The notes beneath the pieces were generated by a model, which saw only the letters and a list, made by a program, of their open reading frames with translations, made no database searches and had not been told where the DNA came from. A DNA stretch of 64,000 nt, taken from Lachnospiraceae bacterium P6A3. Its GTDB lineage: Bacteria > Bacillota > Clostridia > Lachnospirales > Lachnospiraceae. The stretch lies in contig KL370861.1 in assembly GCA_000702085.1 (NCBI GenBank), forward strand, positions 498,911 to 562,910, written 5' to 3'. Within the stretch, counting starts at the first letter, position 1; every line of letters starts with the position of its first letter. The translations under genes were made by a program, and so were the position numbers. Below, piece after piece: positions 1-64,000 of this stretch.

Positions 1-1044
1 AATATCACATCCGCTTTAGCCCAGCCCTTTATCGCCGGAATTATCGATAAACCCGGACCTCTTACCAACAGAAGATTTATCCTCATATCCGTGACGGTCA
101 TTATGATCGGATCGGTTCTGCTCAGATTCCTCAGTTCGAACAAAGCTATAGTATTTGTCATTTATGCGCTGATTTACATGATTCAGTTTGCATATCAGCC
201 CGTAATGACCGCGCTTTGTTTTGAGTACAGGAAAGCGGGCTGTAATATTTTCTACGGAATTGCGAGAGGATTGGGGTCCGCAAGCTTTGCGGTTACGTCT
301 GCTTTTATCGGCGGCGCTGTGGAAAAAAGCGGAGTGGATTTATTGCTCGCCGTAAATATCATATCCATGATTCTTTCCGCCATAGTGGTCTTTACATTTA
401 AAAAACCCGAAACTTCCGGAGATGAGACTGTAAGCTCGGATGAACCGCAGGGTAAGGCGCATAACAATATCATTGACTTTGCTAAGACTTATCCGGCATT
501 CTCGGTATTCCTTATCGGAACGGTTTGTTTTTACTTCGCCCATAATATGATCAATGATTTCATGATTCAGATAATCAGAAGTCTGGGCGGTGCGGAGACA
601 GAGCTGGGATATTCCAATTTCCTGCAGGCAATTCTGGAATTGCCCGTCATGGCGGTCATCGGTTTTTTCCTGAAGAAGATATCATCGGATAAGATGCTTG
701 TTTTTTCCGGAACCGCTTTTTTCGTAAAAATACTGATACTTATGTTTGTGACTAATATGGCAGGAATGTATGTGAGCCAGTCATTCCAGCTTTTTGCTTA
801 TGCGGTGTTTATTCCCGCTGCGGCATATTATGTAAGTAAGACTATGGATGAGCTTGATCAGGTAAAAGGTCAGGCCTATGTAACCAGCGCAATAACGGTT
901 GGGGGTGTTTTTTCGAATCTGATAAGCGGAGTCATACTCGATAACCTCGGCATCAAGGCGATGCTTGGTACGGGGTGCGTTGTATGTGCCGCAGGTGTAA
1001 TTATCGGATTTATTGCAATGAACAGATTACCTCATCATGCGTAA
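1..1044 (+). CDS. MFS-type transporter, 5'-truncated by the window edge
   Basis: The frame is open from base 1, so the start and first membrane segments lie outside the window; 347 residues are visible, ending at TAA 1042-1044. The visible part is a string of hydrophobic segments separated by short basic loops, with a long charged loop near residues 137-150 that fits the central loop of a 12-helix major facilitator. The order of segments and the length after this loop agree with the C-terminal half of an MFS_1-like permease of the sugar/nucleoside:proton symporter type. The substrate cannot be read from the sequence. The degV-like gene follows after 30 nt. Confidence 0.75.
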   Translation, partial: NITSALAQPFIAGIIDKPGPLTNRRFILISVTVIMIGSVLLRFLSSNKAIVFVIYALIYMIQFAYQPVMTALCFEYRKAGCNIFYGIARGLGSASFAVTSAFIGGAVEKSGVDLLLAVNIISMILSAIVVFTFKKPETSGDETVSSDEPQGKAHNNIIDFAKTYPAFSVFLIGTVCFYFAHNMINDFMIQIIRSLGGAETELGYSNFLQAILELPVMAVIGFFLKKISSDKMLVFSGTAFFVKILILMFVTNMAGMYVSQSFQLFAYAVFIPAAAYYVSKTMDELDQVKGQAYVTSAITVGGVFSNLISGVILDNLGIKAMLGTGCVVCAAGVIIGFIAMNRLPHHA

Positions 1045-1074
1045 ATAATCAGAGGTCCGGAACGGAGGTTTAAA

Positions 1075-1905
1075 ATGGCAATCAGGATTATAGGTGACAG
1101 CTGCTGTGATTTCACGAAGCTGGAACTCAGAAAGGGTATTCATGTAAGCGTACCGATGTCGGTATCGATAGGCGGTATCGAATATCGTGATGACGGAAGA
1201 AGAACTCAGGAAGAATGGATCAAAATGATCAAGGAAGATCCCGGATATCCCAAGTCCGCATGTCCTTCTCCGGATGATTTTTATAATGCGTTTGATGAAA
1301 AATGCGATAATTATGTTGTTACTTTATCGTCCAAACTCAGCGGTGTTTATAACGCAGCCATGGTAGCCAAAGAGATGTTTGAGGATGAACACGATGGTGT
1401 GAAGATCCACATTTTCGACTCGAAAAGTGCCGCTGCCGGTGAACATCTTATTTCCGATAAAATCATGGAATGCCATGAAGCCGGAAAATCCTTTGAAGAG
1501 ACCGTCAAAGAGGTCGAGGCTTTCAGAGATGATATGTTTACAATCTTCGTACTTGACGACCTCGAGACCTTTAAGAGAAACGGAAGATTAAGAGGAGTGA
1601 AAGCACTGGTTGCCACAGCACTCAATGTCAAGCCTGTTTTATACGGCGATGACGGAGAAATCAAGCAGCTTGATCAGGCAATCGGAATGCCGAATGCCGT
1701 TAACAGAATGCTTTATCATATCGAGAAGAAAAAAATCGATCCTTCCAGAAAAGTCAGGATCACCCAGTGTGAAAGCAAGGAATTATGTCTTAAGATAGCC
1801 AAGATCCTTACCGAGAGATTCGGTTTTACGGACGTTAAGATATTGAATGCCGGCGGAATATCCACTTCCTACGAAAATCCCGGCGGAGTGGTAATAGCTA
1901 TGTAA
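1075..1905 (+). CDS. DegV family fatty-acid-binding protein
   Basis: 276 residues, the usual DegV length. The N-terminus (IRIIGDSCCDFT) carries the conserved D-S-x-x-D/C strand, followed by the family's SACPSP and TLSSKLSGVYNAA signatures around residues 62-95 and the FVLDDLETFKRNGRL stretch near 160-175. Known members bind a long-chain fatty acid between two domains, and some act as FakB subunits that present the lipid to the FakA kinase. No fakA is visible here, so the kinase partner is unknown. A strong GGAGG (1064-1068) fixes the start. A perfect intrinsic terminator follows. Confidence 0.9.
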   Translation: MAIRIIGDSCCDFTKLELRKGIHVSVPMSVSIGGIEYRDDGRRTQEEWIKMIKEDPGYPKSACPSPDDFYNAFDEKCDNYVVTLSSKLSGVYNAAMVAKEMFEDEHDGVKIHIFDSKSAAAGEHLISDKIMECHEAGKSFEETVKEVEAFRDDMFTIFVLDDLETFKRNGRLRGVKALVATALNVKPVLYGDDGEIKQLDQAIGMPNAVNRMLYHIEKKKIDPSRKVRITQCESKELCLKIAKILTERFGFTDVKILNAGGISTSYENPGGVVIAM

Positions 1906-1925
1906 ATCACATATTGTCAAAAAGT

Positions 1926-1973
1926 GCATTGATACCGCTAATGTGTGACAAAAGTGGTATCAATGCTTTTTTT
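1926..1973 (+). terminator. Intrinsic terminator after degV-like gene
   Basis: A 13-bp stem (1926-1938 with 1954-1966, one G-U pair) encloses a 15-nt loop and is followed by seven T. It excludes the earlier in-frame ATG at 1945 as a start for the next gene, because that codon lies in the loop. Confidence 0.9.
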
Positions 1974-1995
1974 GTCCATAAAAAAGCATGAAAAA

Positions 1996-2004
1996 TGTTA
2001 TAAT
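1996..2004 (+). promoter_or_regulatory. Extended -10 promoter for the GGDEF-EAL gene
   Basis: TG-T-TATAAT at 1996-2004 is a perfect extended -10 element 33 nt before the start codon. No convincing -35 hexamer lies at 17 nt, as is common for extended -10 promoters. Confidence 0.6.
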
Positions 2005-2037
2005 ATAAGAGGTTTCATACATATTGGGGGAAAAGGT

Positions 2038-3777
2038 ATGAAGAAGACCGAAGATAATGAAACAAAGATGATAATGGAGCAGACACTTGACAGGCTTTAT
2101 GCCCGTAAGGGCGAAGCATCGACCTGGTGTTATGTGCTTCTGGTCGTTTTGTATCTTTTTGCAACAGGAATTGTCAGCGTGACTGCTGCTTCGGGAAGTG
2201 CTGTTACCTTCTTTGGCATTCACATTCCCTTGTATACATTTGCAGGAGTTTTTACCGCTCTTGCCAATATATGCGTTCTTATTCTTACAATGTACTTCGG
2301 TACGAAGGGCTTCGTTACATCCCTTACTTTTCTTATGGTTCAGATTCCCATCATTCTGGTTAAGATAATAATCGCTAATGTTGTTACGAGCATTCCCGGA
2401 GTATTCAGTAACGTTCTTACGATAATCGCGGTATGTATTATCTATTTCAGTAACAGGAAGATTGTTTCGGTTCAGAAGGAACTTCGTAATCAGGCAGTCA
2501 ATGATGTTCTCACAGGACTTCCCAACTGGTATGCCTGTACAGAACTGATCAATGCGCTGATATCCAAGAATATTCCCTTTGTCAACGTAACCATCAATCT
2601 TAACGGATTCAAATCTATCAATGATACCATGGGATTTGACTGCGGAAATCAGGTTCTTACGGAAGCTGCCGGAAGGTGGAAGGCTATTGCCGATTCCGGG
2701 GAAACGGGGACATTGGATTTTATATCCAGACTCAGCGCCGATGAATTCTGCCTTATCATCAGGAAATACAAGTCGGAAGACGATATTATAAGAACCATTG
2801 ATATGTACGAGTCTGCCATGGAAGATCATTTCTCGGTCTATGGATGTGACTTTCAGATGACTGCAAGTTTCGGATATTCCGTTTATCCCGATGACGGAAA
2901 AAATATCAATGAACTTGTTGTTGCCTCCAACACAGCCATGAAAAAGATCAAGAAGGAGAGCAATTCAAATCATATCCTTAAATTTACTTCCGATATGCTT
3001 GAGGATAATACGTTCGAACTTGAGGGTAAGATCAGAAAGGCAATTGAGAATGATACCGTATTCTATATGCTTCAGCCTCAGTTTGACATGAATCATAATC
3101 TCAGAGGATTTGAGGCATTGGCCCGAATGAAGGATGAGGACGGTAATTTTATCAGCCCGGGAGAGTTCATTCCCATTGCCGAAAAATGCGGACTTATAGA
3201 TAAACTGGACGGAATTGTTTTCAGGAAAGCGGCTTCTTTTGCCGGTGACCTGATCTGCAACACAGGGGCAAAATTCACACTCAGTCTTAATGTGTCCGTA
3301 AGGCATCTGATGATGACAGGATTTACGGATGAGATAAGAAAACTCCTTGACATCAGCAAACTTCCTCCTTCTCAGCTTGAGATAGAAGTTACGGAATCCA
3401 TCATGATCGAATCGATGGAAAAAGCCAAGCACTTCGTAGAAGAAATCCGTGACATGGGCGTACAGATCGCAATAGATGATTTCGGTACCGGATATTCGTC
3501 GCTGGGCTATATAAACTCTATGCCGGCCACGCTTCTTAAGATTGATAAAACATTTATCGACGATATCAATAAAGATGATAAGTCCAAAGCATATGTTCAG
3601 ACTATTATCTCTCTCGGACATATAATGGGACTCGACGTAATATCGGAAGGTGTAGAGGATGAATCTCAGCTCGCAACTCTCAGAGAAATCGGATGCGATC
3701 TTGTCCAGGGTTATGTATGGGGACGTCCTCTTCCTCCGGAAGAAGCTCAGAAGGTCGTAATGGAATCGTTACAGTAA
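2038..3777 (+). CDS. Membrane GGDEF-EAL protein with degenerate GGDEF site, probable c-di-GMP phosphodiesterase
   Basis: 579 residues. About four membrane segments (roughly residues 30-140) precede a GGDEF domain (about 155-310) and an EAL domain (about 325-575). The cyclase signature reads R-L-S-A-D-E-F, so both glycines of GGDEF are lost and cyclase activity is doubtful. The EAL domain is complete: FEALAR, the N of SLNVS, TES, DDFGTGYSSL, LLKID, SEGVED and QGYVWG are all present, so hydrolysis of c-di-GMP is expected, perhaps with the GGDEF as a GTP-sensing module. The start is set by GGGGG at 2025-2029 and by the upstream terminator. It converges on a close paralogue at 3872-6109. Confidence 0.9.
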   Translation: MKKTEDNETKMIMEQTLDRLYARKGEASTWCYVLLVVLYLFATGIVSVTAASGSAVTFFGIHIPLYTFAGVFTALANICVLILTMYFGTKGFVTSLTFLMVQIPIILVKIIIANVVTSIPGVFSNVLTIIAVCIIYFSNRKIVSVQKELRNQAVNDVLTGLPNWYACTELINALISKNIPFVNVTINLNGFKSINDTMGFDCGNQVLTEAAGRWKAIADSGETGTLDFISRLSADEFCLIIRKYKSEDDIIRTIDMYESAMEDHFSVYGCDFQMTASFGYSVYPDDGKNINELVVASNTAMKKIKKESNSNHILKFTSDMLEDNTFELEGKIRKAIENDTVFYMLQPQFDMNHNLRGFEALARMKDEDGNFISPGEFIPIAEKCGLIDKLDGIVFRKAASFAGDLICNTGAKFTLSLNVSVRHLMMTGFTDEIRKLLDISKLPPSQLEIEVTESIMIESMEKAKHFVEEIRDMGVQIAIDDFGTGYSSLGYINSMPATLLKIDKTFIDDINKDDKSKAYVQTIISLGHIMGLDVISEGVEDESQLATLREIGCDLVQGYVWGRPLPPEEAQKVVMESLQ

Positions 3778-3825
3778 TCTGTCTGCACAGACCAAGAATT
3801 CTACCGATCAGTGATATATAAGACA

Positions 3826-3855
3826 AAGGGCTGATGTTTTATCACATCAGCCCTT
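3826..3855. terminator. Bidirectional intrinsic terminator between convergent GGDEF-EAL genes
   Basis: A perfect 12-bp stem (3826-3837 with 3844-3855) has a 6-nt loop, with a T-rich run on the right and an A-containing run on the left, so it can serve both converging genes. Confidence 0.85.
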
Positions 3856-3871
3856 ATTATTTTGCCTGCCT

Positions 3872-6109
3872 TTATCTGTTTATTTCTTCCATTACAAGCT
3901 TTTCCGAATCTTCAGCGGACATCGGATGGCCCCATACGAATCCCTGAATAAAATCGCATCCTATTTCTTTGAGCGTTCTGAGCTGATCCGGATCCTCAAC
4001 ACCTTCGGATATGACATCAAATCCGAGTATATGACCGATTGAAATGATCGAAGCGACATACTGTCTGGATGATTCGCTTGAATCCATCTTGTCTATAAAT
4101 GATTTGTCGATCTTAAGGAGATTTGCCGGGAATCTGTTCAGGTAGCTGAGTGATGAATATCCGGTTCCGAAATCATCTATGGCAATCTGAATTCCCATGC
4201 TCTTGATCTCATCTATGCATCTTAACGCTTTTTCCGCAGAATCGATCATGATGGATTCGGTTATCTCTATCTCAAGCTTGCTTGCGGGAATATCGCTTGT
4301 CAGAATCAATTCCCGAATCTCACTTAAGAAATCATTTTTCATCAGATGACGTACAGATGCGTTAATACTGAGGGTAAGATCCGCACCTGTTTTTTTGAGG
4401 AGTTCTCCGAAGAACCTTCCTGCCTTTTTGAATACTATACCGTCTACTCTGTCGATGAGTCCGACCTTTTCCGCAACTGGAATAAATTCTCCGGGGCTTA
4501 TGACATTCCCCTGAGCATCGCGCATACGTGCCAGGGCTTCAAAACCTCGAAGTTTGTGATCCATATCGTACTGAGGCTGGAGATTGAAGAAGATGGTATC
4601 ATTTTCAATCGCGCTTCTGATCATATTCTCAACCTCGAGAATATGTTCGTCTCTCATAATATCCGGTGTAAATCTCAGGACATGCTGGGAACTGTTAGCT
4701 TTTTTGATCTCCTTCATAGCCGCGTTGGCATGGGAGATAAGGGTATCCGCGGATTCTCCGTCAGTGGGAAATTCGGCATAACCGAAGCTTGCCGTAACAT
4801 GCAGGTCGCATCCGTCTACGGTAAGCCTTTCGTTAAGAACATTTACATAGCGGTCTATGATGTTCAGCAGATCTTCCTGATCTTTGTATCCTTTTATTAC
4901 AAGAAGGAATTCATCTCCGCTGGTACGGGAGAGAAACAGATCCGCATCAGATTCTTCGAATATGGGAATGGCATTCCAGCGCTTTGCTATCTCGGCAAGA
5001 ACCTGGTTTCCGGCATCGAACCCCAGAGTATCGTTAATGCTCTTGAAATTGTTAAGATCAATCGATACTGCGGAGAATGATTCGTTGTGGTAGATCAGGC
5101 TCTCAACATATTCTCTGCTGGCAAATCTGTTGGGAAGGCCGGTCAGAGACTCCGTATAACTCATGTGATGAAGTCTTTGAACCACATTGTATCTGGCAAT
5201 ATGGGAAGATATGAAAAATGTGGTGAGCTCAAGAACTTCTCTGATACGAAGAGCGTCGGCGGAACTGAAATTTGTAACCCATATAAATCCAAGCAGTTCC
5301 TGTCCCTGACGAAGAGGGTAGAGTACTACGGTTTTAACACCTGCTTCAACCAGTGTCAGATACCATGGATTATTAACCCTGCTGTAATACTCCATGTCTT
5401 TTTCATCTTTTATGATCGCGCAGTCACCCTCGGTTTCCAGCATCTTTTCCCAGGAAGAGGCGATTTCATAGAAATTATTAAACTGAGTTACCCGCTTGAT
5501 CTTGGCATTGGGTTCGTAATCCGTGGCGAGTATGGTGTAATCCTCTTTTTCGCGATTTAAAAGGAGAACGGTGCATCCGGCAGATCTGCATATACGGCGA
5601 ATCTCAAATATTACATTTCCGATAGCATCCTTAAGATTATCCGCTTTGTGGAGTTTTATACAGGCCTTCAGAACATCATTGGATATCTGTGCAGTATCGA
5701 CACCCTCCTGAACAGCCTCATCGCTGTCACCGAAAGTCAAAAGGTGAGCGCAGTAAGAGATATTATCATCTCCGCCTTCAAGAGGGATGGCATAAATATC
5801 AAGCCAGCCTGCTTCACTCAGTCTGGCACCGGTATGGATCCTTGTTTTATCTGCTGCACTTCTGAAGCACACATCTTCGAAGTTGCGGTTATGGGGAATA
5901 TAGTCCGTATATAAAGAATTGGGGATAAATGTGATCTCTTTGTCGGATTTTAAAAAGGGATTGTTATTTGCAAGAGAGCATACCATTTCGATGAATCTGG
6001 AGTTGCCTGTGACAAAGCGCACTTCACCGCATCCGCCCTCAGCATCCTTTGTGACGGACAAAACACATGTCGGAGTATAGAATGAATCTGAAAATTCCTG
6101 AAAATCCAT
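3872..6109 (-). CDS. PAS/GAF-GGDEF-EAL protein, c-di-GMP turnover
   Basis: 745 residues from ATG 6109, chosen because a G-rich Shine-Dalgarno stretch lies just upstream. An N-terminal PAS-like sensor (about 1-130) is followed by a GAF-like domain (about 165-310), GGDEF (about 320-480; motif S-G-D-E-F, close enough to consensus to be active) and EAL (about 490-740; FEALAR, INASVRHL, TES, DDFGTGYSSL, LLKID, SEGVED, IQGFVWG all intact). No membrane segment is evident in this version, so it is probably cytosolic. The GGDEF-EAL half is strikingly like that of the convergent neighbour at 2038-3777, pointing to an old duplication with different sensor ends. Net cyclase or hydrolase activity cannot be decided from sequence. 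Confidence 0.9.
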   Translation of the reverse strand: MDFQEFSDSFYTPTCVLSVTKDAEGGCGEVRFVTGNSRFIEMVCSLANNNPFLKSDKEITFIPNSLYTDYIPHNRNFEDVCFRSAADKTRIHTGARLSEAGWLDIYAIPLEGGDDNISYCAHLLTFGDSDEAVQEGVDTAQISNDVLKACIKLHKADNLKDAIGNVIFEIRRICRSAGCTVLLLNREKEDYTILATDYEPNAKIKRVTQFNNFYEIASSWEKMLETEGDCAIIKDEKDMEYYSRVNNPWYLTLVEAGVKTVVLYPLRQGQELLGFIWVTNFSSADALRIREVLELTTFFISSHIARYNVVQRLHHMSYTESLTGLPNRFASREYVESLIYHNESFSAVSIDLNNFKSINDTLGFDAGNQVLAEIAKRWNAIPIFEESDADLFLSRTSGDEFLLVIKGYKDQEDLLNIIDRYVNVLNERLTVDGCDLHVTASFGYAEFPTDGESADTLISHANAAMKEIKKANSSQHVLRFTPDIMRDEHILEVENMIRSAIENDTIFFNLQPQYDMDHKLRGFEALARMRDAQGNVISPGEFIPVAEKVGLIDRVDGIVFKKAGRFFGELLKKTGADLTLSINASVRHLMKNDFLSEIRELILTSDIPASKLEIEITESIMIDSAEKALRCIDEIKSMGIQIAIDDFGTGYSSLSYLNRFPANLLKIDKSFIDKMDSSESSRQYVASIISIGHILGFDVISEGVEDPDQLRTLKEIGCDFIQGFVWGHPMSAEDSEKLVMEEINR

Positions 6110-6204
6110 GTATGTACCCCCGTCCATACACTCATCTCTTGTATAACAACTATTATAATTATACACTAATAAAAGAAAAATGACACATTTTAAAACGGTG
6201 ATAA

Positions 6205-6233
6205 TTGACAAGTTAGTCATAGCTAACTATAAT
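6205..6233 (+). promoter_or_regulatory. Consensus promoter with embedded palindromic operator, ZIP gene
   Basis: TTGACA (6205-6210), 17 nt, TATAAT (6228-6233) is a perfect sigma-A promoter. Its spacer is filled by the inverted repeat AGTTAG-N6-CTAACT (6211-6228). The same operator geometry lies in the gpmA promoter. A repressor bound here would cover both promoter hexamers. Confidence 0.85.
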
Positions 6234-6281
6234 CTGTTCAGTTTAGAACCCGTTCGGATTTGTTATAAGGAGAATAGTGAT

Positions 6282-7064
6282 ATGAATACGGATGTTTTGG
6301 TGGGATTAATGATCCCGTTCGCCGGAACAGCCCTGGGATCCGGCTGTGTGTTTTTCATGAAAAAGGAAATGGGGCCCAAAATGCAGAAGTCTCTTGCAGG
6401 GTTTGCCAGCGGCGTAATGGTGGCCGCTTCCATCTGGAGTCTTATAATCCCTGCAATGGAACTTACGGAAAACATGGGACGGCTCAGTTTTCTGCCTTCG
6501 GTCGTAGGCTTCTGGCTGGGTATTTTTTTCCTGCTGTTATTGGACTGCGTTATTCCTCATCTTCATGTTCATGCCGAGAAAGCGGAAGGCCCCAAGACCA
6601 AACTGCAGAGAACAACTATGATGGTATTTGCAGTGGTTTTGCATAATATCCCCGAAGGAATGGCTGTAGGTGTTGTATATGCGGGGCTGGTTTCCGGCAA
6701 TACCACCGTAACAGCAGGAGGAGCTCTTGCTCTTGCAATAGGTATCGCCATTCAGAATTTCCCTGAGGGCGCCATCATCTCGATGCCTCTTTGTGCCGAA
6801 GGAGAGAGCAAGGGAAAAGCTTTCCGGCACGGGGTTTTGTCCGGAGCCGTTGAACCTGTGGGCGCAGCTCTTACCGTTCTTGCAACCGGTCTGGTACTTC
6901 CTGCTATGCCTTATCTGCTCTCTTTTGCCGCAGGCGCCATGATATATGTGGTGGTGGAGGAGCTTATTCCCGAGATGAGCGAGGGAGAGCATTCGAATAT
7001 CGGAGTTATCATGTTTGCCGTGGGATTTACGCTTATGATGGCTCTTGATGTGGCTCTGGGATAA
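6282..7064 (+). CDS. ZIP family divalent metal transporter
   Basis: 260 residues, eight predicted membrane segments. The ZIP signatures are visible as HNIPEGMAVGV (about residue 123) and QNFPEGAIIS (about 162), which hold the metal-site His/Asn/Glu residues of helices IV and V; HLHVHAE near 90 is the His-rich loop. The family imports Zn, Fe or Mn into the cytosol. The start at 6282 follows a good AAGGAG; an earlier in-frame ATG at 6180 lies upstream of the promoter and was rejected. The consensus promoter contains a GTTAG-N6-CTAAC operator that resembles half-sites of DtxR/MntR-type repressors, consistent with metal-repressed uptake. Confidence 0.9.
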   Translation: MNTDVLVGLMIPFAGTALGSGCVFFMKKEMGPKMQKSLAGFASGVMVAASIWSLIIPAMELTENMGRLSFLPSVVGFWLGIFFLLLLDCVIPHLHVHAEKAEGPKTKLQRTTMMVFAVVLHNIPEGMAVGVVYAGLVSGNTTVTAGGALALAIGIAIQNFPEGAIISMPLCAEGESKGKAFRHGVLSGAVEPVGAALTVLATGLVLPAMPYLLSFAAGAMIYVVVEELIPEMSEGEHSNIGVIMFAVGFTLMMALDVALG

Positions 7065-7091
7065 TATAAAGATTTCAAATACTATAGATTT

Positions 7092-7147
7092 GAAAAGGCG
7101 TTTAATATACAATGGATTTCGCACCTTGTAATTAAACGCTTTTTTAT
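7092..7147 (+). terminator. Intrinsic terminator after the ZIP gene
   Basis: GGCGTTTAAT and ATTAAACGC-type arms enclose a loop of about 24 nt and are followed by six T and an AT-rich tail. It ends only a few bases before the next start codon. Confidence 0.65.
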
Positions 7148-7152
7148 TTTGT

Positions 7153-8427
7153 ATGGAAAAATTATTTGCAGTATTTATAATAGTTGCCTTATTGGCACTT
7201 ATGATAGTTCCTCTTTTGGCGGTCAAAAACATCGATAAGACACATGATGTTATGTACGGAACCGGTAAAGGCAAAAAGAGGTTTTCACGCAGAAGAAAAA
7301 ACAAGGACACCGTAAAGCCCAAGATTGCGGGTGTCAGAAAGACGTCCGACGGTACAACTCTCGATAACACTATCTACAGGGGAACCGTTGAATTCGTCGA
7401 CGGAAACAGAAGCCGCAAGGCTGTGGTAATAGACGAAGCAATTGATTCGTTTATAGTGTCGGGGAATCCGAAAGGGAATGAATCGGGCGGATTCGATTAT
7501 CCTACAACCAACACTTCCTATGCCCCGGATTGCAGATATGTCAAAAAATCCGCAGTCACGGCGTATTATAAAGATTATACCGAGTATCAATATTCCTATA
7601 AGGGACAGCCTGTCCAGTTCATTGAACGAAACGGTAAAACATATATCGAGGCTTATGAAGTATCTTCCGATATCCGAAGTGAATTTACGGCTATGGAACT
7701 GGGAAGCCATGGTATTAACTATACCAAGTACCGTAAAGACATCGCTCCCGATGATCCGGGTCTTGTGAGAGAAGAGGCAGAGCATTATCACGAAGATCTG
7801 ACTGTTGATACGTACGGTCTTTATGAGGGTATGGATAAGGCTGAGTATGACGAAGCACTTATCGGGTATTTGGCGAAAAAGATAAATACAACACCCCTTG
7901 CCAAGGAAGCGGGAATCAGAAAACTTATTATCGGAGCCTACGGATACCGCTTTCCCTGTGAGAATTTTTACACCGACCCCGAGGTGGTAATGGGCAGAAT
8001 AATCCCTTTATCCTACGGCAGGCCGGATATAAACAAAAAAACATTTAACAGAGAGCTGATCAGTTCAATCATTTACAGTCACCGCGGCCCTCATATCAGA
8101 CGCGGGATTCTGTGTGTTTCCGAATACGGTGTAGATGTTTTTTCCAAGGAATACAGCTATTACATGTGTCTGGTGTATCACCTTCTGCTGATGAAATATC
8201 ACAAAAGCGGGAAAAAGCCTTATATCTCCCTGGATCTGTCCAATGTGTGGCACTGGCTGGAAGATGAGGCAAACCGGGAAAAGGTCCTTGAGAAGCATGT
8301 TCCGGTTTATTACAGGGACAAGCTTATATGCGAGGATCTGGCCGAATTTACTGCCGAAGCTTTTAAAGAATTGGTGTATTTCAAGCAGTTTGAAAAAGAA
8401 AAAATTGCCAAAAGCGCAAAGGAATAA
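7153..8427 (+). CDS. Unknown protein with one N-terminal membrane anchor
   Basis: 424 residues, not recognised. Residues 5-24 form a hydrophobic anchor, followed by a strongly basic segment (GKGKKRFSRRRKNK) that predicts a cytoplasmic body. The middle is rich in Tyr and charged residues. The C-terminal half (about 220-420) reads like an alpha/beta fold, with ILCVSEYGVDVF and a conserved-looking YYRDKLICEDLAEF segment. The start is odd: it lies six bases after the previous terminator with no Shine-Dalgarno sequence, although the anchor begins right there, so no later start is better. A terminator follows the stop. No neighbour suggests a role. Confidence 0.7.
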   Translation: MEKLFAVFIIVALLALMIVPLLAVKNIDKTHDVMYGTGKGKKRFSRRRKNKDTVKPKIAGVRKTSDGTTLDNTIYRGTVEFVDGNRSRKAVVIDEAIDSFIVSGNPKGNESGGFDYPTTNTSYAPDCRYVKKSAVTAYYKDYTEYQYSYKGQPVQFIERNGKTYIEAYEVSSDIRSEFTAMELGSHGINYTKYRKDIAPDDPGLVREEAEHYHEDLTVDTYGLYEGMDKAEYDEALIGYLAKKINTTPLAKEAGIRKLIIGAYGYRFPCENFYTDPEVVMGRIIPLSYGRPDINKKTFNRELISSIIYSHRGPHIRRGILCVSEYGVDVFSKEYSYYMCLVYHLLLMKYHKSGKKPYISLDLSNVWHWLEDEANREKVLEKHVPVYYRDKLICEDLAEFTAEAFKELVYFKQFEKEKIAKSAKE

Positions 8428-8436
8428 CAAATACGG

Positions 8437-8466
8437 AAAAAACCGCCTAAAACAGGCGGTTTTTTT
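8437..8466 (+). terminator. Intrinsic terminator
   Basis: AACCGCCT (8441-8448) pairs with AGGCGGTT (8454-8461) around a 5-nt loop, with A and T runs on either side. Confidence 0.9.
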
Positions 8467-8482
8467 GACTCTGATGTTATAA

Positions 8483-8788
8483 ATGAGTGTTTGTTACGGA
8501 GATTGTCAAAGAAGTAATGCAATTACATTTCTGTCCAAGCAAAAGCCTGATCTGATCTTGCTTGATTACGAAATGCCCGCATGTTCCGGAAAACAGTTCC
8601 TGGAGATGCTCAGAAACGATGTTGAATCCGCCGACATTCCCGTTATATTCCTGACAGGGCGTGATGATGCGGAAAGTGTAAAGAGCGTCCTGGCACTTAA
8701 GCCTGCGGGATATCTTCTCAAATCACTTCCCAAAGAGAAGATAGTAGGCGAAGTCGATGCGTTCTTTGCAAAGCAAAAAGCAGAATAG
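8483..8788 (+). pseudogene. 5'-truncated response-regulator receiver domain
   Basis: The 101-residue reading frame matches the C-terminal four fifths of a CheY-like receiver: PDLILLDYEMP (phospho-accepting Asp), VIFLTG (Thr) and GYLLKSL (Lys) are in order. The first beta strand with the acidic Asp-Asp pair, helix 1 and strand 2 are missing. The frame starts 17 nt after a terminator without a ribosome binding site, and the first dozen residues fit no receiver. This looks like the remains of a regulator whose front was deleted. It keeps its own terminator. Confidence 0.65.
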
Positions 8789-8802
8789 ATTTTAAACGTA
8801 AG

Positions 8803-8830
8803 GTGCCCGCCGCGAGCGGGCACTTTTTTT
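8803..8830 (+). terminator. Intrinsic terminator after receiver remnant
   Basis: GTGCCCGC (8803-8810) pairs perfectly with GCGGGCAC (8816-8823) and is followed by seven T. Confidence 0.95.
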
Positions 8831-8841
8831 GCTTCCGAAAG

Positions 8842-8870
8842 TTGACAGGTTAGCATAAACTAACTATACT
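8842..8870 (+). promoter_or_regulatory. gpmA promoter with operator O1 in its spacer
   Basis: TTGACA (8842-8847), 17 nt, TATACT (8865-8870). The spacer carries GGTTAG-N6-CTAACT (8848-8865), the same operator as at the ZIP gene and in the same position relative to the promoter. Confidence 0.85.
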
Positions 8871-8878
8871 TGTTCAAG

Positions 8879-8896
8879 GGTTAGAAAAAACTAACT
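8879..8896 (+). promoter_or_regulatory. Second GTTAG-N6-CTAAC operator (O2) of gpmA
   Basis: GGTTAG, six A, CTAACT lies exactly 31 bp (about three helical turns) downstream of O1, between the -10 and the ribosome binding site, so two repressor dimers could bind the same face. Confidence 0.75.
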
Positions 8897-8919
8897 AATT
8901 CGCATAAGGAGATACTTCT

Positions 8920-9666
8920 ATGATGAAACTTGTACTCGTCAGACATGGCGAATCCGAATGGAACAAACTCAATCTTTTCACCGGCTGGACTGATGTTGAT
9001 CTGAGTGAAAAAGGACATGAAGAAGCAAAGCAGGGCGGAAAGACTCTGAAGGAAGAGGGTTATGATTTTGACGTAGCATATACTTCATACCTGAAGAGAG
9101 CTATCCATACTCTCGGACATATTCTTGATGAGATGGATCGTAACTGGATCCCCGTACATAAATGCTGGCAGCTTAATGAGCGCCATTACGGTGCACTTCA
9201 GGGACTTAACAAATCTGAGACTGCAGAAAAGTACGGAGAAGAGCAGGTTAAGATCTGGAGAAGATCTTTTGATGTAACACCTCCCGCGCTTGAAGAGTCC
9301 GATGAGAGAGCGCCTCAGAATCAGGTGATGTTCAGAGATGTTGATAAGAAGAATCTTCCTCTTACCGAGAGCCTCGAGATCACCATCGAGCGTGTTGTTC
9401 CTTTCTTCAATGAAGTTATTAAGCCTGACATGAAGGCGGGAAAGAGAGTCATCATCGCAGCTCACGGTAATTCACTCAGAGCACTTGTAAAGTATTTCGA
9501 TGATCTTACTCCCGACGAAATTCTGGGTGTAAATATTCCTACCGGTGTGCCTCTTGTATATGAGTTTGATGATAACTTCAAAGTTATTAAGCATTATTAT
9601 CTCGGAGATCAGGAAGCTCTTAAAGCCAAGATGGAAGCAGTTGCAAACCAGGGCAAAGCTAAGTGA
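8920..9666 (+). CDS. gpmA: 2,3-bisphosphoglycerate-dependent phosphoglycerate mutase
   Basis: 248 residues, the normal length for the cofactor-dependent enzyme. It interconverts 3- and 2-phosphoglycerate through a phosphohistidine: [10 protein letters not shown] at the N-terminus holds the catalytic His, [13 protein letters not shown] and [14 protein letters not shown] are family signatures, and [16 protein letters not shown] has the second His. AAGGAG sits 8 nt before the start. Unlike gap, pgk and tpiA at 48-51 kb it stands alone, and its promoter carries two copies of the operator found at the ZIP transporter. That suggests metal-dependent control of a metal-independent isozyme (inference). 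Confidence 0.97.
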
Positions 9667-9703
9667 TCTTTTTCACGAAAATAATATAAAGAATTTCGAG
9701 ATC

Positions 9704-9733
9704 AGCTTCCGGAAGAGGCGGATGCTCTTTTTT
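9704..9733 (+). terminator. Intrinsic terminator after gpmA
   Basis: AGCTTCCG (9704-9711) and CGGATGCT (9719-9726) pair with one mismatch around a 7-nt loop, followed by a T tract. Confidence 0.7.
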
Positions 9734-9805
9734 ATAATACTATATATCAAATTGATATACATCGATACAAATAAGGTATTATTTATATAGCCTTTATAGG
9801 GGTTA

Positions 9806-10723
9806 TTATAAAGACGGATCTATTTGGTTGAAAAGGAATTCTTCGAAGGCCAGAGCATTTTTCTTATCTTTGGTATTTCGGATAAATGCCAGATACCTGA
9901 CAGGTAATTCTTCCTTTGTCTTTATCCGGAAAAGTTTGCCCTGCGCTATTGCTTCCTCCGCATCTTCCGGATGAATGAAGGCTATACCCTGATTTTCAAC
10001 AGTGTAGATCATGACCTGGTCCATGTTTATTGTTTCGATAGCAGGTTTATATTCCAGACCGTGCTCTGCAAAGAAGTGTTTGTAGAAGTCGTATGTTTCG
10101 GATTTGTTTTTTGTTCCGACCAGAGGATGTTCGTTAATTGCTGACAATGAAAGTTTTTTTCCCTTGAGATCCGAGAATGCATTGCCTGCTACAACGATGT
10201 CCTTGTGAGATCTGATGCATCTTTTTTTGTAATTATGTTTTGTAATGCTCTCGTCGAAGGGAGTAGTGATAAATGCAATATCCATAAGGTTATCTCCAAC
10301 TGCCGGAGCCAGTGCGGTAGTGGTATCGTGTTTTATCTCGATTCGGACATCCGGGAATTTATCCCTGAATTGTTTCATTACGGGAACGATAATATCCTTG
10401 AATGAACTTTGGGTAAGGTCTGCGGATAAACCTATACTGATGGTTTTGTTTTCTTTTTCCGTAAGGGCTTTGACTCCGATTTCTCCGGCTGTCAGATGCT
10501 TAAAAGCAGCTTCGACGTGGGAATAGAGTTCCTCACCTTCGTCGGTGAGAGTTACTCCTGAGGATGAACGGTTGAAGAGTTTGCAGCCCAGCTGGGATTC
10601 CAGATTGGCGATGGATCGGGATATATTGGGCTGGCTGTTTGACAGGATTGCCGCCGCCTTGTTGAAACTGCGGTAGGTGGCTACGTAATAGAATAATCTG
10701 TAGTAATCATAGGACACTGACAT
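9806..10723 (-). CDS. LysR family transcriptional regulator
   Basis: 305 residues. Residues 1-65 form the winged helix-turn-helix (YRSFNKAAAILSNSQPNISRSIANLE... with the LysR-typical LFNRSSSGVTLTDEG wing). Residues 90-300 form a periplasmic-binding-like effector domain. The start is set by AAGGAGG just upstream. It is divergent from the chemotaxis receptor, with 122 nt between the starts, so it may control that gene or itself; no T-N11-A site was pinned down. The inducer is unknown. Confidence 0.92.
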   Translation of the reverse strand: MSVSYDYYRLFYYVATYRSFNKAAAILSNSQPNISRSIANLESQLGCKLFNRSSSGVTLTDEGEELYSHVEAAFKHLTAGEIGVKALTEKENKTISIGLSADLTQSSFKDIIVPVMKQFRDKFPDVRIEIKHDTTTALAPAVGDNLMDIAFITTPFDESITKHNYKKRCIRSHKDIVVAGNAFSDLKGKKLSLSAINEHPLVGTKNKSETYDFYKHFFAEHGLEYKPAIETINMDQVMIYTVENQGIAFIHPEDAEEAIAQGKLFRIKTKEELPVRYLAFIRNTKDKKNALAFEEFLFNQIDPSL

Positions 10724-10845
10724 GGGAATCCTCCTTATGTATTCCGGATATACTACTTGAATTATATAACAATTTCATATAACTGTATCTAAGTAAGTTT
10801 TGGTAAGTTATTCCCCCTTTAGGGGTTGAAGGAGAGGTGTTACTT

Positions 10846-12564
10846 ATGAAAAATGAAAAGAAATCATTGGGACTTGTCCTGAAGCTGGTGATGATTGCGG
10901 TCGCACTGGTTATTCTGACTGCGATGATACTGGTTCTGGTAAGCAGGGCAAAGCTTAAGTCTACTTATGAGTCGCTGATCAAAGAAGAACTTAAAGTCGC
11001 ATGTGAGGAGCTGGAGAGCAAGCTTGCATATGAGTATGACGGTGACTGGGCTTTGACGGATGACGGCCTTATGAAGGGCGAAGATCTTGTCCAGGATGCT
11101 TATGAAAGAGAAATGGATGCCATTAAGGCTAAGACAGGTCTTGAATATACTCTTTTCTACGGAGATACAAGAATAGTCACAACTATCGAAAAGACTGATG
11201 GTTCCGGCAGACTTGTAGGGACTAAGGCATCAGATGCGGTCATTAAGACGACGCTTCAAGGTGGACAGGACTATCTGGGAACCAACCTGAATATTCAGGG
11301 TCAGATATATTACGGTTATTACATTCCTCTGAAGAATTCGGACGGTAAGATTGTCGGAATGTGCTTTACGGGCCGCCTTGCATCCGATGTCAGCAAAGGA
11401 ATAAGCAGTGCTGTATTGAATAATGTATTTATCGCGGCACTTATAGTCATAATTGTTATTGTGTTCGGATGCTTGCTCAATAAGACTGTTTCTGCTCAGA
11501 TGAACAGCGTGGTCGAAAGCATAGAGTCTATTGCAGCAGGAAATCTAAATACTCAGGTTTCGGATAAGGTTCTTGCCAGAAGCGATGAACTCGGAACCAT
11601 AGCACGCAGTACAAAGCTGCTTATCGAAGAGATCGGTAAGATCATAGGAAAACTCAAGGAAGCTGCAGAGAGTGTTAATACCTACAGCGAAAAGCTTTCC
11701 GAATCCAGTACTCAGGCCTCCGCAGCATCCGGTCAGGTTGCCATGGCTATGGATGGAATTGCCAAGGGCGCAGTATCCCAGGCTGACAGCATTCAGACTG
11801 CCGTAGGAAATACCGAATCCATCGGAACCAGCGTTGAGACCATCACGGACAGCATTCAGACACTGAATAACGCATCCGATGATATGAAGACATCCTGTAA
11901 TGAAACCATGGATACTCTCGGCAAGCTCATCAAGCATTCCGAGAAGGTTTCCGCATCGGTTGAGACCATTGCAAAAACCATTGAAAGCACCGACAGATCG
12001 GCAAATGCCATCAGTGAATTTACCGATGCCATCAACTCCATAGCTTCACAGACTAACCTCCTGTCACTCAATGCATCAATCGAGGCAGCAAGAGCCGGAG
12101 AAGCGGGAAGAGGCTTTGCGGTTGTTGCGGGTGAGATCAGTCAGCTTGCGGATCAGTCCAAAGTCAGTGCCGACAAGATCAATGAGATCGTTACACAGCT
12201 CATTAAGGATGCCAATGAATCCGTTGGCGTCATGAAGGTTCTTTCCGAGAATATGGTTGAGCAGAGTGATCAGCTCGGGGCGACCAAATCCGACATGGAG
12301 AAGATGTCCGATAACATTGAAAATGTTGTATCCAGCGCAAACGAGATTTCATCCCGTGTGGATACCTTGCGCTCCGCAAAAGAAGTACTGGGAGATATAA
12401 TCGAAGATCTCTCCGCCATATCCGAAGAGAACGCATCCGCGTCCGAAGAGACCAATGCATCCGTCGAAGAACTGTCCGCTACCTTCCAGCTTATAAGTAA
12501 TGACGCGGCGGAACTCAATAAGCTCGCCAATGAGATGTATGAGATTATGACATTCTTCCATTAA
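10846..12564 (+). CDS. Methyl-accepting chemotaxis protein with single-Cache sensor
   Basis: 572 residues from ATG 10846 (AAGGAG upstream; a GTG at 10837 overlaps the binding site and is less likely). Membrane segment about 12-34, extracellular Cache-like sensor about 40-190 ([14 protein letters not shown] and [17 protein letters not shown] segments), second membrane segment about 195-215, HAMP, then a long coiled-coil signalling domain with the conserved hairpin tip [20 protein letters not shown] and [11 protein letters not shown]. It should feed CheA-CheW and implies a motile relative or ancestor. The ligand is unknown. No flagellar genes are in the window. Confidence 0.93.
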
Positions 12565-12596
12565 CTGACGGTAAATACATACATAAGCCCCCTCAG

Positions 12597-12648
12597 AAAA
12601 CGAGCTTTCGGGTGTTACAAAACGTACACCTAAAAGCTCGTTTTTTTT
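12597..12648 (+). terminator. Intrinsic terminator after the chemotaxis receptor
   Basis: AAAACGAGCTTT (12597-12608) pairs with AAAGCTCGTTTT (12633-12644), with an inner GGTGT/ACACC helix and a run of T. Confidence 0.9.
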
Positions 12649-12803
12649 AAAATCGGAGGTTTATACGGAAAAGGTTTTCGTATGATATTATCAATTTTAT
12701 AGTAAATTTATGTATATTTTTCACAAAACAAGATATAATACTATTATAAAACGCGTTATAAACAATACGGGCTTTTAACATTTGTTTTTTAGGGGAATTT
12801 GCC

Positions 12804-13760
12804 ATGCTTTGTTTGGTTACAGTAATCATTCCTGTATATAACAATATAAAAACCTTAGATAAATGCGTTGATTCTGTACTTTCTCAAACCTATTCCAATC
12901 TTGAGATTATTCTGGTAGATGACGGTTCAAACGATTCATCCGAAATTCTCTGTGATAAATACCGGGAGGCTGATTCAAGAATCAGTGTTTTTCACACCGG
13001 AAACGAAGGAGTTGCTTCCGCAAGAAACCTCGGAATAAAGGCAGCTAAAGGCGAATATATCGCTTTTATTGATGCGGATGATCATGTTGATCCCCGATAT
13101 ATAGAAAAACTGGTTTTCGAAATTGAAAAAGAAAACTGTGTAATGGCAATGTGCAACACATTTGATGTCAGAGGAAGTATATCCTCGGAGCGTTTATTTC
13201 CGAAAACAGGAAAATGCTCCGTAAAAGAATTTGTGGATGATACCTTATACTGCAGAGCGGAAAGCGGAACCTGTTGGGGCAAATTGTTCAGGACCGCCGA
13301 TATCAAATATTTGTTCCGCGGATATAACTACTGCGAGGATGCATTTTTTGTTGTCGAATATTTGCTCGGATCCGACGGATATGTCTCAGTCATCCCTGAA
13401 TGTCTTTACTATTACGTAAGACGAGAAAACAGTATAACGGGAGCCAAGAAGACAGAGGATCTTACGGATGCTTTATTTGCCTGTGAAGGTATAAGAGATT
13501 TATGCATTGATAAATTTCCCGGTTTCACAAAACCTGCAGATGCATTTTTGGTGAACAATGCTTTTTTTGTGTATTTAAATTCGGGTCATGATTCAAGTGC
13601 AGAGGGTGAGCACTTAAGAGAAATGGCTTTGGATGTTATCAGGAAATACCGTTGTAAGGCGTTATTCAATCACAAAACAACCGTTAAAACCAGAATGGCA
13701 TGCAGGATTTCTTTTATTTCATACGGATTGCTGTCCTACATATATGGCAGGATTTCATGA
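12804..13760 (+). CDS. Family 2 glycosyltransferase
   Basis: 318 residues. The GT-A core fills the first ~210 residues: VTVIIPVYNNIKTLDKCVDS, ILVDDGSNDSS, GVASARNLGIKAAKGEY and FIDADDHVD (the metal-binding D-x-D). It begins the polysaccharide operon; the upstream 150 nt are very AT-rich with palindromic TATAAT-like stretches. A weak AGGGGAA precedes the start. Donor and acceptor sugars cannot be inferred. Enzymes of this type act on the cytoplasmic face of the membrane. Confidence 0.9.
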   Translation: MLCLVTVIIPVYNNIKTLDKCVDSVLSQTYSNLEIILVDDGSNDSSEILCDKYREADSRISVFHTGNEGVASARNLGIKAAKGEYIAFIDADDHVDPRYIEKLVFEIEKENCVMAMCNTFDVRGSISSERLFPKTGKCSVKEFVDDTLYCRAESGTCWGKLFRTADIKYLFRGYNYCEDAFFVVEYLLGSDGYVSVIPECLYYYVRRENSITGAKKTEDLTDALFACEGIRDLCIDKFPGFTKPADAFLVNNAFFVYLNSGHDSSAEGEHLREMALDVIRKYRCKALFNHKTTVKTRMACRISFISYGLLSYIYGRIS

Positions 13761-13776
13761 AAGCACTGTTAAGATA

Positions 13777-14616
13777 ATGGATAAAGTTTTGATCTCCGTG
13801 ATAACCGTATGTCTGAATGCGGAAAAAGAAATTGAATATACTATCAGATCCGTATCGGATCAAAAATGTGCGGATTATGAATATCTGATCGTTGACGGAG
13901 GTTCAGCCGATTCCACTCTTAGCATTGCGGAAGGCTATTCCGACCGCTTTTCCGGAAAAAACATATCTTACCGGATCATTTCCCAAAAAGATAAAGGAAT
14001 ATACGATGCCATGAATAAAGCAGCCGGATATGCAACCGGTGAGTGGATCTTATATTTAAATGCAGGGGATACCCTGTTTGATGAAAATGTTTTGGATGAT
14101 CTTACTTCGGATATTTCCGATAAGACGGATGTGATTTACGGCGATACGCTGCTGATGGAGGATAATAAATACAAGCTGTTAAAAGCTGAAAGTACAGAGG
14201 CTTTTGCTTTTTGTAATCCCATATGTCATCAGGCATCCATGGTCAGAAAAAACATTGTACAAAACTTTTCCTTTGATACGGGCTATAAGATCGCATCGGA
14301 TTATGATTTTTTTCTGCGTGTTTATCTGACGGGTGAATACGGATTTAAGAAAGCGGACAGAGTTTTTTGCATTTATCCGATGAGCGGGATCAGCAGTACC
14401 TGTGTTACGGAAAGAGAGAAAGAGTTTAATCTGTCACGCAAGAAAAACGGGCTTAAGAGAGTTGCCTTTCCGCATATATTGATCTTGAAAAACCGATTGA
14501 TCTATTCGATCAGAAAAACGGCAGTAGGAATTATGGGAAGCAGGTTCTATTCGGAAAAACGCGGATGGTATTCGGACGGGTTCAGGGCTGCGGGTTTAGG
14601 AGAAACGGATGCGTGA
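13777..14616 (+). CDS. Family 2 glycosyltransferase (WcaA/WbbD-like)
   Basis: 279 residues from ATG 13777. VISVITVCLNAEKEIEYTI, IVDGGSADSTL, KDKGIYDAMNKAAGYATGEW and YLNAGDT are typical of the GT2 subgroup in which the third motif reads DxGIYDAMNKG; CNPICHQASMVRK and IASDYDFFLR complete the acceptor side. The reading frame extends back to 13633 inside the preceding gene, but the family homology begins at 13777. No clear Shine-Dalgarno sequence is seen, so translation is probably coupled to the upstream gene 16 nt away. The next gene overlaps by 8 nt. Confidence 0.88.
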   Translation: MDKVLISVITVCLNAEKEIEYTIRSVSDQKCADYEYLIVDGGSADSTLSIAEGYSDRFSGKNISYRIISQKDKGIYDAMNKAAGYATGEWILYLNAGDTLFDENVLDDLTSDISDKTDVIYGDTLLMEDNKYKLLKAESTEAFAFCNPICHQASMVRKNIVQNFSFDTGYKIASDYDFFLRVYLTGEYGFKKADRVFCIYPMSGISSTCVTEREKEFNLSRKKNGLKRVAFPHILILKNRLIYSIRKTAVGIMGSRFYSEKRGWYSDGFRAAGLGETDA

Positions 14617-15619
14617 GATAAGCGTTATCATACCTGTTTATAACAAAAAAAATACGCTTGAAAAATCCGTAAGGTCTGTTCTGAATCAAACATTTGAGGA
14701 TTTTGAACTGATCCTGATCGATGACGGATCTACCGACGGGAGCGCACTTGTTTGCAATGAACTGGCTGCCTGTGACGATAGGGTAAGAACCATTCATACG
14801 GATAACCGGGGAGTCAGTGCTGCCAGAAATACAGGCATTAATAATGCAACCGGAAAATATATCAGCTTTATCGATGCGGATGATCTGCTCGATAAAACAT
14901 TTCTTGAGAAGCTTCATGATGCCATTACAGAAAATAATGCCGGTCTTGCGACGTGTGACTATACAGAGATAAGGAAAGGGAGAAAGAAAGTACATTCTTA
15001 TTTCAATCTGAATACGTCCGATAAGGTCTTCGAGTATATCAGAGAGGATCTGTTATGTATCTTGTGGAATAAATTATTCGTACGGGAAAACATTAAACAT
15101 TTATTTGATGAAAGCATTTCAACCTGTGAAGACAGCATATTCTGCATCAGATATTATCTGGATAACGATCCGGAAATTGCATTTGTAAATGAAGCTTTAT
15201 ACGAATATATCGCCGTCGGAGACGGCCTTTCCTCCACATTCCGGGATAAGGCCTTCGACGGTATAAACAAGCTGCTGTCCGTTAACGGAAGGTTTTTAGC
15301 AAAGGTAGAAGATGATGCATTAAAAGCACTTGCAAGGCATCATATATGCAGGGTGTATTATTACGGAACTTATACTTATGTATTTGAAAATCTGAGTATG
15401 AGGCCAATGACCGGTGATGTGCTATCCGTCATCGGCCGGATTACGGATGATGAGAAATATCGGAAAATAATAAGATATGTTCTTATGTATCCCTTGAAAA
15501 ATGCAAAGGCAGAGAAAAATACAGTAGCAGAATCACTTATCATAATCTTTTCTCTTTTAAGGATGAAAAGATCGGTTTACCTGTTGTCAAAGCTGAAAAA
15601 TGTTTGGAAAAGACAGTGA
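14609..15619 (+). CDS. Family 2 glycosyltransferase
   Basis: 336 residues. ISVIIPVYNKKNTLEKSVRS, LIDDGSTDGSALVC, GVSAARNTGINNATGKY and FIDADDLLD define the GT-A domain; the last ~110 residues are helical. AGGAG at 14600-14604 gives a good start. It overlaps both neighbours (8 nt before, 20 nt after), so the cluster is clearly one transcript. It resembles the first enzyme at 12804 more than the second, suggesting duplication. Confidence 0.9.
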   Translation: MREISVIIPVYNKKNTLEKSVRSVLNQTFEDFELILIDDGSTDGSALVCNELAACDDRVRTIHTDNRGVSAARNTGINNATGKYISFIDADDLLDKTFLEKLHDAITENNAGLATCDYTEIRKGRKKVHSYFNLNTSDKVFEYIREDLLCILWNKLFVRENIKHLFDESISTCEDSIFCIRYYLDNDPEIAFVNEALYEYIAVGDGLSSTFRDKAFDGINKLLSVNGRFLAKVEDDALKALARHHICRVYYYGTYTYVFENLSMRPMTGDVLSVIGRITDDEKYRKIIRYVLMYPLKNAKAEKNTVAESLIIIFSLLRMKRSVYLLSKLKNVWKRQ

Positions 15620-17348
15620 CGCACTTGTAAGCATAATAATTCCCATATACAACGCAGAAGATTATCTTCAGGAATCTCTGCGTTCTGTTTTGGACCAGTC
15701 ATATAAGAATCTGGAGATCATCTGTGTAGATGACGGATCTACTGATGGTACCCCTTCTTTGCTGCAGGAGTTCGGAAGATCCGATCCCAGGATCAAAGTT
15801 ATCACAGTGGATAACGGCGGTGCAGGTGTGGCCAGAAACCTTGGAATGGAAGAGGCAAAGGGAGATTATATCTATTTTTTTGATGCCGATGATGTTTTGA
15901 AGAAAAACATGATCCGGACTTTGGTGAATGCATCGGTAAAGCATGATACCGATATTGTGCTGTTCGGATATTATAAGTTTGACGGAAATAATAAGATACA
16001 TGTCGACTATTCTCCTAAAACTTTAAAGGTTCCGCTGAAAAAAGTAGTTGCACCGAAGGACATGGCGGACAGATTGTTTCAGGCCGATCACGGAATGCCC
16101 TGGAATAAATTCTATAAATCGGAATTTCTTCGCAGTACGGGAATCAGGTTTCAGGCGCTGAATAATACTAATGACGAATTCTTCTCGCGTCTTACCACGG
16201 TCTTAGCAAAACGCATGCTGTTTCTTAACAAGGTGCTTGTGGGATACAGAGTCGGGAACAAGCGAAGTCTTCATGAAAATGCCAACAGAAATATACTGGA
16301 TTGTACCCGTGCACTTATGGCTGTTCATGATGAGCTTAAAGCAAGAGGATATTTTGACATGTACCTTGCGACATACAGAAAGCTGTGCAGATATGTCCTT
16401 GAGCTTAAGCTTTCTGCCGCGGATGACCCGGATGCATACAATACTCTGAAAAAAGAGATAAGTGAGAATACTCTGAAATACTGCGAACTGGGTGAAATGA
16501 ATTTTGATGACGAAAAATGGGATACGGTGATCGAAGCAGGCAGGAAGACATTTTCACCGGATCTTCTGAACATTTATGAATACAGAGACCTTATCCGTAT
16601 CTTTGTTAAAAGAGATATAGCAACCACGTATAAACAAACCATACTGGGACCTTTGTGGTATATAGCTCAACCTATCTTTACCACAATTATGTTCATCATG
16701 GTATTCGGACACGTGGCATCACTGGGGACCGATGATATACCGCCTGTATTGTTTTACTCCGCAGGAACCATCCTGTGGACATTTTTCAGCTCTTTGCTCA
16801 CAAGTCAGGCAAGGGTGTTTTATTCAAATAAGGAAATATTCGGCAAGGTTTATTTCCCCAGACTTACGGTTCCCGTATCCATAATTATAGGAGAAACCAT
16901 TAAATTTCTGATCCAGTTTTCGGTATTTGCGGTAATATACATAGTTTATCTGTTTAACGGGTATGCGGATTGTCTTTCTTTAAGACTGCTTCTTCTTCCT
17001 GTGGTGATCTTATGGATGATACTTATGGCTACTGGACTTGGGCTGATTATTTCTTCGATCACTACAAGATACAGAGATCTTGCGATGGCACTTGCGTTTT
17101 TCCTGTCCATGTTCATGTATGCGACTCCGGTTGTATATCCGCTCTCGGAAGTGTCCGGAAGGCTTAAGGAGATTATTTCACTCAATCCCATTACCGCGGT
17201 TCTTGAGTGTTTCAGATACGCGGCTTTCGGAACGGGAGAATTATCTGTCCGGATGATATTATGCAGTGAGGTACTCACATTTTTGTTCCTGTTTGGCGGA
17301 TTGATTCTTTTCAATAAAAACGAAAAAACATTTGTGGATGTCATATAA
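15600..17348 (+). CDS. GT2 glycosyltransferase fused to Wzm-type polysaccharide ABC permease
   Basis: 582 residues with two unrelated halves in one unbroken frame. Residues 8-320 are a GT2 enzyme (VSIIIPIYNAEDYLQESL, CVDDGSTDGTP, GAGVARNLGMEEAKGDY, FFDADDVLKK). Residues 325-582 are an ABC-2 permease of the Wzm/TagG/RfbA kind, with the amphipathic entry IFVKRDIATTYKQTILGPLW, six membrane helices, and the late MYATPVVYPLSEV and LNPITAVLECFRYA motifs. Wzm is normally a separate ~260-residue protein. Here the exporter channel is tethered to a glycosyltransferase, next to its Wzt ATPase. The fusion point near residue 322 has no stop or start signal that would suggest two genes. Confidence 0.9.
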   Translation: MFGKDSDALVSIIIPIYNAEDYLQESLRSVLDQSYKNLEIICVDDGSTDGTPSLLQEFGRSDPRIKVITVDNGGAGVARNLGMEEAKGDYIYFFDADDVLKKNMIRTLVNASVKHDTDIVLFGYYKFDGNNKIHVDYSPKTLKVPLKKVVAPKDMADRLFQADHGMPWNKFYKSEFLRSTGIRFQALNNTNDEFFSRLTTVLAKRMLFLNKVLVGYRVGNKRSLHENANRNILDCTRALMAVHDELKARGYFDMYLATYRKLCRYVLELKLSAADDPDAYNTLKKEISENTLKYCELGEMNFDDEKWDTVIEAGRKTFSPDLLNIYEYRDLIRIFVKRDIATTYKQTILGPLWYIAQPIFTTIMFIMVFGHVASLGTDDIPPVLFYSAGTILWTFFSSLLTSQARVFYSNKEIFGKVYFPRLTVPVSIIIGETIKFLIQFSVFAVIYIVYLFNGYADCLSLRLLLLPVVILWMILMATGLGLIISSITTRYRDLAMALAFFLSMFMYATPVVYPLSEVSGRLKEIISLNPITAVLECFRYAAFGTGELSVRMILCSEVLTFLFLFGGLILFNKNEKTFVDVI

Positions 17349-17359
17349 ACGAAGACTGT

Positions 17360-18637
17360 ATGAATGATATCGTTATAAAAGCAGAAAATATCGGAAAATA
17401 CTACAGACTCGGTCAGATAAATACCGGGATGTTTTATTCTGATGCAAGATCATGGATTTCGCGAAAACTGGGAATAGAAGATAAGACACTTAAAATAGGT
17501 GAAAGTATTGAAGATAAAAAGGGTTTCTGGGCACTGGATGATATTAATTTTGAGATCAGGCAGGGTGACAGAGTAGGAATAATCGGAAAGAACGGTGCCG
17601 GTAAATCAACACTGTTAAAAGTCATCAGCAGGATCACGACTCCTACAACGGGACGTATAGGAATAAAAGGAAGCGTTGCAAGCCTTTTGGAAGTGGGAAC
17701 GGGATTTCATCCTGAAATGACCGGAAGGGAAAATATTTATCTGAACGGTTCTATACTCGGAATGAAACGCTCCGAAATAAACGATAAGATCGATGAGATC
17801 ATTGCTTTCAGCGAAATAGATGAGCATATAGATACGCCGGTCAAGAGATATTCAAGCGGTATGTATGTACGGCTTGCATTTGCGGTGGCTGCAAATCTGG
17901 ACAGTGATATTCTGATAGCCGATGAAGTACTTGCAGTCGGAGATGCCGAGTTTCAAAAAAGAGCGCTGGGCAAGATGAATGACTTAAGCAGTAAGCAGGG
18001 AAGGACCGTACTGTTCGTAAGTCACCGTATGAATGCCGTAAAGTCGCTTTGTAACAGAGGGATTTTACTTGATAAGGGAAAGAGCATTCTCCAGGATGAT
18101 ATCGATAAATGTATAAACAAGTATCAGAGCGGATTATATGATACCAAGACCTTTACGGATCTGTCCCATTACAATAATGACTTTTTTGATCTACTTGAAT
18201 TCAGGCTTACCGATAGGAACAATGTTGATATAACCGGTCCGATTGAGAACGCCGATAAGGCATATGTCAGGATAGGGCTTGATATGAAGAAGGCTCATCA
18301 TGCATTTACCGTAGGTTATGCAATCTATAATTCCGACGGAACACTTATGTACTGGTCTTATCTGACGGATGATTATGATGAAGATAATAACGTCAGACTC
18401 GGTAAGAATTATCTTACGGGAGAGATTCCGGACCGGTTCCTGAATGAAGGGGAATATTTTATATACTTCTCAGCAAGCCTTCACTATATTCAGTGGATCG
18501 TAAATCCCGAGGAGGATTCACCCTGTTTAAAACTTCATATACAGGGAGGCTTAAGTGATTCTCCGTTTTGGCCCGCAAGACGTCCCGGTGTGTGCGCCCC
18601 CGTACTCAAATGGGTAAGAGAAGGAGACTGTAAATGA
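17360..18637 (+). CDS. Wzt-type ABC ATPase with C-terminal glycan-binding domain
   Basis: 425 residues. The nucleotide-binding domain (about 1-250) has Walker A GKNGAGKSTLL, signature YSSGMYVRLAFAVA, Walker B ILIADEVLAVGD and the switch SHR. Residues about 270-425 match the beta-sandwich Wzt C-terminal domain that, in O-antigen exporters, recognises the terminal modification of the finished chain. With the upstream fused permease it should form a polysaccharide exporter for a chain completed in the cytosol on a lipid carrier. Ribosome binding site weak; 11 nt separate it from the permease. Confidence 0.92.
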   Translation: MNDIVIKAENIGKYYRLGQINTGMFYSDARSWISRKLGIEDKTLKIGESIEDKKGFWALDDINFEIRQGDRVGIIGKNGAGKSTLLKVISRITTPTTGRIGIKGSVASLLEVGTGFHPEMTGRENIYLNGSILGMKRSEINDKIDEIIAFSEIDEHIDTPVKRYSSGMYVRLAFAVAANLDSDILIADEVLAVGDAEFQKRALGKMNDLSSKQGRTVLFVSHRMNAVKSLCNRGILLDKGKSILQDDIDKCINKYQSGLYDTKTFTDLSHYNNDFFDLLEFRLTDRNNVDITGPIENADKAYVRIGLDMKKAHHAFTVGYAIYNSDGTLMYWSYLTDDYDEDNNVRLGKNYLTGEIPDRFLNEGEYFIYFSASLHYIQWIVNPEEDSPCLKLHIQGGLSDSPFWPARRPGVCAPVLKWVREGDCK

Positions 18638-19635
18638 ATCTGACCGAGCATATTCATAATGTCAGGTCATTCGGGATTGCGTATGAGTTCCTTTATATCA
18701 TAAAGCTTTTGACCGGAGCGGACTCGGAATCACGTATTGCAGAATTGCTTGAAGACAAAGAAAGCAGATTCTATTCCGGCTTATCCTATGACGGCATAAA
18801 AAAAGAACTTATATATGAATACAGTAAATTCTTCGGATATGAACCGAATGCAGACCATCCCGAAACTTATAACGAGAAGATACTGTGGTCCAAGTTAAAT
18901 GACAGAGATCCGCTGAGAACCCTGCTTACGGATAAAGCAGCAGTAAGAGAATGGGTGATTGGTAAGCTGGGTACCGATAAATACTGTGTACACAGGTACG
19001 GAACCTGGGATTCTTTTGACGATATATGTGTTGATGAATTGCCTGATGCATTTATCCTGAAAACAAATCACGGCTGCGGGTTCAATGTGATCGTAAAAGA
19101 TAAGCATACACTTAATATCCCGGAGTGTAAGAAGAAGTTTGATAAATGGATGAGTAAGAGTTTCCTGGGGAGGTACATGGAATATCAGTATCTCGGAATA
19201 AGTCCGAAGATCATCTGTGAAGAATTGCTGTTTTCGGACAGTGACGATCTTCCGGATTATAAATTCTTCTGTTTTGACGGAAAAGTGTATTGCTCATATT
19301 ACATGGAGGATTATACGCTTGATCCGAAAAACGGAAGACTCGGTTTTCTTGACCGTGACTGGAATCTGATGCCATATCACAGGAGGGAATACAAACCGCT
19401 TAATGAAAAGCCTCCCAAACCGGAAAACTATGAGAAGATGGTGGAAATAGCCGAGACTTTATCCCAAGGCTTTTCTCATGTCAGGGTCGATCTGTATAAC
19501 ATTAACGGAAATATTTATTTCGGAGAGATGACTTTCACACCGACTGCGGGTTACGGATTGTTCGACCCGCCCGAATTCGACAGGATTCTCGGATGCCAAT
19601 GGACAATAAAAACATTAAAAAACCATCCGGATTGA
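18634..19635 (+). CDS. TupA-like ATP-grasp protein
   Basis: 333 residues, starting in an ATGA overlap with the Wzt gene and preceded by AAGGAG. DHPETYNEKILWSKL, LTDKAAVREWV, FILKTNHGCGFN and DYKFFCFDGKV are the hallmark stretches of the TupA-like ATP-grasp family; the distal GEMTFTPTAGYGLFDPPE motif carries metal ligands. TupA joins amino-acid or glutamyl groups in teichuronopeptide formation, and relatives are common in capsule clusters, where they are thought to add amide- or ester-linked substituents to the glycan. The exact acceptor here is unknown. Confidence 0.88.
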   Translation: MNLTEHIHNVRSFGIAYEFLYIIKLLTGADSESRIAELLEDKESRFYSGLSYDGIKKELIYEYSKFFGYEPNADHPETYNEKILWSKLNDRDPLRTLLTDKAAVREWVIGKLGTDKYCVHRYGTWDSFDDICVDELPDAFILKTNHGCGFNVIVKDKHTLNIPECKKKFDKWMSKSFLGRYMEYQYLGISPKIICEELLFSDSDDLPDYKFFCFDGKVYCSYYMEDYTLDPKNGRLGFLDRDWNLMPYHRREYKPLNEKPPKPENYEKMVEIAETLSQGFSHVRVDLYNINGNIYFGEMTFTPTAGYGLFDPPEFDRILGCQWTIKTLKNHPD

Positions 19636-20654
19636 ATCTTCTTCTAAGAACCTTTAAACATGTGATCTTAAGGGATGAGAAGTATATTCGCAAGATGTCT
19701 GAGTTTGATGAAAACTCGGACTATATTGAGGTTCGCCATAACGGGAAAAAAGATTACGGAAAAATCGTTTATGTGATCAGAGAAAATACCGGATATGACG
19801 GCTTTTGTGCAACGGCCGTTTATATTTTATATTTTCTGCTTTTTGCGGGGGAACACGGCTTTGCACCCATAATAAAGTTGTCACGGGATTATGCTTATTT
19901 CGATGAAGAAAAGAGTAAGGAGATTGCCAACCCCTGGGAGTACTATTTTGAAATTCCCGATGATTGCCCCGATGATACCCAAGCTCTTAATGTCTGCTAC
20001 TGCAATTATCATCAGAGAGACCTTATGAGGATCAGATATAATCTTAATCCCTATAAGATTGAGAATTATTCCGACAGTAAGGTGCTTGAACTGAGCAGCC
20101 CGCTCATAGGTAAATACATGCGGTTAAAGCCTGAAATCATCAGTGATTCGTCGTCCGTGCTGGAATGCGTAACAGAGAGAGGCGGGAAAGTACTCGGAGT
20201 TCATTTCAGAGGCACGGACTATAAAAGGGGCTTTGACAGACACCCTGTATATGTTGATGAGACGCAGACAATAGATGAGATAAGAAAGGCTATGGATACC
20301 GGTAAATTTGATGCCGTGTTTGTTGCAAGTGATGATCCGGATATATATGACAGTATTAAGGAAGCTATGCCGGATGTGCCTGTTTTGATGCACCGGGATG
20401 TTTACAGAAGCTCGGGAAATGAATCCGTGGCATTCAGCAAGAGCAGCAGAAAGTATCACAAGTATCTTCTTGGATATGAGATTGCAAGAGATATGTATAC
20501 TTTAAGCCTGTGCGACGGATTGGTTGCGGGAAAATCATCTGTCGGTTTTATGAGTAATCTTTATAAGCACAGCCGGAACGAAGAATATGAATATATGCAC
20601 ATCATAGATAACGGCAACAATTCGAATGACAATGCGTATTTTAAAGAATCCTGA
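19593..20654 (+). CDS. Fucosyltransferase-like (GT-B, NodZ/FUT8-type fold) glycosyltransferase
   Basis: 353 residues. VLGVHFRGTDYKRG (about residue 198) is the H-x-R-x-x-D motif that binds GDP-fucose in alpha-1,6- and O-fucosyltransferases; FVASDDPDIYDSIKEA and LVAGKSSVGFMSNLY are the two downstream motifs of that fold. The N-terminal 60 residues are helical and basic. It overlaps the ATP-grasp gene by 43 nt; ATG 19599 is an equally possible start. Fucose is a plausible donor sugar, but no GDP-fucose synthesis gene is in the window. Confidence 0.72.
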   Translation: MPMDNKNIKKPSGLNLLLRTFKHVILRDEKYIRKMSEFDENSDYIEVRHNGKKDYGKIVYVIRENTGYDGFCATAVYILYFLLFAGEHGFAPIIKLSRDYAYFDEEKSKEIANPWEYYFEIPDDCPDDTQALNVCYCNYHQRDLMRIRYNLNPYKIENYSDSKVLELSSPLIGKYMRLKPEIISDSSSVLECVTERGGKVLGVHFRGTDYKRGFDRHPVYVDETQTIDEIRKAMDTGKFDAVFVASDDPDIYDSIKEAMPDVPVLMHRDVYRSSGNESVAFSKSSRKYHKYLLGYEIARDMYTLSLCDGLVAGKSSVGFMSNLYKHSRNEEYEYMHIIDNGNNSNDNAYFKES

Positions 20655-22326
20655 TCGGATTAAAACGGATATTGCGTATGACGTTGTTGAAATGGGAGAG
20701 GGCGCAGGAAAGCTTTCTTCCGATTTCGGATATGTATTTGAAGACAGGCTGAAGTTGCTGAGCATCAAGCGTTTCGAAGATATAAAAGAATCACCCTATG
20801 CCATATGCATTCCTTTTATCTGCTGTACGTATGATCGCAGGCAGGCATTACAGGAATTGTCGGATAAGGGATTTATCTATAAAAAGGATTTTTATTTAGC
20901 GGAAGATTTCTTCTGTCTGCTGGATGATTGGAAATCGCACAAAATTGCATATAAAGCATACCTTGCAGGCTTTGCGGAGAGTTTGAAGGCGATATCATTC
21001 GGTTACGCTGCAAAACACGGGATAGTTCTTCCCGAGAATCCTCACAGGGATGTTTTAACAAGAGGGCATAAACCGCAAACAGGCAGCGCAGCGGTTCAGA
21101 GACTGTTTCATGTATTATATCTTATTCCTGCATTAATCGAAGCATTTCCGCAGATTTTTGCCTGTGGAAATGATTATAAAAACTATGATCACATATGCTT
21201 CCTGAATGCATCGGATGCCGTCAGATTTAAACAGGATCACCCTTCGGCGGCCGGAAAAGCAATTACTGTCGAGGAACTTAAGTCACATACTATGGCGTCA
21301 TCATATATGAGGGCAGTTTATTTCGACAGAAGACAAAACAGCTGCGGGTGTGATATTCCTTTTAATACCTTATGGGTCGGAAGGGATGGTACAACAAGAC
21401 TATGTGACTGCCCCGATTATCTTGATATCAGCTGCGGCAACATCGGGGTGACTGATACATCGGATGTCTGGAATTCACCCCTTGCAAAGATTATCAGGTT
21501 ATCCGTGATAAATAATACATACACTTTTTGCTCGCGTAAGACATGCGGAAAACTTTCGGAAAGCAAAGAACAGCCAAAACTGCTTGAAAGACGACAGATT
21601 CCGGCTGAAGATCATCCGAAAGTTTTGAATATCGCAAACGACTATGTATGTAATCTTCACTGTCCGTCATGCAGGAAATGTATTTATACGAATAATGATG
21701 AGAGTGAGCAGCTTGCAATCGATTCGTGCATAGATGCAATCACCGGTTCGGGCTGGCTTGAGAAGGCAGATAAATTACTTCTCGGAGGCGGCGGAGAAGT
21801 TTTCCTTTCGAAGAATTATAAAAAGATTTTGTACGGAGGAAGCGACAGGAGAAACGATGTCATCATCATGACCAACGGTACTCTTTTTACGGAGAGCGAA
21901 TGGGATAAACTCGAAGGAAAGTATGAGCATATTGGCTTTATGGTATCCGTCGATGCCGCAACGAAGGAAACCTATGAGAAAGTCAGGTGTGGCGGAAACT
22001 TTTATAATCTGATGAAGAATATGGATTTTCTGTCAGGGCTTCGTAAGGAGAATAAGATAGACAGCGTCAAAGTGATTATGATAGTTCAGAAAGCCAATTA
22101 CTTAGAAATTCCGGATTTTATAAAGTGGGCCAAAGAGAAATGCTTTGACGGAGTAAATCTTTCACATATAAGAAACTGGGGCACATACGATGATGTATAC
22201 TTCTATGAAGAAGTGTCCATGTTTGATAAGTCGGGAGAGATGAAAACCGAATTGTCTGCTATACTGAAAGAACCGATTTGTAGCGATCCCATAGTGCGTA
22301 TGAGCTGGGACAACAGAATGGAGTGA
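20626..22326 (+). CDS. Radical SAM protein with SPASM-like cysteine region placed before the SAM domain
   Basis: 566 residues. The cluster motif C-N-L-H-C-P-S-C (Cys342, 346, 349) marks a radical SAM domain running to about residue 520, with LLLGGGGEVFLS and MVSVDAATKETYEKVR typical of TIM-barrel strands. Unusually, a Cys-rich stretch at about 240-310 (C-G-C, G-T-T-R-L-C-D-C, S-C-G-N-I-G, DVWNS, C-x4-C) looks like a SPASM auxiliary-cluster domain but lies N-terminal to the SAM domain. Residues 1-100 look Rossmann-like (YAICIPFICCTYDRR, KDFYLAEDFF). A role in modifying a sugar or surface molecule is likely from context; the substrate is unknown. It overlaps the preceding gene by 29 nt. Confidence 0.82.
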   Translation: MTMRILKNPDRIKTDIAYDVVEMGEGAGKLSSDFGYVFEDRLKLLSIKRFEDIKESPYAICIPFICCTYDRRQALQELSDKGFIYKKDFYLAEDFFCLLDDWKSHKIAYKAYLAGFAESLKAISFGYAAKHGIVLPENPHRDVLTRGHKPQTGSAAVQRLFHVLYLIPALIEAFPQIFACGNDYKNYDHICFLNASDAVRFKQDHPSAAGKAITVEELKSHTMASSYMRAVYFDRRQNSCGCDIPFNTLWVGRDGTTRLCDCPDYLDISCGNIGVTDTSDVWNSPLAKIIRLSVINNTYTFCSRKTCGKLSESKEQPKLLERRQIPAEDHPKVLNIANDYVCNLHCPSCRKCIYTNNDESEQLAIDSCIDAITGSGWLEKADKLLLGGGGEVFLSKNYKKILYGGSDRRNDVIIMTNGTLFTESEWDKLEGKYEHIGFMVSVDAATKETYEKVRCGGNFYNLMKNMDFLSGLRKENKIDSVKVIMIVQKANYLEIPDFIKWAKEKCFDGVNLSHIRNWGTYDDVYFYEEVSMFDKSGEMKTELSAILKEPICSDPIVRMSWDNRME

Positions 22327-22330
22327 CAGG

Positions 22331-23767
22331 ATGAAAAAATTTGTTAAAGGTGCGAATCCCTATATGCCTCTTTGGGAACATGTTCCCGACGGCGAGCCCC
22401 GTGTATTTGAATATGGTGGCGAGAAGAGAGTTTATGTTTACGGCTCTCATGATATAGAAAGAGAGCAGTACTGCGGCAGAAACTATGTGGTGTGGTCTGC
22501 ACCCGTTGATAATCTTACGGATTGGAAATGCCACGGCGTAGCGTACGAAACACATTACGATTCTATTTTGTATGCGCCCGATGTGGTAAAGCGCGGTGAT
22601 ACATATTACATGTATGCGGCAGAAAAGAAGGGAAGTCTTGTTGTGGTTGCAAGTTCCGAGACACCTTACGGACCTTTTGAAAACCCGGTGGAGACGAAGC
22701 TTGGCTTTGATCCCGGAGTGCTTGTTGATGATGATAATAAAGTATACGCATATTGGGGAGGCTGTGCCGCGCCCTGTTATATTGCGGAACTTGAGGAAGA
22801 CATGGCGACCATAAAGCCCGGTACTTTGGTTGAAAATCCCATGGGTCATTCGACCTGTCCCTGGGATCCCAAAGACGACGGGCATATCTCTCTTATTGAT
22901 GCATTTTTTGAAGCATCCAGTCCGAGAAAAGTATTGGGCAAATATGTATATATCTATTCAAAGAGATATGAAAAACCCGTACCGGAACTGGGCGTATTTG
23001 AGCCCTGCAACGGTTTCCTTTCATACAAGTTCGGTGATACACCTTTCGGACCTTTCCGCGATGGAGGAGATTTCAGCTTTAACGGAGGAGAGATCCTTAA
23101 AGATTCCGATGGACTCGGAACCATGACATATCAGTGGGGTAACAACCACGGATCCATCATGGAGATAAACGGAAAATGGTATGTTTTCTATCACCGCCAG
23201 ACAGGACTTAACGAATATTCCAGACAGGCAATGATGGAACCTGTTGATGTTGCACTCGGAACCGACGGAAAGCTTTATATCGGAGATATTAAGTATTTAA
23301 ACGGGGAACCCGTATCATCAAAGCCTGTTGAGATGACTTCTCAGGGAGCTCGGGTAAACGGAATAGATGCATATCTGTGGATATCCGCAGGTTATGCCTG
23401 TCACATTTACGGAAGCAAAAAGAGAGCATACGTAAAACCCGGATACGATGAAAGAGAAGATATCTCCACACCGGTTATGGATATCACTTCCGGAACCACC
23501 GTAGGCTTCAGATACCTGCAGTTCGGAACCGTATCTCCCAAAAATGTTACGGCTATTCTTACGGATGCATGCAGGGTGAAAGTGCTTGTGAGACTGGATT
23601 CGTATAAGGGACGAATAATTGCCGAACTGAACTTTGACGGAAGCAGCAATGAACAGACAGCCGACCTTTCGACCGGAGTTATAGGCAGACATGCCGTATA
23701 TTTTGAGTTTGTATCGGAAGATAAGAATGCCTGCTACGGATTTGACAGATTTACTTTTGACAGGTGA
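22331..23767 (+). CDS. Glycoside hydrolase family 43 enzyme (beta-xylosidase/arabinofuranosidase type)
   Basis: 478 residues. The five-bladed propeller (about 1-320) begins with NPYMPLWEHVPDGEPRVF, includes LYAPDVVKRGDTYYMYAA (central Asp), LIDAFFEASSPRK (catalytic Glu region) and NNHGSIMEINGKWYVFYHR. The last ~130 residues are a beta-sandwich like a carbohydrate-binding module. No signal peptide is present, so it acts on imported oligosaccharides in the cytosol. It starts 4 nt after the radical SAM gene and may simply be cotranscribed. No xylan transporter is nearby. Confidence 0.88.
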   Translation: MKKFVKGANPYMPLWEHVPDGEPRVFEYGGEKRVYVYGSHDIEREQYCGRNYVVWSAPVDNLTDWKCHGVAYETHYDSILYAPDVVKRGDTYYMYAAEKKGSLVVVASSETPYGPFENPVETKLGFDPGVLVDDDNKVYAYWGGCAAPCYIAELEEDMATIKPGTLVENPMGHSTCPWDPKDDGHISLIDAFFEASSPRKVLGKYVYIYSKRYEKPVPELGVFEPCNGFLSYKFGDTPFGPFRDGGDFSFNGGEILKDSDGLGTMTYQWGNNHGSIMEINGKWYVFYHRQTGLNEYSRQAMMEPVDVALGTDGKLYIGDIKYLNGEPVSSKPVEMTSQGARVNGIDAYLWISAGYACHIYGSKKRAYVKPGYDEREDISTPVMDITSGTTVGFRYLQFGTVSPKNVTAILTDACRVKVLVRLDSYKGRIIAELNFDGSSNEQTADLSTGVIGRHAVYFEFVSEDKNACYGFDRFTFDR

Positions 23768-23800
23768 TATTATCGGAAAATGTGGAGGATATAAATTAAA

Positions 23801-25806
23801 ATGTTATATTCAATTGCTCCTGCATCACTGCTGGTAATTAACTTAATTCTGAATTGGGATACGCTTAAGAAATATGGCTTTTTTGTGAAGGAACAGGATG
23901 AGAATAAGCGCGTTGCCATACGCTATAACCAATTTATCCTGGCTTCCGGTATCTACATTTTTGTGGATATGTCATGGGGGATTATGTATGAGCATCATGA
24001 TATCCCTGTGCTTTTCCTTTCATATACTCATTAACCGTCTTTTATTTCCTTTTTATGCTCATGACCATGCTTACATGGACACGATATATTGTGGCATATA
24101 TCGACAAGAGCGGACGACGGAGCACAGTGCTTCTCTACGGAGTATGGATAATGGTCTCCGCAGGAGTTATATGCCTGATGCTCAACCGGTTTTATGGGTT
24201 CATGTTTTCATATAACAATGCTCATGAATATGTCGGAGAAACCGGAAGGAACATATCTTTTCAGCTCCAGATTGCTTTCTATACTGTGATCTCGGTTTAT
24301 ATGATGTATGTTGCGCACAAAAGCAACGGCCGTCTTAAAGTCAGATATAAAGCCGTTGCGGTGACAAGTATAGTTTTGTGCGTATTTCTTATTTTTCAGA
24401 TCCTTTATGCTTTTCTTCCTTCCTATGCCGTGGGACTTATGATCGGAATATGTCTTGTTCATTCATTTGTTCAGTCCGGTGAAAAGAAGCAGAAGGAAAT
24501 ACAGGATGATATCGCTGCCGCAATGGCGGAAGATTACGAAGCCATATTCTACATCGAAATAGAATCGGGTGAGTATATTTCGTATTCCAAAAGTCAGAAA
24601 TACCAGACTTTGGATGCAAAAGCATTGGGTAAAGATTTCTTCAAGGAAGCACTTGAAAGCATTGACGGATGCGTTTATCCCGAGGACAGGGAGTACGCTG
24701 AGACTTTTTATGATAAAAAAACGATGCTGGAAAATCTGAACGGAAAGCATTCTTTTTCATTCAAATACCGGGTAATGATATGCGGAGAACCGAGATACTT
24801 CCTGTTTACCGTAACGCGCGAGAAATCCGGTCAGTATTTTATTTTCTATGAAAAAGACATACAGGATGAACTGGATGCGGAAAAAGCTCAGAAAGAAAAC
24901 CAGAAAAAGACAACCACCTTCAGCCAGATTGCGGAAAGTCTGGCATCACATTATGACGTGATATATTACGTTGATATATCGGATTCTTCATATATCGGTT
25001 ATGAAGCGAACAATATTTTCGGACAGTTGCAGATCAGCAAATCCGGAGAAGATTTCTTCAGTGATGTCAATGCTAATATTCCAAGTATCGTCCATCCACA
25101 GGACCGTGATACAGTGGCTGCGTTTCTGGATAAGGACAATCTGATTTCCCAGCTGGAAATACATAAAGAGTACAGCATTGATTACCGTATCATGGTTGAT
25201 GGCAAACCAAGATTTACAAGAATTATAGTGAAAAAGCCCAGCGACGGTACACATTTTATCATTGGTGTTGAGGATATTGATGCGGAAGTCCAGAGGGAGA
25301 AGCAGCAGCTTAAAGCACTGAAGACGGAAAAGGAGCTGGCAAGGCGTGATGAACTGACCGGTATCAAGAATAAGACCGCATATAAGGAACTGGAGGAATC
25401 GGTTCAGGGCAATATCGACAACGGTATGGATTATCTGGATTTTGCTCTGGTTGTATGTGATGCAAACAACCTGAAGAAAATAAATGATACTTTGGGTCAT
25501 GCCGCAGGTGATGAATATATAAAGGCTTCTGCTCGGCTTTTGTGTGACATTTTTGTTCACAGTCCCGTTTTCAGAGTCGGCGGAGATGAGTTTGTAGTAT
25601 TCCTTCGCGGAAATGATTTCCTATCGAGAACGGAACTTATGGACAAATTGCGCAGTCAGGTTCTTGAGAATAAGAAAAACGAAAACGGAGTTATCCTGGC
25701 AGCAGGAATGTCGGAATTTAATCCTGAGAGCGACAGCTTCGTATCCGATATATTCGAGCGTGCCGACAAAGAAATGTATGCGGATAAACAAAAACTGAAA
25801 TCCTGA
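23801..25806 (+). pseudogene. Membrane PAS-PAS-GGDEF diguanylate cyclase split by a frameshift
   Basis: GGAGG (23784-23788) and ATG 23801 open a frame of 77 residues with membrane segments that stops at 24032-24034. The continuing frame opens at 24001 and encodes PFIYSLTVFYFLFMLMTM, the rest of the same membrane block, then two tandem PAS-like domains (with similar YRVMICGEPRYF and YRIMVDGKPRF cores) and an intact GGDEF domain (RVGGDEF near 25580). The change of frame must fall between 24001 and 24034 and equals loss of one base. No convincing slippery heptamer was found. Either the gene is broken, or the assembly has a one-base error, or the 24055 ATG yields a shorter cyclase. Confidence 0.8.
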
Positions 25807-25819
25807 AAAAGCTAATTTG

Positions 25820-25863
25820 AAAGGACCGTCTGCGGTTAAGATTCATCCGAAGGCGGTCCTTTT
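25820..25863. terminator. Bidirectional terminator between cyclase and GH26-like gene
   Basis: AAAGGACCG and CGGTCCTTT arms surround a loop of about 20 nt, with A and T runs outside, serving both converging genes. Confidence 0.8.
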
Positions 25864-25870
25864 GTTTTGA

Positions 25871-27373
25871 TTATCCGATTCTTACGATCGGTAAAGATTT
25901 AAGTTCATAATACTGGTTTACATCCCAGTCATCCTCCGGATCTTTTCCGGAGGATTTTCCTTTTGAGGAATCGTTGATACCGTCTGAAGGAGTCATAAAC
26001 AGACGAATGGTTATCTTGTCATGTTTTACTTTCGGTGCATCGAAAAATGCCGGCATCAGATCCGTAAAGTATGTTCCGGGTGCTTTGTAAAACCATCTGC
26101 CGTTTACTTCAAGCATGAGAGAAGCATCAAGAAGATCGTCTTCGAAGTAGCATTCACAGAAAGCAGGAGCAAAGCCTGCTTCATAGGTGAGAGCAATGCC
26201 TTCGGAATCTTCACTGCCTCCCCAACGCATATTTACAGGTGCAGTGGGATTTCCCTTTTTGCTTAGTTTTACGGTTTTGTTTTCTCTGAAAGAGGGAGAG
26301 AAGTATGAATCCGAGATGATCTCTTTAAATGTTTTCATCAGGGGCTGTTCGATGCCTACATTTTCATTGTTTGGGTCCTGTATCTCAAGGCCCAGTCTTC
26401 CTCTGTCTCTGAACTGATAGAGTGTAAAGCCGGAGAGCCATTTATCCTCGTCTTTTTTTATCATGCCGCAGAAGTCTTTAAGCATCCTGCACTGCCTGTA
26501 GGGACCGTTCACATCACCGTCCGCATTAAGTTCCGACAAAAGCATGGGCTTATGCTTTCTGCAGATCCTGTCATATCGCCCGGCACTCTTTTTTGCGAGA
26601 GCATAAACATTTTTAACGCCGAATGACTTGAAACTTTTTACGCCTTTTTCCGCAATGTCGCCCGGCCAACCCCAGTGAAGGGACAGATATCTGTCCACGG
26701 ATACTATGTCCGCAGCTTTTATTGCCGGTATGAATTCGTCCTCTTTTAACATCTTCTCATTTTTTAAAGATGTGTATCCGTCGAGACAGAGAATGATCTT
26801 GGCCTGAGGCGCTTCTCTATGGAAGATCTCGCAGCAATGTGCAAAGAAGAGTCCCAGTTCTTCATACGAGGCTCTTTTGTTAAAAGAAAACCATGTTCCG
26901 GTAGCTTCATGATTAATACGGACAAGGATTCTTCCGAAGGGACGGATGTCTTTTGCGATTGCAACAAGATGGTCCTCCGAAACATTCGGATCTATGGTGA
27001 TGGTAAGAATTACATCTTCTCCATGTCTTCTGATGTCTTTCATGCATTCGAATACATCCGGGCCGGATGTGGAATGTCTTTTTTTCGTAAGACCTCCGGT
27101 ATAAGGAAAATAATTATCGTAGGGACTTACGCCGCCGTTTTTATCAGCGACAAAACTTGCACGCTTAGGCCAGTCCTTGTCGCCGGGATAGTAGCAGTAC
27201 ATAAGGTTTATAGCACGCATGGGGCGTCCGAGCTTTGAAAGAATGTAATCCTGTTCTACATATTCTCCGCGTTCGCTTCCGTCGCCGAGATCTACGGCAC
27301 ACTTTGCGGGGATTATCCTTGTTTTTGTTACGGATATGGGTTTAACGGTGTTTTGCGGAATGGGATTTTTCAT
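25871..27373 (-). CDS. GH26-like cytoplasmic glycoside hydrolase
   Basis: 500 residues from ATG 27373, which follows AAGGAG; an earlier ATG at 27412 lacks a ribosome binding site. The middle forms a (beta/alpha)8-like domain: ILVRINHEATGTWFSF (about 158) has the Glu expected as acid/base in GH26 mannanases, and PMLLSELNADG (about 275) offers the candidate nucleophile Glu; VSVDRYLSLHWGWPGD lies between. Residues about 370-490 look like a beta-sandwich accessory domain. There is no signal peptide. The family match is by motif only and the substrate (mannan or another glycan) is not certain. Confidence 0.65.
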   Translation of the reverse strand: MKNPIPQNTVKPISVTKTRIIPAKCAVDLGDGSERGEYVEQDYILSKLGRPMRAINLMYCYYPGDKDWPKRASFVADKNGGVSPYDNYFPYTGGLTKKRHSTSGPDVFECMKDIRRHGEDVILTITIDPNVSEDHLVAIAKDIRPFGRILVRINHEATGTWFSFNKRASYEELGLFFAHCCEIFHREAPQAKIILCLDGYTSLKNEKMLKEDEFIPAIKAADIVSVDRYLSLHWGWPGDIAEKGVKSFKSFGVKNVYALAKKSAGRYDRICRKHKPMLLSELNADGDVNGPYRQCRMLKDFCGMIKKDEDKWLSGFTLYQFRDRGRLGLEIQDPNNENVGIEQPLMKTFKEIISDSYFSPSFRENKTVKLSKKGNPTAPVNMRWGGSEDSEGIALTYEAGFAPAFCECYFEDDLLDASLMLEVNGRWFYKAPGTYFTDLMPAFFDAPKVKHDKITIRLFMTPSDGINDSSKGKSSGKDPEDDWDVNQYYELKSLPIVRIG

Positions 27374-27517
27374 AATAAATCTCCTTTTCGGATTATGGAG
27401 ATATTGTAGCATTATTTTGTATTATAATTATTTAAAAATATCTGTTGACTCTCACATTATGTCAGGGATTAGGGTAGTGGTGAGCTCAAGAAAAGAAACA
27501 TCCATGGAGGTAATTAA

Positions 27518-28318
27518 ATGCTTAAAATAGGAGAATTTTCAAAAATATCCAGAGTAAGCATCAGGATGCTGCGCCACTACGACGACATCGGATTATTAAA
27601 GCCCGCGGAGATCGATAATTTTACGGGATACCGATATTATCGCGAAGACCAGCTCTTCGTAATCGGAAGGATAACCGCACTTAAGGATATGGGTTTTGCA
27701 CTTGCTGATATAATACGTATCCTTGAGATATATGATGACCCGGATCAGCTTGACGTTTTCTTTTCCGAAAGGCAGAAGGAACTGACAGCGGAGGCCAAAG
27801 AGACGGAGTATAAACTGATGCTTCTGGATACAGCCCGGAAGGGACTGAGAAAGGAGCACATAATGAATTTTGATGTAAATATAAAGACTATTCCGGAGAG
27901 ATATGCCGCAACCGTACACATGATCGTTCCCCATTATGAGGATGAGGGAATGGCGTGGGGAGCAATGAGAGAGTGTAAGAATCTTGTTCCCGATGAACCC
28001 TGCTATTCGATTGCGGAGTTTCTTGACAGTGAGTATAAGGAAGAGAACGTTGAGATATTAGTTTCCATGTCCGTAAAGGGCAAGTATGAGGATACGGAGC
28101 ATGTTAAGTTTAAGACTCTTCCTGCTGTTAAGGTGGCAAGCTGCATTATTAAGGGAAGCTATGACCGGATGAACGATGCCTATGCAACTCTTATATCATG
28201 GATAAATGAGAACGGATATAAGATGAACGGTCCCATGTTCAATATCTATCATGTAAGCCCCGCGCAGACTCAGAATCCCGATGAGTATGTAACGGAGGCA
28301 TGCTTCCCGGTTGAGTGA
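27518..28318 (+). CDS. MerR family regulator with GyrI-like effector domain
   Basis: 266 residues. Residues 1-70 are the MerR helix-turn-helix (LKIGEFSKISRVSIRMLRHYD, YRYYREDQL), 75-115 the dimer coiled coil, and 120-266 a GyrI/BmrR-like ligand-binding domain (MNFDVNIKTIPERYAATV, ending EAAC-type VTEACFPVE with the conserved Glu). Such proteins activate efflux or stress genes on binding lipophilic compounds. GGAGG (27506-27510) sets the start. A terminator lies immediately after. Confidence 0.92.
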   Translation: MLKIGEFSKISRVSIRMLRHYDDIGLLKPAEIDNFTGYRYYREDQLFVIGRITALKDMGFALADIIRILEIYDDPDQLDVFFSERQKELTAEAKETEYKLMLLDTARKGLRKEHIMNFDVNIKTIPERYAATVHMIVPHYEDEGMAWGAMRECKNLVPDEPCYSIAEFLDSEYKEENVEILVSMSVKGKYEDTEHVKFKTLPAVKVASCIIKGSYDRMNDAYATLISWINENGYKMNGPMFNIYHVSPAQTQNPDEYVTEACFPVE

Positions 28319-28328
28319 TGAAAAGAGT

Positions 28329-28360
28329 GCCGCAGAGTCTGATGGCCCTGCGGCGTTTTT
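28329..28360 (+). terminator. Intrinsic terminator after MerR gene
   Basis: GCCGCAG and CTGCGGC arms with a 13-15 nt loop followed by five T. It sits immediately upstream of the next promoter. Confidence 0.85.
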
Positions 28361-28361
28361 A

Positions 28362-28370
28362 TGCTATGAT
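28362..28370 (+). promoter_or_regulatory. Extended -10 (TGC-TATGAT) placing transcription start at or near the ATG
   Basis: TG (28362-28363), C, TATGAT (28365-28370) ends six bases before ATG 28377. A start seven bases after the -10 would be the A of the start codon. No Shine-Dalgarno sequence exists between the terminator and the ATG. The identical TGC-TATGAT element precedes the transglutaminase gene at 60155. Confidence 0.55.
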
Positions 28371-28376
28371 GTGTAC

Positions 28377-29288
28377 ATGAGACTTGGAATTATTTCTGAT
28401 ATACATAGTAATATATTTGCGTTTAAAGAATGTGTGAAGAGGCTGGAAGAGGAAAGGTGCGATGAGTATCTCTTTCTCGGCGACTTTGTATCCGATACAC
28501 CTTATACGAGAGAGACTATGGATTATCTGTATGAGTTTATAGATACTCATACATGCCGGTTGCTCAGGGGTAACAGGGAAGAGTACATGCTTTCTCAAAG
28601 GAAGGTTTTGCGGGAAGGGCCGGAGGATCAGAAATGGATCTATAACTCCGCAAGCGGTAATCTTCTTTATTCATACGAATTACTGACTATGAAGGATCTG
28701 GATTTTTTTGAAAGCCTTCCGATTTCTTTTACATATGAAAAAGAAGGATATCCGGCTATCAAATGTTGTCACGGTTCGCCCGGGAGTTCGAGGGAGTTGA
28801 TACAGCTCGGAAGTGAAAGAGCACGGTTTTGGCTTGATAATATTTCCGAAGATTATCTGCTCTGTGCACATACACATTTTCCGGGAGAGTATGGGTATAA
28901 CGGAAAGCTTTATATGAACTCTGGTTGCGTAGGTATTTCAATTAACGATGCCGGGTTTGCACAATGCATGATGTTAGATTCGTGCGTTGATGAAAAAGGT
29001 AAAGTATTTTGGAAGCCTACATTTCTGAAAGTTACTTATGATAATCATAAGGTGGTAGAGGATATGATTGCAGCCGGTTTGCTGGATAAGGCTCCCTGGT
29101 TTATCAACAGTAATATTCAGATCCTTTTAACGGGTATGGATAATTCTGCAGCGATGGTGCAACTTGCAAATAAGCTTTCCGAAGAAGCGGGAGAGACAAA
29201 GGGCTGGCCACTGATCAAAGAGGAGTATTTCGAAGAGGCCGCAAGACGGCTCGGTATTCCGGATTATCGCATAGAAAAAATCGGGTGA
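28377..29288 (+). CDS. Calcineurin-like metallophosphoesterase, probably from a leaderless mRNA
   Basis: 303 residues. Metal-binding motifs of the YfcE-like class are in order: GIISDIHSN (D-x-H), FLGDFVSD (G-D), LLRGNREE (G-N-R/H-E), CCHGSPG and CAHTHFPGEY (G-H-T-H variant). The last ~70 residues extend beyond the core. An upstream in-frame ATG at 28311 would put the start before the MerR terminator and was rejected. At 28377 the codon lies right behind an extended -10 with no ribosome binding site. Substrate unknown. Confidence 0.85.
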   Translation: MRLGIISDIHSNIFAFKECVKRLEEERCDEYLFLGDFVSDTPYTRETMDYLYEFIDTHTCRLLRGNREEYMLSQRKVLREGPEDQKWIYNSASGNLLYSYELLTMKDLDFFESLPISFTYEKEGYPAIKCCHGSPGSSRELIQLGSERARFWLDNISEDYLLCAHTHFPGEYGYNGKLYMNSGCVGISINDAGFAQCMMLDSCVDEKGKVFWKPTFLKVTYDNHKVVEDMIAAGLLDKAPWFINSNIQILLTGMDNSAAMVQLANKLSEEAGETKGWPLIKEEYFEEAARRLGIPDYRIEKIG

Positions 29289-29291
29289 ATT

Positions 29292-29384
29292 ATGGAAATC
29301 AACGACATTATTAAAGTGTATCTGAATCCGTTTTTTAATAATTTTGAAGAGATTCATGCACTGAGGCTAATAAAATGCCGGTGA
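29292..29384 (+). CDS. Possible 30-residue peptide ending inside the first array palindrome
   Basis: ATG 29292 follows the phosphoesterase stop by 3 nt and runs 30 codons (starts MEINDIIKVYLNPFFNN) to a TGA in the loop of the first hairpin of the repeat array. It has no Shine-Dalgarno sequence and could be a remnant interrupted by the array or chance. Confidence 0.22.
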   Translation: MEINDIIKVYLNPFFNNFEEIHALRLIKCR

Positions 29385-29912
29385 CCGGCGTCTTATTAGC
29401 CTTTTTTATACATCTATGCGTCGAAATCCGGCGCGCGGGCTAATAAATCCTCAGAAACCAAATGATTATTAGCCACTGCTTCAAATCAGAGTCTTGAAAT
29501 CCGCATCCGAGGCTAATAAATCCTCAGAAACCAAATGATTATTAGCCATTGCTTCGAATCAGAGTCTTAAAATCCGCATCCGAGGCTAATATTTCCTCAG
29601 AAACCAAATGATTATTAGCCACTGCCTCAAAAGTGAGCATGGTCCTCGAACTATTTGGCTATAAAATCAGCCTGAAACCGGATTATTATAGCCCTTTTCC
29701 CTTGACTGCCCATTGATTTCCGGCTTATTGGCTATAATAATCGTCGAAACTACTTCTTTTATAGCCGCGCTCGTCCCAATGCCCATTGATTTCCGACTTA
29801 TGGGCGATAATAAGCGCCTAAACTCAAGCTTTTATAGCCCTACTTGCAAGACGGCCCTGCAAAATCCCGCTAAAAGGCTATAATCTCCTCAGAAACTTCC
29901 AATATTATAGCC
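29365..29912. repeat. Array of eight 37-nt palindromic repeats with exact 73-nt period
   Basis: Units start at 29365, 29438, 29511, 29584, 29657, 29730, 29803 and 29876, each 37 nt, separated by exactly 36 nt. Units 1-4 have arms GGCTAATAA/TTATTAGCC; units 5-8 have GGCTATAA-type/TTATAGCC, and the changes are compensated across the stem. Most loops share a central CTCAGAAAC-like core. The 36-nt linkers are also related (GAAATCCG or GATTTCCG at linker positions 22-29). Unit 1 has an extra inner GCCGG/CCGGC stem and a following T6, so it also looks like an intrinsic terminator. The 772-nt gap 29289-30060 holds nothing else except the ychF promoter region. Confidence 0.92.
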
Positions 29913-29976
29913 GGCCCACATTGCTGCCTCTTAACAGCACCTCAACAAGGCATCTGCGCCCTGCATTCCACTGTAT

Positions 29977-30005
29977 TTGTAAACATCCCGCGATTAGTGT
30001 AGAAT
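29977..30005 (+). promoter_or_regulatory. ychF promoter
   Basis: TTGTAA (29977-29982), 17 nt, TAGAAT (30000-30005), 55 nt before the start codon and just after the repeat array. Confidence 0.6.
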
Positions 30006-30060
30006 ATGTGTGTTTTGAGTAGATTTATCAGATCATTCATGTAAGGAGATATATATAGAA

Positions 30061-31158
30061 ATGAAACTAGGAATCGTCGGTCTTCCTAATGTAGGAAAGA
30101 GTACACTTTTTAATTCAATCACAAAGGCAGGAGCGCAGGCTGCGAACTTCCCCTTTTGTACCATTGATCCCAACGTAGGAGTTGTAGCCGTTCCCGATGA
30201 GAGAATCGAGAAGCTTGGTAAGCTCTATAACACCAAGAAGGTTACTCCCGCAACCATAGAGTTCGTTGATATCGCAGGACTTGTAAAGGGCGCTTCAAAG
30301 GGCGAAGGACTCGGAAACCAGTTCCTTGCAAATATCCGTGAAGTAGATGCAATCGTTCACGTTGTAAGATGCTTTGACGATGACAACGTTATCCATGTAG
30401 ACGGAAGCGTTGATTCCATAAGAGATATCGAGACAATTAATCTCGAACTCATCTTCGCAGATCTTGAAGTTCTCGAAAAGCGTATTGCCAAGACTGCAAA
30501 GACTGCGAGAATGGACAAGACAGCTGCCAAGGAACTTGACCTGCTTGAGAGATTCAAGGCTCATCTTGAGGCAAATAACGCGGCAAGAACTCTTGTTACC
30601 GAGGATGAGGATGAGATCAAGTATCGTAAGGAGTTCAACCTTCTCACCGACAAGCCTGTTATCTACGCGGCAAATGTAGAAGACGGCGACCTTGCCGATG
30701 ACGGCGCTAACAACGAGAACGTAAAGAAGGTTCGTGCGTTTGCAGCTGAGGAAGGTTCCGAAGTATTTGTAATCTCCGCCAGAACCGAGGAAGAGATTTC
30801 CGAACTCGATGAGGAGGAAAAGAAAGAATTCCTCGACGCTCTCGGACTTAAAGAGTCGGGACTTGAGAAGCTTGTAAGAGCAAGCTATGACCTCCTCGGA
30901 CTGATGAGCTTCCTTACCGCAGGAGAGGATGAGTGCCGCGCATGGACCATCAAGAAGGGTACCAAGGCACCTCAGGCTGCAGGAAAGATCCACACCGATT
31001 TCGAGCGCGGATTCATCAAGGCGGAAGTTATCAATTATCAGGATCTTCTCGATAACGGCTCAATCGCTGCCGCAAAAGAAAAAGGTATCGTCCGTATCGA
31101 AGGCAAAGAGTATGTTGTACAGGACGGAGACGTTATCCTGTTCAGGTTTAATGTATGA
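30061..31158 (+). CDS. ychF: YchF/OLA1 family P-loop ATPase
   Basis: 365 residues, normal length. [12 protein letters not shown] is the P-loop, [10 protein letters not shown] the switch I region, [10 protein letters not shown] the G3 motif, and the N-terminal domain is interrupted by a coiled-coil insertion (about 125-200). The C-terminal TGS-like domain ends [28 protein letters not shown]. YchF proteins bind the ribosome, prefer ATP to GTP and affect stress responses. AAGGAG lies 12 nt before the start, a rather long spacing. The stop overlaps the lgt start (ATGA). Confidence 0.97.
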
Positions 31159-32051
31159 TGAATACTAACGAAATTTCTTTTCCCAATATGGGAATAGATC
31201 TTCATAACGTACCGGAAGGATTTCCCATATTCGGCTTTGAGATCAAGCTGTACGCAGTATGTGTTGTTCTCGGAATGTTTGTCGGAGGCATGCTTGCGGC
31301 TTACCTTGCAAAACGCGGAGGCTGGGATAAGGAAAAGATCTGGGATTTCTTTTTCTACGGAGTAATATTCGGAGTTATCGGAGCGAGGATCTATTATGTG
31401 ATCTTTGCCTGGGATTACTACAAAGACAATCCGGTTCAGGTCTTTAACTTAAGACAGGGCGGACTTGCGATATACGGCGGTGTTATAGCCGCATTCGCAA
31501 CGGTATTTATATATTGTAAGATCACCAAATTAAATGCATTCAGACTTCTGGATTATGCAACGCCGGGACTTGCTCTCGGGCAGGCATTCGGAAGATGGGG
31601 AAACTTCTTTAACAGAGAGGTGTTCGGAGAGTATACCGATAATATCTTTGCAATGAGACTTCCCGTTTCCAGGGTCAGGCCCCAGGATATTTCCGAAAGC
31701 ATCAGGGCTCATATGGCTGAGGGGCAGAACTACATACAGGTTCATCCCACTTTTCTATATGAATGTTTGTGGAATCTGGCTATCGTAGCTCTTATGGTAA
31801 AGTTTGAGCCGAAGAAGAAATTCGTCGGAGAAGTAGCCCTCTGGTATCTGGGGGGATACGGACTCGGAAGATTCTGGATCGAAGGAATCCGCACGGATAC
31901 GCTGTTTATCCCCGGAACAACCCTTGCCGTATCTCAGGTTTTGGCCATAATAATGTTCGTGGGAAGTCTTGCGGCGGATATCGTCATCAGGATCCTGATA
32001 TCAAAGGGAAAATTAAAAAATATTATTTTTTGCCCCACTTCTTCCCACTAA
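31155..32051 (+). CDS. lgt: Prolipoprotein diacylglyceryl transferase
   Basis: 298 residues, about seven membrane helices. It moves diacylglycerol from phosphatidylglycerol to the lipobox Cys of lipoproteins. GGLAIYGGVIAAF, the signature GRWGNFFNREVFG (about 150) and HPTFLYECLWN are the conserved Lgt motifs with catalytic Arg and His/Tyr residues. Translation is coupled to ychF through an ATGA overlap; ATG 31158 is an alternative. The window contains one obvious substrate, the lipoprotein at 51547. The C-terminal tail is a little longer than usual. Confidence 0.95.
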   Translation: MMNTNEISFPNMGIDLHNVPEGFPIFGFEIKLYAVCVVLGMFVGGMLAAYLAKRGGWDKEKIWDFFFYGVIFGVIGARIYYVIFAWDYYKDNPVQVFNLRQGGLAIYGGVIAAFATVFIYCKITKLNAFRLLDYATPGLALGQAFGRWGNFFNREVFGEYTDNIFAMRLPVSRVRPQDISESIRAHMAEGQNYIQVHPTFLYECLWNLAIVALMVKFEPKKKFVGEVALWYLGGYGLGRFWIEGIRTDTLFIPGTTLAVSQVLAIIMFVGSLAADIVIRILISKGKLKNIIFCPTSSH

Positions 32052-32080
32052 AAACTAAATCTTGTTTCTTTGTCTAAACT

Positions 32081-32115
32081 GACTCCCAAAATGTAGATTT
32101 TGGGGGTCTTTTTTT
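32081..32115 (+). terminator. Intrinsic terminator after lgt
   Basis: GAC-CCCAAAA and TTTTGGG-GTC arms (32081-32108) with a short loop, followed by seven T. Confidence 0.85.
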
Positions 32116-32160
32116 GTCATTTTTTACCCAAACAATTTATTAACAAATTTAATAAATTGC

Positions 32161-32189
32161 TTGCAATTACTTAATAAATTCGGTATTAT
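32161..32189 (+). promoter_or_regulatory. dcw cluster promoter upstream of mraZ
   Basis: TTGCAA (32161-32166), 17 nt, TATTAT (32184-32189), predicting transcription from about 32196. Confidence 0.7.
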
Positions 32190-32199
32190 TACCTTGTCG

Positions 32200-32235
32200 G
32201 TGGGAATAAGTGGGAAAAATATCCCAAAGAGTGGG
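32200..32235 (+). promoter_or_regulatory. MraZ operator: repeated GTGGGA boxes
   Basis: GTGGG occurs at 32200-32204, 32210-32214 and 32231-32235, i.e. spaced 10 and 21 nt, right at the predicted transcription start. MraZ is known to bind tandem TGGGN/GTGGG repeats in its own promoter, so autorepression is expected. A degenerate fourth position would fall near 32220. Confidence 0.8.
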
Positions 32236-32314
32236 AAAAACAGTAAACCACAAATCCACGGACACAATCCCACAAAACCCAGTAAAATCAGGCATTTCGA
32301 CAAGGTAACAATCA

Positions 32315-32755
32315 ATGACCGGTCTCATCGGCGAATACAATCGAACAATTGACGCCAAGGGCCGCATGTCAGTTCCCTCGAAATTCAGCACGGTTTTAGG
32401 CGATTCATTCGTAATTTCAAAAGGTTTTGACGGATGCCTCGTTATTTACTCGGACGAGGAATGGACGGTTTTTTCCGAAAAACTCAATTCTCTTCCTTCA
32501 TTTGATCCTCAGGCTCGTCAGATAAAGAGATTCTTCGGATCGGGTGCAACAAGAGTGGACATCGATTCACACGGAAGAGTTCTGGTACCTGCATCACTTA
32601 TGGAATATGCGGGACTGAAGAAAGACGTAACGATAGTAGGAACCGCAGACGGAAGAGCAGAGGTCTGGGATACGGATAAGTGGAATGCAGAGTCAGGCAA
32701 TGTAAGCCCCGAAGATGCAGCCAAGAACCTTTTCGAAAGAGGAATAGTTATCTGA
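32315..32755 (+). CDS. mraZ: Transcriptional regulator MraZ
   Basis: 146 residues with two AbrB-like repeats: GEYNRTIDAKGRMSVPSKF (about 6-24) and ATRVDIDSHGRVLVPASL (about 78-95). The ring-shaped protein binds GTGGGA boxes and controls the division cluster. Ribosome binding site modest (AAGG). It stands first in the mraZ-rsmH-ftsL-pbp-ftsW-ftsQ run; 3 nt separate it from rsmH. Confidence 0.97.
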   Translation: MTGLIGEYNRTIDAKGRMSVPSKFSTVLGDSFVISKGFDGCLVIYSDEEWTVFSEKLNSLPSFDPQARQIKRFFGSGATRVDIDSHGRVLVPASLMEYAGLKKDVTIVGTADGRAEVWDTDKWNAESGNVSPEDAAKNLFERGIVI

Positions 32756-32758
32756 CAG

Positions 32759-33691
32759 ATGGAATTCAAACACATCTCAGTACTCTTAAATGAAACAGTC
32801 GATTGCATGATGGTCCGCTCTGACGGTGTATACCTGGACGGGACACTCGGCGGAGCGGGCCACTCCTCCTTGATCGCTTCAAAACTGGAGACCGGACATC
32901 TCTACGGAGTAGATCAGGACAGCGATGCGATAGAGGCGGCAAGCGAAAGGCTTAAGCCTTATGAAAAGAACGTAACGGTAATAAGAGACAATTACCGGAA
33001 TGCCGTAAGAATCCTCAAAGAAATGGGAGTCGGCGGTGCAGACGGAATACTTCTTGATCTGGGAGTGAGCTCCTGGCAGTTCGATCAGGGAGACAGAGGT
33101 TTTTCCTACAACTATGACGCACCTCTTGATATGAGGATGGATACGAGAAAAGACTTATCCGCAGCGGTAATAGTTAACGAATATCCGGAAGAAGAGATCA
33201 GAAGGATATTAAGAGATTACGGTGAAGAGAAATTTGCTTCGAATATTGCATCAAACATCTGCAAGGCAAGAAGCAAAAAGAAGATAGAAACAACCTTCGA
33301 ACTTAACGACATAATCAAGGATTCGATACCTGCAAAATTCAGAGCGGGCGGACATCCTTCAAGACAAACATATCAGGCACTCCGCATTGCCTGCAACGAA
33401 GAACTGGATGTACTTGAGAACTCACTCGATGAGATGGCGGATTTCTTAAATCCCGGCGGAAGACTTTGCATCATAACATTCCATTCACTGGAAGACCGCA
33501 TAGTCAAAAACGCATTCAAGAGATTTGAAAATCCCTGCACATGTCCTCCCGGATTTCCACAGTGCGTATGCGGAAAGGTATCAAAAGGAAAAGTAATTAC
33601 CAAAAAGCCCATAGCTCCAACGGATGAGGAGATAGAAGCAAATCCCAGATCCAGGAGCGCAAAGCTGAGGGTATTCGAAAAAACAAAATGA
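32759..33691 (+). CDS. rsmH: 16S rRNA m4C1402 methyltransferase
   Basis: 310 residues. HISVLLNETVDCM opens the protein; YLDGTLGGAGHS is the SAM-binding loop, YGVDQDSDAI the acidic loop, GILLDLGVSSWQFDQGDRGFSY the catalytic-side motif, and IITFHSLEDRIVKNAFK the C-terminal signature. It N4-methylates C1402 in 16S rRNA. Conserved second gene of the dcw cluster. Confidence 0.97.
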   Translation: MEFKHISVLLNETVDCMMVRSDGVYLDGTLGGAGHSSLIASKLETGHLYGVDQDSDAIEAASERLKPYEKNVTVIRDNYRNAVRILKEMGVGGADGILLDLGVSSWQFDQGDRGFSYNYDAPLDMRMDTRKDLSAAVIVNEYPEEEIRRILRDYGEEKFASNIASNICKARSKKKIETTFELNDIIKDSIPAKFRAGGHPSRQTYQALRIACNEELDVLENSLDEMADFLNPGGRLCIITFHSLEDRIVKNAFKRFENPCTCPPGFPQCVCGKVSKGKVITKKPIAPTDEEIEANPRSRSAKLRVFEKTK

Positions 33692-33740
33692 GAACTCTTT
33701 GAAGAAAGGATTCTTCAGAAAAAAGAGGGGGATTGGGAAA

Positions 33741-34181
33741 ATGGCAATTCGTACTTCATATTCAGATTTCATACAGGGCACGGCAGTCAGAAAAGAGGCT
33801 CCCGCAAGACCTTATGTTCGCCCCGTCGAGCATCAGGCACCCAAGAGAAAGGCAGTCAGAAGACGTCTTTCCCTTCCCGTTGCGGCATCTTTTGTACTTG
33901 CCGTACTTTCTTTTGCCGTTTGTGCATATATGATGGTATCATATGTAAGGCTTCGCAGTGAGCTCACCGAAATGAGCCGTTCCGTAACCACCAAGAGATC
34001 TGAGCTTGCATCAATGATCTCTCAGAACGATGCAGAGTATAACCGCATCATGGCTTCCGTCGATCTCGCTTCCATCGAAGCAGTCGCAAGAGGAGAACTC
34101 GGAATGACTTATGCAGACGAAGGACAGATCGTCTTTTACTCGGGTGAAACCGGTGATTATATGAGAAGATACGGTAACTGA
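33741..34181 (+). CDS. ftsL: Cell division protein FtsL-like
   Basis: 146 residues from ATG 33741, which follows AGAGGGGG; the frame can also open at TTG 33699 but with a poorer context. A basic cytoplasmic tail of ~55 residues precedes one membrane segment (LPVAASFVLAVLSFAVCAYM), followed by a coiled coil (about 82-120) and a short tail with IEAVARGELGM, the usual FtsL/DivIC ending. Sequence identity in this family is low, so the call rests on topology and on the position between rsmH and the class B PBP. Confidence 0.82.
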   Translation: MAIRTSYSDFIQGTAVRKEAPARPYVRPVEHQAPKRKAVRRRLSLPVAASFVLAVLSFAVCAYMMVSYVRLRSELTEMSRSVTTKRSELASMISQNDAEYNRIMASVDLASIEAVARGELGMTYADEGQIVFYSGETGDYMRRYGN

Positions 34182-34186
34182 TACTG

Positions 34187-36475
34187 ATGGCATCTCGGAA
34201 AAAGAATACAAAAAAGAATAATCGGGGCACGCTCTCGGCAAGGCAGATCAGGTTTAACAAGCTGACTGTCTTGTTTTCGATTTTATTGGTGATGCTTTTT
34301 GCACTCACCATAAGGCTTGTAAAAATAGTCAGGGACAACGGTGAAGAGTACCAGAGGATAGTTTTATCCAACCAAAGATATGACTCTGTTATCATCCCCT
34401 TCAGAAGAGGGGATATTGTTGACTCAAAGGGAACTATTTTGGCGACAAGCGAAAAGGTTTATAACCTTATCGTCGATGCCTCCGTCATGACCACATATGA
34501 AGATGACAGATACTTAGAGCCCACACTTACCGCAATCGGTGCATGCTTCCCCCAGATAGATATAAACGAACTTCGCACATATGTGTTAAATAACCAGACA
34601 AGCCAGTACAGGATACTTGCCAAGAGGCTTTCATATGGCGAGATAAGTGAATTCCTGAACATGCAGGCAAATAACACCTATATCCGCGGAGTTACTTTTG
34701 AAGAGGAATATAAGCGTGTATATCCCATGGGCAACCTTTGCTCAACCATCCTCGGCTACACTACCGGTAGTACGAATTCCGGCGGAATGTACGGACTTGA
34801 GGAGTATTACGAAGCTATCCTTACCGGAACCGACGGAAGAGAGTACGGTTATCAGAATGAGGATGCAACTCTTGAACGTACCATAAAGCCCGCGGTTGAC
34901 GGTTATACCATTCACACCACGATTGACGCCACCATCCAGAGAATCGTGGAAGATAAGCTTAACGAATTCAACGAGACATACAAGGATAATTATCGTCCCG
35001 GAAACGGTGCGGAGAATCTCGGATGTATCATCATGGATATCCATTCCGGTGAGATTCTCGCAATGGCGGACTTCCCCACATATAATCCCGGCGATTACAT
35101 GAATACGGATCCTCTTATCGGCTGTAATTATTTTGAAGCCGTTACCAATGCGGGAGGATATACCGAATACAGAAAGACAACTGACATCATCACTCAGGAA
35201 ATGATCGATCAGATGACACCTGATCAGGTCAATGTCAATCTGTATAACCTCTGGAAGAATCAGTGCATTTCATATACATATGAACCCGGCTCCACCGCAA
35301 AGCCATTTACCGTTGCGGCAGCTCTCGATTGTGGAGCTATTACAGGAAATGAAGTATATACCTGTAACGGAGCACTTCAGGTTTCCAACTATTTCATTAA
35401 ATGTCACACATATGATTCGGGCGGAGACGGTGTGGTTACGGTACAGGATTCCATCGCATGGAGCTGCAACGTAGCTCTCATGAAGATCGCACAGTCTCTC
35501 GGAACCGAGAACATGTGCAAGTATCAGAGAATATTCAATCTCGGACTTAAAACCAATATAGATCTTGCGGGAGAAGCAAGAACCGATACTCTTGTTTATA
35601 ATCCCCAGACCATGGGTGCAGTTGACCTTGCGACCAATTCATTCGGTCAGAACTTTAACGCCACAATGATCCAGATGATTGCGGGATTCAGCTCACTCAT
35701 TAACGGCGGATATTATTACGAGCCTCACGTGGTTAACAGGATCACCGATTCGACCGGTGCCGTTATCATGAATATCGAACCCAGGATACTTAAGCAGACC
35801 GTATCCGAATCGGTATCCGAAAGAATCAGACAGTACTGCCGTGCTACCGTAATGGAAGAGGGCGGATCCAGACGAAGCGGACGTAACGCAAGACCTTACG
35901 GATATGCCATCGGCGGAAAGACCGGAACCGCGCAGACAATTCCCCGTGAGACCGGACAGATCGTTATTTCTTTCATGGGCTTTGCTCCTGCGGACGATCC
36001 TCAGATAGCAATTTATGTCGTTATAGACAGACCCAACTTTGCAAAGCAGGATAACGTAAAATACGCATGTATTCTTTGCAGGGACATCTTGCAGGAAGTA
36101 CTTCCCTACATGGGAATCTATATGACGGAACCTCTTACCGAAGAGGAAATCAAATATCTCGAAGAAAAGCAGCTTGAAAACACTTTGAGATACACTCAGG
36201 GAAGTGACGAACAGACTTCGGAAACCGGTGAACAGGATCCTTACGAAGAAGTTGAAATGCAGGAAGTAACGGACTCCACCGGAGAGACCGCAAATGTCTA
36301 TCCCAGATGGATGAGCTTCCCCATTGATCCCGCTACGGGATACCGCGTGGGACCTGACGGAAAATATTACGATGCCGATACCGGCGAACTTGCAACAGTA
36401 ACACAGGAAATACTTGATGATTCGATTCCCGTAAACGGAAATATCGAATCCGACACCATTCAGCAGAATAACTGA
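34187..36475 (+). CDS. Class B penicillin-binding protein (FtsI/SpoVD type)
   Basis: 762 residues. One N-terminal membrane helix (about 27-47), pedestal domain with RRGDIVDSKGTILA, and a transpeptidase domain with S-T-A-K (Ser369), S-C-N (Ser426) and K-T-G-T (Lys578). No PASTA domains follow; instead there is an acidic, low-complexity tail of about 120 residues. It cross-links septal peptidoglycan together with FtsW, whose gene follows 10 nt later. Whether it is vegetative FtsI or sporulation SpoVD cannot be told; the absence of PASTA and place in the cluster fit either. Confidence 0.93.
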   Translation: MASRKKNTKKNNRGTLSARQIRFNKLTVLFSILLVMLFALTIRLVKIVRDNGEEYQRIVLSNQRYDSVIIPFRRGDIVDSKGTILATSEKVYNLIVDASVMTTYEDDRYLEPTLTAIGACFPQIDINELRTYVLNNQTSQYRILAKRLSYGEISEFLNMQANNTYIRGVTFEEEYKRVYPMGNLCSTILGYTTGSTNSGGMYGLEEYYEAILTGTDGREYGYQNEDATLERTIKPAVDGYTIHTTIDATIQRIVEDKLNEFNETYKDNYRPGNGAENLGCIIMDIHSGEILAMADFPTYNPGDYMNTDPLIGCNYFEAVTNAGGYTEYRKTTDIITQEMIDQMTPDQVNVNLYNLWKNQCISYTYEPGSTAKPFTVAAALDCGAITGNEVYTCNGALQVSNYFIKCHTYDSGGDGVVTVQDSIAWSCNVALMKIAQSLGTENMCKYQRIFNLGLKTNIDLAGEARTDTLVYNPQTMGAVDLATNSFGQNFNATMIQMIAGFSSLINGGYYYEPHVVNRITDSTGAVIMNIEPRILKQTVSESVSERIRQYCRATVMEEGGSRRSGRNARPYGYAIGGKTGTAQTIPRETGQIVISFMGFAPADDPQIAIYVVIDRPNFAKQDNVKYACILCRDILQEVLPYMGIYMTEPLTEEEIKYLEEKQLENTLRYTQGSDEQTSETGEQDPYEEVEMQEVTDSTGETANVYPRWMSFPIDPATGYRVGPDGKYYDADTGELATVTQEILDDSIPVNGNIESDTIQQNN

Positions 36476-36485
36476 TAACAGACAT

Positions 36486-37712
36486 ATGGCAGACAGAAAG
36501 CAGCCAAAACATAATAATGTTATCAATATAAAGAATGTGGATCTGAGGAATACCACCTCCGAACTCGGCGGTTATATTGAAAGTAACGTAGATATCAATC
36601 TGCTTTTTATCGTGCTGTTTTTAGTTGGTTTCGGACTTCTGATGGTTTATTCCGCATCATCTTATGTTGCACTGAGAGACTTCGGAAATTCGTCCTACTT
36701 TTTCAAAAAACAGATCATTGCGGACGTGCTCGGACTGGTCTGCATGGTCGGCACCTTGTTTATTCCGCTTAAGAAGATCGAGAGATTTAAATACTTTTTC
36801 CTTGCAATCGCACTTGGAGTTATTTTCCTCGTTCTTCCTTTCGGAATCGAATCACACGGTGCGAGAAGATGGATACAGGTTCCTTTTGTGGGACAGCGTC
36901 TTCAGCCTGCGGAGATCACAAAACTTTTTATGATCCTTTTCCTTGCGGCAATGATCAACTCCATGGGTAATCAGCTGATTTCCTCATGGAAAGGTTTCCT
37001 GTTCTGCATGGGAATCGCATCATTTGCATCACTGCTTCTTTACACACTTACCGATAACCTGAGCTCCGCACTTATCGTTTTTGCAATTGCATTCGTAATG
37101 TGTTTTGTTGCGGCAGCGGATTATAAAAAATACATCCTGCTGACCGTGCTTGGATTTGCGGTTGCAGGAGGACTGGTGGCTTATGTTGCATCAACCGAAG
37201 GCGCAGCAGATGCTTCCTTCAGACTTACCAGAATATCCGCGTGGCTTCGTCCCGAGAATTCTACCGAAACGTCGGCACATCAGATGCTTCAGGGATTATA
37301 TGCAATCGGTAACGGTGGAGTCTTCGGAAGAGGACTCGGACAGAGCGTTCAGAAAGTATCTGTCCTTCCCGAGCCCCATAACGATATGATCTTTGCGGTT
37401 ATATGTGAGGAACTTGGAATCGTAGGTGCCATTGCACTTATGATCATGTTCGCACTTATGATTTACCGTATGTATTACATTGCAAGAAATACCAAAGACA
37501 GATTTGAATTCATGATAGTAAGCGGAGTCATGGCACACTTTGCGATTCAGATCGTTCTTAACATCGCGGTCGTTACCGGTTCCATTCCCAATACCGGTGT
37601 GTCGCTTCCCTTTATTTCATACGGCGGTTCATCGGCTCTTTTCCTTCTTATCGAGGTAGGACTTGTTCTTAACATCGACAGAAGAACCAGAGCGGAAAGC
37701 AGGAGAGGATGA
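36486..37712 (+). CDS. ftsW: Septal peptidoglycan polymerase FtsW
   Basis: 408 residues, about ten membrane helices of the SEDS family. GLLMVYSASS in helix 1, GIESHGARRWIQVPF (SEDS loop), LQPAEITKLFMILF, SVLPEPHNDMIFAVICEELG and GVSLPFISYGGSS are diagnostic. It polymerises lipid II at the septum with its class B PBP partner upstream. The stop overlaps the ftsQ start (ATGA). FtsW rather than RodA by cluster position. Confidence 0.93.
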   Translation: MADRKQPKHNNVINIKNVDLRNTTSELGGYIESNVDINLLFIVLFLVGFGLLMVYSASSYVALRDFGNSSYFFKKQIIADVLGLVCMVGTLFIPLKKIERFKYFFLAIALGVIFLVLPFGIESHGARRWIQVPFVGQRLQPAEITKLFMILFLAAMINSMGNQLISSWKGFLFCMGIASFASLLLYTLTDNLSSALIVFAIAFVMCFVAAADYKKYILLTVLGFAVAGGLVAYVASTEGAADASFRLTRISAWLRPENSTETSAHQMLQGLYAIGNGGVFGRGLGQSVQKVSVLPEPHNDMIFAVICEELGIVGAIALMIMFALMIYRMYYIARNTKDRFEFMIVSGVMAHFAIQIVLNIAVVTGSIPNTGVSLPFISYGGSSALFLLIEVGLVLNIDRRTRAESRRG

Positions 37713-38461
37713 GCGCCCGCAGGGGCAGGGGTATACGCAGGATAATGATTCCTCTGCTGATATTCTTAGGTGTATTTGCCTGCGTAATGGGAATCGAATA
37801 TTTCATTGAGATCTACAGAGTCGATCCCGCTAAAATATATGTCGACGGAAACAATCATTACACGAACCAGCAGATAATCGACATAGTAATGAGCGGACCT
37901 TTGGGTGACAATTCCGTTGTTTTGTCACTCAAATACAAAAATAAAAAGATAACCGACGTGCCTTTTGTCGATGCGATAACCGTCGAAGTTATTTCTTCCG
38001 ATTCCATCAGGATAAGAGTTTTTGAAAAGGCACTTGCGGGATATGTTAAGTACCTGGACAGATATATATATTTTGATAAAGACGGAACGGTAGTGGAAAG
38101 CTCCGACGTGCTCACTGCGGGAATACCGCAGGTTACCGGTATTGTTTTCTCCGGAATCCAGGTGGGAAAACCGTTGTCTTCGGACGATACGGATATATTT
38201 GCAAGAACATTGGATCTTACCAAACTGCTTGCCAAGTATGAACTTACAGCAGACAGAATACATTTCCACGAAAACGGCGAAGTTACCATATATTTCGGCA
38301 ATGCGCGAGTGGATCTGGGAACGGACGAAGAGGGTATTGAAGACAAAGTAATGTTACTGGGAACCTTCCTTGAGAGAGTCGGAAATCTGAGCGGCGTACT
38401 CGATATGGAAGAATACAGCGAAGAGGGCATTTATGTTTTCACGCCCGACGAAGCGAACTGA
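37709..38461 (+). CDS. ftsQ: Cell division protein FtsQ/DivIB
   Basis: 250 residues: basic N-terminus, one membrane helix (about 11-31), POTRA domain (RVDPAKIYVDGNNHYTNQQI), then the beta domain with the YIYFDKDGTVVESSD motif. It scaffolds the divisome with FtsL and FtsB/DivIC on the outer face of the membrane. Start coupled to ftsW. Confidence 0.92.
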   Translation: MSARRGRGIRRIMIPLLIFLGVFACVMGIEYFIEIYRVDPAKIYVDGNNHYTNQQIIDIVMSGPLGDNSVVLSLKYKNKKITDVPFVDAITVEVISSDSIRIRVFEKALAGYVKYLDRYIYFDKDGTVVESSDVLTAGIPQVTGIVFSGIQVGKPLSSDDTDIFARTLDLTKLLAKYELTADRIHFHENGEVTIYFGNARVDLGTDEEGIEDKVMLLGTFLERVGNLSGVLDMEEYSEEGIYVFTPDEAN

Positions 38462-38485
38462 TAACACCTGATATTTCATAAATAG

Positions 38486-38514
38486 TTGAAATAATTGTGT
38501 TTATAAATTATTAT
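38486..38514 (+). promoter_or_regulatory. ftsZ promoter
   Basis: TTGAAA (38486-38491), 17 nt, TATTAT (38509-38514), with an overlapping TATAAT three bases later. It suggests ftsZ has its own transcript besides any read-through from ftsQ. Confidence 0.6.
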
Positions 38515-38553
38515 AATACAGTATGTTGTGTTTTTAAGTAGGAGGACAAAACC

Positions 38554-39792
38554 TTGTATGAGATAAAAGAGTCCACAAAACCTAACGGAAAAGCAAGAAT
38601 AATCGTAGTTGGAGTCGGCGGTGCCGGCAACAACGTAGTCGACAGAATGATAGAAGATAATGTCACGGGCGTAGAGTTCGTGGCTATGAATACCGATCTC
38701 CAGGATCTGGAGCTTTCTCTTGCACCCGATAAGGTTCCTCTCGGTGAGAAGGAAACTCAGGGACTTGGCGCAGGTGCCGATCCCGAAGTCGGAGAAAGAG
38801 CTGCTCAGGAGAGCGTTGATGAGATCAGAGAGCATATCAAAGATGCCAACATGCTCTTCATCGTTTGCGGCATGGGCGGCGGAACCGGAACAGGTGCAGC
38901 TCCCGTTATCGCTCACGAAGCAAGAGACATGGGTATCCTTACCGTAGGCGTTATGACCACTCCTTTCTCCATTGAAAGAGCAGTCAGAAGAGAGAACGCA
39001 GAGCTTGGTATCTCCAAGATCCGCGACGATCTTGACACCATTCTTGTAATTCCCAACGATAAATTGTTCAATCTTGCCAGCAAATCAACCCCCATCAAGC
39101 AGATGTTCAAGCTTGCGGATGAGGTTGTTAAGCAGGCTGTTCGTGGTATCACCGATATTATCAACGAAGACGGAGACCTTAACCTTGACTTTGCCGACAT
39201 CAAGAAGGCGATGAAGGACAAGGGTACCGCTCTTATCGGAATCGGCGAGGCAGAAGGAGAAGGCAGAGCATCCGCTGCTGTTAAGGCTGCGGTTGAGAGC
39301 AAGCTCCTCGACTCCAAGATCAATTCCGCAAGTGCCGTTATCGCAAACGTTGTCGGTAATGTTACTGCCGGTGATATTCAGGAAGTTGATGATTATCTTA
39401 AGGAACTCCTCGGAGACAGAGTTGAGTTCTTCCTTGGTATGCGCAGTGACGAGAGCCTCGGAGAAAAGCTTTCCGTTACCATCATTGCAACCGGTATCGA
39501 CGACAATACTTCAATTCACGGCGGATTCGTTCCCCGCAGTGTTCCCTCTGCGGCAAGCAAGTTCGGAACAAGCCACATTCCTCCCGTTGAAGCTGTTTCT
39601 TACAATCCTTCACCCGCAACGCAGCCCGCACCCAAGAGCGGAATCACCGAGAGAACGGTATCTCCCATCAGAACCGTTAATCCTTCTGCACCCGCATCGG
39701 CACCTGCAGGAGAAATTCCCGGACTTAAGAGCAGGGTAAAGGACGTCCACATGGAGGTTCCTTCATTCCTCAGAAAAAAGAATGATGAATGA
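38554..39792 (+). CDS. ftsZ: Cell division protein FtsZ, TTG start
   Basis: 412 residues. The GTP-binding domain has VGVGGAGNNVVDRM, MNTDLQDL, GMGGGTGTGAAPVIA and the T7-loop region NLDFADIKKAM; a Pro/Ala-rich linker leads to the C-terminal partner-binding peptide VPSFLRKK. The start is TTG at 38554, with GGAGG at 38541-38545 spaced 8 nt; the next in-frame Met is about residue 32, inside the nucleotide-binding fold, so TTG is firmly supported. ftsA is absent upstream. Confidence 0.97.
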   Translation: MYEIKESTKPNGKARIIVVGVGGAGNNVVDRMIEDNVTGVEFVAMNTDLQDLELSLAPDKVPLGEKETQGLGAGADPEVGERAAQESVDEIREHIKDANMLFIVCGMGGGTGTGAAPVIAHEARDMGILTVGVMTTPFSIERAVRRENAELGISKIRDDLDTILVIPNDKLFNLASKSTPIKQMFKLADEVVKQAVRGITDIINEDGDLNLDFADIKKAMKDKGTALIGIGEAEGEGRASAAVKAAVESKLLDSKINSASAVIANVVGNVTAGDIQEVDDYLKELLGDRVEFFLGMRSDESLGEKLSVTIIATGIDDNTSIHGGFVPRSVPSAASKFGTSHIPPVEAVSYNPSPATQPAPKSGITERTVSPIRTVNPSAPASAPAGEIPGLKSRVKDVHMEVPSFLRKKNDE

Positions 39793-39810
39793 TCTCCCGC
39801 GAGGTGAGAT

Positions 39811-40146
39811 ATGATTGTACGTGAAGATATTCTGCCGATGGGCTTTCTGAAAAAATCCGATTATTCGGGGTCTTACGGCGGATTAAGATACAGACTTAAC
39901 AAGATTTCCAAAACTTCGGTTTCGGATTCGGGTGAAGAGATCAAACAGGACGCACTGTTATGTGAGATCTGGCCCGGTCCTTTCAACTATCACACAACTG
40001 CCGACGAGTTGAAAGAATCCGCAGAGTTTTCTTTTGACGAAGACGGAGTTACAGATGCCATATCTTGGATGAACGATAAACTAGCGGAAGATCCCGTAAA
40101 ATGGGAGAAAGCAGCTACCGATTGGAAGCGCTATTCCGCGGAATAA
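39811..40146 (+). CDS. Small conserved-looking protein of unknown function
   Basis: 111 residues, acidic, with GAGGTGAGA upstream. The sequence LRYRLNKISK, LLCEIWPGPFNYHTTADE and FSFDEDGVTDAISWMND suggests a compact alpha/beta fold with a C-terminal helix. It sits 18 nt after ftsZ and 20 nt before nrdR, so it is probably cotranscribed. No function is recognised. Confidence 0.75.
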   Translation: MIVREDILPMGFLKKSDYSGSYGGLRYRLNKISKTSVSDSGEEIKQDALLCEIWPGPFNYHTTADELKESAEFSFDEDGVTDAISWMNDKLAEDPVKWEKAATDWKRYSAE

Positions 40147-40166
40147 CCGTTTTATAGGAGAAGGGT

Positions 40167-40622
40167 ATGAAGTGTCCTTATTGCGGAAGTGATGATACCA
40201 GAGTTATCGATTCCAGACCTGCTGATGACAATTATTCCATCAGAAGGCGCAGAATCTGCGATAACTGTACGAAGCGTTTTACCACTTATGAAAAAGTGGA
40301 GACGATTCCTCTTATCATCATCAAGAAAGACAACAACAGAGAGACCTATGACAGGTCCAAGATCGAGTCCGGTGTTTTGAGAGCATGCCACAAGAGACCC
40401 GTAAGCGCTACTCAGATCACCCAGCTTGTTGATGAGGTCGAAAACGAGATCTCTACTCTTGAGGATAAGGAAATTCCTTCCCGCGTTATCGGTGAGATCG
40501 TTATGAAAAAGCTTAAGGATCTCGATGCGGTAGCGTATGTAAGATTTGCATCCGTTTACAGAGAATTCAAGGATGTTGACTCCTTCATGGATGAGCTGAA
40601 AGGCTTTATCGGTAAGAAATAA
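40167..40622 (+). CDS. nrdR: Ribonucleotide reductase repressor NrdR
   Basis: 151 residues, standard length. The N-terminal zinc ribbon has MKCPYCGSDDTRVIDSR with the second Cys pair in RRICDNCTKRFTTYE; residues 50-140 form the ATP-cone that senses ATP/dATP. It represses nrd operons when dATP is high. GGAGAAGG gives a good start. No nrd gene or NrdR box pair is seen in the window. Confidence 0.97.
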   Translation: MKCPYCGSDDTRVIDSRPADDNYSIRRRRICDNCTKRFTTYEKVETIPLIIIKKDNNRETYDRSKIESGVLRACHKRPVSATQITQLVDEVENEISTLEDKEIPSRVIGEIVMKKLKDLDAVAYVRFASVYREFKDVDSFMDELKGFIGKK

Positions 40623-40710
40623 TTCTTTTATGTATCCTTACGGTTAAAGATTTGCCTGTATGTGCCGATATATATTCCACACGGCAAATGTTTGACACGG
40701 AGGTCAGCAT

Positions 40711-41088
40711 ATGAGAATAGGCGAAGGTTTCGATTATTCACAAGTATATAATGATCTGTCATCCATAAGACTTCGTGATACTTTGTCCGAAGTTAAGTCA
40801 GGTGAGGAAGCGGTCAAAGCTTCTCCTGCAAATGACGCCGGTAAGATTAGCCTTGAAGAGCAGGTTGCCGCAAGACCTACCAAACTGATCGGACTTGAGG
40901 ATATCTCAATATCCTTCAATAAGAACGATGATTTTGATCTGATCGGTACTACAAGCGATATAACAAACCTTGATATCGAAAAAGCCGTTTCTCTTTCAAA
41001 GAGAGATGATATTTTGAACAGCTACCGCAGCTCGGAAACTCAGGTTCCGGTTTATGCGGGCGAAGAAGGAACTGTCATCGCAAAATAA
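40711..41088 (+). CDS. Unknown small acidic protein
   Basis: 125 residues, preceded by GGAGG (40698-40702). No membrane segment or known domain. The N-terminus (MRIGEGFDYSQVYNDL) and the helical C-terminal piece ITNLDIEKAVSLSKRDDIL are the most structured parts. It has its own terminator. Not recognised. Confidence 0.7.
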   Translation: MRIGEGFDYSQVYNDLSSIRLRDTLSEVKSGEEAVKASPANDAGKISLEEQVAARPTKLIGLEDISISFNKNDDFDLIGTTSDITNLDIEKAVSLSKRDDILNSYRSSETQVPVYAGEEGTVIAK

Positions 41089-41106
41089 AAAATACTGATA
41101 ATACTT

Positions 41107-41137
41107 AAGAGAACAGGATAAAACCTGTTCTCTTTTT
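41107..41137 (+). terminator. Intrinsic terminator
   Basis: AAGAGAACAGG (41107-41117) pairs perfectly with CCTGTTCTCTT (41124-41134), followed by T-rich sequence. Confidence 0.95.
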
Positions 41138-41226
41138 CTTTTCTAAACTCCGTGCGTGATTTATAATGGTTTTGGTTTTTATTAAGTTTTTTGGGGAATT
41201 CCCCGAAGGAATCAAAGGAGCATGAT

Positions 41227-42837
41227 ATGGAGAATAAGAAAGAATTACGAAAAACAATAAGCATTGTTGCTCTAACCGTTGTATTTGTTGTTTTGATATT
41301 AGGCGCGGTGGGTACCGACGCCGATTCCGTTCAGGTTACTTTCTGGGCACTTGTTCCTCCTGTCATTGCTATCGTCCTTGCACTTATCACCAAGGAAGTT
41401 TACAGTTCTCTTTTCATCGGAATTGTAGCCGGCGGATTGCTTTATTCCGGATACAGCTTTGAAGGAACCGTAAATCACGTATTTTCAGACGGTATCATTG
41501 CCGTTCTGGCTGATTCATATAATGTGGGAATCCTGGTATTTCTCGTGCTTCTCGGAATCATGGTTTCTCTTATGAACCGTGCGGGAGGAAGTGCTGCTTT
41601 CGGCGAATGGGCATCGGCTCATATCAAGACGAGAGTAGGAGCGCAGCTTGCAACAATCCTTCTCGGAGTACTTATATTTATAGATGATTACTTCAACTGC
41701 CTTACCGTCGGTTCCGTTATGAGACCCGTTACCGATAAGCACAAGATCTCAAGAGCAAAGCTTGCGTATCTTATCGACTCCACTGCAGCTCCCATCTGTA
41801 TCATCGCTCCCGTTTCATCCTGGGCTGCAGCGGTTTCCGGATTTGTACCCGGTGAAGAAAACGGTATAGCACTTTTCGTATCAACCATTCCCTACAACTT
41901 CTATGCGCTTCTTACCATCGTTATGATGATAGCTCTTGCGGTATCACAGAGAGACTTCGGTCCCATGGCTGTTCATGAAAAGAATGCGATGGAAAAAGGC
42001 GATCTTTTCACCACTCCCGACAGACCTTACGCAGAAGCGGGAGATGATAAGATCAGTTCAAAGGGCAAGGTTATAGATCTCGTAATTCCCGTAATCGCAC
42101 TTGTTGTCTGCTGCGTTATCGGAATGATCTATACCGGCGGATTTTTCTCCGGAGAAACCTTTATCGACTCATTTGCCAATTCCGACGCATCGGTTGGACT
42201 TGTAATAGGATCTTTCTTCGGCCTTCTCATAACCCTGATTCTTTACCTGTTCAGAAGAGTCCTTACTTTCAAGGAATGTATGGAATGCATCCCCGAAGGA
42301 TTTAAGTCAATGGTTGCTCCCATCCTCATCCTTACTTTTGCATGGTCACTCAAGGCTATGACCGATTCTCTCGGAGCCAAGGAGTTTGTTGCGGGAATCG
42401 TTAACGGATCTGCTGCAGGATTTATGAACCTTCTTCCCGCAATCATCTTCCTTATCGCGGTATTTCTCTCATTTGCAACCGGTACTTCATGGGGAACATT
42501 CGGAATCCTTATCCCTATCGTAGTAAGTGTATTTGAAGGCGTTGATTATAACCTTATGATCATCTCCATGAGTGCTTGTATGGCAGGTGCTGTATGCGGA
42601 GACCATTGCTCACCTATTTCCGATACAACAATCATGAGTTCGGCAGGTGCACAGTCCAATCATTTGAATCACGTTTCAACCCAGATTCCTTATGCGCTTT
42701 CCTGCGCATTCGTTTCATGCATTTGCTATTGCATCGCCGGTTATGCGAAGAATCCCGTACTGCCTCTTATCGTCGGAGTTGCAGTGATGGTCGGCATCGC
42801 ATTTATTCTCAAAAACAATTCGAAGCAGACTGCTTAA
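41227..42837 (+). CDS. NhaC-family Na+/H+ antiporter
   Basis: 536 residues, about 12-13 membrane helices, from ATG 41227 (AAAGGAG six bases upstream; an earlier ATG at 41191 is out of reach of that site). LGVLIFIDDYFNCLTVGSVMRPVTD is the conserved ion-binding region with paired Asp, and ISMSACMAGAVCGDHCSPISDTTIMSSAGA is the C-terminal NhaC signature. It exchanges sodium, possibly coupled to an organic acid as in MleN, for protons. The cysteine desulfurase start abuts its stop. Confidence 0.92.
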   Translation: MENKKELRKTISIVALTVVFVVLILGAVGTDADSVQVTFWALVPPVIAIVLALITKEVYSSLFIGIVAGGLLYSGYSFEGTVNHVFSDGIIAVLADSYNVGILVFLVLLGIMVSLMNRAGGSAAFGEWASAHIKTRVGAQLATILLGVLIFIDDYFNCLTVGSVMRPVTDKHKISRAKLAYLIDSTAAPICIIAPVSSWAAAVSGFVPGEENGIALFVSTIPYNFYALLTIVMMIALAVSQRDFGPMAVHEKNAMEKGDLFTTPDRPYAEAGDDKISSKGKVIDLVIPVIALVVCCVIGMIYTGGFFSGETFIDSFANSDASVGLVIGSFFGLLITLILYLFRRVLTFKECMECIPEGFKSMVAPILILTFAWSLKAMTDSLGAKEFVAGIVNGSAAGFMNLLPAIIFLIAVFLSFATGTSWGTFGILIPIVVSVFEGVDYNLMIISMSACMAGAVCGDHCSPISDTTIMSSAGAQSNHLNHVSTQIPYALSCAFVSCICYCIAGYAKNPVLPLIVGVAVMVGIAFILKNNSKQTA

Positions 42838-44016
42838 ATGATCTATTTAGATAACGCCGCAACTACTAAAATCGAAGAACCTGCATTTAATGCCATGCTC
42901 CCCTTTTTAAAAGAGGAGTATGGCAATGCTTCTGCTGTCTACGAGCTTGCAAGACGTTCCAAGAAAGCAGTGTTTGAAGCGAGAAAAAATGCGGCTGCTT
43001 TGATCGGAGCAATGCCTTCGGAGATCTTTTTTACCTCCGGCGGAACGGAGTCCGATAACTGGGCTTTATGCGGTGCATATGAGACTTTCCGTAAAAAGAA
43101 TACGGAATCTGCAGGTCATATCATCACCACTGCCATAGAACATCATGCAATACTTCATACTGCGGAGTATCTGGAAAGTTTAGGTGTATCCGTTACATAT
43201 CTTAAGCCCGACAGCGAGGGATTTGTCAGACCCGAGCAGGTTTTGGAAGCAATACGTCCCGATACTTTTCTGGTATCCGTAATGACCGCAAATAATGAGA
43301 TCGGTACAATAGAGCCCGTCCGGGAGATAGCGGACGCGGTTCGCGGGCTTAGGAAGGATGTTCTGATACATACGGATGCGGTTCAGGCTTTCGGTCAGAT
43401 TCACCTGGATGATCTTTCTAAACATGTCGATCTCTTATCCGCAAGTTCTCATAAACTCGGTGGGCCGAAAGGAGTCGGTATTCTTTTCGTAAGAGACGGA
43501 GTAAAGTTTTCTCCCTTTATGAGAGGCGGAATGCAGGAGAGCGGAAGAAGGGCCGGAACAGAGAATGTTGCGGGCATAGCAGGCTTCGGAGAGGCTTGCA
43601 TGCTGTCTTTTGCAGGATTGGATGCAAAAATATCAGCTGAAACAGCACTCAGAGACAGATTTCTTGCAAAATTAAGCAATATAACAGGTGTTATTGTCAA
43701 CGGAGCATATTCCGAAGGGAATTTTACTAAGAGACTTCCCGGAAACATTTCGGTATGCATAAAAGGAATAGAGGGTGAATCCGCACTCATAATGCTGGAC
43801 CGTGAAGGTATTTGCGCATCGAGCGGATCTGCCTGTGCAACCGGAGCAATGGAACCTTCACATGTGCTCAAGGCAATCGGAAGAGCGGATGATGAGGCCA
43901 AAGGGTCACTCAGGTTTACTCTTTCACATCACAATACGGAAGAAGAAATTGATCAAGCGGCTTTGGTTATAACCGAAATCGTTGATAAGCTCAGAAACGG
44001 AAAGAAACATTTGTAA
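42838..44016 (+). CDS. Cysteine desulfurase (IscS/NifS class)
   Basis: 392 residues. IYLDNAATTKIEEPAF, FTSGGTESDNWAL, HTDAVQAFGQ (PLP region), SASSHKLGGPKGVG with the Schiff-base Lys, and ICASSGSACATG with the catalytic Cys are all present. It delivers persulfide sulfur. The adjacent mnmA, overlapping by one base, makes sulfur donation for tRNA 2-thiouridine the likely job. The ATG follows the antiporter stop directly and has no Shine-Dalgarno sequence, implying translational coupling. Confidence 0.95.
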   Translation: MIYLDNAATTKIEEPAFNAMLPFLKEEYGNASAVYELARRSKKAVFEARKNAAALIGAMPSEIFFTSGGTESDNWALCGAYETFRKKNTESAGHIITTAIEHHAILHTAEYLESLGVSVTYLKPDSEGFVRPEQVLEAIRPDTFLVSVMTANNEIGTIEPVREIADAVRGLRKDVLIHTDAVQAFGQIHLDDLSKHVDLLSASSHKLGGPKGVGILFVRDGVKFSPFMRGGMQESGRRAGTENVAGIAGFGEACMLSFAGLDAKISAETALRDRFLAKLSNITGVIVNGAYSEGNFTKRLPGNISVCIKGIEGESALIMLDREGICASSGSACATGAMEPSHVLKAIGRADDEAKGSLRFTLSHHNTEEEIDQAALVITEIVDKLRNGKKHL

Positions 44017-45110
44017 TGAGTAAAACAGTAGTTGTGGGTATGAGCGGCGGTGTTGATTCATCCGTCTGCGCATATCTGTTAAAAGAACAGGGATACAATG
44101 TTATAGGTGTTACGATGCAGATCTGGCGTCCGGAGAATGTCTGTGATATTGCGGATAACGGCGGATGCTGCGGACTATCAGCTGTTGAAGATGCAAGACG
44201 AGTTGCCGACTGCATCGGTATTCCATACTACGTAATGGATTTCAGAAGCGAATTCCAGAAGTGGGTCATCGATCATTTTGCTGCGCAGTATGTGAAGGGA
44301 CTTACTCCCAATCCCTGTATTGAGTGTAACAGGCATGTTAAGTGGGAAGCACTGTTACAGAAGGCACGGGATATAGGTGCAGATTATCTTGCGACAGGTC
44401 ATTACGCGAGAATTTCTCAGCTTGAAAACGGAAGGTATTCCATCTCCGCATCCAAGACAGCAGCCAAGGATCAGACTTATGCATTGTATGCTCTGACTCA
44501 GGATCAGCTTGCACATACCCTTTTGCCCATAGGCGAATATGAGAAGGCGGATGTGCGAAAAATTGCGGAGGAAGCAGGACTTCCCGTAGCACACAAGAAG
44601 GATTCGCAGGAAATCTGTTTTGTTCCCGACGGGGATTATGCATCTTTCATCGAAAAAGAAGACGGTGTAACGGTTCCCGGACCCGGAGATTTCGTAACCC
44701 CTTCCGGAGAATTTATTGCAAAGCACAAGGGCATAACTCATTACACCATCGGACAGCGCAGAGGTCTCGGAGTTCCTGCGGGTGAACGTATTTATGTGAC
44801 TGACATCGATCCCGCATCGGGAAAGGTTACTCTGGGATCCAACGATGATCTTATGACATCGGTGGTTTCGGCGGATGACATCAGATGGATGGGGCTTGAA
44901 GGCGTCGCTCCGGGTGAACGCATCCGTGTCAAAGCCAAGATACGTTACAATCATCCCGGCGAAACCGGTTATCTTGAATCTGCAGGCGACGGTCTGGTCA
45001 AAGTCGTCTTCGACAAACCTGTCAGAGCCGCAGCACCCGGACAGGCCCTCGTATTCTACGACGAAGCCGGCAACTACATCTACGGCGGCGGCACCATCAT
45101 AAAGACCTGA
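44016..45110 (+). CDS. mnmA: tRNA-specific 2-thiouridylase MnmA
   Basis: 364 residues. VVVGMSGGVDSSVCAYLL is the PP-loop that adenylates U34; the catalytic Cys pair lies in NPCIECNRHVKW and SQEICFVPDGDY; HYTIGQRRGLGVPAGE opens the C-terminal domain. It makes s2U34 in Lys, Glu and Gln tRNAs using sulfur from the cysteine desulfurase encoded just before it (TAATG overlap). Confidence 0.97.
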   Translation: MSKTVVVGMSGGVDSSVCAYLLKEQGYNVIGVTMQIWRPENVCDIADNGGCCGLSAVEDARRVADCIGIPYYVMDFRSEFQKWVIDHFAAQYVKGLTPNPCIECNRHVKWEALLQKARDIGADYLATGHYARISQLENGRYSISASKTAAKDQTYALYALTQDQLAHTLLPIGEYEKADVRKIAEEAGLPVAHKKDSQEICFVPDGDYASFIEKEDGVTVPGPGDFVTPSGEFIAKHKGITHYTIGQRRGLGVPAGERIYVTDIDPASGKVTLGSNDDLMTSVVSADDIRWMGLEGVAPGERIRVKAKIRYNHPGETGYLESAGDGLVKVVFDKPVRAAAPGQALVFYDEAGNYIYGGGTIIKT

Positions 45111-45119
45111 ATAAGTTAC

Positions 45120-45275
45120 GGGCAACGCGGTCGATGTTTTTTTGACGTGCACGCGCCTCTCGGCTCCGCATTTTCCCGTAGCAGTACTAAATTCGAACTG
45201 CGCGATGCTTGTTCTCATTAAGTACTGACGGGAAAATAAGGGTGCACTTACAAAAAAACATCGCTCACGTTGCCC
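45120..45275. repeat. 156-nt long imperfect inverted repeat (MITE-like hairpin)
   Basis: Arms pair from the outside in: GGGCAACG (45120-45127) with CGTTGCCC (45268-45275), CGATGTTTTTTT (45132-45143) with AAAAAAACATCG (45252-45263), GTGCAC (45147-45152 and 45242-45247), ATTTTCCCGT (45170-45179) with ACGGGAAAAT (45228-45237), and AGTACT (45183-45188 and 45221-45226). Nested pairing with small bulges suggests a foldback element between mnmA and trmO rather than a simple terminator. No coding capacity. Confidence 0.8.
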
Positions 45276-45367
45276 TGTTTATATCAAGATTTATGTATGC
45301 AACCAACGTTTACAAAGGCGGTGCAGTTGAAACATCATCGACTGCGACGCCTGTATGAAAGGGTTAC

Positions 45368-46039
45368 ATGGAGAGAATTGCGACGTATAAAAGTGCATTG
45401 CCTGAGAAGTTTGGGGTGCCGAGACAGAGCGGGCTGGCACCGCATCTTATAGGGCGCATCGTTTTCGAGAAGGAGTTCTCGAATCCGGAGGCATTTGACG
45501 GCCTTGAGGAGTATGAGAGACTTTGGGTTATCTGGAAGTTTGATGTGAAGGAAGACGATTCATTCAGAGCCAAAGTTAGACCTCCGAGGCTTGGCGGCAA
45601 TACTTATATGGGAGTCTTTGCAACCCGTTCTCCTTTCAGACCGAATCATCTGGGTCTTACTTGCGTGAAGATAGAAGAGATACGTAAGAATGATGAAGGC
45701 TTGATGGAGATAGCAGTATCCGGCGCAGATATGACGGACGGAACAGAAGTTTATGATGTGAAGCCGTATCTGCCGTACGCCGATGCATATCCGGATGTGA
45801 AAGGCGGCTTTGCTCAGAAAGAAGAAAACCTGGGGCATATACTTGAGGTAAATATGCCGGATGAAATACGTTCTCTTTTTGCGGATGAAGAGGTCAGAGG
45901 TCTGATAGAGATATTATCACTGGATCCCAGGCCTTCATATCAGAACGATCCGGACAGAATCTATGGTCTGACATATGCGGGTCGCAATATAAAATTCAAG
46001 GTTTCGGACGGGATTCTTCAAGTGATTGATGCTTCTTGA
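45368..46039 (+). CDS. trmO: tRNA (m6t6A37) methyltransferase TrmO/TsaA
   Basis: 223 residues. FGVPRQSGLAPHLIGRIVF, LWVIWKFD, VRPPRLGG, GVFATRSPFRPNHLGLTCV and SLDPRPSYQ are the YaeB/TsaA family motifs of the beta-barrel SAM enzyme that N6-methylates t6A37 in tRNA-Thr. The start follows a weak AAGGG. It is the second tRNA-modification gene in this stretch. Confidence 0.92.
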   Translation: MERIATYKSALPEKFGVPRQSGLAPHLIGRIVFEKEFSNPEAFDGLEEYERLWVIWKFDVKEDDSFRAKVRPPRLGGNTYMGVFATRSPFRPNHLGLTCVKIEEIRKNDEGLMEIAVSGADMTDGTEVYDVKPYLPYADAYPDVKGGFAQKEENLGHILEVNMPDEIRSLFADEEVRGLIEILSLDPRPSYQNDPDRIYGLTYAGRNIKFKVSDGILQVIDAS

Positions 46040-46087
46040 ATTTGGTATTTGCTCTGTAAGTTTCAAAATCTTATACATAGAAAGTAC

Positions 46088-46133
46088 AATTATACCTGCT
46101 TGACGTATACACACGAGGCAGGTATAATTTTTC
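46088..46133 (+). promoter_or_regulatory. higA promoter nested in a 12-bp perfect palindrome
   Basis: TTGACG (46100-46105), 17 nt, TATAAT (46123-46128). Perfect arms AATTATACCTGC (46088-46099) and GCAGGTATAATT (46118-46129) bracket the -35 and cover the -10, with T residues following. The repeat can act as an autoregulatory operator and as a terminator for trmO. Confidence 0.7.
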
Positions 46134-46175
46134 TATGATAAGAAGTTTATCATTAGTGTGATAAGGAGATTAAAT

Positions 46176-46481
46176 ATGGATATGCATATTAAAACTCCCA
46201 AAATGGGAGAAATACTTTTAGAAGAATTTATGGAACCCAATGGTATTTCCGCATATATGCTTGCGAAAGAAATACATGTTCCTGTTTCGCGTGTTCAGGA
46301 TATACTACATGACAGAAGAAAGATTACCGTAGATACTTCCCTTAGGTTGGCAAGATTTTTCGGTGTATCCGATAAATTTTTTTTGGATATTCAAAATGAT
46401 ATAGATTTAAGAGTAATGAAAGAAAGTTTAAATGAAGAAATCAAAAGCATCACTCCGTGTAAAAAGGTAGCAGCGATGTAA
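46176..46481 (+). CDS. HigA-type antitoxin/XRE regulator without a visible toxin
   Basis: 101 residues from ATG 46176 (AAGGAG upstream). TPKMGEILLEEFMEPNGISAY begins the HigA/VapI fold; AKEIHVPVSRVQDILHDRRK is the helix-turn-helix and DTSLRLARFFGVSDKFFLDIQ the dimer helix. HigA normally follows a ~90-residue HigB toxin; the 136 nt upstream contain only the promoter palindrome, so the toxin is missing. Either an orphan regulator or a decayed module. Confidence 0.9.
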   Translation: MDMHIKTPKMGEILLEEFMEPNGISAYMLAKEIHVPVSRVQDILHDRRKITVDTSLRLARFFGVSDKFFLDIQNDIDLRVMKESLNEEIKSITPCKKVAAM

Positions 46482-46512
46482 AAAATCAGCGACAAATGTC
46501 GCTGATTTTTTA
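46482..46512. terminator. Bidirectional terminator between higA and PHP gene
   Basis: AAAATCAGCGAC and GTCGCTGATTTT arms with a 4-nt loop and flanking A and T runs. Confidence 0.93.
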
Positions 46513-46524
46513 TTGGTAATGTAT

Positions 46525-47358
46525 TTATAGTTTGTGATATTCGGGAAGGCGGTTTTCATAGATGCAGTAGTACTTGAAGCCGGCTTCTTTTAATACATCG
46601 GGAACTTTATCGAAATGATCCGCGATATTCTCGGGCTTGTGGGCATCGGATCCTACGGTTACAATCTCGCCGCCGAGTTCGCGGTAGCGCTTGAGTGCAG
46701 CCATGCAGGGATGGAACTCTTTCATTCCTTTGCTCATAGCTTTGGTATTGATCTCGATTCCCTTTTCGTTTTCGATAAGATGTTTGAAAATCTCATCGAT
46801 GATATCGCCGTATTCCGAATAGTTATATTCGTGATTTCCGCTGGGGAAGTATCTTACAAGGTAATCAAGATGTCCGAGTACATCGAAGTTATGGAACTTT
46901 TTGATGTTTTCATAATACTCTTTGAAGTATTCCGTTAAGGCTTCTTTTTCGGAACGGCCTTCGAAGAATGATTTGTAGTAAGGATCCTTTCCGCCGACAA
47001 CGTGCAGTGATGCGATGATGAAATCATATTCGTGATCTTTGCAGAAGATGAGATTCTTCTTAACACAGCTTTGCTGAAGTCCGACTTCGAGTCCGAATTC
47101 GATACGGATTTTTCCCTTGTATTTTTCCCTCATGCTCAGAAGTTCATACAGATATGAATCCGCATTCAGCATGAAAGAGTTTTCATCACAAAATTCGGTT
47201 TCACCCTCGGGCGATTTCGGATAATCAAAATCTTGATGCTCGGTAAATGAAATGGTCTCAAGACCTGCATTTATCGCGCTTTCGATCATTGATTCCATTG
47301 ATGCATCAGAGTCACCAGAGTGGTGAGAGTGCATGTGGCAGTCTGCGAGTATGGCCAT
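46525..47358 (-). CDS. PHP-domain phosphatase, HisK-type histidinol-phosphatase
   Basis: 277 residues. ADCHMHSHHSGDSDASME (metal-binding His pairs), ISFTEHQDFDYP, EFGLEVGLQ, IIASLHVVGGKDPYY, LGHLDYLVRYFP and VTVGSDAHKPENIADHF give the full trinuclear PHP metal site in family order. Substrate is probably histidinol phosphate, but no his operon is near, so a broader phosphoesterase role is possible. GGAGG precedes the ATG at 47358. It diverges from the zinc-ribbon gene. Confidence 0.88.
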   Translation of the reverse strand: MAILADCHMHSHHSGDSDASMESMIESAINAGLETISFTEHQDFDYPKSPEGETEFCDENSFMLNADSYLYELLSMREKYKGKIRIEFGLEVGLQQSCVKKNLIFCKDHEYDFIIASLHVVGGKDPYYKSFFEGRSEKEALTEYFKEYYENIKKFHNFDVLGHLDYLVRYFPSGNHEYNYSEYGDIIDEIFKHLIENEKGIEINTKAMSKGMKEFHPCMAALKRYRELGGEIVTVGSDAHKPENIADHFDKVPDVLKEAGFKYYCIYENRLPEYHKL

Positions 47359-47467
47359 TTAAAGTCCTCCGAAAACTAGAATTATAATATTAGTTTTTAA
47401 GTAAATATGCTGATATTTTACCATTAATAATTGTACAATTGCATTCCTTTTATATTTTTATATCAAA

Positions 47468-47476
47468 TGATATAAT
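47468..47476 (+). promoter_or_regulatory. Extended -10 promoter for the zinc-ribbon gene
   Basis: TG (47468-47469), A, TATAAT (47471-47476). The leader behind it can fold a short TCCCC/GGGGA hairpin (47487-47500). Confidence 0.6.
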
Positions 47477-47546
47477 ATTTTCGCTGTCCCCTGTCGGGGA
47501 AATACAAGGGACGGTTTTCCAAACAATTTTTTCAGGGAGGGTACTT

Positions 47547-48038
47547 ATGGAAGAAAAGGTTTTGAACGCAGAAGAAGTAGTAGTTGATTTCGACAGCAAG
47601 AAGAAGATGGCTGCAGCATCTCATGTCGACAGAACTGCTGAGAAAGAAGAACTTAAAGTAGAGCTTGAGTCAGTCTATACAGAGCTCGGACAGAAATTCT
47701 ACAAAGAATGCTGTGCACAGAACGGCAAAGGACCCAGAGAGGTTCCCAGAGCATCTCTTTTCAACGATCAGATCCAGAGAATAAATACAATCAAGAATAA
47801 GATTGATACCATTATTGCGGAAGAACTCGCTGCCAAGGGTCTCAAGGCTTGTCCCGAGTGTGAGAATGAGCTTGTACTTGCCAGCCGCTTCTGTAATATG
47901 TGCGGATACAAATTCCCTTCAAAGACAGAAGAGAAGGAAAAGGCTATGCGCCCTGTTTCACGTCCCAGATGCAAGGCTTGCGGCGCTAATCTTGAAGAGG
48001 ATTCTTCCTTCTGCCCCAGCTGTGGAAAGAGACAGTAA
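47547..48038 (+). CDS. Coiled-coil protein with two C-terminal zinc ribbons
   Basis: 163 residues from ATG 47547 (GGGAGGG upstream). Residues 25-100 are charged and helical. Two CxxC...CxxC ribbons follow: CPEC/CNMC (about 107-124) and CKAC/CPSC (about 142-160). Such proteins are common in Clostridia and are of unknown function; a DNA- or protein-docking role is possible. It has its own promoter and is separated from gap by 124 nt. Confidence 0.8.
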   Translation: MEEKVLNAEEVVVDFDSKKKMAAASHVDRTAEKEELKVELESVYTELGQKFYKECCAQNGKGPREVPRASLFNDQIQRINTIKNKIDTIIAEELAAKGLKACPECENELVLASRFCNMCGYKFPSKTEEKEKAMRPVSRPRCKACGANLEEDSSFCPSCGKRQ

Positions 48039-48108
48039 AAAAACGCTTGTTTTTGCTTGAATTATGCAGGTGAAAACTGTAAAATGATTTTCGTTGGCTG
48101 ATAAAAAT

Positions 48109-48128
48109 TTGACAAAGTTTTTTGTCAG
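48109..48128 (+). promoter_or_regulatory. Palindrome overlapping the gap -35 region
   Basis: TTGACA (48109-48114) is part of the inverted repeat TGACAAA-GTTT-TTTGTCA (48110-48127). The best -10 (TAAATA at 48138) is spaced too far, so the promoter is uncertain; the 7-4-7 palindrome is a candidate repressor site. Confidence 0.5.
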
Positions 48129-48162
48129 TTTAAAAACTAAATAATTCTAGGAGGAATTAAAA

Positions 48163-49179
48163 ATGGCAGTTAAAGTTGCTATCAATGGTTTTGGCCGTAT
48201 CGGTCGTCTTGCTTTCAGACAGATGTTTGGTGCTGAGGGATTCGAGATCGTAGCTATCAACGATCTTACTTCTCCCGAGATGCTTGCTCATCTTCTTAAG
48301 TATGACTCAACACAGGGAAAGTATGCATTAGCAGATAAGGTTTCTTACGATGAGAACAGCATCACTGTAGACGGAAAGAAGATCACCATCTACGCTGAGG
48401 CTAAGGCTGCTGATCTTCCTTGGGGACAGCTCGGAGTAGACGTTGTACTTGAGTGCACCGGTTTCTACACCAGCAAGGACAAGGCTCAGGCTCACATCGA
48501 TGCAGGTGCTAAGCACGTTATCATTTCCGCTCCTGCAGGAAACGACCTTCCTACCATCGTTTACAATGTAAACCATCAGTCTCTTACCGCTGAGGACAAG
48601 ATCATCTCTGCAGCATCCTGCACCACCAACTGCCTTGCTCCTATGGCTAAGGCTCTTAACGATCTTGCTACCATCAAGTCCGGTATCATGTGCACCATCC
48701 ACGCTTACACCGGCGATCAGATGACCCTTGACGGACCTCAGAGAAAGGGCGACAAGAGACGTTCACGTGCAGCTGCTTGCAACATCGTTCCCAACTCTAC
48801 CGGCGCTGCTAAGGCTATCGGCCTTGTTATCCCTGAGCTTAACGGAAAGCTCATCGGAGCTGCTCAGCGTGTTCCTACCCCTACCGGATCAACCACTATC
48901 CTTACCGCAGTAGTTGAAGGAAACGTAACCAAGGAGCAGATCAACGACGCTATGAAGGCTGCTTCAAACGAGAGCTTCGGATACAACGTTGATGAGATCG
49001 TTTCCAGCGATATCGTAGGAATGACCTACGGATCACTCTTCGATGCAACTCAGACCATGGTTCTTCCTCTTGATAACGGAACCACTCAGGTTCAGGTTGT
49101 TTCATGGTATGACAACGAGAACTCATACACCAGCCAGATGGTTCGTACCATCAAGCACTTCGGAAGCCTTCTTAAGTAA
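48163..49179 (+). CDS. gap: Glyceraldehyde-3-phosphate dehydrogenase
   Basis: 338 residues. [16 protein letters not shown] is the NAD-binding start; [13 protein letters not shown] holds the catalytic Cys153; [13 protein letters not shown] is the C-terminal signature. AGGAGGAAT gives a very strong ribosome binding site and the codons are strongly biased, as expected for a major glycolytic enzyme. A terminator separates it from pgk, so gap can be expressed separately from pgk-tpiA. Confidence 0.98.
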
Positions 49180-49209
49180 TTTTGAAAGCTTAAACCAAAT
49201 ATGAAGTAA

Positions 49210-49241
49210 GGGCCCGGTCCGGCAAGGGCCGGGTCTTTTTT
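49210..49241 (+). terminator. Terminator between gap and pgk
   Basis: GGCCCGG (49211-49217) pairs with CCGGGTC (49229-49235) with one G-U pair, followed by six T. Confidence 0.85.
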
Positions 49242-49270
49242 AACAAAAAAATCAATTAAGGAGAAGTATC

Positions 49271-50506
49271 ATGGCATTAAACAAGAAATCAGTTGACGAT
49301 TTTAATGCAAAGGGAAGAAGAGTCCTCGTAAGATGCGACTTCAACGTACCTCTCAAGTCCGGTGAGATCACCGATGAGACCCGTATCGTTGCAGCTCTTC
49401 CTACCATCAAGAAGCTTATTAATGACGGCGGAAAGGTTATCCTTTGCTCTCACCTCGGAAAAGTCAAGGAAGGACCTAACGAGAAGGAATCTCTTGCACC
49501 CGTTGCAAAGGCTCTTTCAGAGAAGCTCGGCAAGGAAGTTAAGTTCATTGCTGACTACACCGTTACCGGCGAAGCTACCACCGCAGCTGTTAACGCTATG
49601 AACGAAGGCGATGTTATTCTCCTTCAGAATACCCGTTTCCGTATGGAAGAAGAGACCAAGCCCGAGAAGGCAGGCGAGGCTTTTGCAAAAGAGCTTGCTG
49701 ATCTTTGCGATGATTATGTATGCGACGCATTCGGATCATCTCACAGAGCTCACGCTTCCGTATCTGTTGTTACCAAGTATGTTCGTGAGAAGGGCGGCAA
49801 CTGTGCGGTAGGATATCTCATGCAGAAAGAGATTGATTTCCTCGGAAATGCGGTTGAGAATCCTGTTCGTCCTTTCGTTGCTATCCTCGGCGGCGCTAAG
49901 GTAGCTGATAAACTCAACGTTATCAATAACCTCATCGAGAAGTGCGATACTCTTATCATCGGCGGCGGAATGGCTTACACCTTCCTTAAAGCTAAGGGAT
50001 ATGAAGTAGGAAAGTCACTCCTTGACGAGTCCAAGATTGATTACTGCAAGGAAATGATCGAGAAGGCTGAGAAGAATGGCAAGAAGCTTCTTCTACCCGT
50101 TGATACTGTCCTTATCGATGCATTCCCTGATCCCATCGACAATCCTGACATCAAGACTGAGGTTGTTAAGGCTGATGCTATTCCTGCAGACAAGGAAGGC
50201 GCTGATATCGGACCTGAGACCCAGGCTCTTTATGCAGAGGCTGTTAAGACTGCTAAGACCGTTGTTTGGAACGGACCTATGGGCGTATTCGAGAACCCCG
50301 TTCTTGCAGCAGGTACCAAGGCTGTAGCTAAAGCTCTTTCCGAGACTGAAGCTACCACCATCATCGGCGGCGGAGATTCCGCAGCAGCTGTTAACCAGCT
50401 TGGTTTCGCTGACAAGATGAGCCACATCTCCACTGGCGGCGGAGCTTCCCTTGAATTCCTTGAGGGCAAGGTTCTTCCCGGAGTTGATGCAGCTGATAAT
50501 AAGTGA
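49271..50506 (+). CDS. pgk: Phosphoglycerate kinase
   Basis: 411 residues. [59 protein letters not shown] and the ATP-site [10 protein letters not shown] and [15 protein letters not shown] motifs are all intact. It makes ATP from 1,3-bisphosphoglycerate. AAGGAG upstream; tpiA follows after 16 nt, forming a two-gene unit. Confidence 0.98.
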
Positions 50507-50522
50507 TTAAGGAGAAATATAT

Positions 50523-51269
50523 ATGGCACGTAGAAGAATTATTGCCGGCAACTGGAAGATGAACAAGACTCCTTCAGAGGCAGTTGCACTTTGTGCAGAG
50601 CTCAAGGATCTTGTTAAGAATGATGCCGTAGATGTAGTTTATTGCGTACCCGCTATCGATATCGTTCCCGTTGCAGAAGCTGTAAAGGGAACCAACGTAC
50701 ACGTAGGTGCAGAGAACTTCTACATCGAAGACAAGGGTGCTTTCACCGGCGAAATCTCAGCTCCCATGCTCAAAGAAGCTGGTGTTGAATTCGTTATCAT
50801 CGGACACTCGGAGAGAAGAGATATCTTCGGAGAGAACGATATCCTTATCAATGCTAAGGTTAAGAAGGCATTCGCTTCAGGTCTTACTCCCATCCTTTGC
50901 TGCGGAGAGTCACTTGCTCTTCGTAAAGCAGGAACTTATAAAGAGTGGATCAAGAGACAGATCGAGTGGGATCTTACTGATGTAACCGCTGATCAGGTTA
51001 AGACTCTCGTCATCGCTTACGAGCCTATCTGGGCTATCGGAACCGGCGAGACCGCAACCGCTGATCAGGCAGAGGAAGTTTGCGCTATGATCCGTGAGAC
51101 CATCGCTGAGATGTATGATGCAGCTACCGCTGAGGCAGTTCGCATTCAGTACGGCGGATCCATGAACGCAGGAAATGCTGCTGAGCTTCTTTCCAAGCCC
51201 AACATCGACGGCGGCCTTATCGGTGGCGCTTCACTTAAGCCTGATTTCGGCCAGATCGTTAACGCATAA
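50523..51269 (+). CDS. tpiA: Triosephosphate isomerase
   Basis: 248 residues. [13 protein letters not shown] (Lys), [11 protein letters not shown] (His electrophile), [11 protein letters not shown] (catalytic Glu and flexible loop) and [13 protein letters not shown] are complete. Dimeric TIM barrel linking DHAP to the lower glycolytic pathway. A UUCG-capped terminator ends the unit; gpmI and eno are not present downstream. Confidence 0.98.
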
Positions 51270-51285
51270 TTTTACCGTAACACTT

Positions 51286-51316
51286 AAAAAGAGAGATCTT
51301 CGGATCTCTCTTTTTT
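51286..51316 (+). terminator. Intrinsic terminator with UUCG tetraloop after tpiA
   Basis: GAGAGATC (51291-51298) pairs with GATCTCTC (51303-51310) across TTCG, flanked by A5 and T6. Confidence 0.97.
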
Positions 51317-51399
51317 CTATGCAAAGATATGATAAATGCTTATAATTTCATTATTCGGATCTGTCATGTTTTAAGTAATGTTTAGGAAAAGGCGGCTCT

Positions 51400-51462
51400 A
51401 TGTACGATTACAATGCATTTTGGGATGATTGCTGGAAAGAGGATGAAGGCGCTGAACTGTAA
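51400..51462 (+). CDS. Possible 20-residue acidic peptide
   Basis: ATG 51400 to TAA 51460-51462 encodes MYDYNAFWDDCWKEDEGAEL, preceded by AAAAGGCGG. The aromatic-acidic composition is unlike random translation, and it overlaps the next small frame by 20 nt. Could be a small protein or an upstream peptide of the lipoprotein operon. Confidence 0.35.
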   Translation: MYDYNAFWDDCWKEDEGAEL

Positions 51463-51550
51463 TTCAATATATGAACTGATCGGTGAATACGAGATCGTAT
51501 ATAAGGCTGACAATGGCGTAAGAGAGCGGGTTGTGATCATAAGAAAATGA
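51443..51550 (+). CDS. Possible 35-residue protein upstream of lipoprotein
   Basis: ATG 51443 to TGA 51548-51550 encodes a short protein with SIYELIGEYEIVYKADNG in a strand-like pattern and a basic end. Its stop overlaps the lipoprotein start (ATGATGA), suggesting coupling. The Shine-Dalgarno-like GAAAGAGG abuts the ATG with no spacing, which lowers confidence. Confidence 0.35.
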   Translation: MKALNCNSIYELIGEYEIVYKADNGVRERVVIIRK

Positions 51551-52578
51551 TGAGATATGATTTGCGAAATTTTATAAAGCTAAATATATCTCTTTTATCG
51601 CTTCTGGTTGTGGTTGGATGTTCAAATGCATCTGTACCCTCATCCTCGGCAGATGATGGAGCTGATGCTGAGCCTGTAACTGAGCTGCCTGCAGATACTC
51701 CGGTGATTGAAATTGAAAACGACAATGATGTTCCCAATCCTGCAGAGACGGAAAAAGAGCAGGCTGAAGACTGGATAAAGGATCATCATATTTATCCTCA
51801 GGCAGAGTATGTTGATATATCGCATGTTGATGTAACCGGCCTGAATATGGATGCGATAATCGAATCACTCCCCAATCTAAACCGTCTTGTGATGATAGAT
51901 TGCGGTCTTGATAATGACGGATATGCATCACTTCAGGACAGACATCCGGATATAAAGATCGTATTTGAGATAGTACTTGAACATTGGACCATACGTACCG
52001 ATTCCGTTGCATTCAGTACATACAAAACAACAGCGGAAGAGTTCTACATGAATAATGATGAAGCGTATTATCTGAAGTACTGTAATGAACTGGTGGCACT
52101 TGATCTCGGTCATAACTATGTGTCGGATCTTTCTTTTCTCGAATACATGCCGGATCTGAAAGTTCTTATACTGGTTGATAATGTAAAAGAAAAAGACGGC
52201 GAAACCTTAAGACATCTGACGGATCTTTCGGAAGTCGCATACTGCACGGAACTCAGATACCTTGAGATATTTGCAAATAACGTTTCCGATTTTTCTTTTA
52301 TGGATAACCTTACAAAGCTCGAGGACCTGAATATAAGTTACAATTCCGTAAGCAGTATTGAACACATGACAAATCTTCCGAACCTGAAACGCCTGTGGAT
52401 GGAGCATACATATATATCCTATGACGGATATTGCAGGTTAAGACAAATGTATCCTAACGCCCAGATTGTATGTAACGGCGAAGGCTCGATTGATCAGGGC
52501 TGGAGAAGCGGGGCAAGATATTATGCAATGCGCCGTATGTTCAGAGAAAATGTAATAGATGATCTTTACAGAGATTAA
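51547..52578 (+). CDS. Leucine-rich-repeat lipoprotein
   Basis: 343 residues. The signal peptide ends in a lipobox V-V-G-C (Cys25), so the mature protein is anchored on the outer face of the membrane after Lgt processing. An acidic, Ser/Ala/Asp/Glu-rich linker (26-75) leads to at least four leucine-rich repeats (for example LVALDLGHNYVSDLSFLEYM, LEDLNISYNSVSSI). It resembles the short surface LRR proteins of gut and rumen Clostridia; ligand unknown. ATG 51550 is an alternative start. Confidence 0.85.
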   Translation: MMRYDLRNFIKLNISLLSLLVVVGCSNASVPSSSADDGADAEPVTELPADTPVIEIENDNDVPNPAETEKEQAEDWIKDHHIYPQAEYVDISHVDVTGLNMDAIIESLPNLNRLVMIDCGLDNDGYASLQDRHPDIKIVFEIVLEHWTIRTDSVAFSTYKTTAEEFYMNNDEAYYLKYCNELVALDLGHNYVSDLSFLEYMPDLKVLILVDNVKEKDGETLRHLTDLSEVAYCTELRYLEIFANNVSDFSFMDNLTKLEDLNISYNSVSSIEHMTNLPNLKRLWMEHTYISYDGYCRLRQMYPNAQIVCNGEGSIDQGWRSGARYYAMRRMFRENVIDDLYRD

Positions 52579-52602
52579 AGAATAAAAGTTTTGGAGGTAT
52601 TT

Positions 52603-53388
52603 ATGGCAGATCTCAGTATCAGATTTTTTTCAAATTGTCTTCACAGGACAGTAGAGTTTAAGATGTTTCTTCCCAACGACAAAAGAAACGACATTCCTTG
52701 GGAGGATGAAAAGCATGTAAAGGGTGATATGAAGACAATTCTGCTTCTTCACGGATATACCGGTGACGGAGATATCTGGGTAAACAAAGAGCAGGCAGCT
52801 TCTCTTAACATCGCGGTCGTTGCACCCTCCGGCGAAAACGGCTTCTGGCTTGACGCGGAAGCAACCGGAAGACAGTATGCTTCATTTGTCGGAGTTGAGC
52901 TGATTGAATATATCAGAAATACTTTCGGTATAGCAATGACACCTGATAAGACGGGAGTAATGGGTCTTTCAATGGGAGGATTCGGGGCACTTCATACAGC
53001 TCTTATGTTCCCCGAAACCTTCGGGGTGACCGCAGCATTATCATCCGCACTGATTCACAATGAAGTTGCCAAGATGAAAGAAGGAGAAGGCAATTCCGTC
53101 GCAAACTATGCATATTACCGTGATTGCTTCGGTGATCCTTCAAAACTTAAGGAAAGCGTTAATAATCCCGAATATCTTGCTAAAAAATTAAAAGAAGAAG
53201 GAAAGAAGATCCCTAAGATCTTTATGGCATGCGGAACGGAGGACTTTCTTCTCGAGCCCAACAGAGCATTCCATAAGTTCCTTACCGATACCGGAATAGA
53301 TCACGTATATGAAGAATCCGAGGGAATTCACGACATGAAATTCTGGAGTAAATATGCCGAGATATTCATGCCCAAAATGTTCGATTAA
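52603..53388 (+). CDS. Esterase-D-like alpha/beta hydrolase
   Basis: 261 residues from ATG 52603 (GGAGG upstream). TILLLHGYTGDGDIW is the oxyanion strand; GVMGLSMGGFGALH carries the nucleophile Ser in G-x-S-x-G; the Asp lies in ACGTEDFLLEPN and the His in EGIHDMKFWSKY. This matches tributyrin/acetyl esterases of the EstA group. No signal peptide, so it acts in the cytosol, perhaps deacetylating imported oligosaccharides. It follows the lipoprotein by 24 nt. Confidence 0.88.
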   Translation: MADLSIRFFSNCLHRTVEFKMFLPNDKRNDIPWEDEKHVKGDMKTILLLHGYTGDGDIWVNKEQAASLNIAVVAPSGENGFWLDAEATGRQYASFVGVELIEYIRNTFGIAMTPDKTGVMGLSMGGFGALHTALMFPETFGVTAALSSALIHNEVAKMKEGEGNSVANYAYYRDCFGDPSKLKESVNNPEYLAKKLKEEGKKIPKIFMACGTEDFLLEPNRAFHKFLTDTGIDHVYEESEGIHDMKFWSKYAEIFMPKMFD

Positions 53389-53403
53389 GGAAACCGATTT
53401 TTC

Positions 53404-53432
53404 TTGACACGGAAACGCAAAATATATATAAT
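53404..53432 (+). promoter_or_regulatory. Perfect sigma-A promoter of the riboswitch-flotillin unit
   Basis: TTGACA (53404-53409), 17 nt, TATAAT (53427-53432); transcription predicted from about 53439. Confidence 0.85.
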
Positions 53433-53435
53433 TAT

Positions 53436-53597
53436 CTCAAGTGAAAGGGAGTAGCCAAACGGCGGAAACTTTTCCGACCGGCTTGAGATCGTCACCCGGC
53501 ACTGAATAGATTCTTAGGAAACGAATCAGAGCCCGTATCAAGTTAGAAGGCAAGACTTTTACTGTAACTAAATGGTTGCGGTAAAAGTCTTTTTTTA
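53436..53597 (+). promoter_or_regulatory. Putative yybP-ykoY (manganese) riboswitch with terminator platform
   Basis: The leader has the family's conserved pieces in order: AAAGGGAGTAGCC (53444-53456), ATCGTCA (53488-53494), the GGCACTGAA stretch (53498-53506) and AGAGCCC near 53528-53534, separated by short hairpins (AGCC/GGCT with an inner CGGAAA/TTTTCCG). It is followed by a perfect terminator, AAGACTTTTAC (53552-53562) with GTAAAAGTCTT (53581-53591) and T8, the usual expression platform. About 80 nt later lies the flotillin start. The family binds Mn2+ and usually turns genes on. The assignment is by eye; a covariance-model search would settle it. Confidence 0.7.
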
Positions 53598-53676
53598 TAG
53601 GTTTACCGCATCCGGTTTATCAGGTCGCCGGATACCGGTGGCCGGGTGCCTTGAAAGGCAGAAAGAGAGGAATTTT

Positions 53677-55191
53677 ATGGATGAATTAATGGTTGCTGTT
53701 GTTATCGGAGTGATTGTGGCGATCTTGCTGATCATCATATTCGTTACCGGTTACGTAAAGGCTTCGACCGATGAGGCTTTCATCATCACCGGTCTTCACA
53801 AGGAGCCCAGATATCTGATAGGACGTGCCGGAATCAAGATCCCTTTCTTCGAAAAGAAAGACGTCTTGAAGCTCCAGCTGATTCCTATCGATGTTAAGAC
53901 AAGTTCCGCAGTTCCCACTGCAGACTACATTAACATCATGGTTGATGCTACCGTTAACGTTCAGATCGGTCACACCCCTGAGCTCATCAAAAAGGCTTCC
54001 AAGAACTTCCTGAACAAAAAGCCCGAGTATATCGCAGCTGTAGCAAGAGAAGTTCTCGAAGGTAACGTCCGTGAGATCGTTGGTAAGATGCATCTCGAAG
54101 AGATGGTTTCCGACCGCCAGAAGTTCGCAGTTCTCGTAAAAGAGAATGCCGATCCCGATCTTGAGGCAATGGGTCTTGTTATCACCTCCTTCAATGTTCA
54201 GAATTTCGTTGATGACAATCACGTAATTGAGAACCTCGGTGTTGATAACGTTGTACGTATCCAGAAGGCTGCTGCTATTTCAAGAGCAGAGTCCGAAAGA
54301 GATATTAAGATTGCTCAGGCTCAGGCTGACAAGGCTGCAAACGAAGAGCAGGTAAAGGCACAGACCGAGATTGCTACCAAGCAGAACGAACTTGCTATTA
54401 AGCAGTCCGAACTGAAGCAGGAAGCTGATACCAAGCAGGCAGTTGCAGACGCAGCTTATGAGATTCAGCAAGAGGAACAGAGAAAGACCATCGAGGTCAC
54501 CAGAGCAAATGCAGACATCGCACGTCAGGAGAGAGAGACCGAACTCAAGCAGCGTGAAGCTGATGTTAAAGAGCAGGTCCTCAACGCTGAAGTCAGAAAG
54601 AAAGCAGATGCAGAGAAGTATCGTCGTCAGCAGGAAGCAGACGCAGCTCTTATCGAGAGACAGCGTGAGGCAGATGCTAAGAAGTACGAGCAGGAGAAAG
54701 CAGCTGAGGCTGTTAAGGCTCAGGCTGATGCAGCAGTTTATGCTAAGGAGAAGGAAGCTGCCGGTATTGCGGCCGTAGGACGTGCAGAGGCAGAAGCTAT
54801 CCAGGCAAAGGGTCTTGCAGAAGCTGAGGCAATGGAGAAGAAGGCAGAGGCATACGCTAAGTATAACAATGCCGCTATTACCGAGATGATCATCAAACAG
54901 CTCCCTGCTATCGCAAAAGAAGTTGCAGCTCCCATCGCATCTATCGACAAGGTTACCGTTATCGATTCAGGCAGCGGTGAGTCAGGTGTTGCATCCGTCG
55001 GCGGATATGCACCTGCAGTCATGGCTAAGGTTATCCAGTCCGTTAAGGAGACCACAGGTTTTGATCTTACCGAGGTTATGAAGGCTAATACTTATGATGC
55101 TAAGGTTACCAAGAACATCAATGTAACCGGCCTTGATGCAGAGATCGTAAAAGAGTCTGCAAAAGCTGTAAATAACTCTTCAGAAGAGTAA
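53677..55191 (+). CDS. Flotillin/SPFH family membrane protein
   Basis: 504 residues from ATG 53677 (AGAGAGG upstream). One N-terminal membrane segment (about 5-26), the SPFH/PHB domain (about 28-200: KASTDEAFIITGLHKEPR, GRAGIKIPFFEKKD), a long Ala/Glu/Gln-rich coiled coil (about 220-430), and a flotillin C-terminal region with PAIAKEVAAPIASIDKVTVI. It resembles FloT/YuaG, which scaffolds ordered membrane domains. The NfeD partner usually encoded beside it is absent. Expression appears controlled by the putative Mn riboswitch just upstream, which is unusual for this family. Confidence 0.95.
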   Translation: MDELMVAVVIGVIVAILLIIIFVTGYVKASTDEAFIITGLHKEPRYLIGRAGIKIPFFEKKDVLKLQLIPIDVKTSSAVPTADYINIMVDATVNVQIGHTPELIKKASKNFLNKKPEYIAAVAREVLEGNVREIVGKMHLEEMVSDRQKFAVLVKENADPDLEAMGLVITSFNVQNFVDDNHVIENLGVDNVVRIQKAAAISRAESERDIKIAQAQADKAANEEQVKAQTEIATKQNELAIKQSELKQEADTKQAVADAAYEIQQEEQRKTIEVTRANADIARQERETELKQREADVKEQVLNAEVRKKADAEKYRRQQEADAALIERQREADAKKYEQEKAAEAVKAQADAAVYAKEKEAAGIAAVGRAEAEAIQAKGLAEAEAMEKKAEAYAKYNNAAITEMIIKQLPAIAKEVAAPIASIDKVTVIDSGSGESGVASVGGYAPAVMAKVIQSVKETTGFDLTEVMKANTYDAKVTKNINVTGLDAEIVKESAKAVNNSSEE

Positions 55192-55206
55192 TGTTTCAGT
55201 ATCCGG

Positions 55207-55236
55207 CCCGGGCAGGTAACTGCCCGGGTCTTTTTT
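55207..55236 (+). terminator. Intrinsic terminator after flotillin
   Basis: CCCGGGCAG (55207-55215) pairs perfectly with CTGCCCGGG (55220-55228) around GTAA, followed by T6. Confidence 0.97.
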
Positions 55237-55345
55237 ATCGTAAAAATTGATAAATAACGCTATATCATATAAAATTAACATGTATGGGGTTATGCCTTAT
55301 ACAGCGTTTTGAGAGGGGATAACGCTTTAATTTCTTAGGGGAAAG

Positions 55346-58300
55346 ATGGAAGATAACCACAAAAAGACCAACTTAAGAAACAGCCCTATTGTTATCATGT
55401 TTATTGTGTTTTGCTGTGTTCTGGTGAACTTCGTCGGAAAACACAGCGCTGTTACACATGAACTTCCTCTTTGGCTTGATTCTCTGGGTACTGTTTTTGC
55501 AGCTTACGTACTCGGTCCTATAAGCGGGGCTATCGTAGGCTGTTCTACTAATATAATCTACTTTTTCTGGGATCCCAATTCACTTGCATACGCCCTTACA
55601 AGTATTTTTATAGGTGTCGGTTTCGGCTTTGCGGCCCGTAAGAGATACTTCGATACTTTCTTCGGTGCAACCACGGTTGCGGGCGGAGTTACATTGGGTT
55701 CGGTTGTGATATCCACTATACTCAATCTTTTTTTGTATGACGGATATACCGGAAATGTCTGGGGAGACGGTGTTATAAACTATCTTCTGGAAAAGGGCGT
55801 TCCCGGTTTGATAGCTTCCACATTCGGCGAATTGTATCTGGATTTTCTTGATAAAATCTGTACCGTTTTGTTCATGTATTTTATAGTTCGGATGGTTAAG
55901 GCATCTAAAAAGGGCAGGGGGGTAAGTCATATAACCCCGATGCTTTTCCTTGTCATATGTGTTGCCGCTTCATCACTTGTTCCTGCGTTTACATCACACG
56001 CCGAGTCACATGAAAATACATATATCCAGAGATTTTACAATGCCGATAACGGACTTCCCTGCGGTCATGCCAATGATATCGCACAGACACATGACGGAAT
56101 CCTCTGGGTCGGCAGTTATTCCGGGCTTTATCGTTATAACGGAAACTCCTTTACGTTCATGGAGAACTTTGACAGTGTTAAGAATGTAAATTGTCTTTAT
56201 GTGGATGAAGAAGGACGTTTGTGGATCGGAACAAACGACAGCGGTGTTGTGGTTGCAATTGACGGAAGACAGGTCAGTATATTTGATACCAATAAGGGCC
56301 TTCCTTCCGATTCGGTCAGAAGCATTGTTCAAAGTGCAAACGGAGATTATTATATCGGCACCTCCGATCAAATGGCGGTCGTATGCCTGAAGGACGGCAT
56401 TACGGTAAAGGGAGAGATACCTGAAATACGCTATGCTCAGAGTATTACTTCAGACAGAACCGGACTTGTTGCCACCGTTACCGCGGAGGGCAGGCTTTAT
56501 GTACTCAGGGAAGGTAAAGTTTATTTTGAGATCAAGCCATCAGCATCGGATATTAGGTTTTCATCATGCCAGTTCAGTGCGGAAGGTCTTTTATATGCAT
56601 CGACCTCCGATGGAAGAATTCTGGTGTATCGTTTAACCGACGGCGGATCTATATTGCAGCATACGATCAAGTGCGCAGGCGTATCCGAGATCAACAAGAT
56701 ATATTTTGATAATTCAAGAGTCTGGATCCTTGCAGATAACGGTATCGGTATCATTGAAGGATATTCATATAAAAGAATTGCGACGGAGGATTTCAATTCA
56801 TCTATCGTAAATATGACTGTGGACTATCAGGGCAACTTCTGGTTTGCTTCGACAAGGCACGGTCTTCTTCAGCTTTCCGAGTCCTGTTTTTCGAATCTGT
56901 ATGTAAAATACGGACTTGATTCCGCTGTTGTAAACAGTACGGCACTCATTGACGGAATATTATATGTCGGTGCGGATAACGGATTATCGGCTATCGATCT
57001 GTATCCCGGAATTGTTCTTGAAAATGATCTTACACGTATGTATGAAGGCGTCCGTATAAGATGCCTTAAGAAAGACTCTCTGGGCAATCTGTGGATATGC
57101 ACATACGGCAGAGGTATAGCCTGCATGCTTACAAGCGGACAGGTCGTTGAGTTTGATACCGAAACCATGGGAATTGGAAGAAGAGTAAGAGGATGCATTG
57201 AGCTTTCCGATGCAACAATAGCGGTAAGCGCCGATACCGGTTTGTCTTTGATCCGAGGCTACAGGGTTGTAAAGACCATACCCTACGGACCAGAACTGGG
57301 TTCATCACAGATTCTTTCAATGTGTCAGACTCCTGACGGGAAGTTGTATCTGGGAACGGACGGTAACGGCATCGTTGTTTATGACAACAGTATGATATCG
57401 GGTCATCTGACAAGGGATGACGGTCTCGGATCCGAAGTTATTCTAAAAATGGTATATGACAAAGAATCCGATTCTTTGTTTATTGTCACCAGCAACAGTA
57501 TCTGCGTGATGAAAGACGGTGTGATAAACCGGGTTACCAGTTTCCCCTATTCCAATAATTACGATATTGTTCTTGATGATGACGGAGAAGCGTTCGTACT
57601 CGGAAGTGCGGGAATATATGTTGTTCCTAAAGATGCGCTTTTAAATGACTTGGTAAACGATTGCCTGCTTCTTAATTCAAGACTCGGACTTCAGTGTTCA
57701 CTTACGGCTAATTCATGGAATGAGCTTTCCGGGTATGAGGATCTGTATCTTTCCACCGACCGCGGAGTGGTTTCTTTTAACCTGGATGATTATAAGAATG
57801 AGAGACAGGCATACAGGATCATGGTTTCAAATATTATTTTGGACGGAGTGCCTGTTACGATAGAGCGCGGTAATTCTCTTACCATCGGAAGGAATGTCAA
57901 TACAATTGAATTTGTTCCCGAGATAATCAATTACTCGCTGGAAGATCCCAAGATTTCATATTACCTTGAAGGCGTGGATTCCGGATATAAAACCGTTCCC
58001 CAGAGTGAGATCACAAGCGCAATCTATACCAATCTTCCTGCGGGAGAATATGTATTCCATATTGCGATAATAGATGAAGAAACCGGCAAAGTGCTTGAAG
58101 AGAGTACTTACGGATTTATAAAAGAAAACTCCATCTACGACAATAACTGGTTCATGCTCTACATGCTTATTGTCGGCGGCCTTTTCGTAGGATGGGCTAC
58201 ATGGTTCGGAACGAGATATCATGCACAGAAGACCATGGCATTACAGCAGGAAAGACTGTCACTTGCTCTTAAACAGGTTTCCATGGGAAATGAAACCATC

Positions 58301-58894
58301 ATGGCTATCGCGAGAACGGTTGATGCCAAGGATTCCCTTACCAGCCGTCATTCGCAGAGAGTATCGGAATATTCCGTAATGATAGCAAGAAAGTACGGCT
58401 TCTCGGACAAAGAACTGGATAATCTCAGAAAAGCCGCTCTTCTGCACGATATCGGTAAGATAGGAATACCTGATGCGATACTCAACAAGCCTTCTGCTCT
58501 GACACCGGAAGAGTATGAGAAGATGAAGAGTCATGTTACCCTCGGTGCGGAGATACTAAAAGACTTTACTCTGGTTGAAAATGCCGATAAGGGTGCTAAA
58601 TATCATCACGAGCGTTACGACGGAACAGGTTATCCCGAAGGCCTTAAGGGTTCAGAGATCCCTCTTTACGGAAGGATTATCGCAATCGCGGATGCATTTG
58701 ATGCAATGACTGCAAATCGTGTGTACAGAAAGCGTATGCCTTTCCAACGTGTATTAAATGAGCTTCATAACGGAAGAGGAACCCAGTTTGATCCCGAACT
58801 TCTTGATATGTTCCTTGAATTGATTAAAAACGGTGAAATAGATACGGCATCCTTATATTCTGATCTTATGGAGGATGGTTCGAGTGCAGACTGA
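55346..58894 (+). CDS. Sensor: S-component-like membrane domain, propeller, Y_Y_Y and HD-GYP phosphodiesterase
   Basis: 1182 residues. Residues 1-200 form about six membrane helices with LPLWLDSLGTVFAAYVLGPI and SGAIVGCSTNIIYF, as in ECF S-component-like proteins. Residues ~215-830 are extracellular propeller repeats of the Reg_prop type (DNGLPCGHANDIAQTHDGIL, GRLWIGTNDSG). A Y_Y_Y-like beta domain (~830-925) and a membrane helix (~935-955) follow, then an HD-GYP domain with HSQRVSEYS (~1002), LLHDIGKIGIP (~1034) and GTGYPEG (~1095), all intact. It should hydrolyse c-di-GMP in response to an outside ligand. The BMP-type binding protein gene overlaps its 3' end, hinting at a joint sensory unit. 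Confidence 0.88.
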   Translation: MEDNHKKTNLRNSPIVIMFIVFCCVLVNFVGKHSAVTHELPLWLDSLGTVFAAYVLGPISGAIVGCSTNIIYFFWDPNSLAYALTSIFIGVGFGFAARKRYFDTFFGATTVAGGVTLGSVVISTILNLFLYDGYTGNVWGDGVINYLLEKGVPGLIASTFGELYLDFLDKICTVLFMYFIVRMVKASKKGRGVSHITPMLFLVICVAASSLVPAFTSHAESHENTYIQRFYNADNGLPCGHANDIAQTHDGILWVGSYSGLYRYNGNSFTFMENFDSVKNVNCLYVDEEGRLWIGTNDSGVVVAIDGRQVSIFDTNKGLPSDSVRSIVQSANGDYYIGTSDQMAVVCLKDGITVKGEIPEIRYAQSITSDRTGLVATVTAEGRLYVLREGKVYFEIKPSASDIRFSSCQFSAEGLLYASTSDGRILVYRLTDGGSILQHTIKCAGVSEINKIYFDNSRVWILADNGIGIIEGYSYKRIATEDFNSSIVNMTVDYQGNFWFASTRHGLLQLSESCFSNLYVKYGLDSAVVNSTALIDGILYVGADNGLSAIDLYPGIVLENDLTRMYEGVRIRCLKKDSLGNLWICTYGRGIACMLTSGQVVEFDTETMGIGRRVRGCIELSDATIAVSADTGLSLIRGYRVVKTIPYGPELGSSQILSMCQTPDGKLYLGTDGNGIVVYDNSMISGHLTRDDGLGSEVILKMVYDKESDSLFIVTSNSICVMKDGVINRVTSFPYSNNYDIVLDDDGEAFVLGSAGIYVVPKDALLNDLVNDCLLLNSRLGLQCSLTANSWNELSGYEDLYLSTDRGVVSFNLDDYKNERQAYRIMVSNIILDGVPVTIERGNSLTIGRNVNTIEFVPEIINYSLEDPKISYYLEGVDSGYKTVPQSEITSAIYTNLPAGEYVFHIAIIDEETGKVLEESTYGFIKENSIYDNNWFMLYMLIVGGLFVGWATWFGTRYHAQKTMALQQERLSLALKQVSMGNETIMAIARTVDAKDSLTSRHSQRVSEYSVMIARKYGFSDKELDNLRKAALLHDIGKIGIPDAILNKPSALTPEEYEKMKSHVTLGAEILKDFTLVENADKGAKYHHERYDGTGYPEGLKGSEIPLYGRIIAIADAFDAMTANRVYRKRMPFQRVLNELHNGRGTQFDPELLDMFLELIKNGEIDTASLYSDLMEDGSSAD

Positions 58895-60092
58895 GAAGAA
58901 AAACTTAATATGGGTTATTATCGCAGTCGTCCTCTGCATCATCGGTTTCTATTCCTACCACTATCTGCAGGCTTATTTGGAACCCGATGAAAAAGAAGTC
59001 AGGATAGGACTGATCCTTGACGGAGATGAGAGTACTCCATACAGCAGGAACTTCATCAAGGCTGTCGAGTCGCTTACTCCCGAATACGGCGACAGAGTTA
59101 CATCCATTATCAGATGTAATGTTCCTTATGAGGATGTGGAGGAAGTGCTGAGAGAGCTTGTGGGAAGCGGATGCAATATTATTTTCACCAATTCATACGA
59201 ATATAGTGAACATGTGAAAAACATTGCAGCCGAAAATCCTTCCGTTCAGTTCTGCCAGGCAACGGGTGATAATGCCAACACAGCCCCCGTCTTATCCAAT
59301 TATCATACATTTATGGGTGAGATATATGAGGGAAGATATATTGCGGGAATGATCGCAGGCCTTAAGTTACAGGAGCTGATAGATCAAGGCTTAATAGAGC
59401 CGAGTGAAGCTTATATCGGTTATGTAGCGGCATATCCCTGTTCCGAAGTCATATCCGGGTATACCGCATTTGTACTGGGTGCGAGACAGACATGTCCGAC
59501 TGCAATGATGAGAGTTAAGTATTCGTATACCTGGACAGGTTATATGAAGGAAAAAGAGATTGCAGGACAGCTGATTGATGAGGGATGCATTATCATTTCG
59601 CAGCATTCCGATACCATCGGTCCCGCTGTTATGTGCGAAAACTGTGAATCCGATCATCCTGTTTTTCATGTCGGATATAACCAGGATATGATTGATGTCG
59701 CTCCTACGACTTCGCTTATCGGAACCAGGATCAACTGGACTCCGTATATACACGATGCCGTTGCGGCTGTAATGAGCGATCGCAGGATTGAAGATGTTGT
59801 AAAGGGACATGTTCACGGTAATGATGTCGGAGCAGGATTCGAAAAAGGATGGGTCGAAATGCTTGAACTTAATCCTGCCATTGCTCCGGAGGGCGGGCAG
59901 GAACTGATCGACAGGACCATTGATGATTTTATGATGGGAAGAGTTCATGTTTTTTCCGGGGAATATTACGGTTATGATTCCGAAAACAAATCGGATACCA
60001 TTAATCTCCGAATCGAGTACCTGGAAAACAGGGATGCATCTGCACCTGCTTTTCACTATATCCTCAGAGACATAATTATAGTTGAGAACTGA
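58884..60092 (+). CDS. Membrane-anchored BMP/PnrA-family ligand-binding protein
   Basis: 402 residues from GTG 58884, which is spaced 9 nt from GGAGG at 58870-58874; the ATG at 58875 directly abuts that site and is unlikely. A single membrane segment (about 8-28) anchors an extracellular type-I periplasmic-binding fold: EVRIGLILDGDESTPYSRNF, IIFTNSYEYSEHV, FMGEIYEGRYIAGMIAG, GYVAAYPCSEVISGYTAF and VFHVGYNQDMIDVAP are BMP/Med-like motifs. Family members bind nucleosides or related ligands. It lacks a lipobox and no ABC permease follows, so it probably serves sensing with the overlapping HD-GYP receptor. Confidence 0.82.
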   Translation: MQTEKKNLIWVIIAVVLCIIGFYSYHYLQAYLEPDEKEVRIGLILDGDESTPYSRNFIKAVESLTPEYGDRVTSIIRCNVPYEDVEEVLRELVGSGCNIIFTNSYEYSEHVKNIAAENPSVQFCQATGDNANTAPVLSNYHTFMGEIYEGRYIAGMIAGLKLQELIDQGLIEPSEAYIGYVAAYPCSEVISGYTAFVLGARQTCPTAMMRVKYSYTWTGYMKEKEIAGQLIDEGCIIISQHSDTIGPAVMCENCESDHPVFHVGYNQDMIDVAPTTSLIGTRINWTPYIHDAVAAVMSDRRIEDVVKGHVHGNDVGAGFEKGWVEMLELNPAIAPEGGQELIDRTIDDFMMGRVHVFSGEYYGYDSENKSDTINLRIEYLENRDASAPAFHYILRDIIIVEN

Positions 60093-60117
60093 AATACTTA
60101 AGAAAACACGCTTTTTG

Positions 60118-60126
60118 TGCTATGAT
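60118..60126 (+). promoter_or_regulatory. Extended -10 promoter of the transglutaminase gene
   Basis: TG (60118-60119), C, TATGAT (60121-60126), with a weak -35-like TTAAGA at 60098-60103. The first ATG (60122) lies in the -10 and cannot be the start. Confidence 0.6.
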
Positions 60127-60154
60127 GTATAGAGTGCCTGAACGGAGGTTGTCT

Positions 60155-61171
60155 ATGAAGATTAAAAAGCTTTTAATATCGATAGCTGCTTGTCTTACCG
60201 CTGTTTTGTGCTATTCACAGACAGCACTTGCCGCACCTCAGCAGATGGCTGACGGTAATATTTTTGATGCGGAGTTTTATGCCGCCGCATATCCCGATGT
60301 TGCAGCTGTATTCGGTACCGATGCCAATATGCTCTATATGCATTACACGCTGTGCGGTGCTGCGGAAGGAAGACTTCCCTATGCACAGACTGCCGGACAG
60401 ACTTCTGTAAGTATGCAGCCCGTAAGTAATATCGTACAGGTTCAGCTGGATGTTTTTTCAGCGCTTGTGGGACACGGTAATGTTTTTGAAAACGGAAGGA
60501 TTACCGAACAGGCTCCCGGATATATAAGGGTTGATTGCCCCGAGCATTGGTGGGCCATAAGAGGCACCGGAATCAATATTTACAAAGATGAATCCATTCT
60601 TTTTGATGCGGCAGCATATGCTGCTATGAACCCCGATGTTGCAGCTGTTTGCGGAACTTCCGCAGATGCTCTCTGGAATGAGTACAAGAATGAGGGAGTA
60701 TATCAGGGAAGACCCGTTGCCGGTACTACTTTAAACGCAAATGCGAAGATCATGATCATTCAGGTGGCGTCTCAGATCACCACTCCGACAATGACTGCAG
60801 ATCAGAAGATCAAGGCTGTTCATGACTGGATGATCAATTATGCCAATTACGATCAGTCCGATATGGATGTCTCACAGACACTTGAAGGATTTATGTATAA
60901 CAGAACCGCTGTCTGTGCGGGATATGCCAAGACATTCGAGTACTTCATGACTGTACTGGGAATACCCTGTGAGACCATCGAAGGTGGCGACCATGCATGG
61001 AACCGCGTAGCTGTTAACGGTCAGTGGCTCTACATCGATGTGACCTGGGACGATCCCATTTATACCGTAAACGGAGTCCGCAGAGATAAGCTCAGATATA
61101 ATTATTTTCTTATAACCGAAGCACAGATGAATCTCGATCACATGCCTGTCAGCTACCACGACTATTATTAA
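60155..61171 (+). CDS. Secreted transglutaminase-like protein with two wall-type repeats
   Basis: 338 residues from ATG 60155 (GGAGG at 60144-60148). A signal peptide ends near QTALAAPQ (residue 28). Two repeats of about 40 residues, FDAEFYAAAYPDVAAVFGT and FDAAAYAAMNPDVAAVCGT, each followed by a G-R-x-P/V turn, bracket a spacer; such repeats are frequent in secreted Lachnospiraceae proteins. The C-terminal transglutaminase core has Cys254 (TAVCAGYAKTF), His280 (GGDHAWNRV) and Asp295 (LYIDVTWDD), a complete triad. Likely a surface peptidase or cross-linker. Confidence 0.88.
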   Translation: MKIKKLLISIAACLTAVLCYSQTALAAPQQMADGNIFDAEFYAAAYPDVAAVFGTDANMLYMHYTLCGAAEGRLPYAQTAGQTSVSMQPVSNIVQVQLDVFSALVGHGNVFENGRITEQAPGYIRVDCPEHWWAIRGTGINIYKDESILFDAAAYAAMNPDVAAVCGTSADALWNEYKNEGVYQGRPVAGTTLNANAKIMIIQVASQITTPTMTADQKIKAVHDWMINYANYDQSDMDVSQTLEGFMYNRTAVCAGYAKTFEYFMTVLGIPCETIEGGDHAWNRVAVNGQWLYIDVTWDDPIYTVNGVRRDKLRYNYFLITEAQMNLDHMPVSYHDYY

Positions 61172-61210
61172 TAACAGACGCATATACGTCTGATAAACCA
61201 GGAGGAAGCT

Positions 61211-62458
61211 ATGATCTACAAATGTAAAAATTGTGGCGGAGATATGGAATTTGAACCTTCGATAGGTAAGATGAAATGTCCGTTCTGTGATTCTACCGAA
61301 TGCGAAGAGGAGAGCACAGGTTCTGTCGTTAAAGACGGAGACGTAGCTACCGAGGAAACTGCCGAAGAGCTGGGATATTCCAAGGCGGGAAACCTTCTTT
61401 GCCCCAACTGTAACTGTGAGATAGAACTCGGAAAGTTCACATCGGCATTAAGATGCCCCGCATGTGACTCCAACATCATAGTGGATTCAAGAATGAAGGG
61501 TGAGTACAAGCCCGAGTTCATGACTCCTTTCAAGATCAATGAGAAGCAGGCCAAGGATATGGTCAAGCAGAAGTTTGCTTCCATGAGATTTGCTCCCAGA
61601 GATCTTGTGAGCGAAGCAAGACTTAATAAGATCCAGGGCTGGTATATGCCTACCTGGTTCTATGATATGGACACCACCCTTGATTTTAACGGAACCGGTA
61701 TTCAGGAAAAGAAAACAACCAAGGGAGATACCGAGTACACCGATATCGATTCTTACGGCGTAAACCGTGTTATCGACGCCAAGTTTGACAGGCTTCCCGT
61801 CGATGCAGCAGAGGCACTTCCCGATGAGATGATGGATCTTCTTGCTCCTTTTGATACCAAGGAGTCCATGCCTTATGACGCAAGATATATGTCCGGTTTC
61901 TATTCCGAGCAGTACAACATGAGTTCCAAAGACTTAAGACCCCGTGCCGAGGAGCAGGTCAAGAAGTTCGGTATGGATATGTGTTCGGATGCCGCAAAGA
62001 GCGGATCTCACGGTAAGTATGACAGAGTCGAGAACAAGAGACTGGATGTTACTTATAAATCCGTGGAACCTCATTACGGTCTGATGCCTGTATGGAAGTA
62101 TGATTATTCCTATAAGGGAACACCTTATCCCTTCTTCATCAACGGACAGACCGGAAAACTCGTCGGACAGGCACCTGTCGATGCAAAGAGAGTATGGAGC
62201 TTTGCCGGAATCGTAGCTGCGGTTATACTTGTTTTGGGTATTGCTGCCGCTTATTTCCTGGAATTCAGCTTTGCTGTTCCCATTATAGCCGCAATTGTGA
62301 TCGGACTTATCGTAGGTTTTGTCAATCTTCATCCCGCAGCAGGTACCGTTACCGTAAATGCCGCTACATACGTGGCTTCGGAGAACAAGAAGATAGTGAC
62401 TTCTACGGATAAATACCTGGGAAGAGAGACCAAAACCAGGAAGCTTAATAAGAATTAA
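61211..62458 (+). CDS. TFIIB-type zinc-ribbon membrane protein
   Basis: 415 residues, with AGGAGG before the ATG. Two N-terminal zinc ribbons (CKNC/CPFC about 5-26; CPNC/CPAC about 63-84) are followed by a body of ~230 residues with conserved WYMPTWFYDMD and YGLMPVWKYDYSYKGTPYPF stretches. The C-terminus has two membrane helices (about 330-375). The family is widespread in Firmicutes and often lies near SPFH proteins, as here with flotillin 6 kb away. Function is not established. Confidence 0.85.
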   Translation: MIYKCKNCGGDMEFEPSIGKMKCPFCDSTECEEESTGSVVKDGDVATEETAEELGYSKAGNLLCPNCNCEIELGKFTSALRCPACDSNIIVDSRMKGEYKPEFMTPFKINEKQAKDMVKQKFASMRFAPRDLVSEARLNKIQGWYMPTWFYDMDTTLDFNGTGIQEKKTTKGDTEYTDIDSYGVNRVIDAKFDRLPVDAAEALPDEMMDLLAPFDTKESMPYDARYMSGFYSEQYNMSSKDLRPRAEEQVKKFGMDMCSDAAKSGSHGKYDRVENKRLDVTYKSVEPHYGLMPVWKYDYSYKGTPYPFFINGQTGKLVGQAPVDAKRVWSFAGIVAAVILVLGIAAAYFLEFSFAVPIIAAIVIGLIVGFVNLHPAAGTVTVNAATYVASENKKIVTSTDKYLGRETKTRKLNKN

Positions 62459-62479
62459 CATAATTTAAGTAAAAATCCG

Positions 62480-62508
62480 TTGACAAAAGCGATAGAAATG
62501 AGTATATT
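62480..62508 (+). promoter_or_regulatory. rpsT promoter
   Basis: TTGACA (62480-62485), 17 nt, TATATT (62503-62508). Confidence 0.8.
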
Positions 62509-62531
62509 AGCAAAGTGTGTGATGTTTTAGC

Positions 62532-62577
62532 GTGCGTGTCTCGCTTAGATGCAACCGTCATTGCATCCGGCTAAAGT
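62532..62577 (+). promoter_or_regulatory. Structured rpsT leader
   Basis: Within the ~110-nt leader, TAGATGCAA and TTGCATC-CGGCTA form a stable hairpin (about 62547-62576), with a GC-rich strand before it. S20 is autoregulated in other bacteria, so a control role is possible but unproven here. Confidence 0.4.
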
Positions 62578-62626
62578 CACCGGCACTTATATATTTTCAT
62601 TGTTTATAACATTTGGAGGTGTTACT

Positions 62627-62890
62627 TTGGCTAACATTAAGTCTGCAAAGAAGAGAGTACTTGTTGATCGCAGAAACGAAGAGAGAAACAAGGCTATCCG
62701 TTCTTCCGCTAAGACTGCAATCAAGAAGGTTTACACTGCAGTAGAGAACGGCGATAAGAATGCAGCAGCTGAAGAACTCAAGGCTGCTACCAAGACTCTT
62801 GAGATGGCTGCTACTAAGGGCGTATACCACAAGAATAACGTCGCAAACAAGACTTCTAAGATGGCTAAGGCTGTTAACAAGATGGCTTAA
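62627..62890 (+). CDS. rpsT: Ribosomal protein S20, TTG start
   Basis: 87 residues. ANIKSAKKRVLVDRRNEERN is the standard S20 N-terminus, and the rest is a three-helix bundle rich in Lys and Ala. The start is TTG at 62627, six bases after GGAGGT; no ATG exists at the conserved N-terminus. A weak start codon is also typical of S20 in other bacteria. The upstream in-frame extension to 62549 runs through the leader hairpin and was rejected. Confidence 0.96.
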   Translation: MANIKSAKKRVLVDRRNEERNKAIRSSAKTAIKKVYTAVENGDKNAAAEELKAATKTLEMAATKGVYHKNNVANKTSKMAKAVNKMA

Positions 62891-62908
62891 GCTTTTGCGA
62901 GAACATTT

Positions 62909-62942
62909 CAGCCCCTCGGGAATTCCCGGGGGGCTTTGTTTT
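62909..62942 (+). terminator. Intrinsic terminator after rpsT
   Basis: AGCCCC-CGGGAATTCCCG-GGGGCT hairpin followed by a T-rich tail. Confidence 0.85.
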
Positions 62943-63004
62943 TTGCCGTATTTTCTGATAGAATCGATAAATGTGGGTTTTGAATTGATATTAAAGAGGT
63001 ATTT

Positions 63005-64000
63005 ATGGACAAGAGTCTTATCAGAAATTTTTGCATAGTTGCTCATATCGATCACGGTAAGTCCACACTTGCCGATCGTATCATAGAGAAAACGGGCCTT
63101 CTTACCGCAAGAGAAATGCAGGAGCAGGTCCTTGATAACATGGAACTGGAGAGGGAGAGAGGAATCACCATCAAATCCCAGGCTGTCCGTACCGTTTATA
63201 AGGCACAGGACGGAAAAGAGTACATCTTTAACTTGATCGATACTCCGGGTCATGTTGACTTTAACTATGAGGTTTCCAGAAGCCTTGCTGCCTGCGACGG
63301 AGCGATCCTTGTCGTTGATGCGGCACAGGGCGTTGAGGCACAGACTCTTGCCAATGTATATCTGGCGCTCGACCATAATCTTGATGTTTTTCCCGTTATC
63401 AATAAGATCGATCTTCCCAGTGCGGAGCCTCAGAGAGTTAAGGATGAGATTGAGGATGTTATAGGCATTGAAGCCCAGGATGCGCCTCTGATCTCTGCAA
63501 AGAACGGAATCGGAATCGATGAAGTGCTTGAAGCAATCGTAAGTAAGATTCCTGCACCCGGCGGAGATGAGAACGCTCCTCTTCAGGCACTTATTTTTGA
63601 CTCTTTATATGATTCGTATAAGGGTGTTATAGTATTCGTCCGCGTTATGAACGGTACTGTTAAGAAGGGTACCAAGATTAAGATGATGGCCACCGGTGCT
63701 TCCGAAGAAGTAGTCGAAGTGGGCATTTTCGGAGCGGGAAGATTTATCCCCTGTGATGAACTTTCAGCCGGAATGGTAGGCTATATTACCGCTTCCATCA
63801 AGACTCTTTCCGAGACCGAAGTCGGTGATACAGTAACCGAGGCAGATAACCCCTGTGCAGAACCGCTTCCCGGTTATAAGAAAGTACAGCCCGTGGTTTA
63901 TTGCGGAGTATATCCCGCAGACAGTGCGAAGTACGAAGATCTTAAGGAGGCTCTCGAAAAGCTTCAGCTTAATGATGCCTCTCTTTTCTATGAACCCGAG
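63005..64000 (+). CDS. lepA: Elongation factor 4 (LepA), 3'-truncated by the window edge
   Basis: The frame is open from ATG 63005 (AGAGGT upstream) to the last base, giving 332 residues of an expected ~600. [20 protein letters not shown] is the P-loop, [14 protein letters not shown] the switch region, [13 protein letters not shown]3 and [11 protein letters not shown] the guanine motif, all in the LepA-specific form. Domain 2 begins about residue 190. It is a ribosome-associated GTPase; its place after rpsT is common in Firmicutes. Confidence 0.97.

Follow-up and report, generated by a model that had tools for sequence, protein, structure and literature searches.

Palindromic repeats between the genes of bacteria are usually taken to be either substrates of transposases or RNA hairpins. 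Among the described systems, the BIME-2/gyrase site of E. coli is the closest functional analogue of the arrays reported here. The gyrase motif of E. coli covers 130 bp. In its two 47-bp flanks, on either side of a 36-bp centre, GC content oscillates with a period of 10.75 bp, which was read as wrapping of the DNA on the C-terminal domains of GyrA, and gyrase cleavage was over-represented in BIME-2 (PMC6379681). REPINs are inverted pairs at a fixed distance of 71 bp, and their spacers pair with compensatory changes (PMC3116915). A 10-bp A/T periodicity and phased A-tracts form part of the background for prokaryotes (PMC3940949).

The window studied here is a stretch of 64,000 nucleotides from the gut bacterium Lachnospiraceae bacterium P6A3. 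It carries an array of palindromes that was found to belong to a chromosome-wide family of about 15 arrays and 99 units, as counted from pattern searches and the stretches around their matches, by which diverged units are missed. Searches of the open-licence literature gave no account of repeats of this kind.

Geometry and setting of the array

Eight palindromes at an exact 73-nt period had been predicted, composed of 37-nt units and 36-nt linkers without indels. The array at 29365-29912 has precisely this structure, with eight units, seven linkers and zero indels. Units 1 to 4, located at 29365-29401, 29438-29474, 29511-29547 and 29584-29620, carry class A arms (GGCTAATAA/TTATTAGCC), and units 5 to 8, located at 29657-29693, 29730-29766, 29803-29839 and 29876-29912, carry class B arms (GGCTATAA/TTATAGCC). 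Unit 3 has the same sequence as unit 2, whose interior is CCTCAGAAACC; the interior of unit 8 is CCTCAGAAAC. Arm mismatches were found in unit 4 (A9T, giving T-T at pair 9-29), unit 5 (A-A at pair 9-29) and unit 7 (T4G, giving G-A at pair 4-34). The change of stem pairs with complementarity kept is real, but it begins at unit 5 and not at unit 8 alone, as had been proposed.

A motif common to all linkers, which was also part of the original prediction, was not found. Linker 3 (29548-29583) is a near-copy of linker 2 (29475-29510), and linkers 5 (29694-29729) and 6 (29767-29802) have TGCCCATTGATTTCCG in common. Linker 1 (29402-29437) begins with a T-run directly after unit 1, linker 4 (29621-29656) separates the class A block from the class B block, and linker 7 lies at 29840-29875. 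Because the filler between the arms has diverged, Tandem Repeats Finder detected the array in parts only. Elsewhere in the window, the same program reported two copies of a 21-bp tandem repeat at 54371-54413.

Unit 1 had been taken for a terminator, and it does resemble an intrinsic one: it alone contains an extra interior stem, giving a long extended stem of 9+7 bp (-22.2 kcal/mol) followed by TTTTTT. The other units form mainly an 8-9 bp arm stem closing a long loop, and an extended hairpin was rejected as a general description because the interiors of most units do not pair. The proposal of an expanded terminator or REP-like element is thus matched by unit 1 and by the REP/BIME-like placement of the family, and not by the other units or by the defining features of the family.

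Short motifs recur in the filler of several species. CCTCAGAAAC or its complement is frequent in interiors, including those at 29438-29620 of the window and those of many other units, and CCTCAGTTGC is recurrent in linkers. The strand of the interior motif matches the direction of transcription in most, not all, arrays of P6A3 (20 vs 8 units).

Upstream of the array lies a calcineurin-like phosphoesterase gene (PF00149; 28311-29288, + strand), the 3' end of which is 77 nt from unit 1, and downstream lies a gene for a YchF-like GTPase (30061-31158, + strand) that starts 149 nt past unit 8. In genome G026, an orthologous array of five units is located upstream of ychF. In five other relatives, a tyrosine-integrase-like ORF was observed whose coding end lies directly upstream of ychF (L184 in G004, L186 in G007, L194 in G021, L198 in G019 and L200 in G013), as if integrating elements used the 5' end of this gene as an attachment site.

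Dispersal of the family and symmetric change of the arms

The exact arm patterns that had been suggested for searching were both found to recur in the P6A3 genome. The class A pattern GGCTAATAA-N19-TTATTAGCC gave 20 matches and the class B pattern GGCTATAA-N21-TTATAGCC gave 44, vs 0 in the reversed control in each case, and the loose pattern GGCTA-N27-TAGCC gave 81 vs 15. A chance origin of the palindrome matches is excluded. When 324 kb of this genome was scanned for any tandem palindromes, the output was mostly the 73-nt family, and the same arm-agnostic scan detected no tandem palindromes in 400 kb of G027, which is closely related but lacks the family. In the 45 arrays collected from all carriers, neighbouring units were 73 nt apart in 136 cases, 74 nt in 14, 72 nt in 10 and 146 nt in one. 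Single units occur as well; copies also duplicate in tandem, and adjacent units are often near-identical. In L036, a masked run of N (about 9587-9880) precedes a two-unit array at 9974 and may hide more units.

All 15 arrays of P6A3 touch the 3' end of a gene, and none lies between divergent genes. Since only 16% of the intergenic gaps of at least 100 bp are divergent, this bias is weak when taken alone. The neighbours include recD2 and the genes for PNPase, ETF alpha, a GH10 glycosidase, FecCD/Peripla_BP_2 and an Orn/Lys/Arg decarboxylase, among others; they are unrelated, and no functional theme was found among the array-flanking genes. The FecCD/Peripla_BP_2 array is located between two same-strand genes of one transporter, inside an iron-transport operon.

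Arrays with different numbers of units occupy orthologous positions in different species. As matched by gene sizes and order, arrays lie alongside the Orn/Lys/Arg decarboxylase gene in G015 and G028, and the recD2-adjacent array has an orthologue in G028 with reversed block order. In the orthologous arrays L033:9486-10251 and L045:9097-9498, which lie between recD2 and a rod-binding-protein gene, the blocks of the two classes stand in opposite orders. Replication polarity was considered as an explanation of the blocks, with A and B on opposite sides, yet block order ignores GC skew; the reversed order in the L033 and L045 orthologues contradicts it as well and was read as local duplication.

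The family is distributed patchily, being carried by 6 of the 31 genomes of the genus. In a search of 397 Lachnospiraceae genomes and another of 392 genomes of the order, arrays were detected in at least seven genera, all of them Lachnospiraceae; this count includes the genera of G424 (XBB2008 array) and G665 (RM5 array), and it comes from searches that depend on a GGCTA or GGCT core, which arm classes with another core would escape, in relatives whose genomes are mostly fragmentary. Named carriers include Lachnospiraceae bacteria XBB2008, RM5, RUG13451, RUG12797, UBA3772, RGIG8894 and RGIG10136. Outside the Lachnospiraceae, the order-wide search turned up nothing but isolated matches that lacked palindromic arms, and single matches in G574, G512, G573, G090 and G699, whose arms are not palindromic, were taken as chance. 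In a viral collection, 93 stretches had a single exact match to a 15-base pattern and no multi-match array was found, a level judged to be that of chance. Because the distribution is patchy and close relatives lack arrays, the function of the arrays, whatever its nature, is dispensable.

Between genera, the arms change symmetrically, through GGCTAATAA, GGCTATAA, GGCTGTAA, GGCTAAGAA, GGCTAAGGA and GGCTACCA, while the GGCTA core, the 37-nt span and the 73-nt period stay constant. The arms are GGCTAAGAA in G157, GGCTAAGGA and GGCTAAGAT in G141, GGCTACCA/TGGTAGCC in G206 and GGCTAATAA/TTGTTAGCC in G688. The units of G206 (L268:8883-9498 and L269:9000-9560) have a span of 37 or 38 nt and alternate as dimers of 147 nt (2 x 73.5). 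Among 20 representative units from different genera, arm pairs were standard in 93.9% of cells, and five pairs showed double changes, with 26 doubly changed cells; none of 500 shuffles matched the arms in percentage paired, doubly changed cells or covariation score. The predicted compensatory changes are real and hold between genera, but what they reveal is dyad symmetry and not RNA pairing as such.

A+T rhythm in phase with the helix

The helical repeat of DNA is about 10.43 bp, and 73 bp corresponds to seven turns. The original prediction had placed all units on one face of the DNA for this reason, which the exact seven-turn spacing strongly favours; beyond this, A+T content was found to be helix-phased across the whole unit. 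It shows seven evenly spaced peaks per 73 bp, in the interior as well as in the linker, at unit positions of about 8, 19, 30, 40, 50, 61 and 71. Base identity in the linkers amounts to only about 0.1 bit per position, and interiors and linkers keep no sequence and show no extra pairing; what they keep is the A+T rhythm.

Determined array by array and measured from the unit centre, the phases gather around zero, both for interiors (R = 0.87, 20 arrays) and for linkers (R = 0.84, 19 arrays), although residual homology between linkers of different arrays in P6A3 means that agreement within the genus may partly be shared descent. The array in the window has phases of -21 and -27 degrees. In 23 linkers less than 45% identical, the rhythm was undiminished, with an amplitude of 0.094, compared with a mean of 0.016 and a maximum of 0.052 in 500 shuffles. 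A Rayleigh test that takes lineages as independent showed the same phase for nine lineages at genus level (R = 0.95, p about 3e-4), the phase of some being based on one or two linkers, and this agreement persisted when five bases were dropped from each linker end. Linkers of different lineages agreed in A/T-vs-G/C class at 0.536, vs 0.504 when shuffled, and their identity given class agreement was 0.513 vs 0.501; otherwise they are almost unrelated.

Among copies within arrays, sites at A/T peaks were about half as changeable as the others (73/750 vs 180/924 and 182/852). A wedge model with assumed angles predicted strong curvature, the ratio of end-to-end distance to contour over 183 bp being 0.66 vs 0.88 for genomic DNA.

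Possible roles and comparison with known systems

A rhythm of A+T content running through otherwise free filler points to double-stranded DNA bent or wrapped by protein and not to RNA. We consider it probable that the array serves as a platform of double-stranded DNA on which a protein complex with dyad symmetry sits and bends or wraps the DNA. A 37-bp palindrome and a 36-bp linker make exactly seven turns per step, so that every palindrome would offer the same face, and A/T-rich and G/C-rich patches alternating every 10.43 bp would curve the DNA in one direction along the array. The arms would provide symmetric recognition and the phased A/T bendability. Placement behind gene 3' ends, and in P6A3 never between divergent genes, suggests that the complex may act on local DNA topology or on the insulation of domains between transcription units. 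Of the alternatives named in the original prediction, the multi-site protein-binding array is thus strongly favoured by the seven-turn spacing and the helix-phased A+T content; protein binding itself, like wrapping and the topological role, is what we infer from these features of the sequence.

Among the proteins that leave a signature of this sort in DNA, gyrase is the best known. The same platform might be a strong gyrase site at the ends of transcription units, as in E. coli BIME-2. This special case is consistent with the helically periodic GC content of the E. coli motif and the enrichment of BIME-2 in cleavage (PMC6379681), as well as with the position of the arrays at gene 3' ends, including the one within the iron-transport operon. 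We nevertheless regard it as unlikely, given that gyrase is universal while the arrays are patchy, that gyrase is not known to recognise palindromic arms of 9 nt with a near-invariant sequence, and that the rhythm here is continuous at 10.43 bp, with no distinct central segment. A selfish element of the REP/REPIN or MITE kind, spread by a trans-acting transposase without host function, would account for dispersed, intergenic palindromes with lineage-specific arm classes, for single units and for tandem duplication, and REPINs are likewise inverted pairs at a fixed distance (71 bp; PMC3116915). However, the Y1/RAYT gene is absent from the carriers RM5 (G665, 100% complete) and XBB2008 (G424, 99%) and was not found in the carriers G007, G028 and G015; several non-carriers have such genes, and no array arms occur in the 18.7 kb searched around the Y1 gene of P6A3. 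A link to RAYT was rejected since its presence does not track the arrays, either in the genus or in six carriers of other genera. Moreover, REPIN spacers pair (PMC3116915), whereas array interiors do not, and helical phasing of unconserved filler would be unexpected in a hairpin substrate. This origin appears less likely still than a gyrase site.

If the arrays acted as a serial structured RNA, or as hairpins of single-stranded DNA, every unit would be a hairpin in the transcript. Across genera, 94% of the arm cells are complementary and double changes occur, the CCTCAGAA motif lies mainly on the coding strand (20 vs 8), and the fold of the complete array is better than that of shuffled sequences (z -4.65), the last of which is to be expected because any row of palindromes must fold in this way. 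Against this stand a loop fixed at 19-21 nt with pairs rarely gained, interior Watson-Crick pairing at or below expectation, and mispairs in the arms that show no preference for G-U when read in the direction of transcription (7 G-U, 10 A-C, 8 other); an RNA would also have no need of an A/T rhythm of 10.43 bp in its loops and linkers. Rfam gave no match up to E=1. The RNA alternative of the original prediction is accordingly disfavoured, and we consider it improbable. A neutral tandem satellite whose palindromes are maintained by template-switch correction is largely refuted and has very little probability left. Unit duplication does occur, as near-identical adjacent units indicate, and hairpin-mediated correction could maintain the matching of arms, but arms are conserved though the filler has turned over with hardly any indels, the phase is common to genera, A/T peaks change more slowly, and arrays persist at orthologous sites in different species.

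With regard to the protein of the proposed DNA platform, a dedicated sequence-specific factor would fit near-invariant arms that change in step better than gyrase does. We suggest tentatively, as a possibility that is more doubtful than the platform itself, that a cognate wrapping protein co-evolving with the lineage-specific arms builds a regular nucleosome-like or solenoidal fibre on the seven-turn lattice at transcription-unit ends; the arrays would then represent a new class of element in bacterial chromosomes. What is conserved here is helix geometry (spacing, dyad symmetry and A/T rhythm), while the letters turn over. The arrays may thus offer a clean and testable signature, written in the sequence, for the wrapping of bacterial DNA and a substrate with which to find the wrapping protein; the arms changing in step between genera would be a natural experiment on the co-evolution of recognition and architecture. 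A role of this kind would bear on the question of what marks the topological boundary between one transcription unit and the next in a bacterial chromosome.

We regard the family as a new form of bacterial interspersed palindromic repeat, and there is a real chance of its being a new kind of architectural element. Like REPINs, its units have two inverted conserved ends at a fixed distance, fall into lineage-specific classes, and are dispersed between genes and clustered (PMC3116915); they differ in having no consistent Y1/RAYT gene, an unpaired spacer and helical A/T phasing. The regular 36/37 alternation of conserved and variable stretches recalls CRISPR arrays, but only the 8-9-nt arms are conserved, adjacent "spacers" often prove to be diverged versions of one another, and the arrays lie at many unrelated loci, with no cas genes among the annotated flanking genes. 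Nucleosome-positioning-type periodicity and phased A-tracts share the alternation of A/T and G/C at the helical repeat and the predicted curvature (PMC3940949), whereas in the present arrays, which are discrete, the rhythm is phase-locked to the lattice of palindromes and is conserved between genera without sequence conservation. BIME-2/REP elements likewise form palindromic arrays in intergenic DNA close to gene 3' ends, and the gyrase motif of E. coli has a GC content periodic near the helical repeat (10.75 bp, vs 10.43 bp phase-locked here); the present family is distinguished from BIME-2/REP by its strict 73-bp, seven-turn lattice, its near-invariant arms around a free interior that lacks REP-type pairing, and the different phylum of its hosts.
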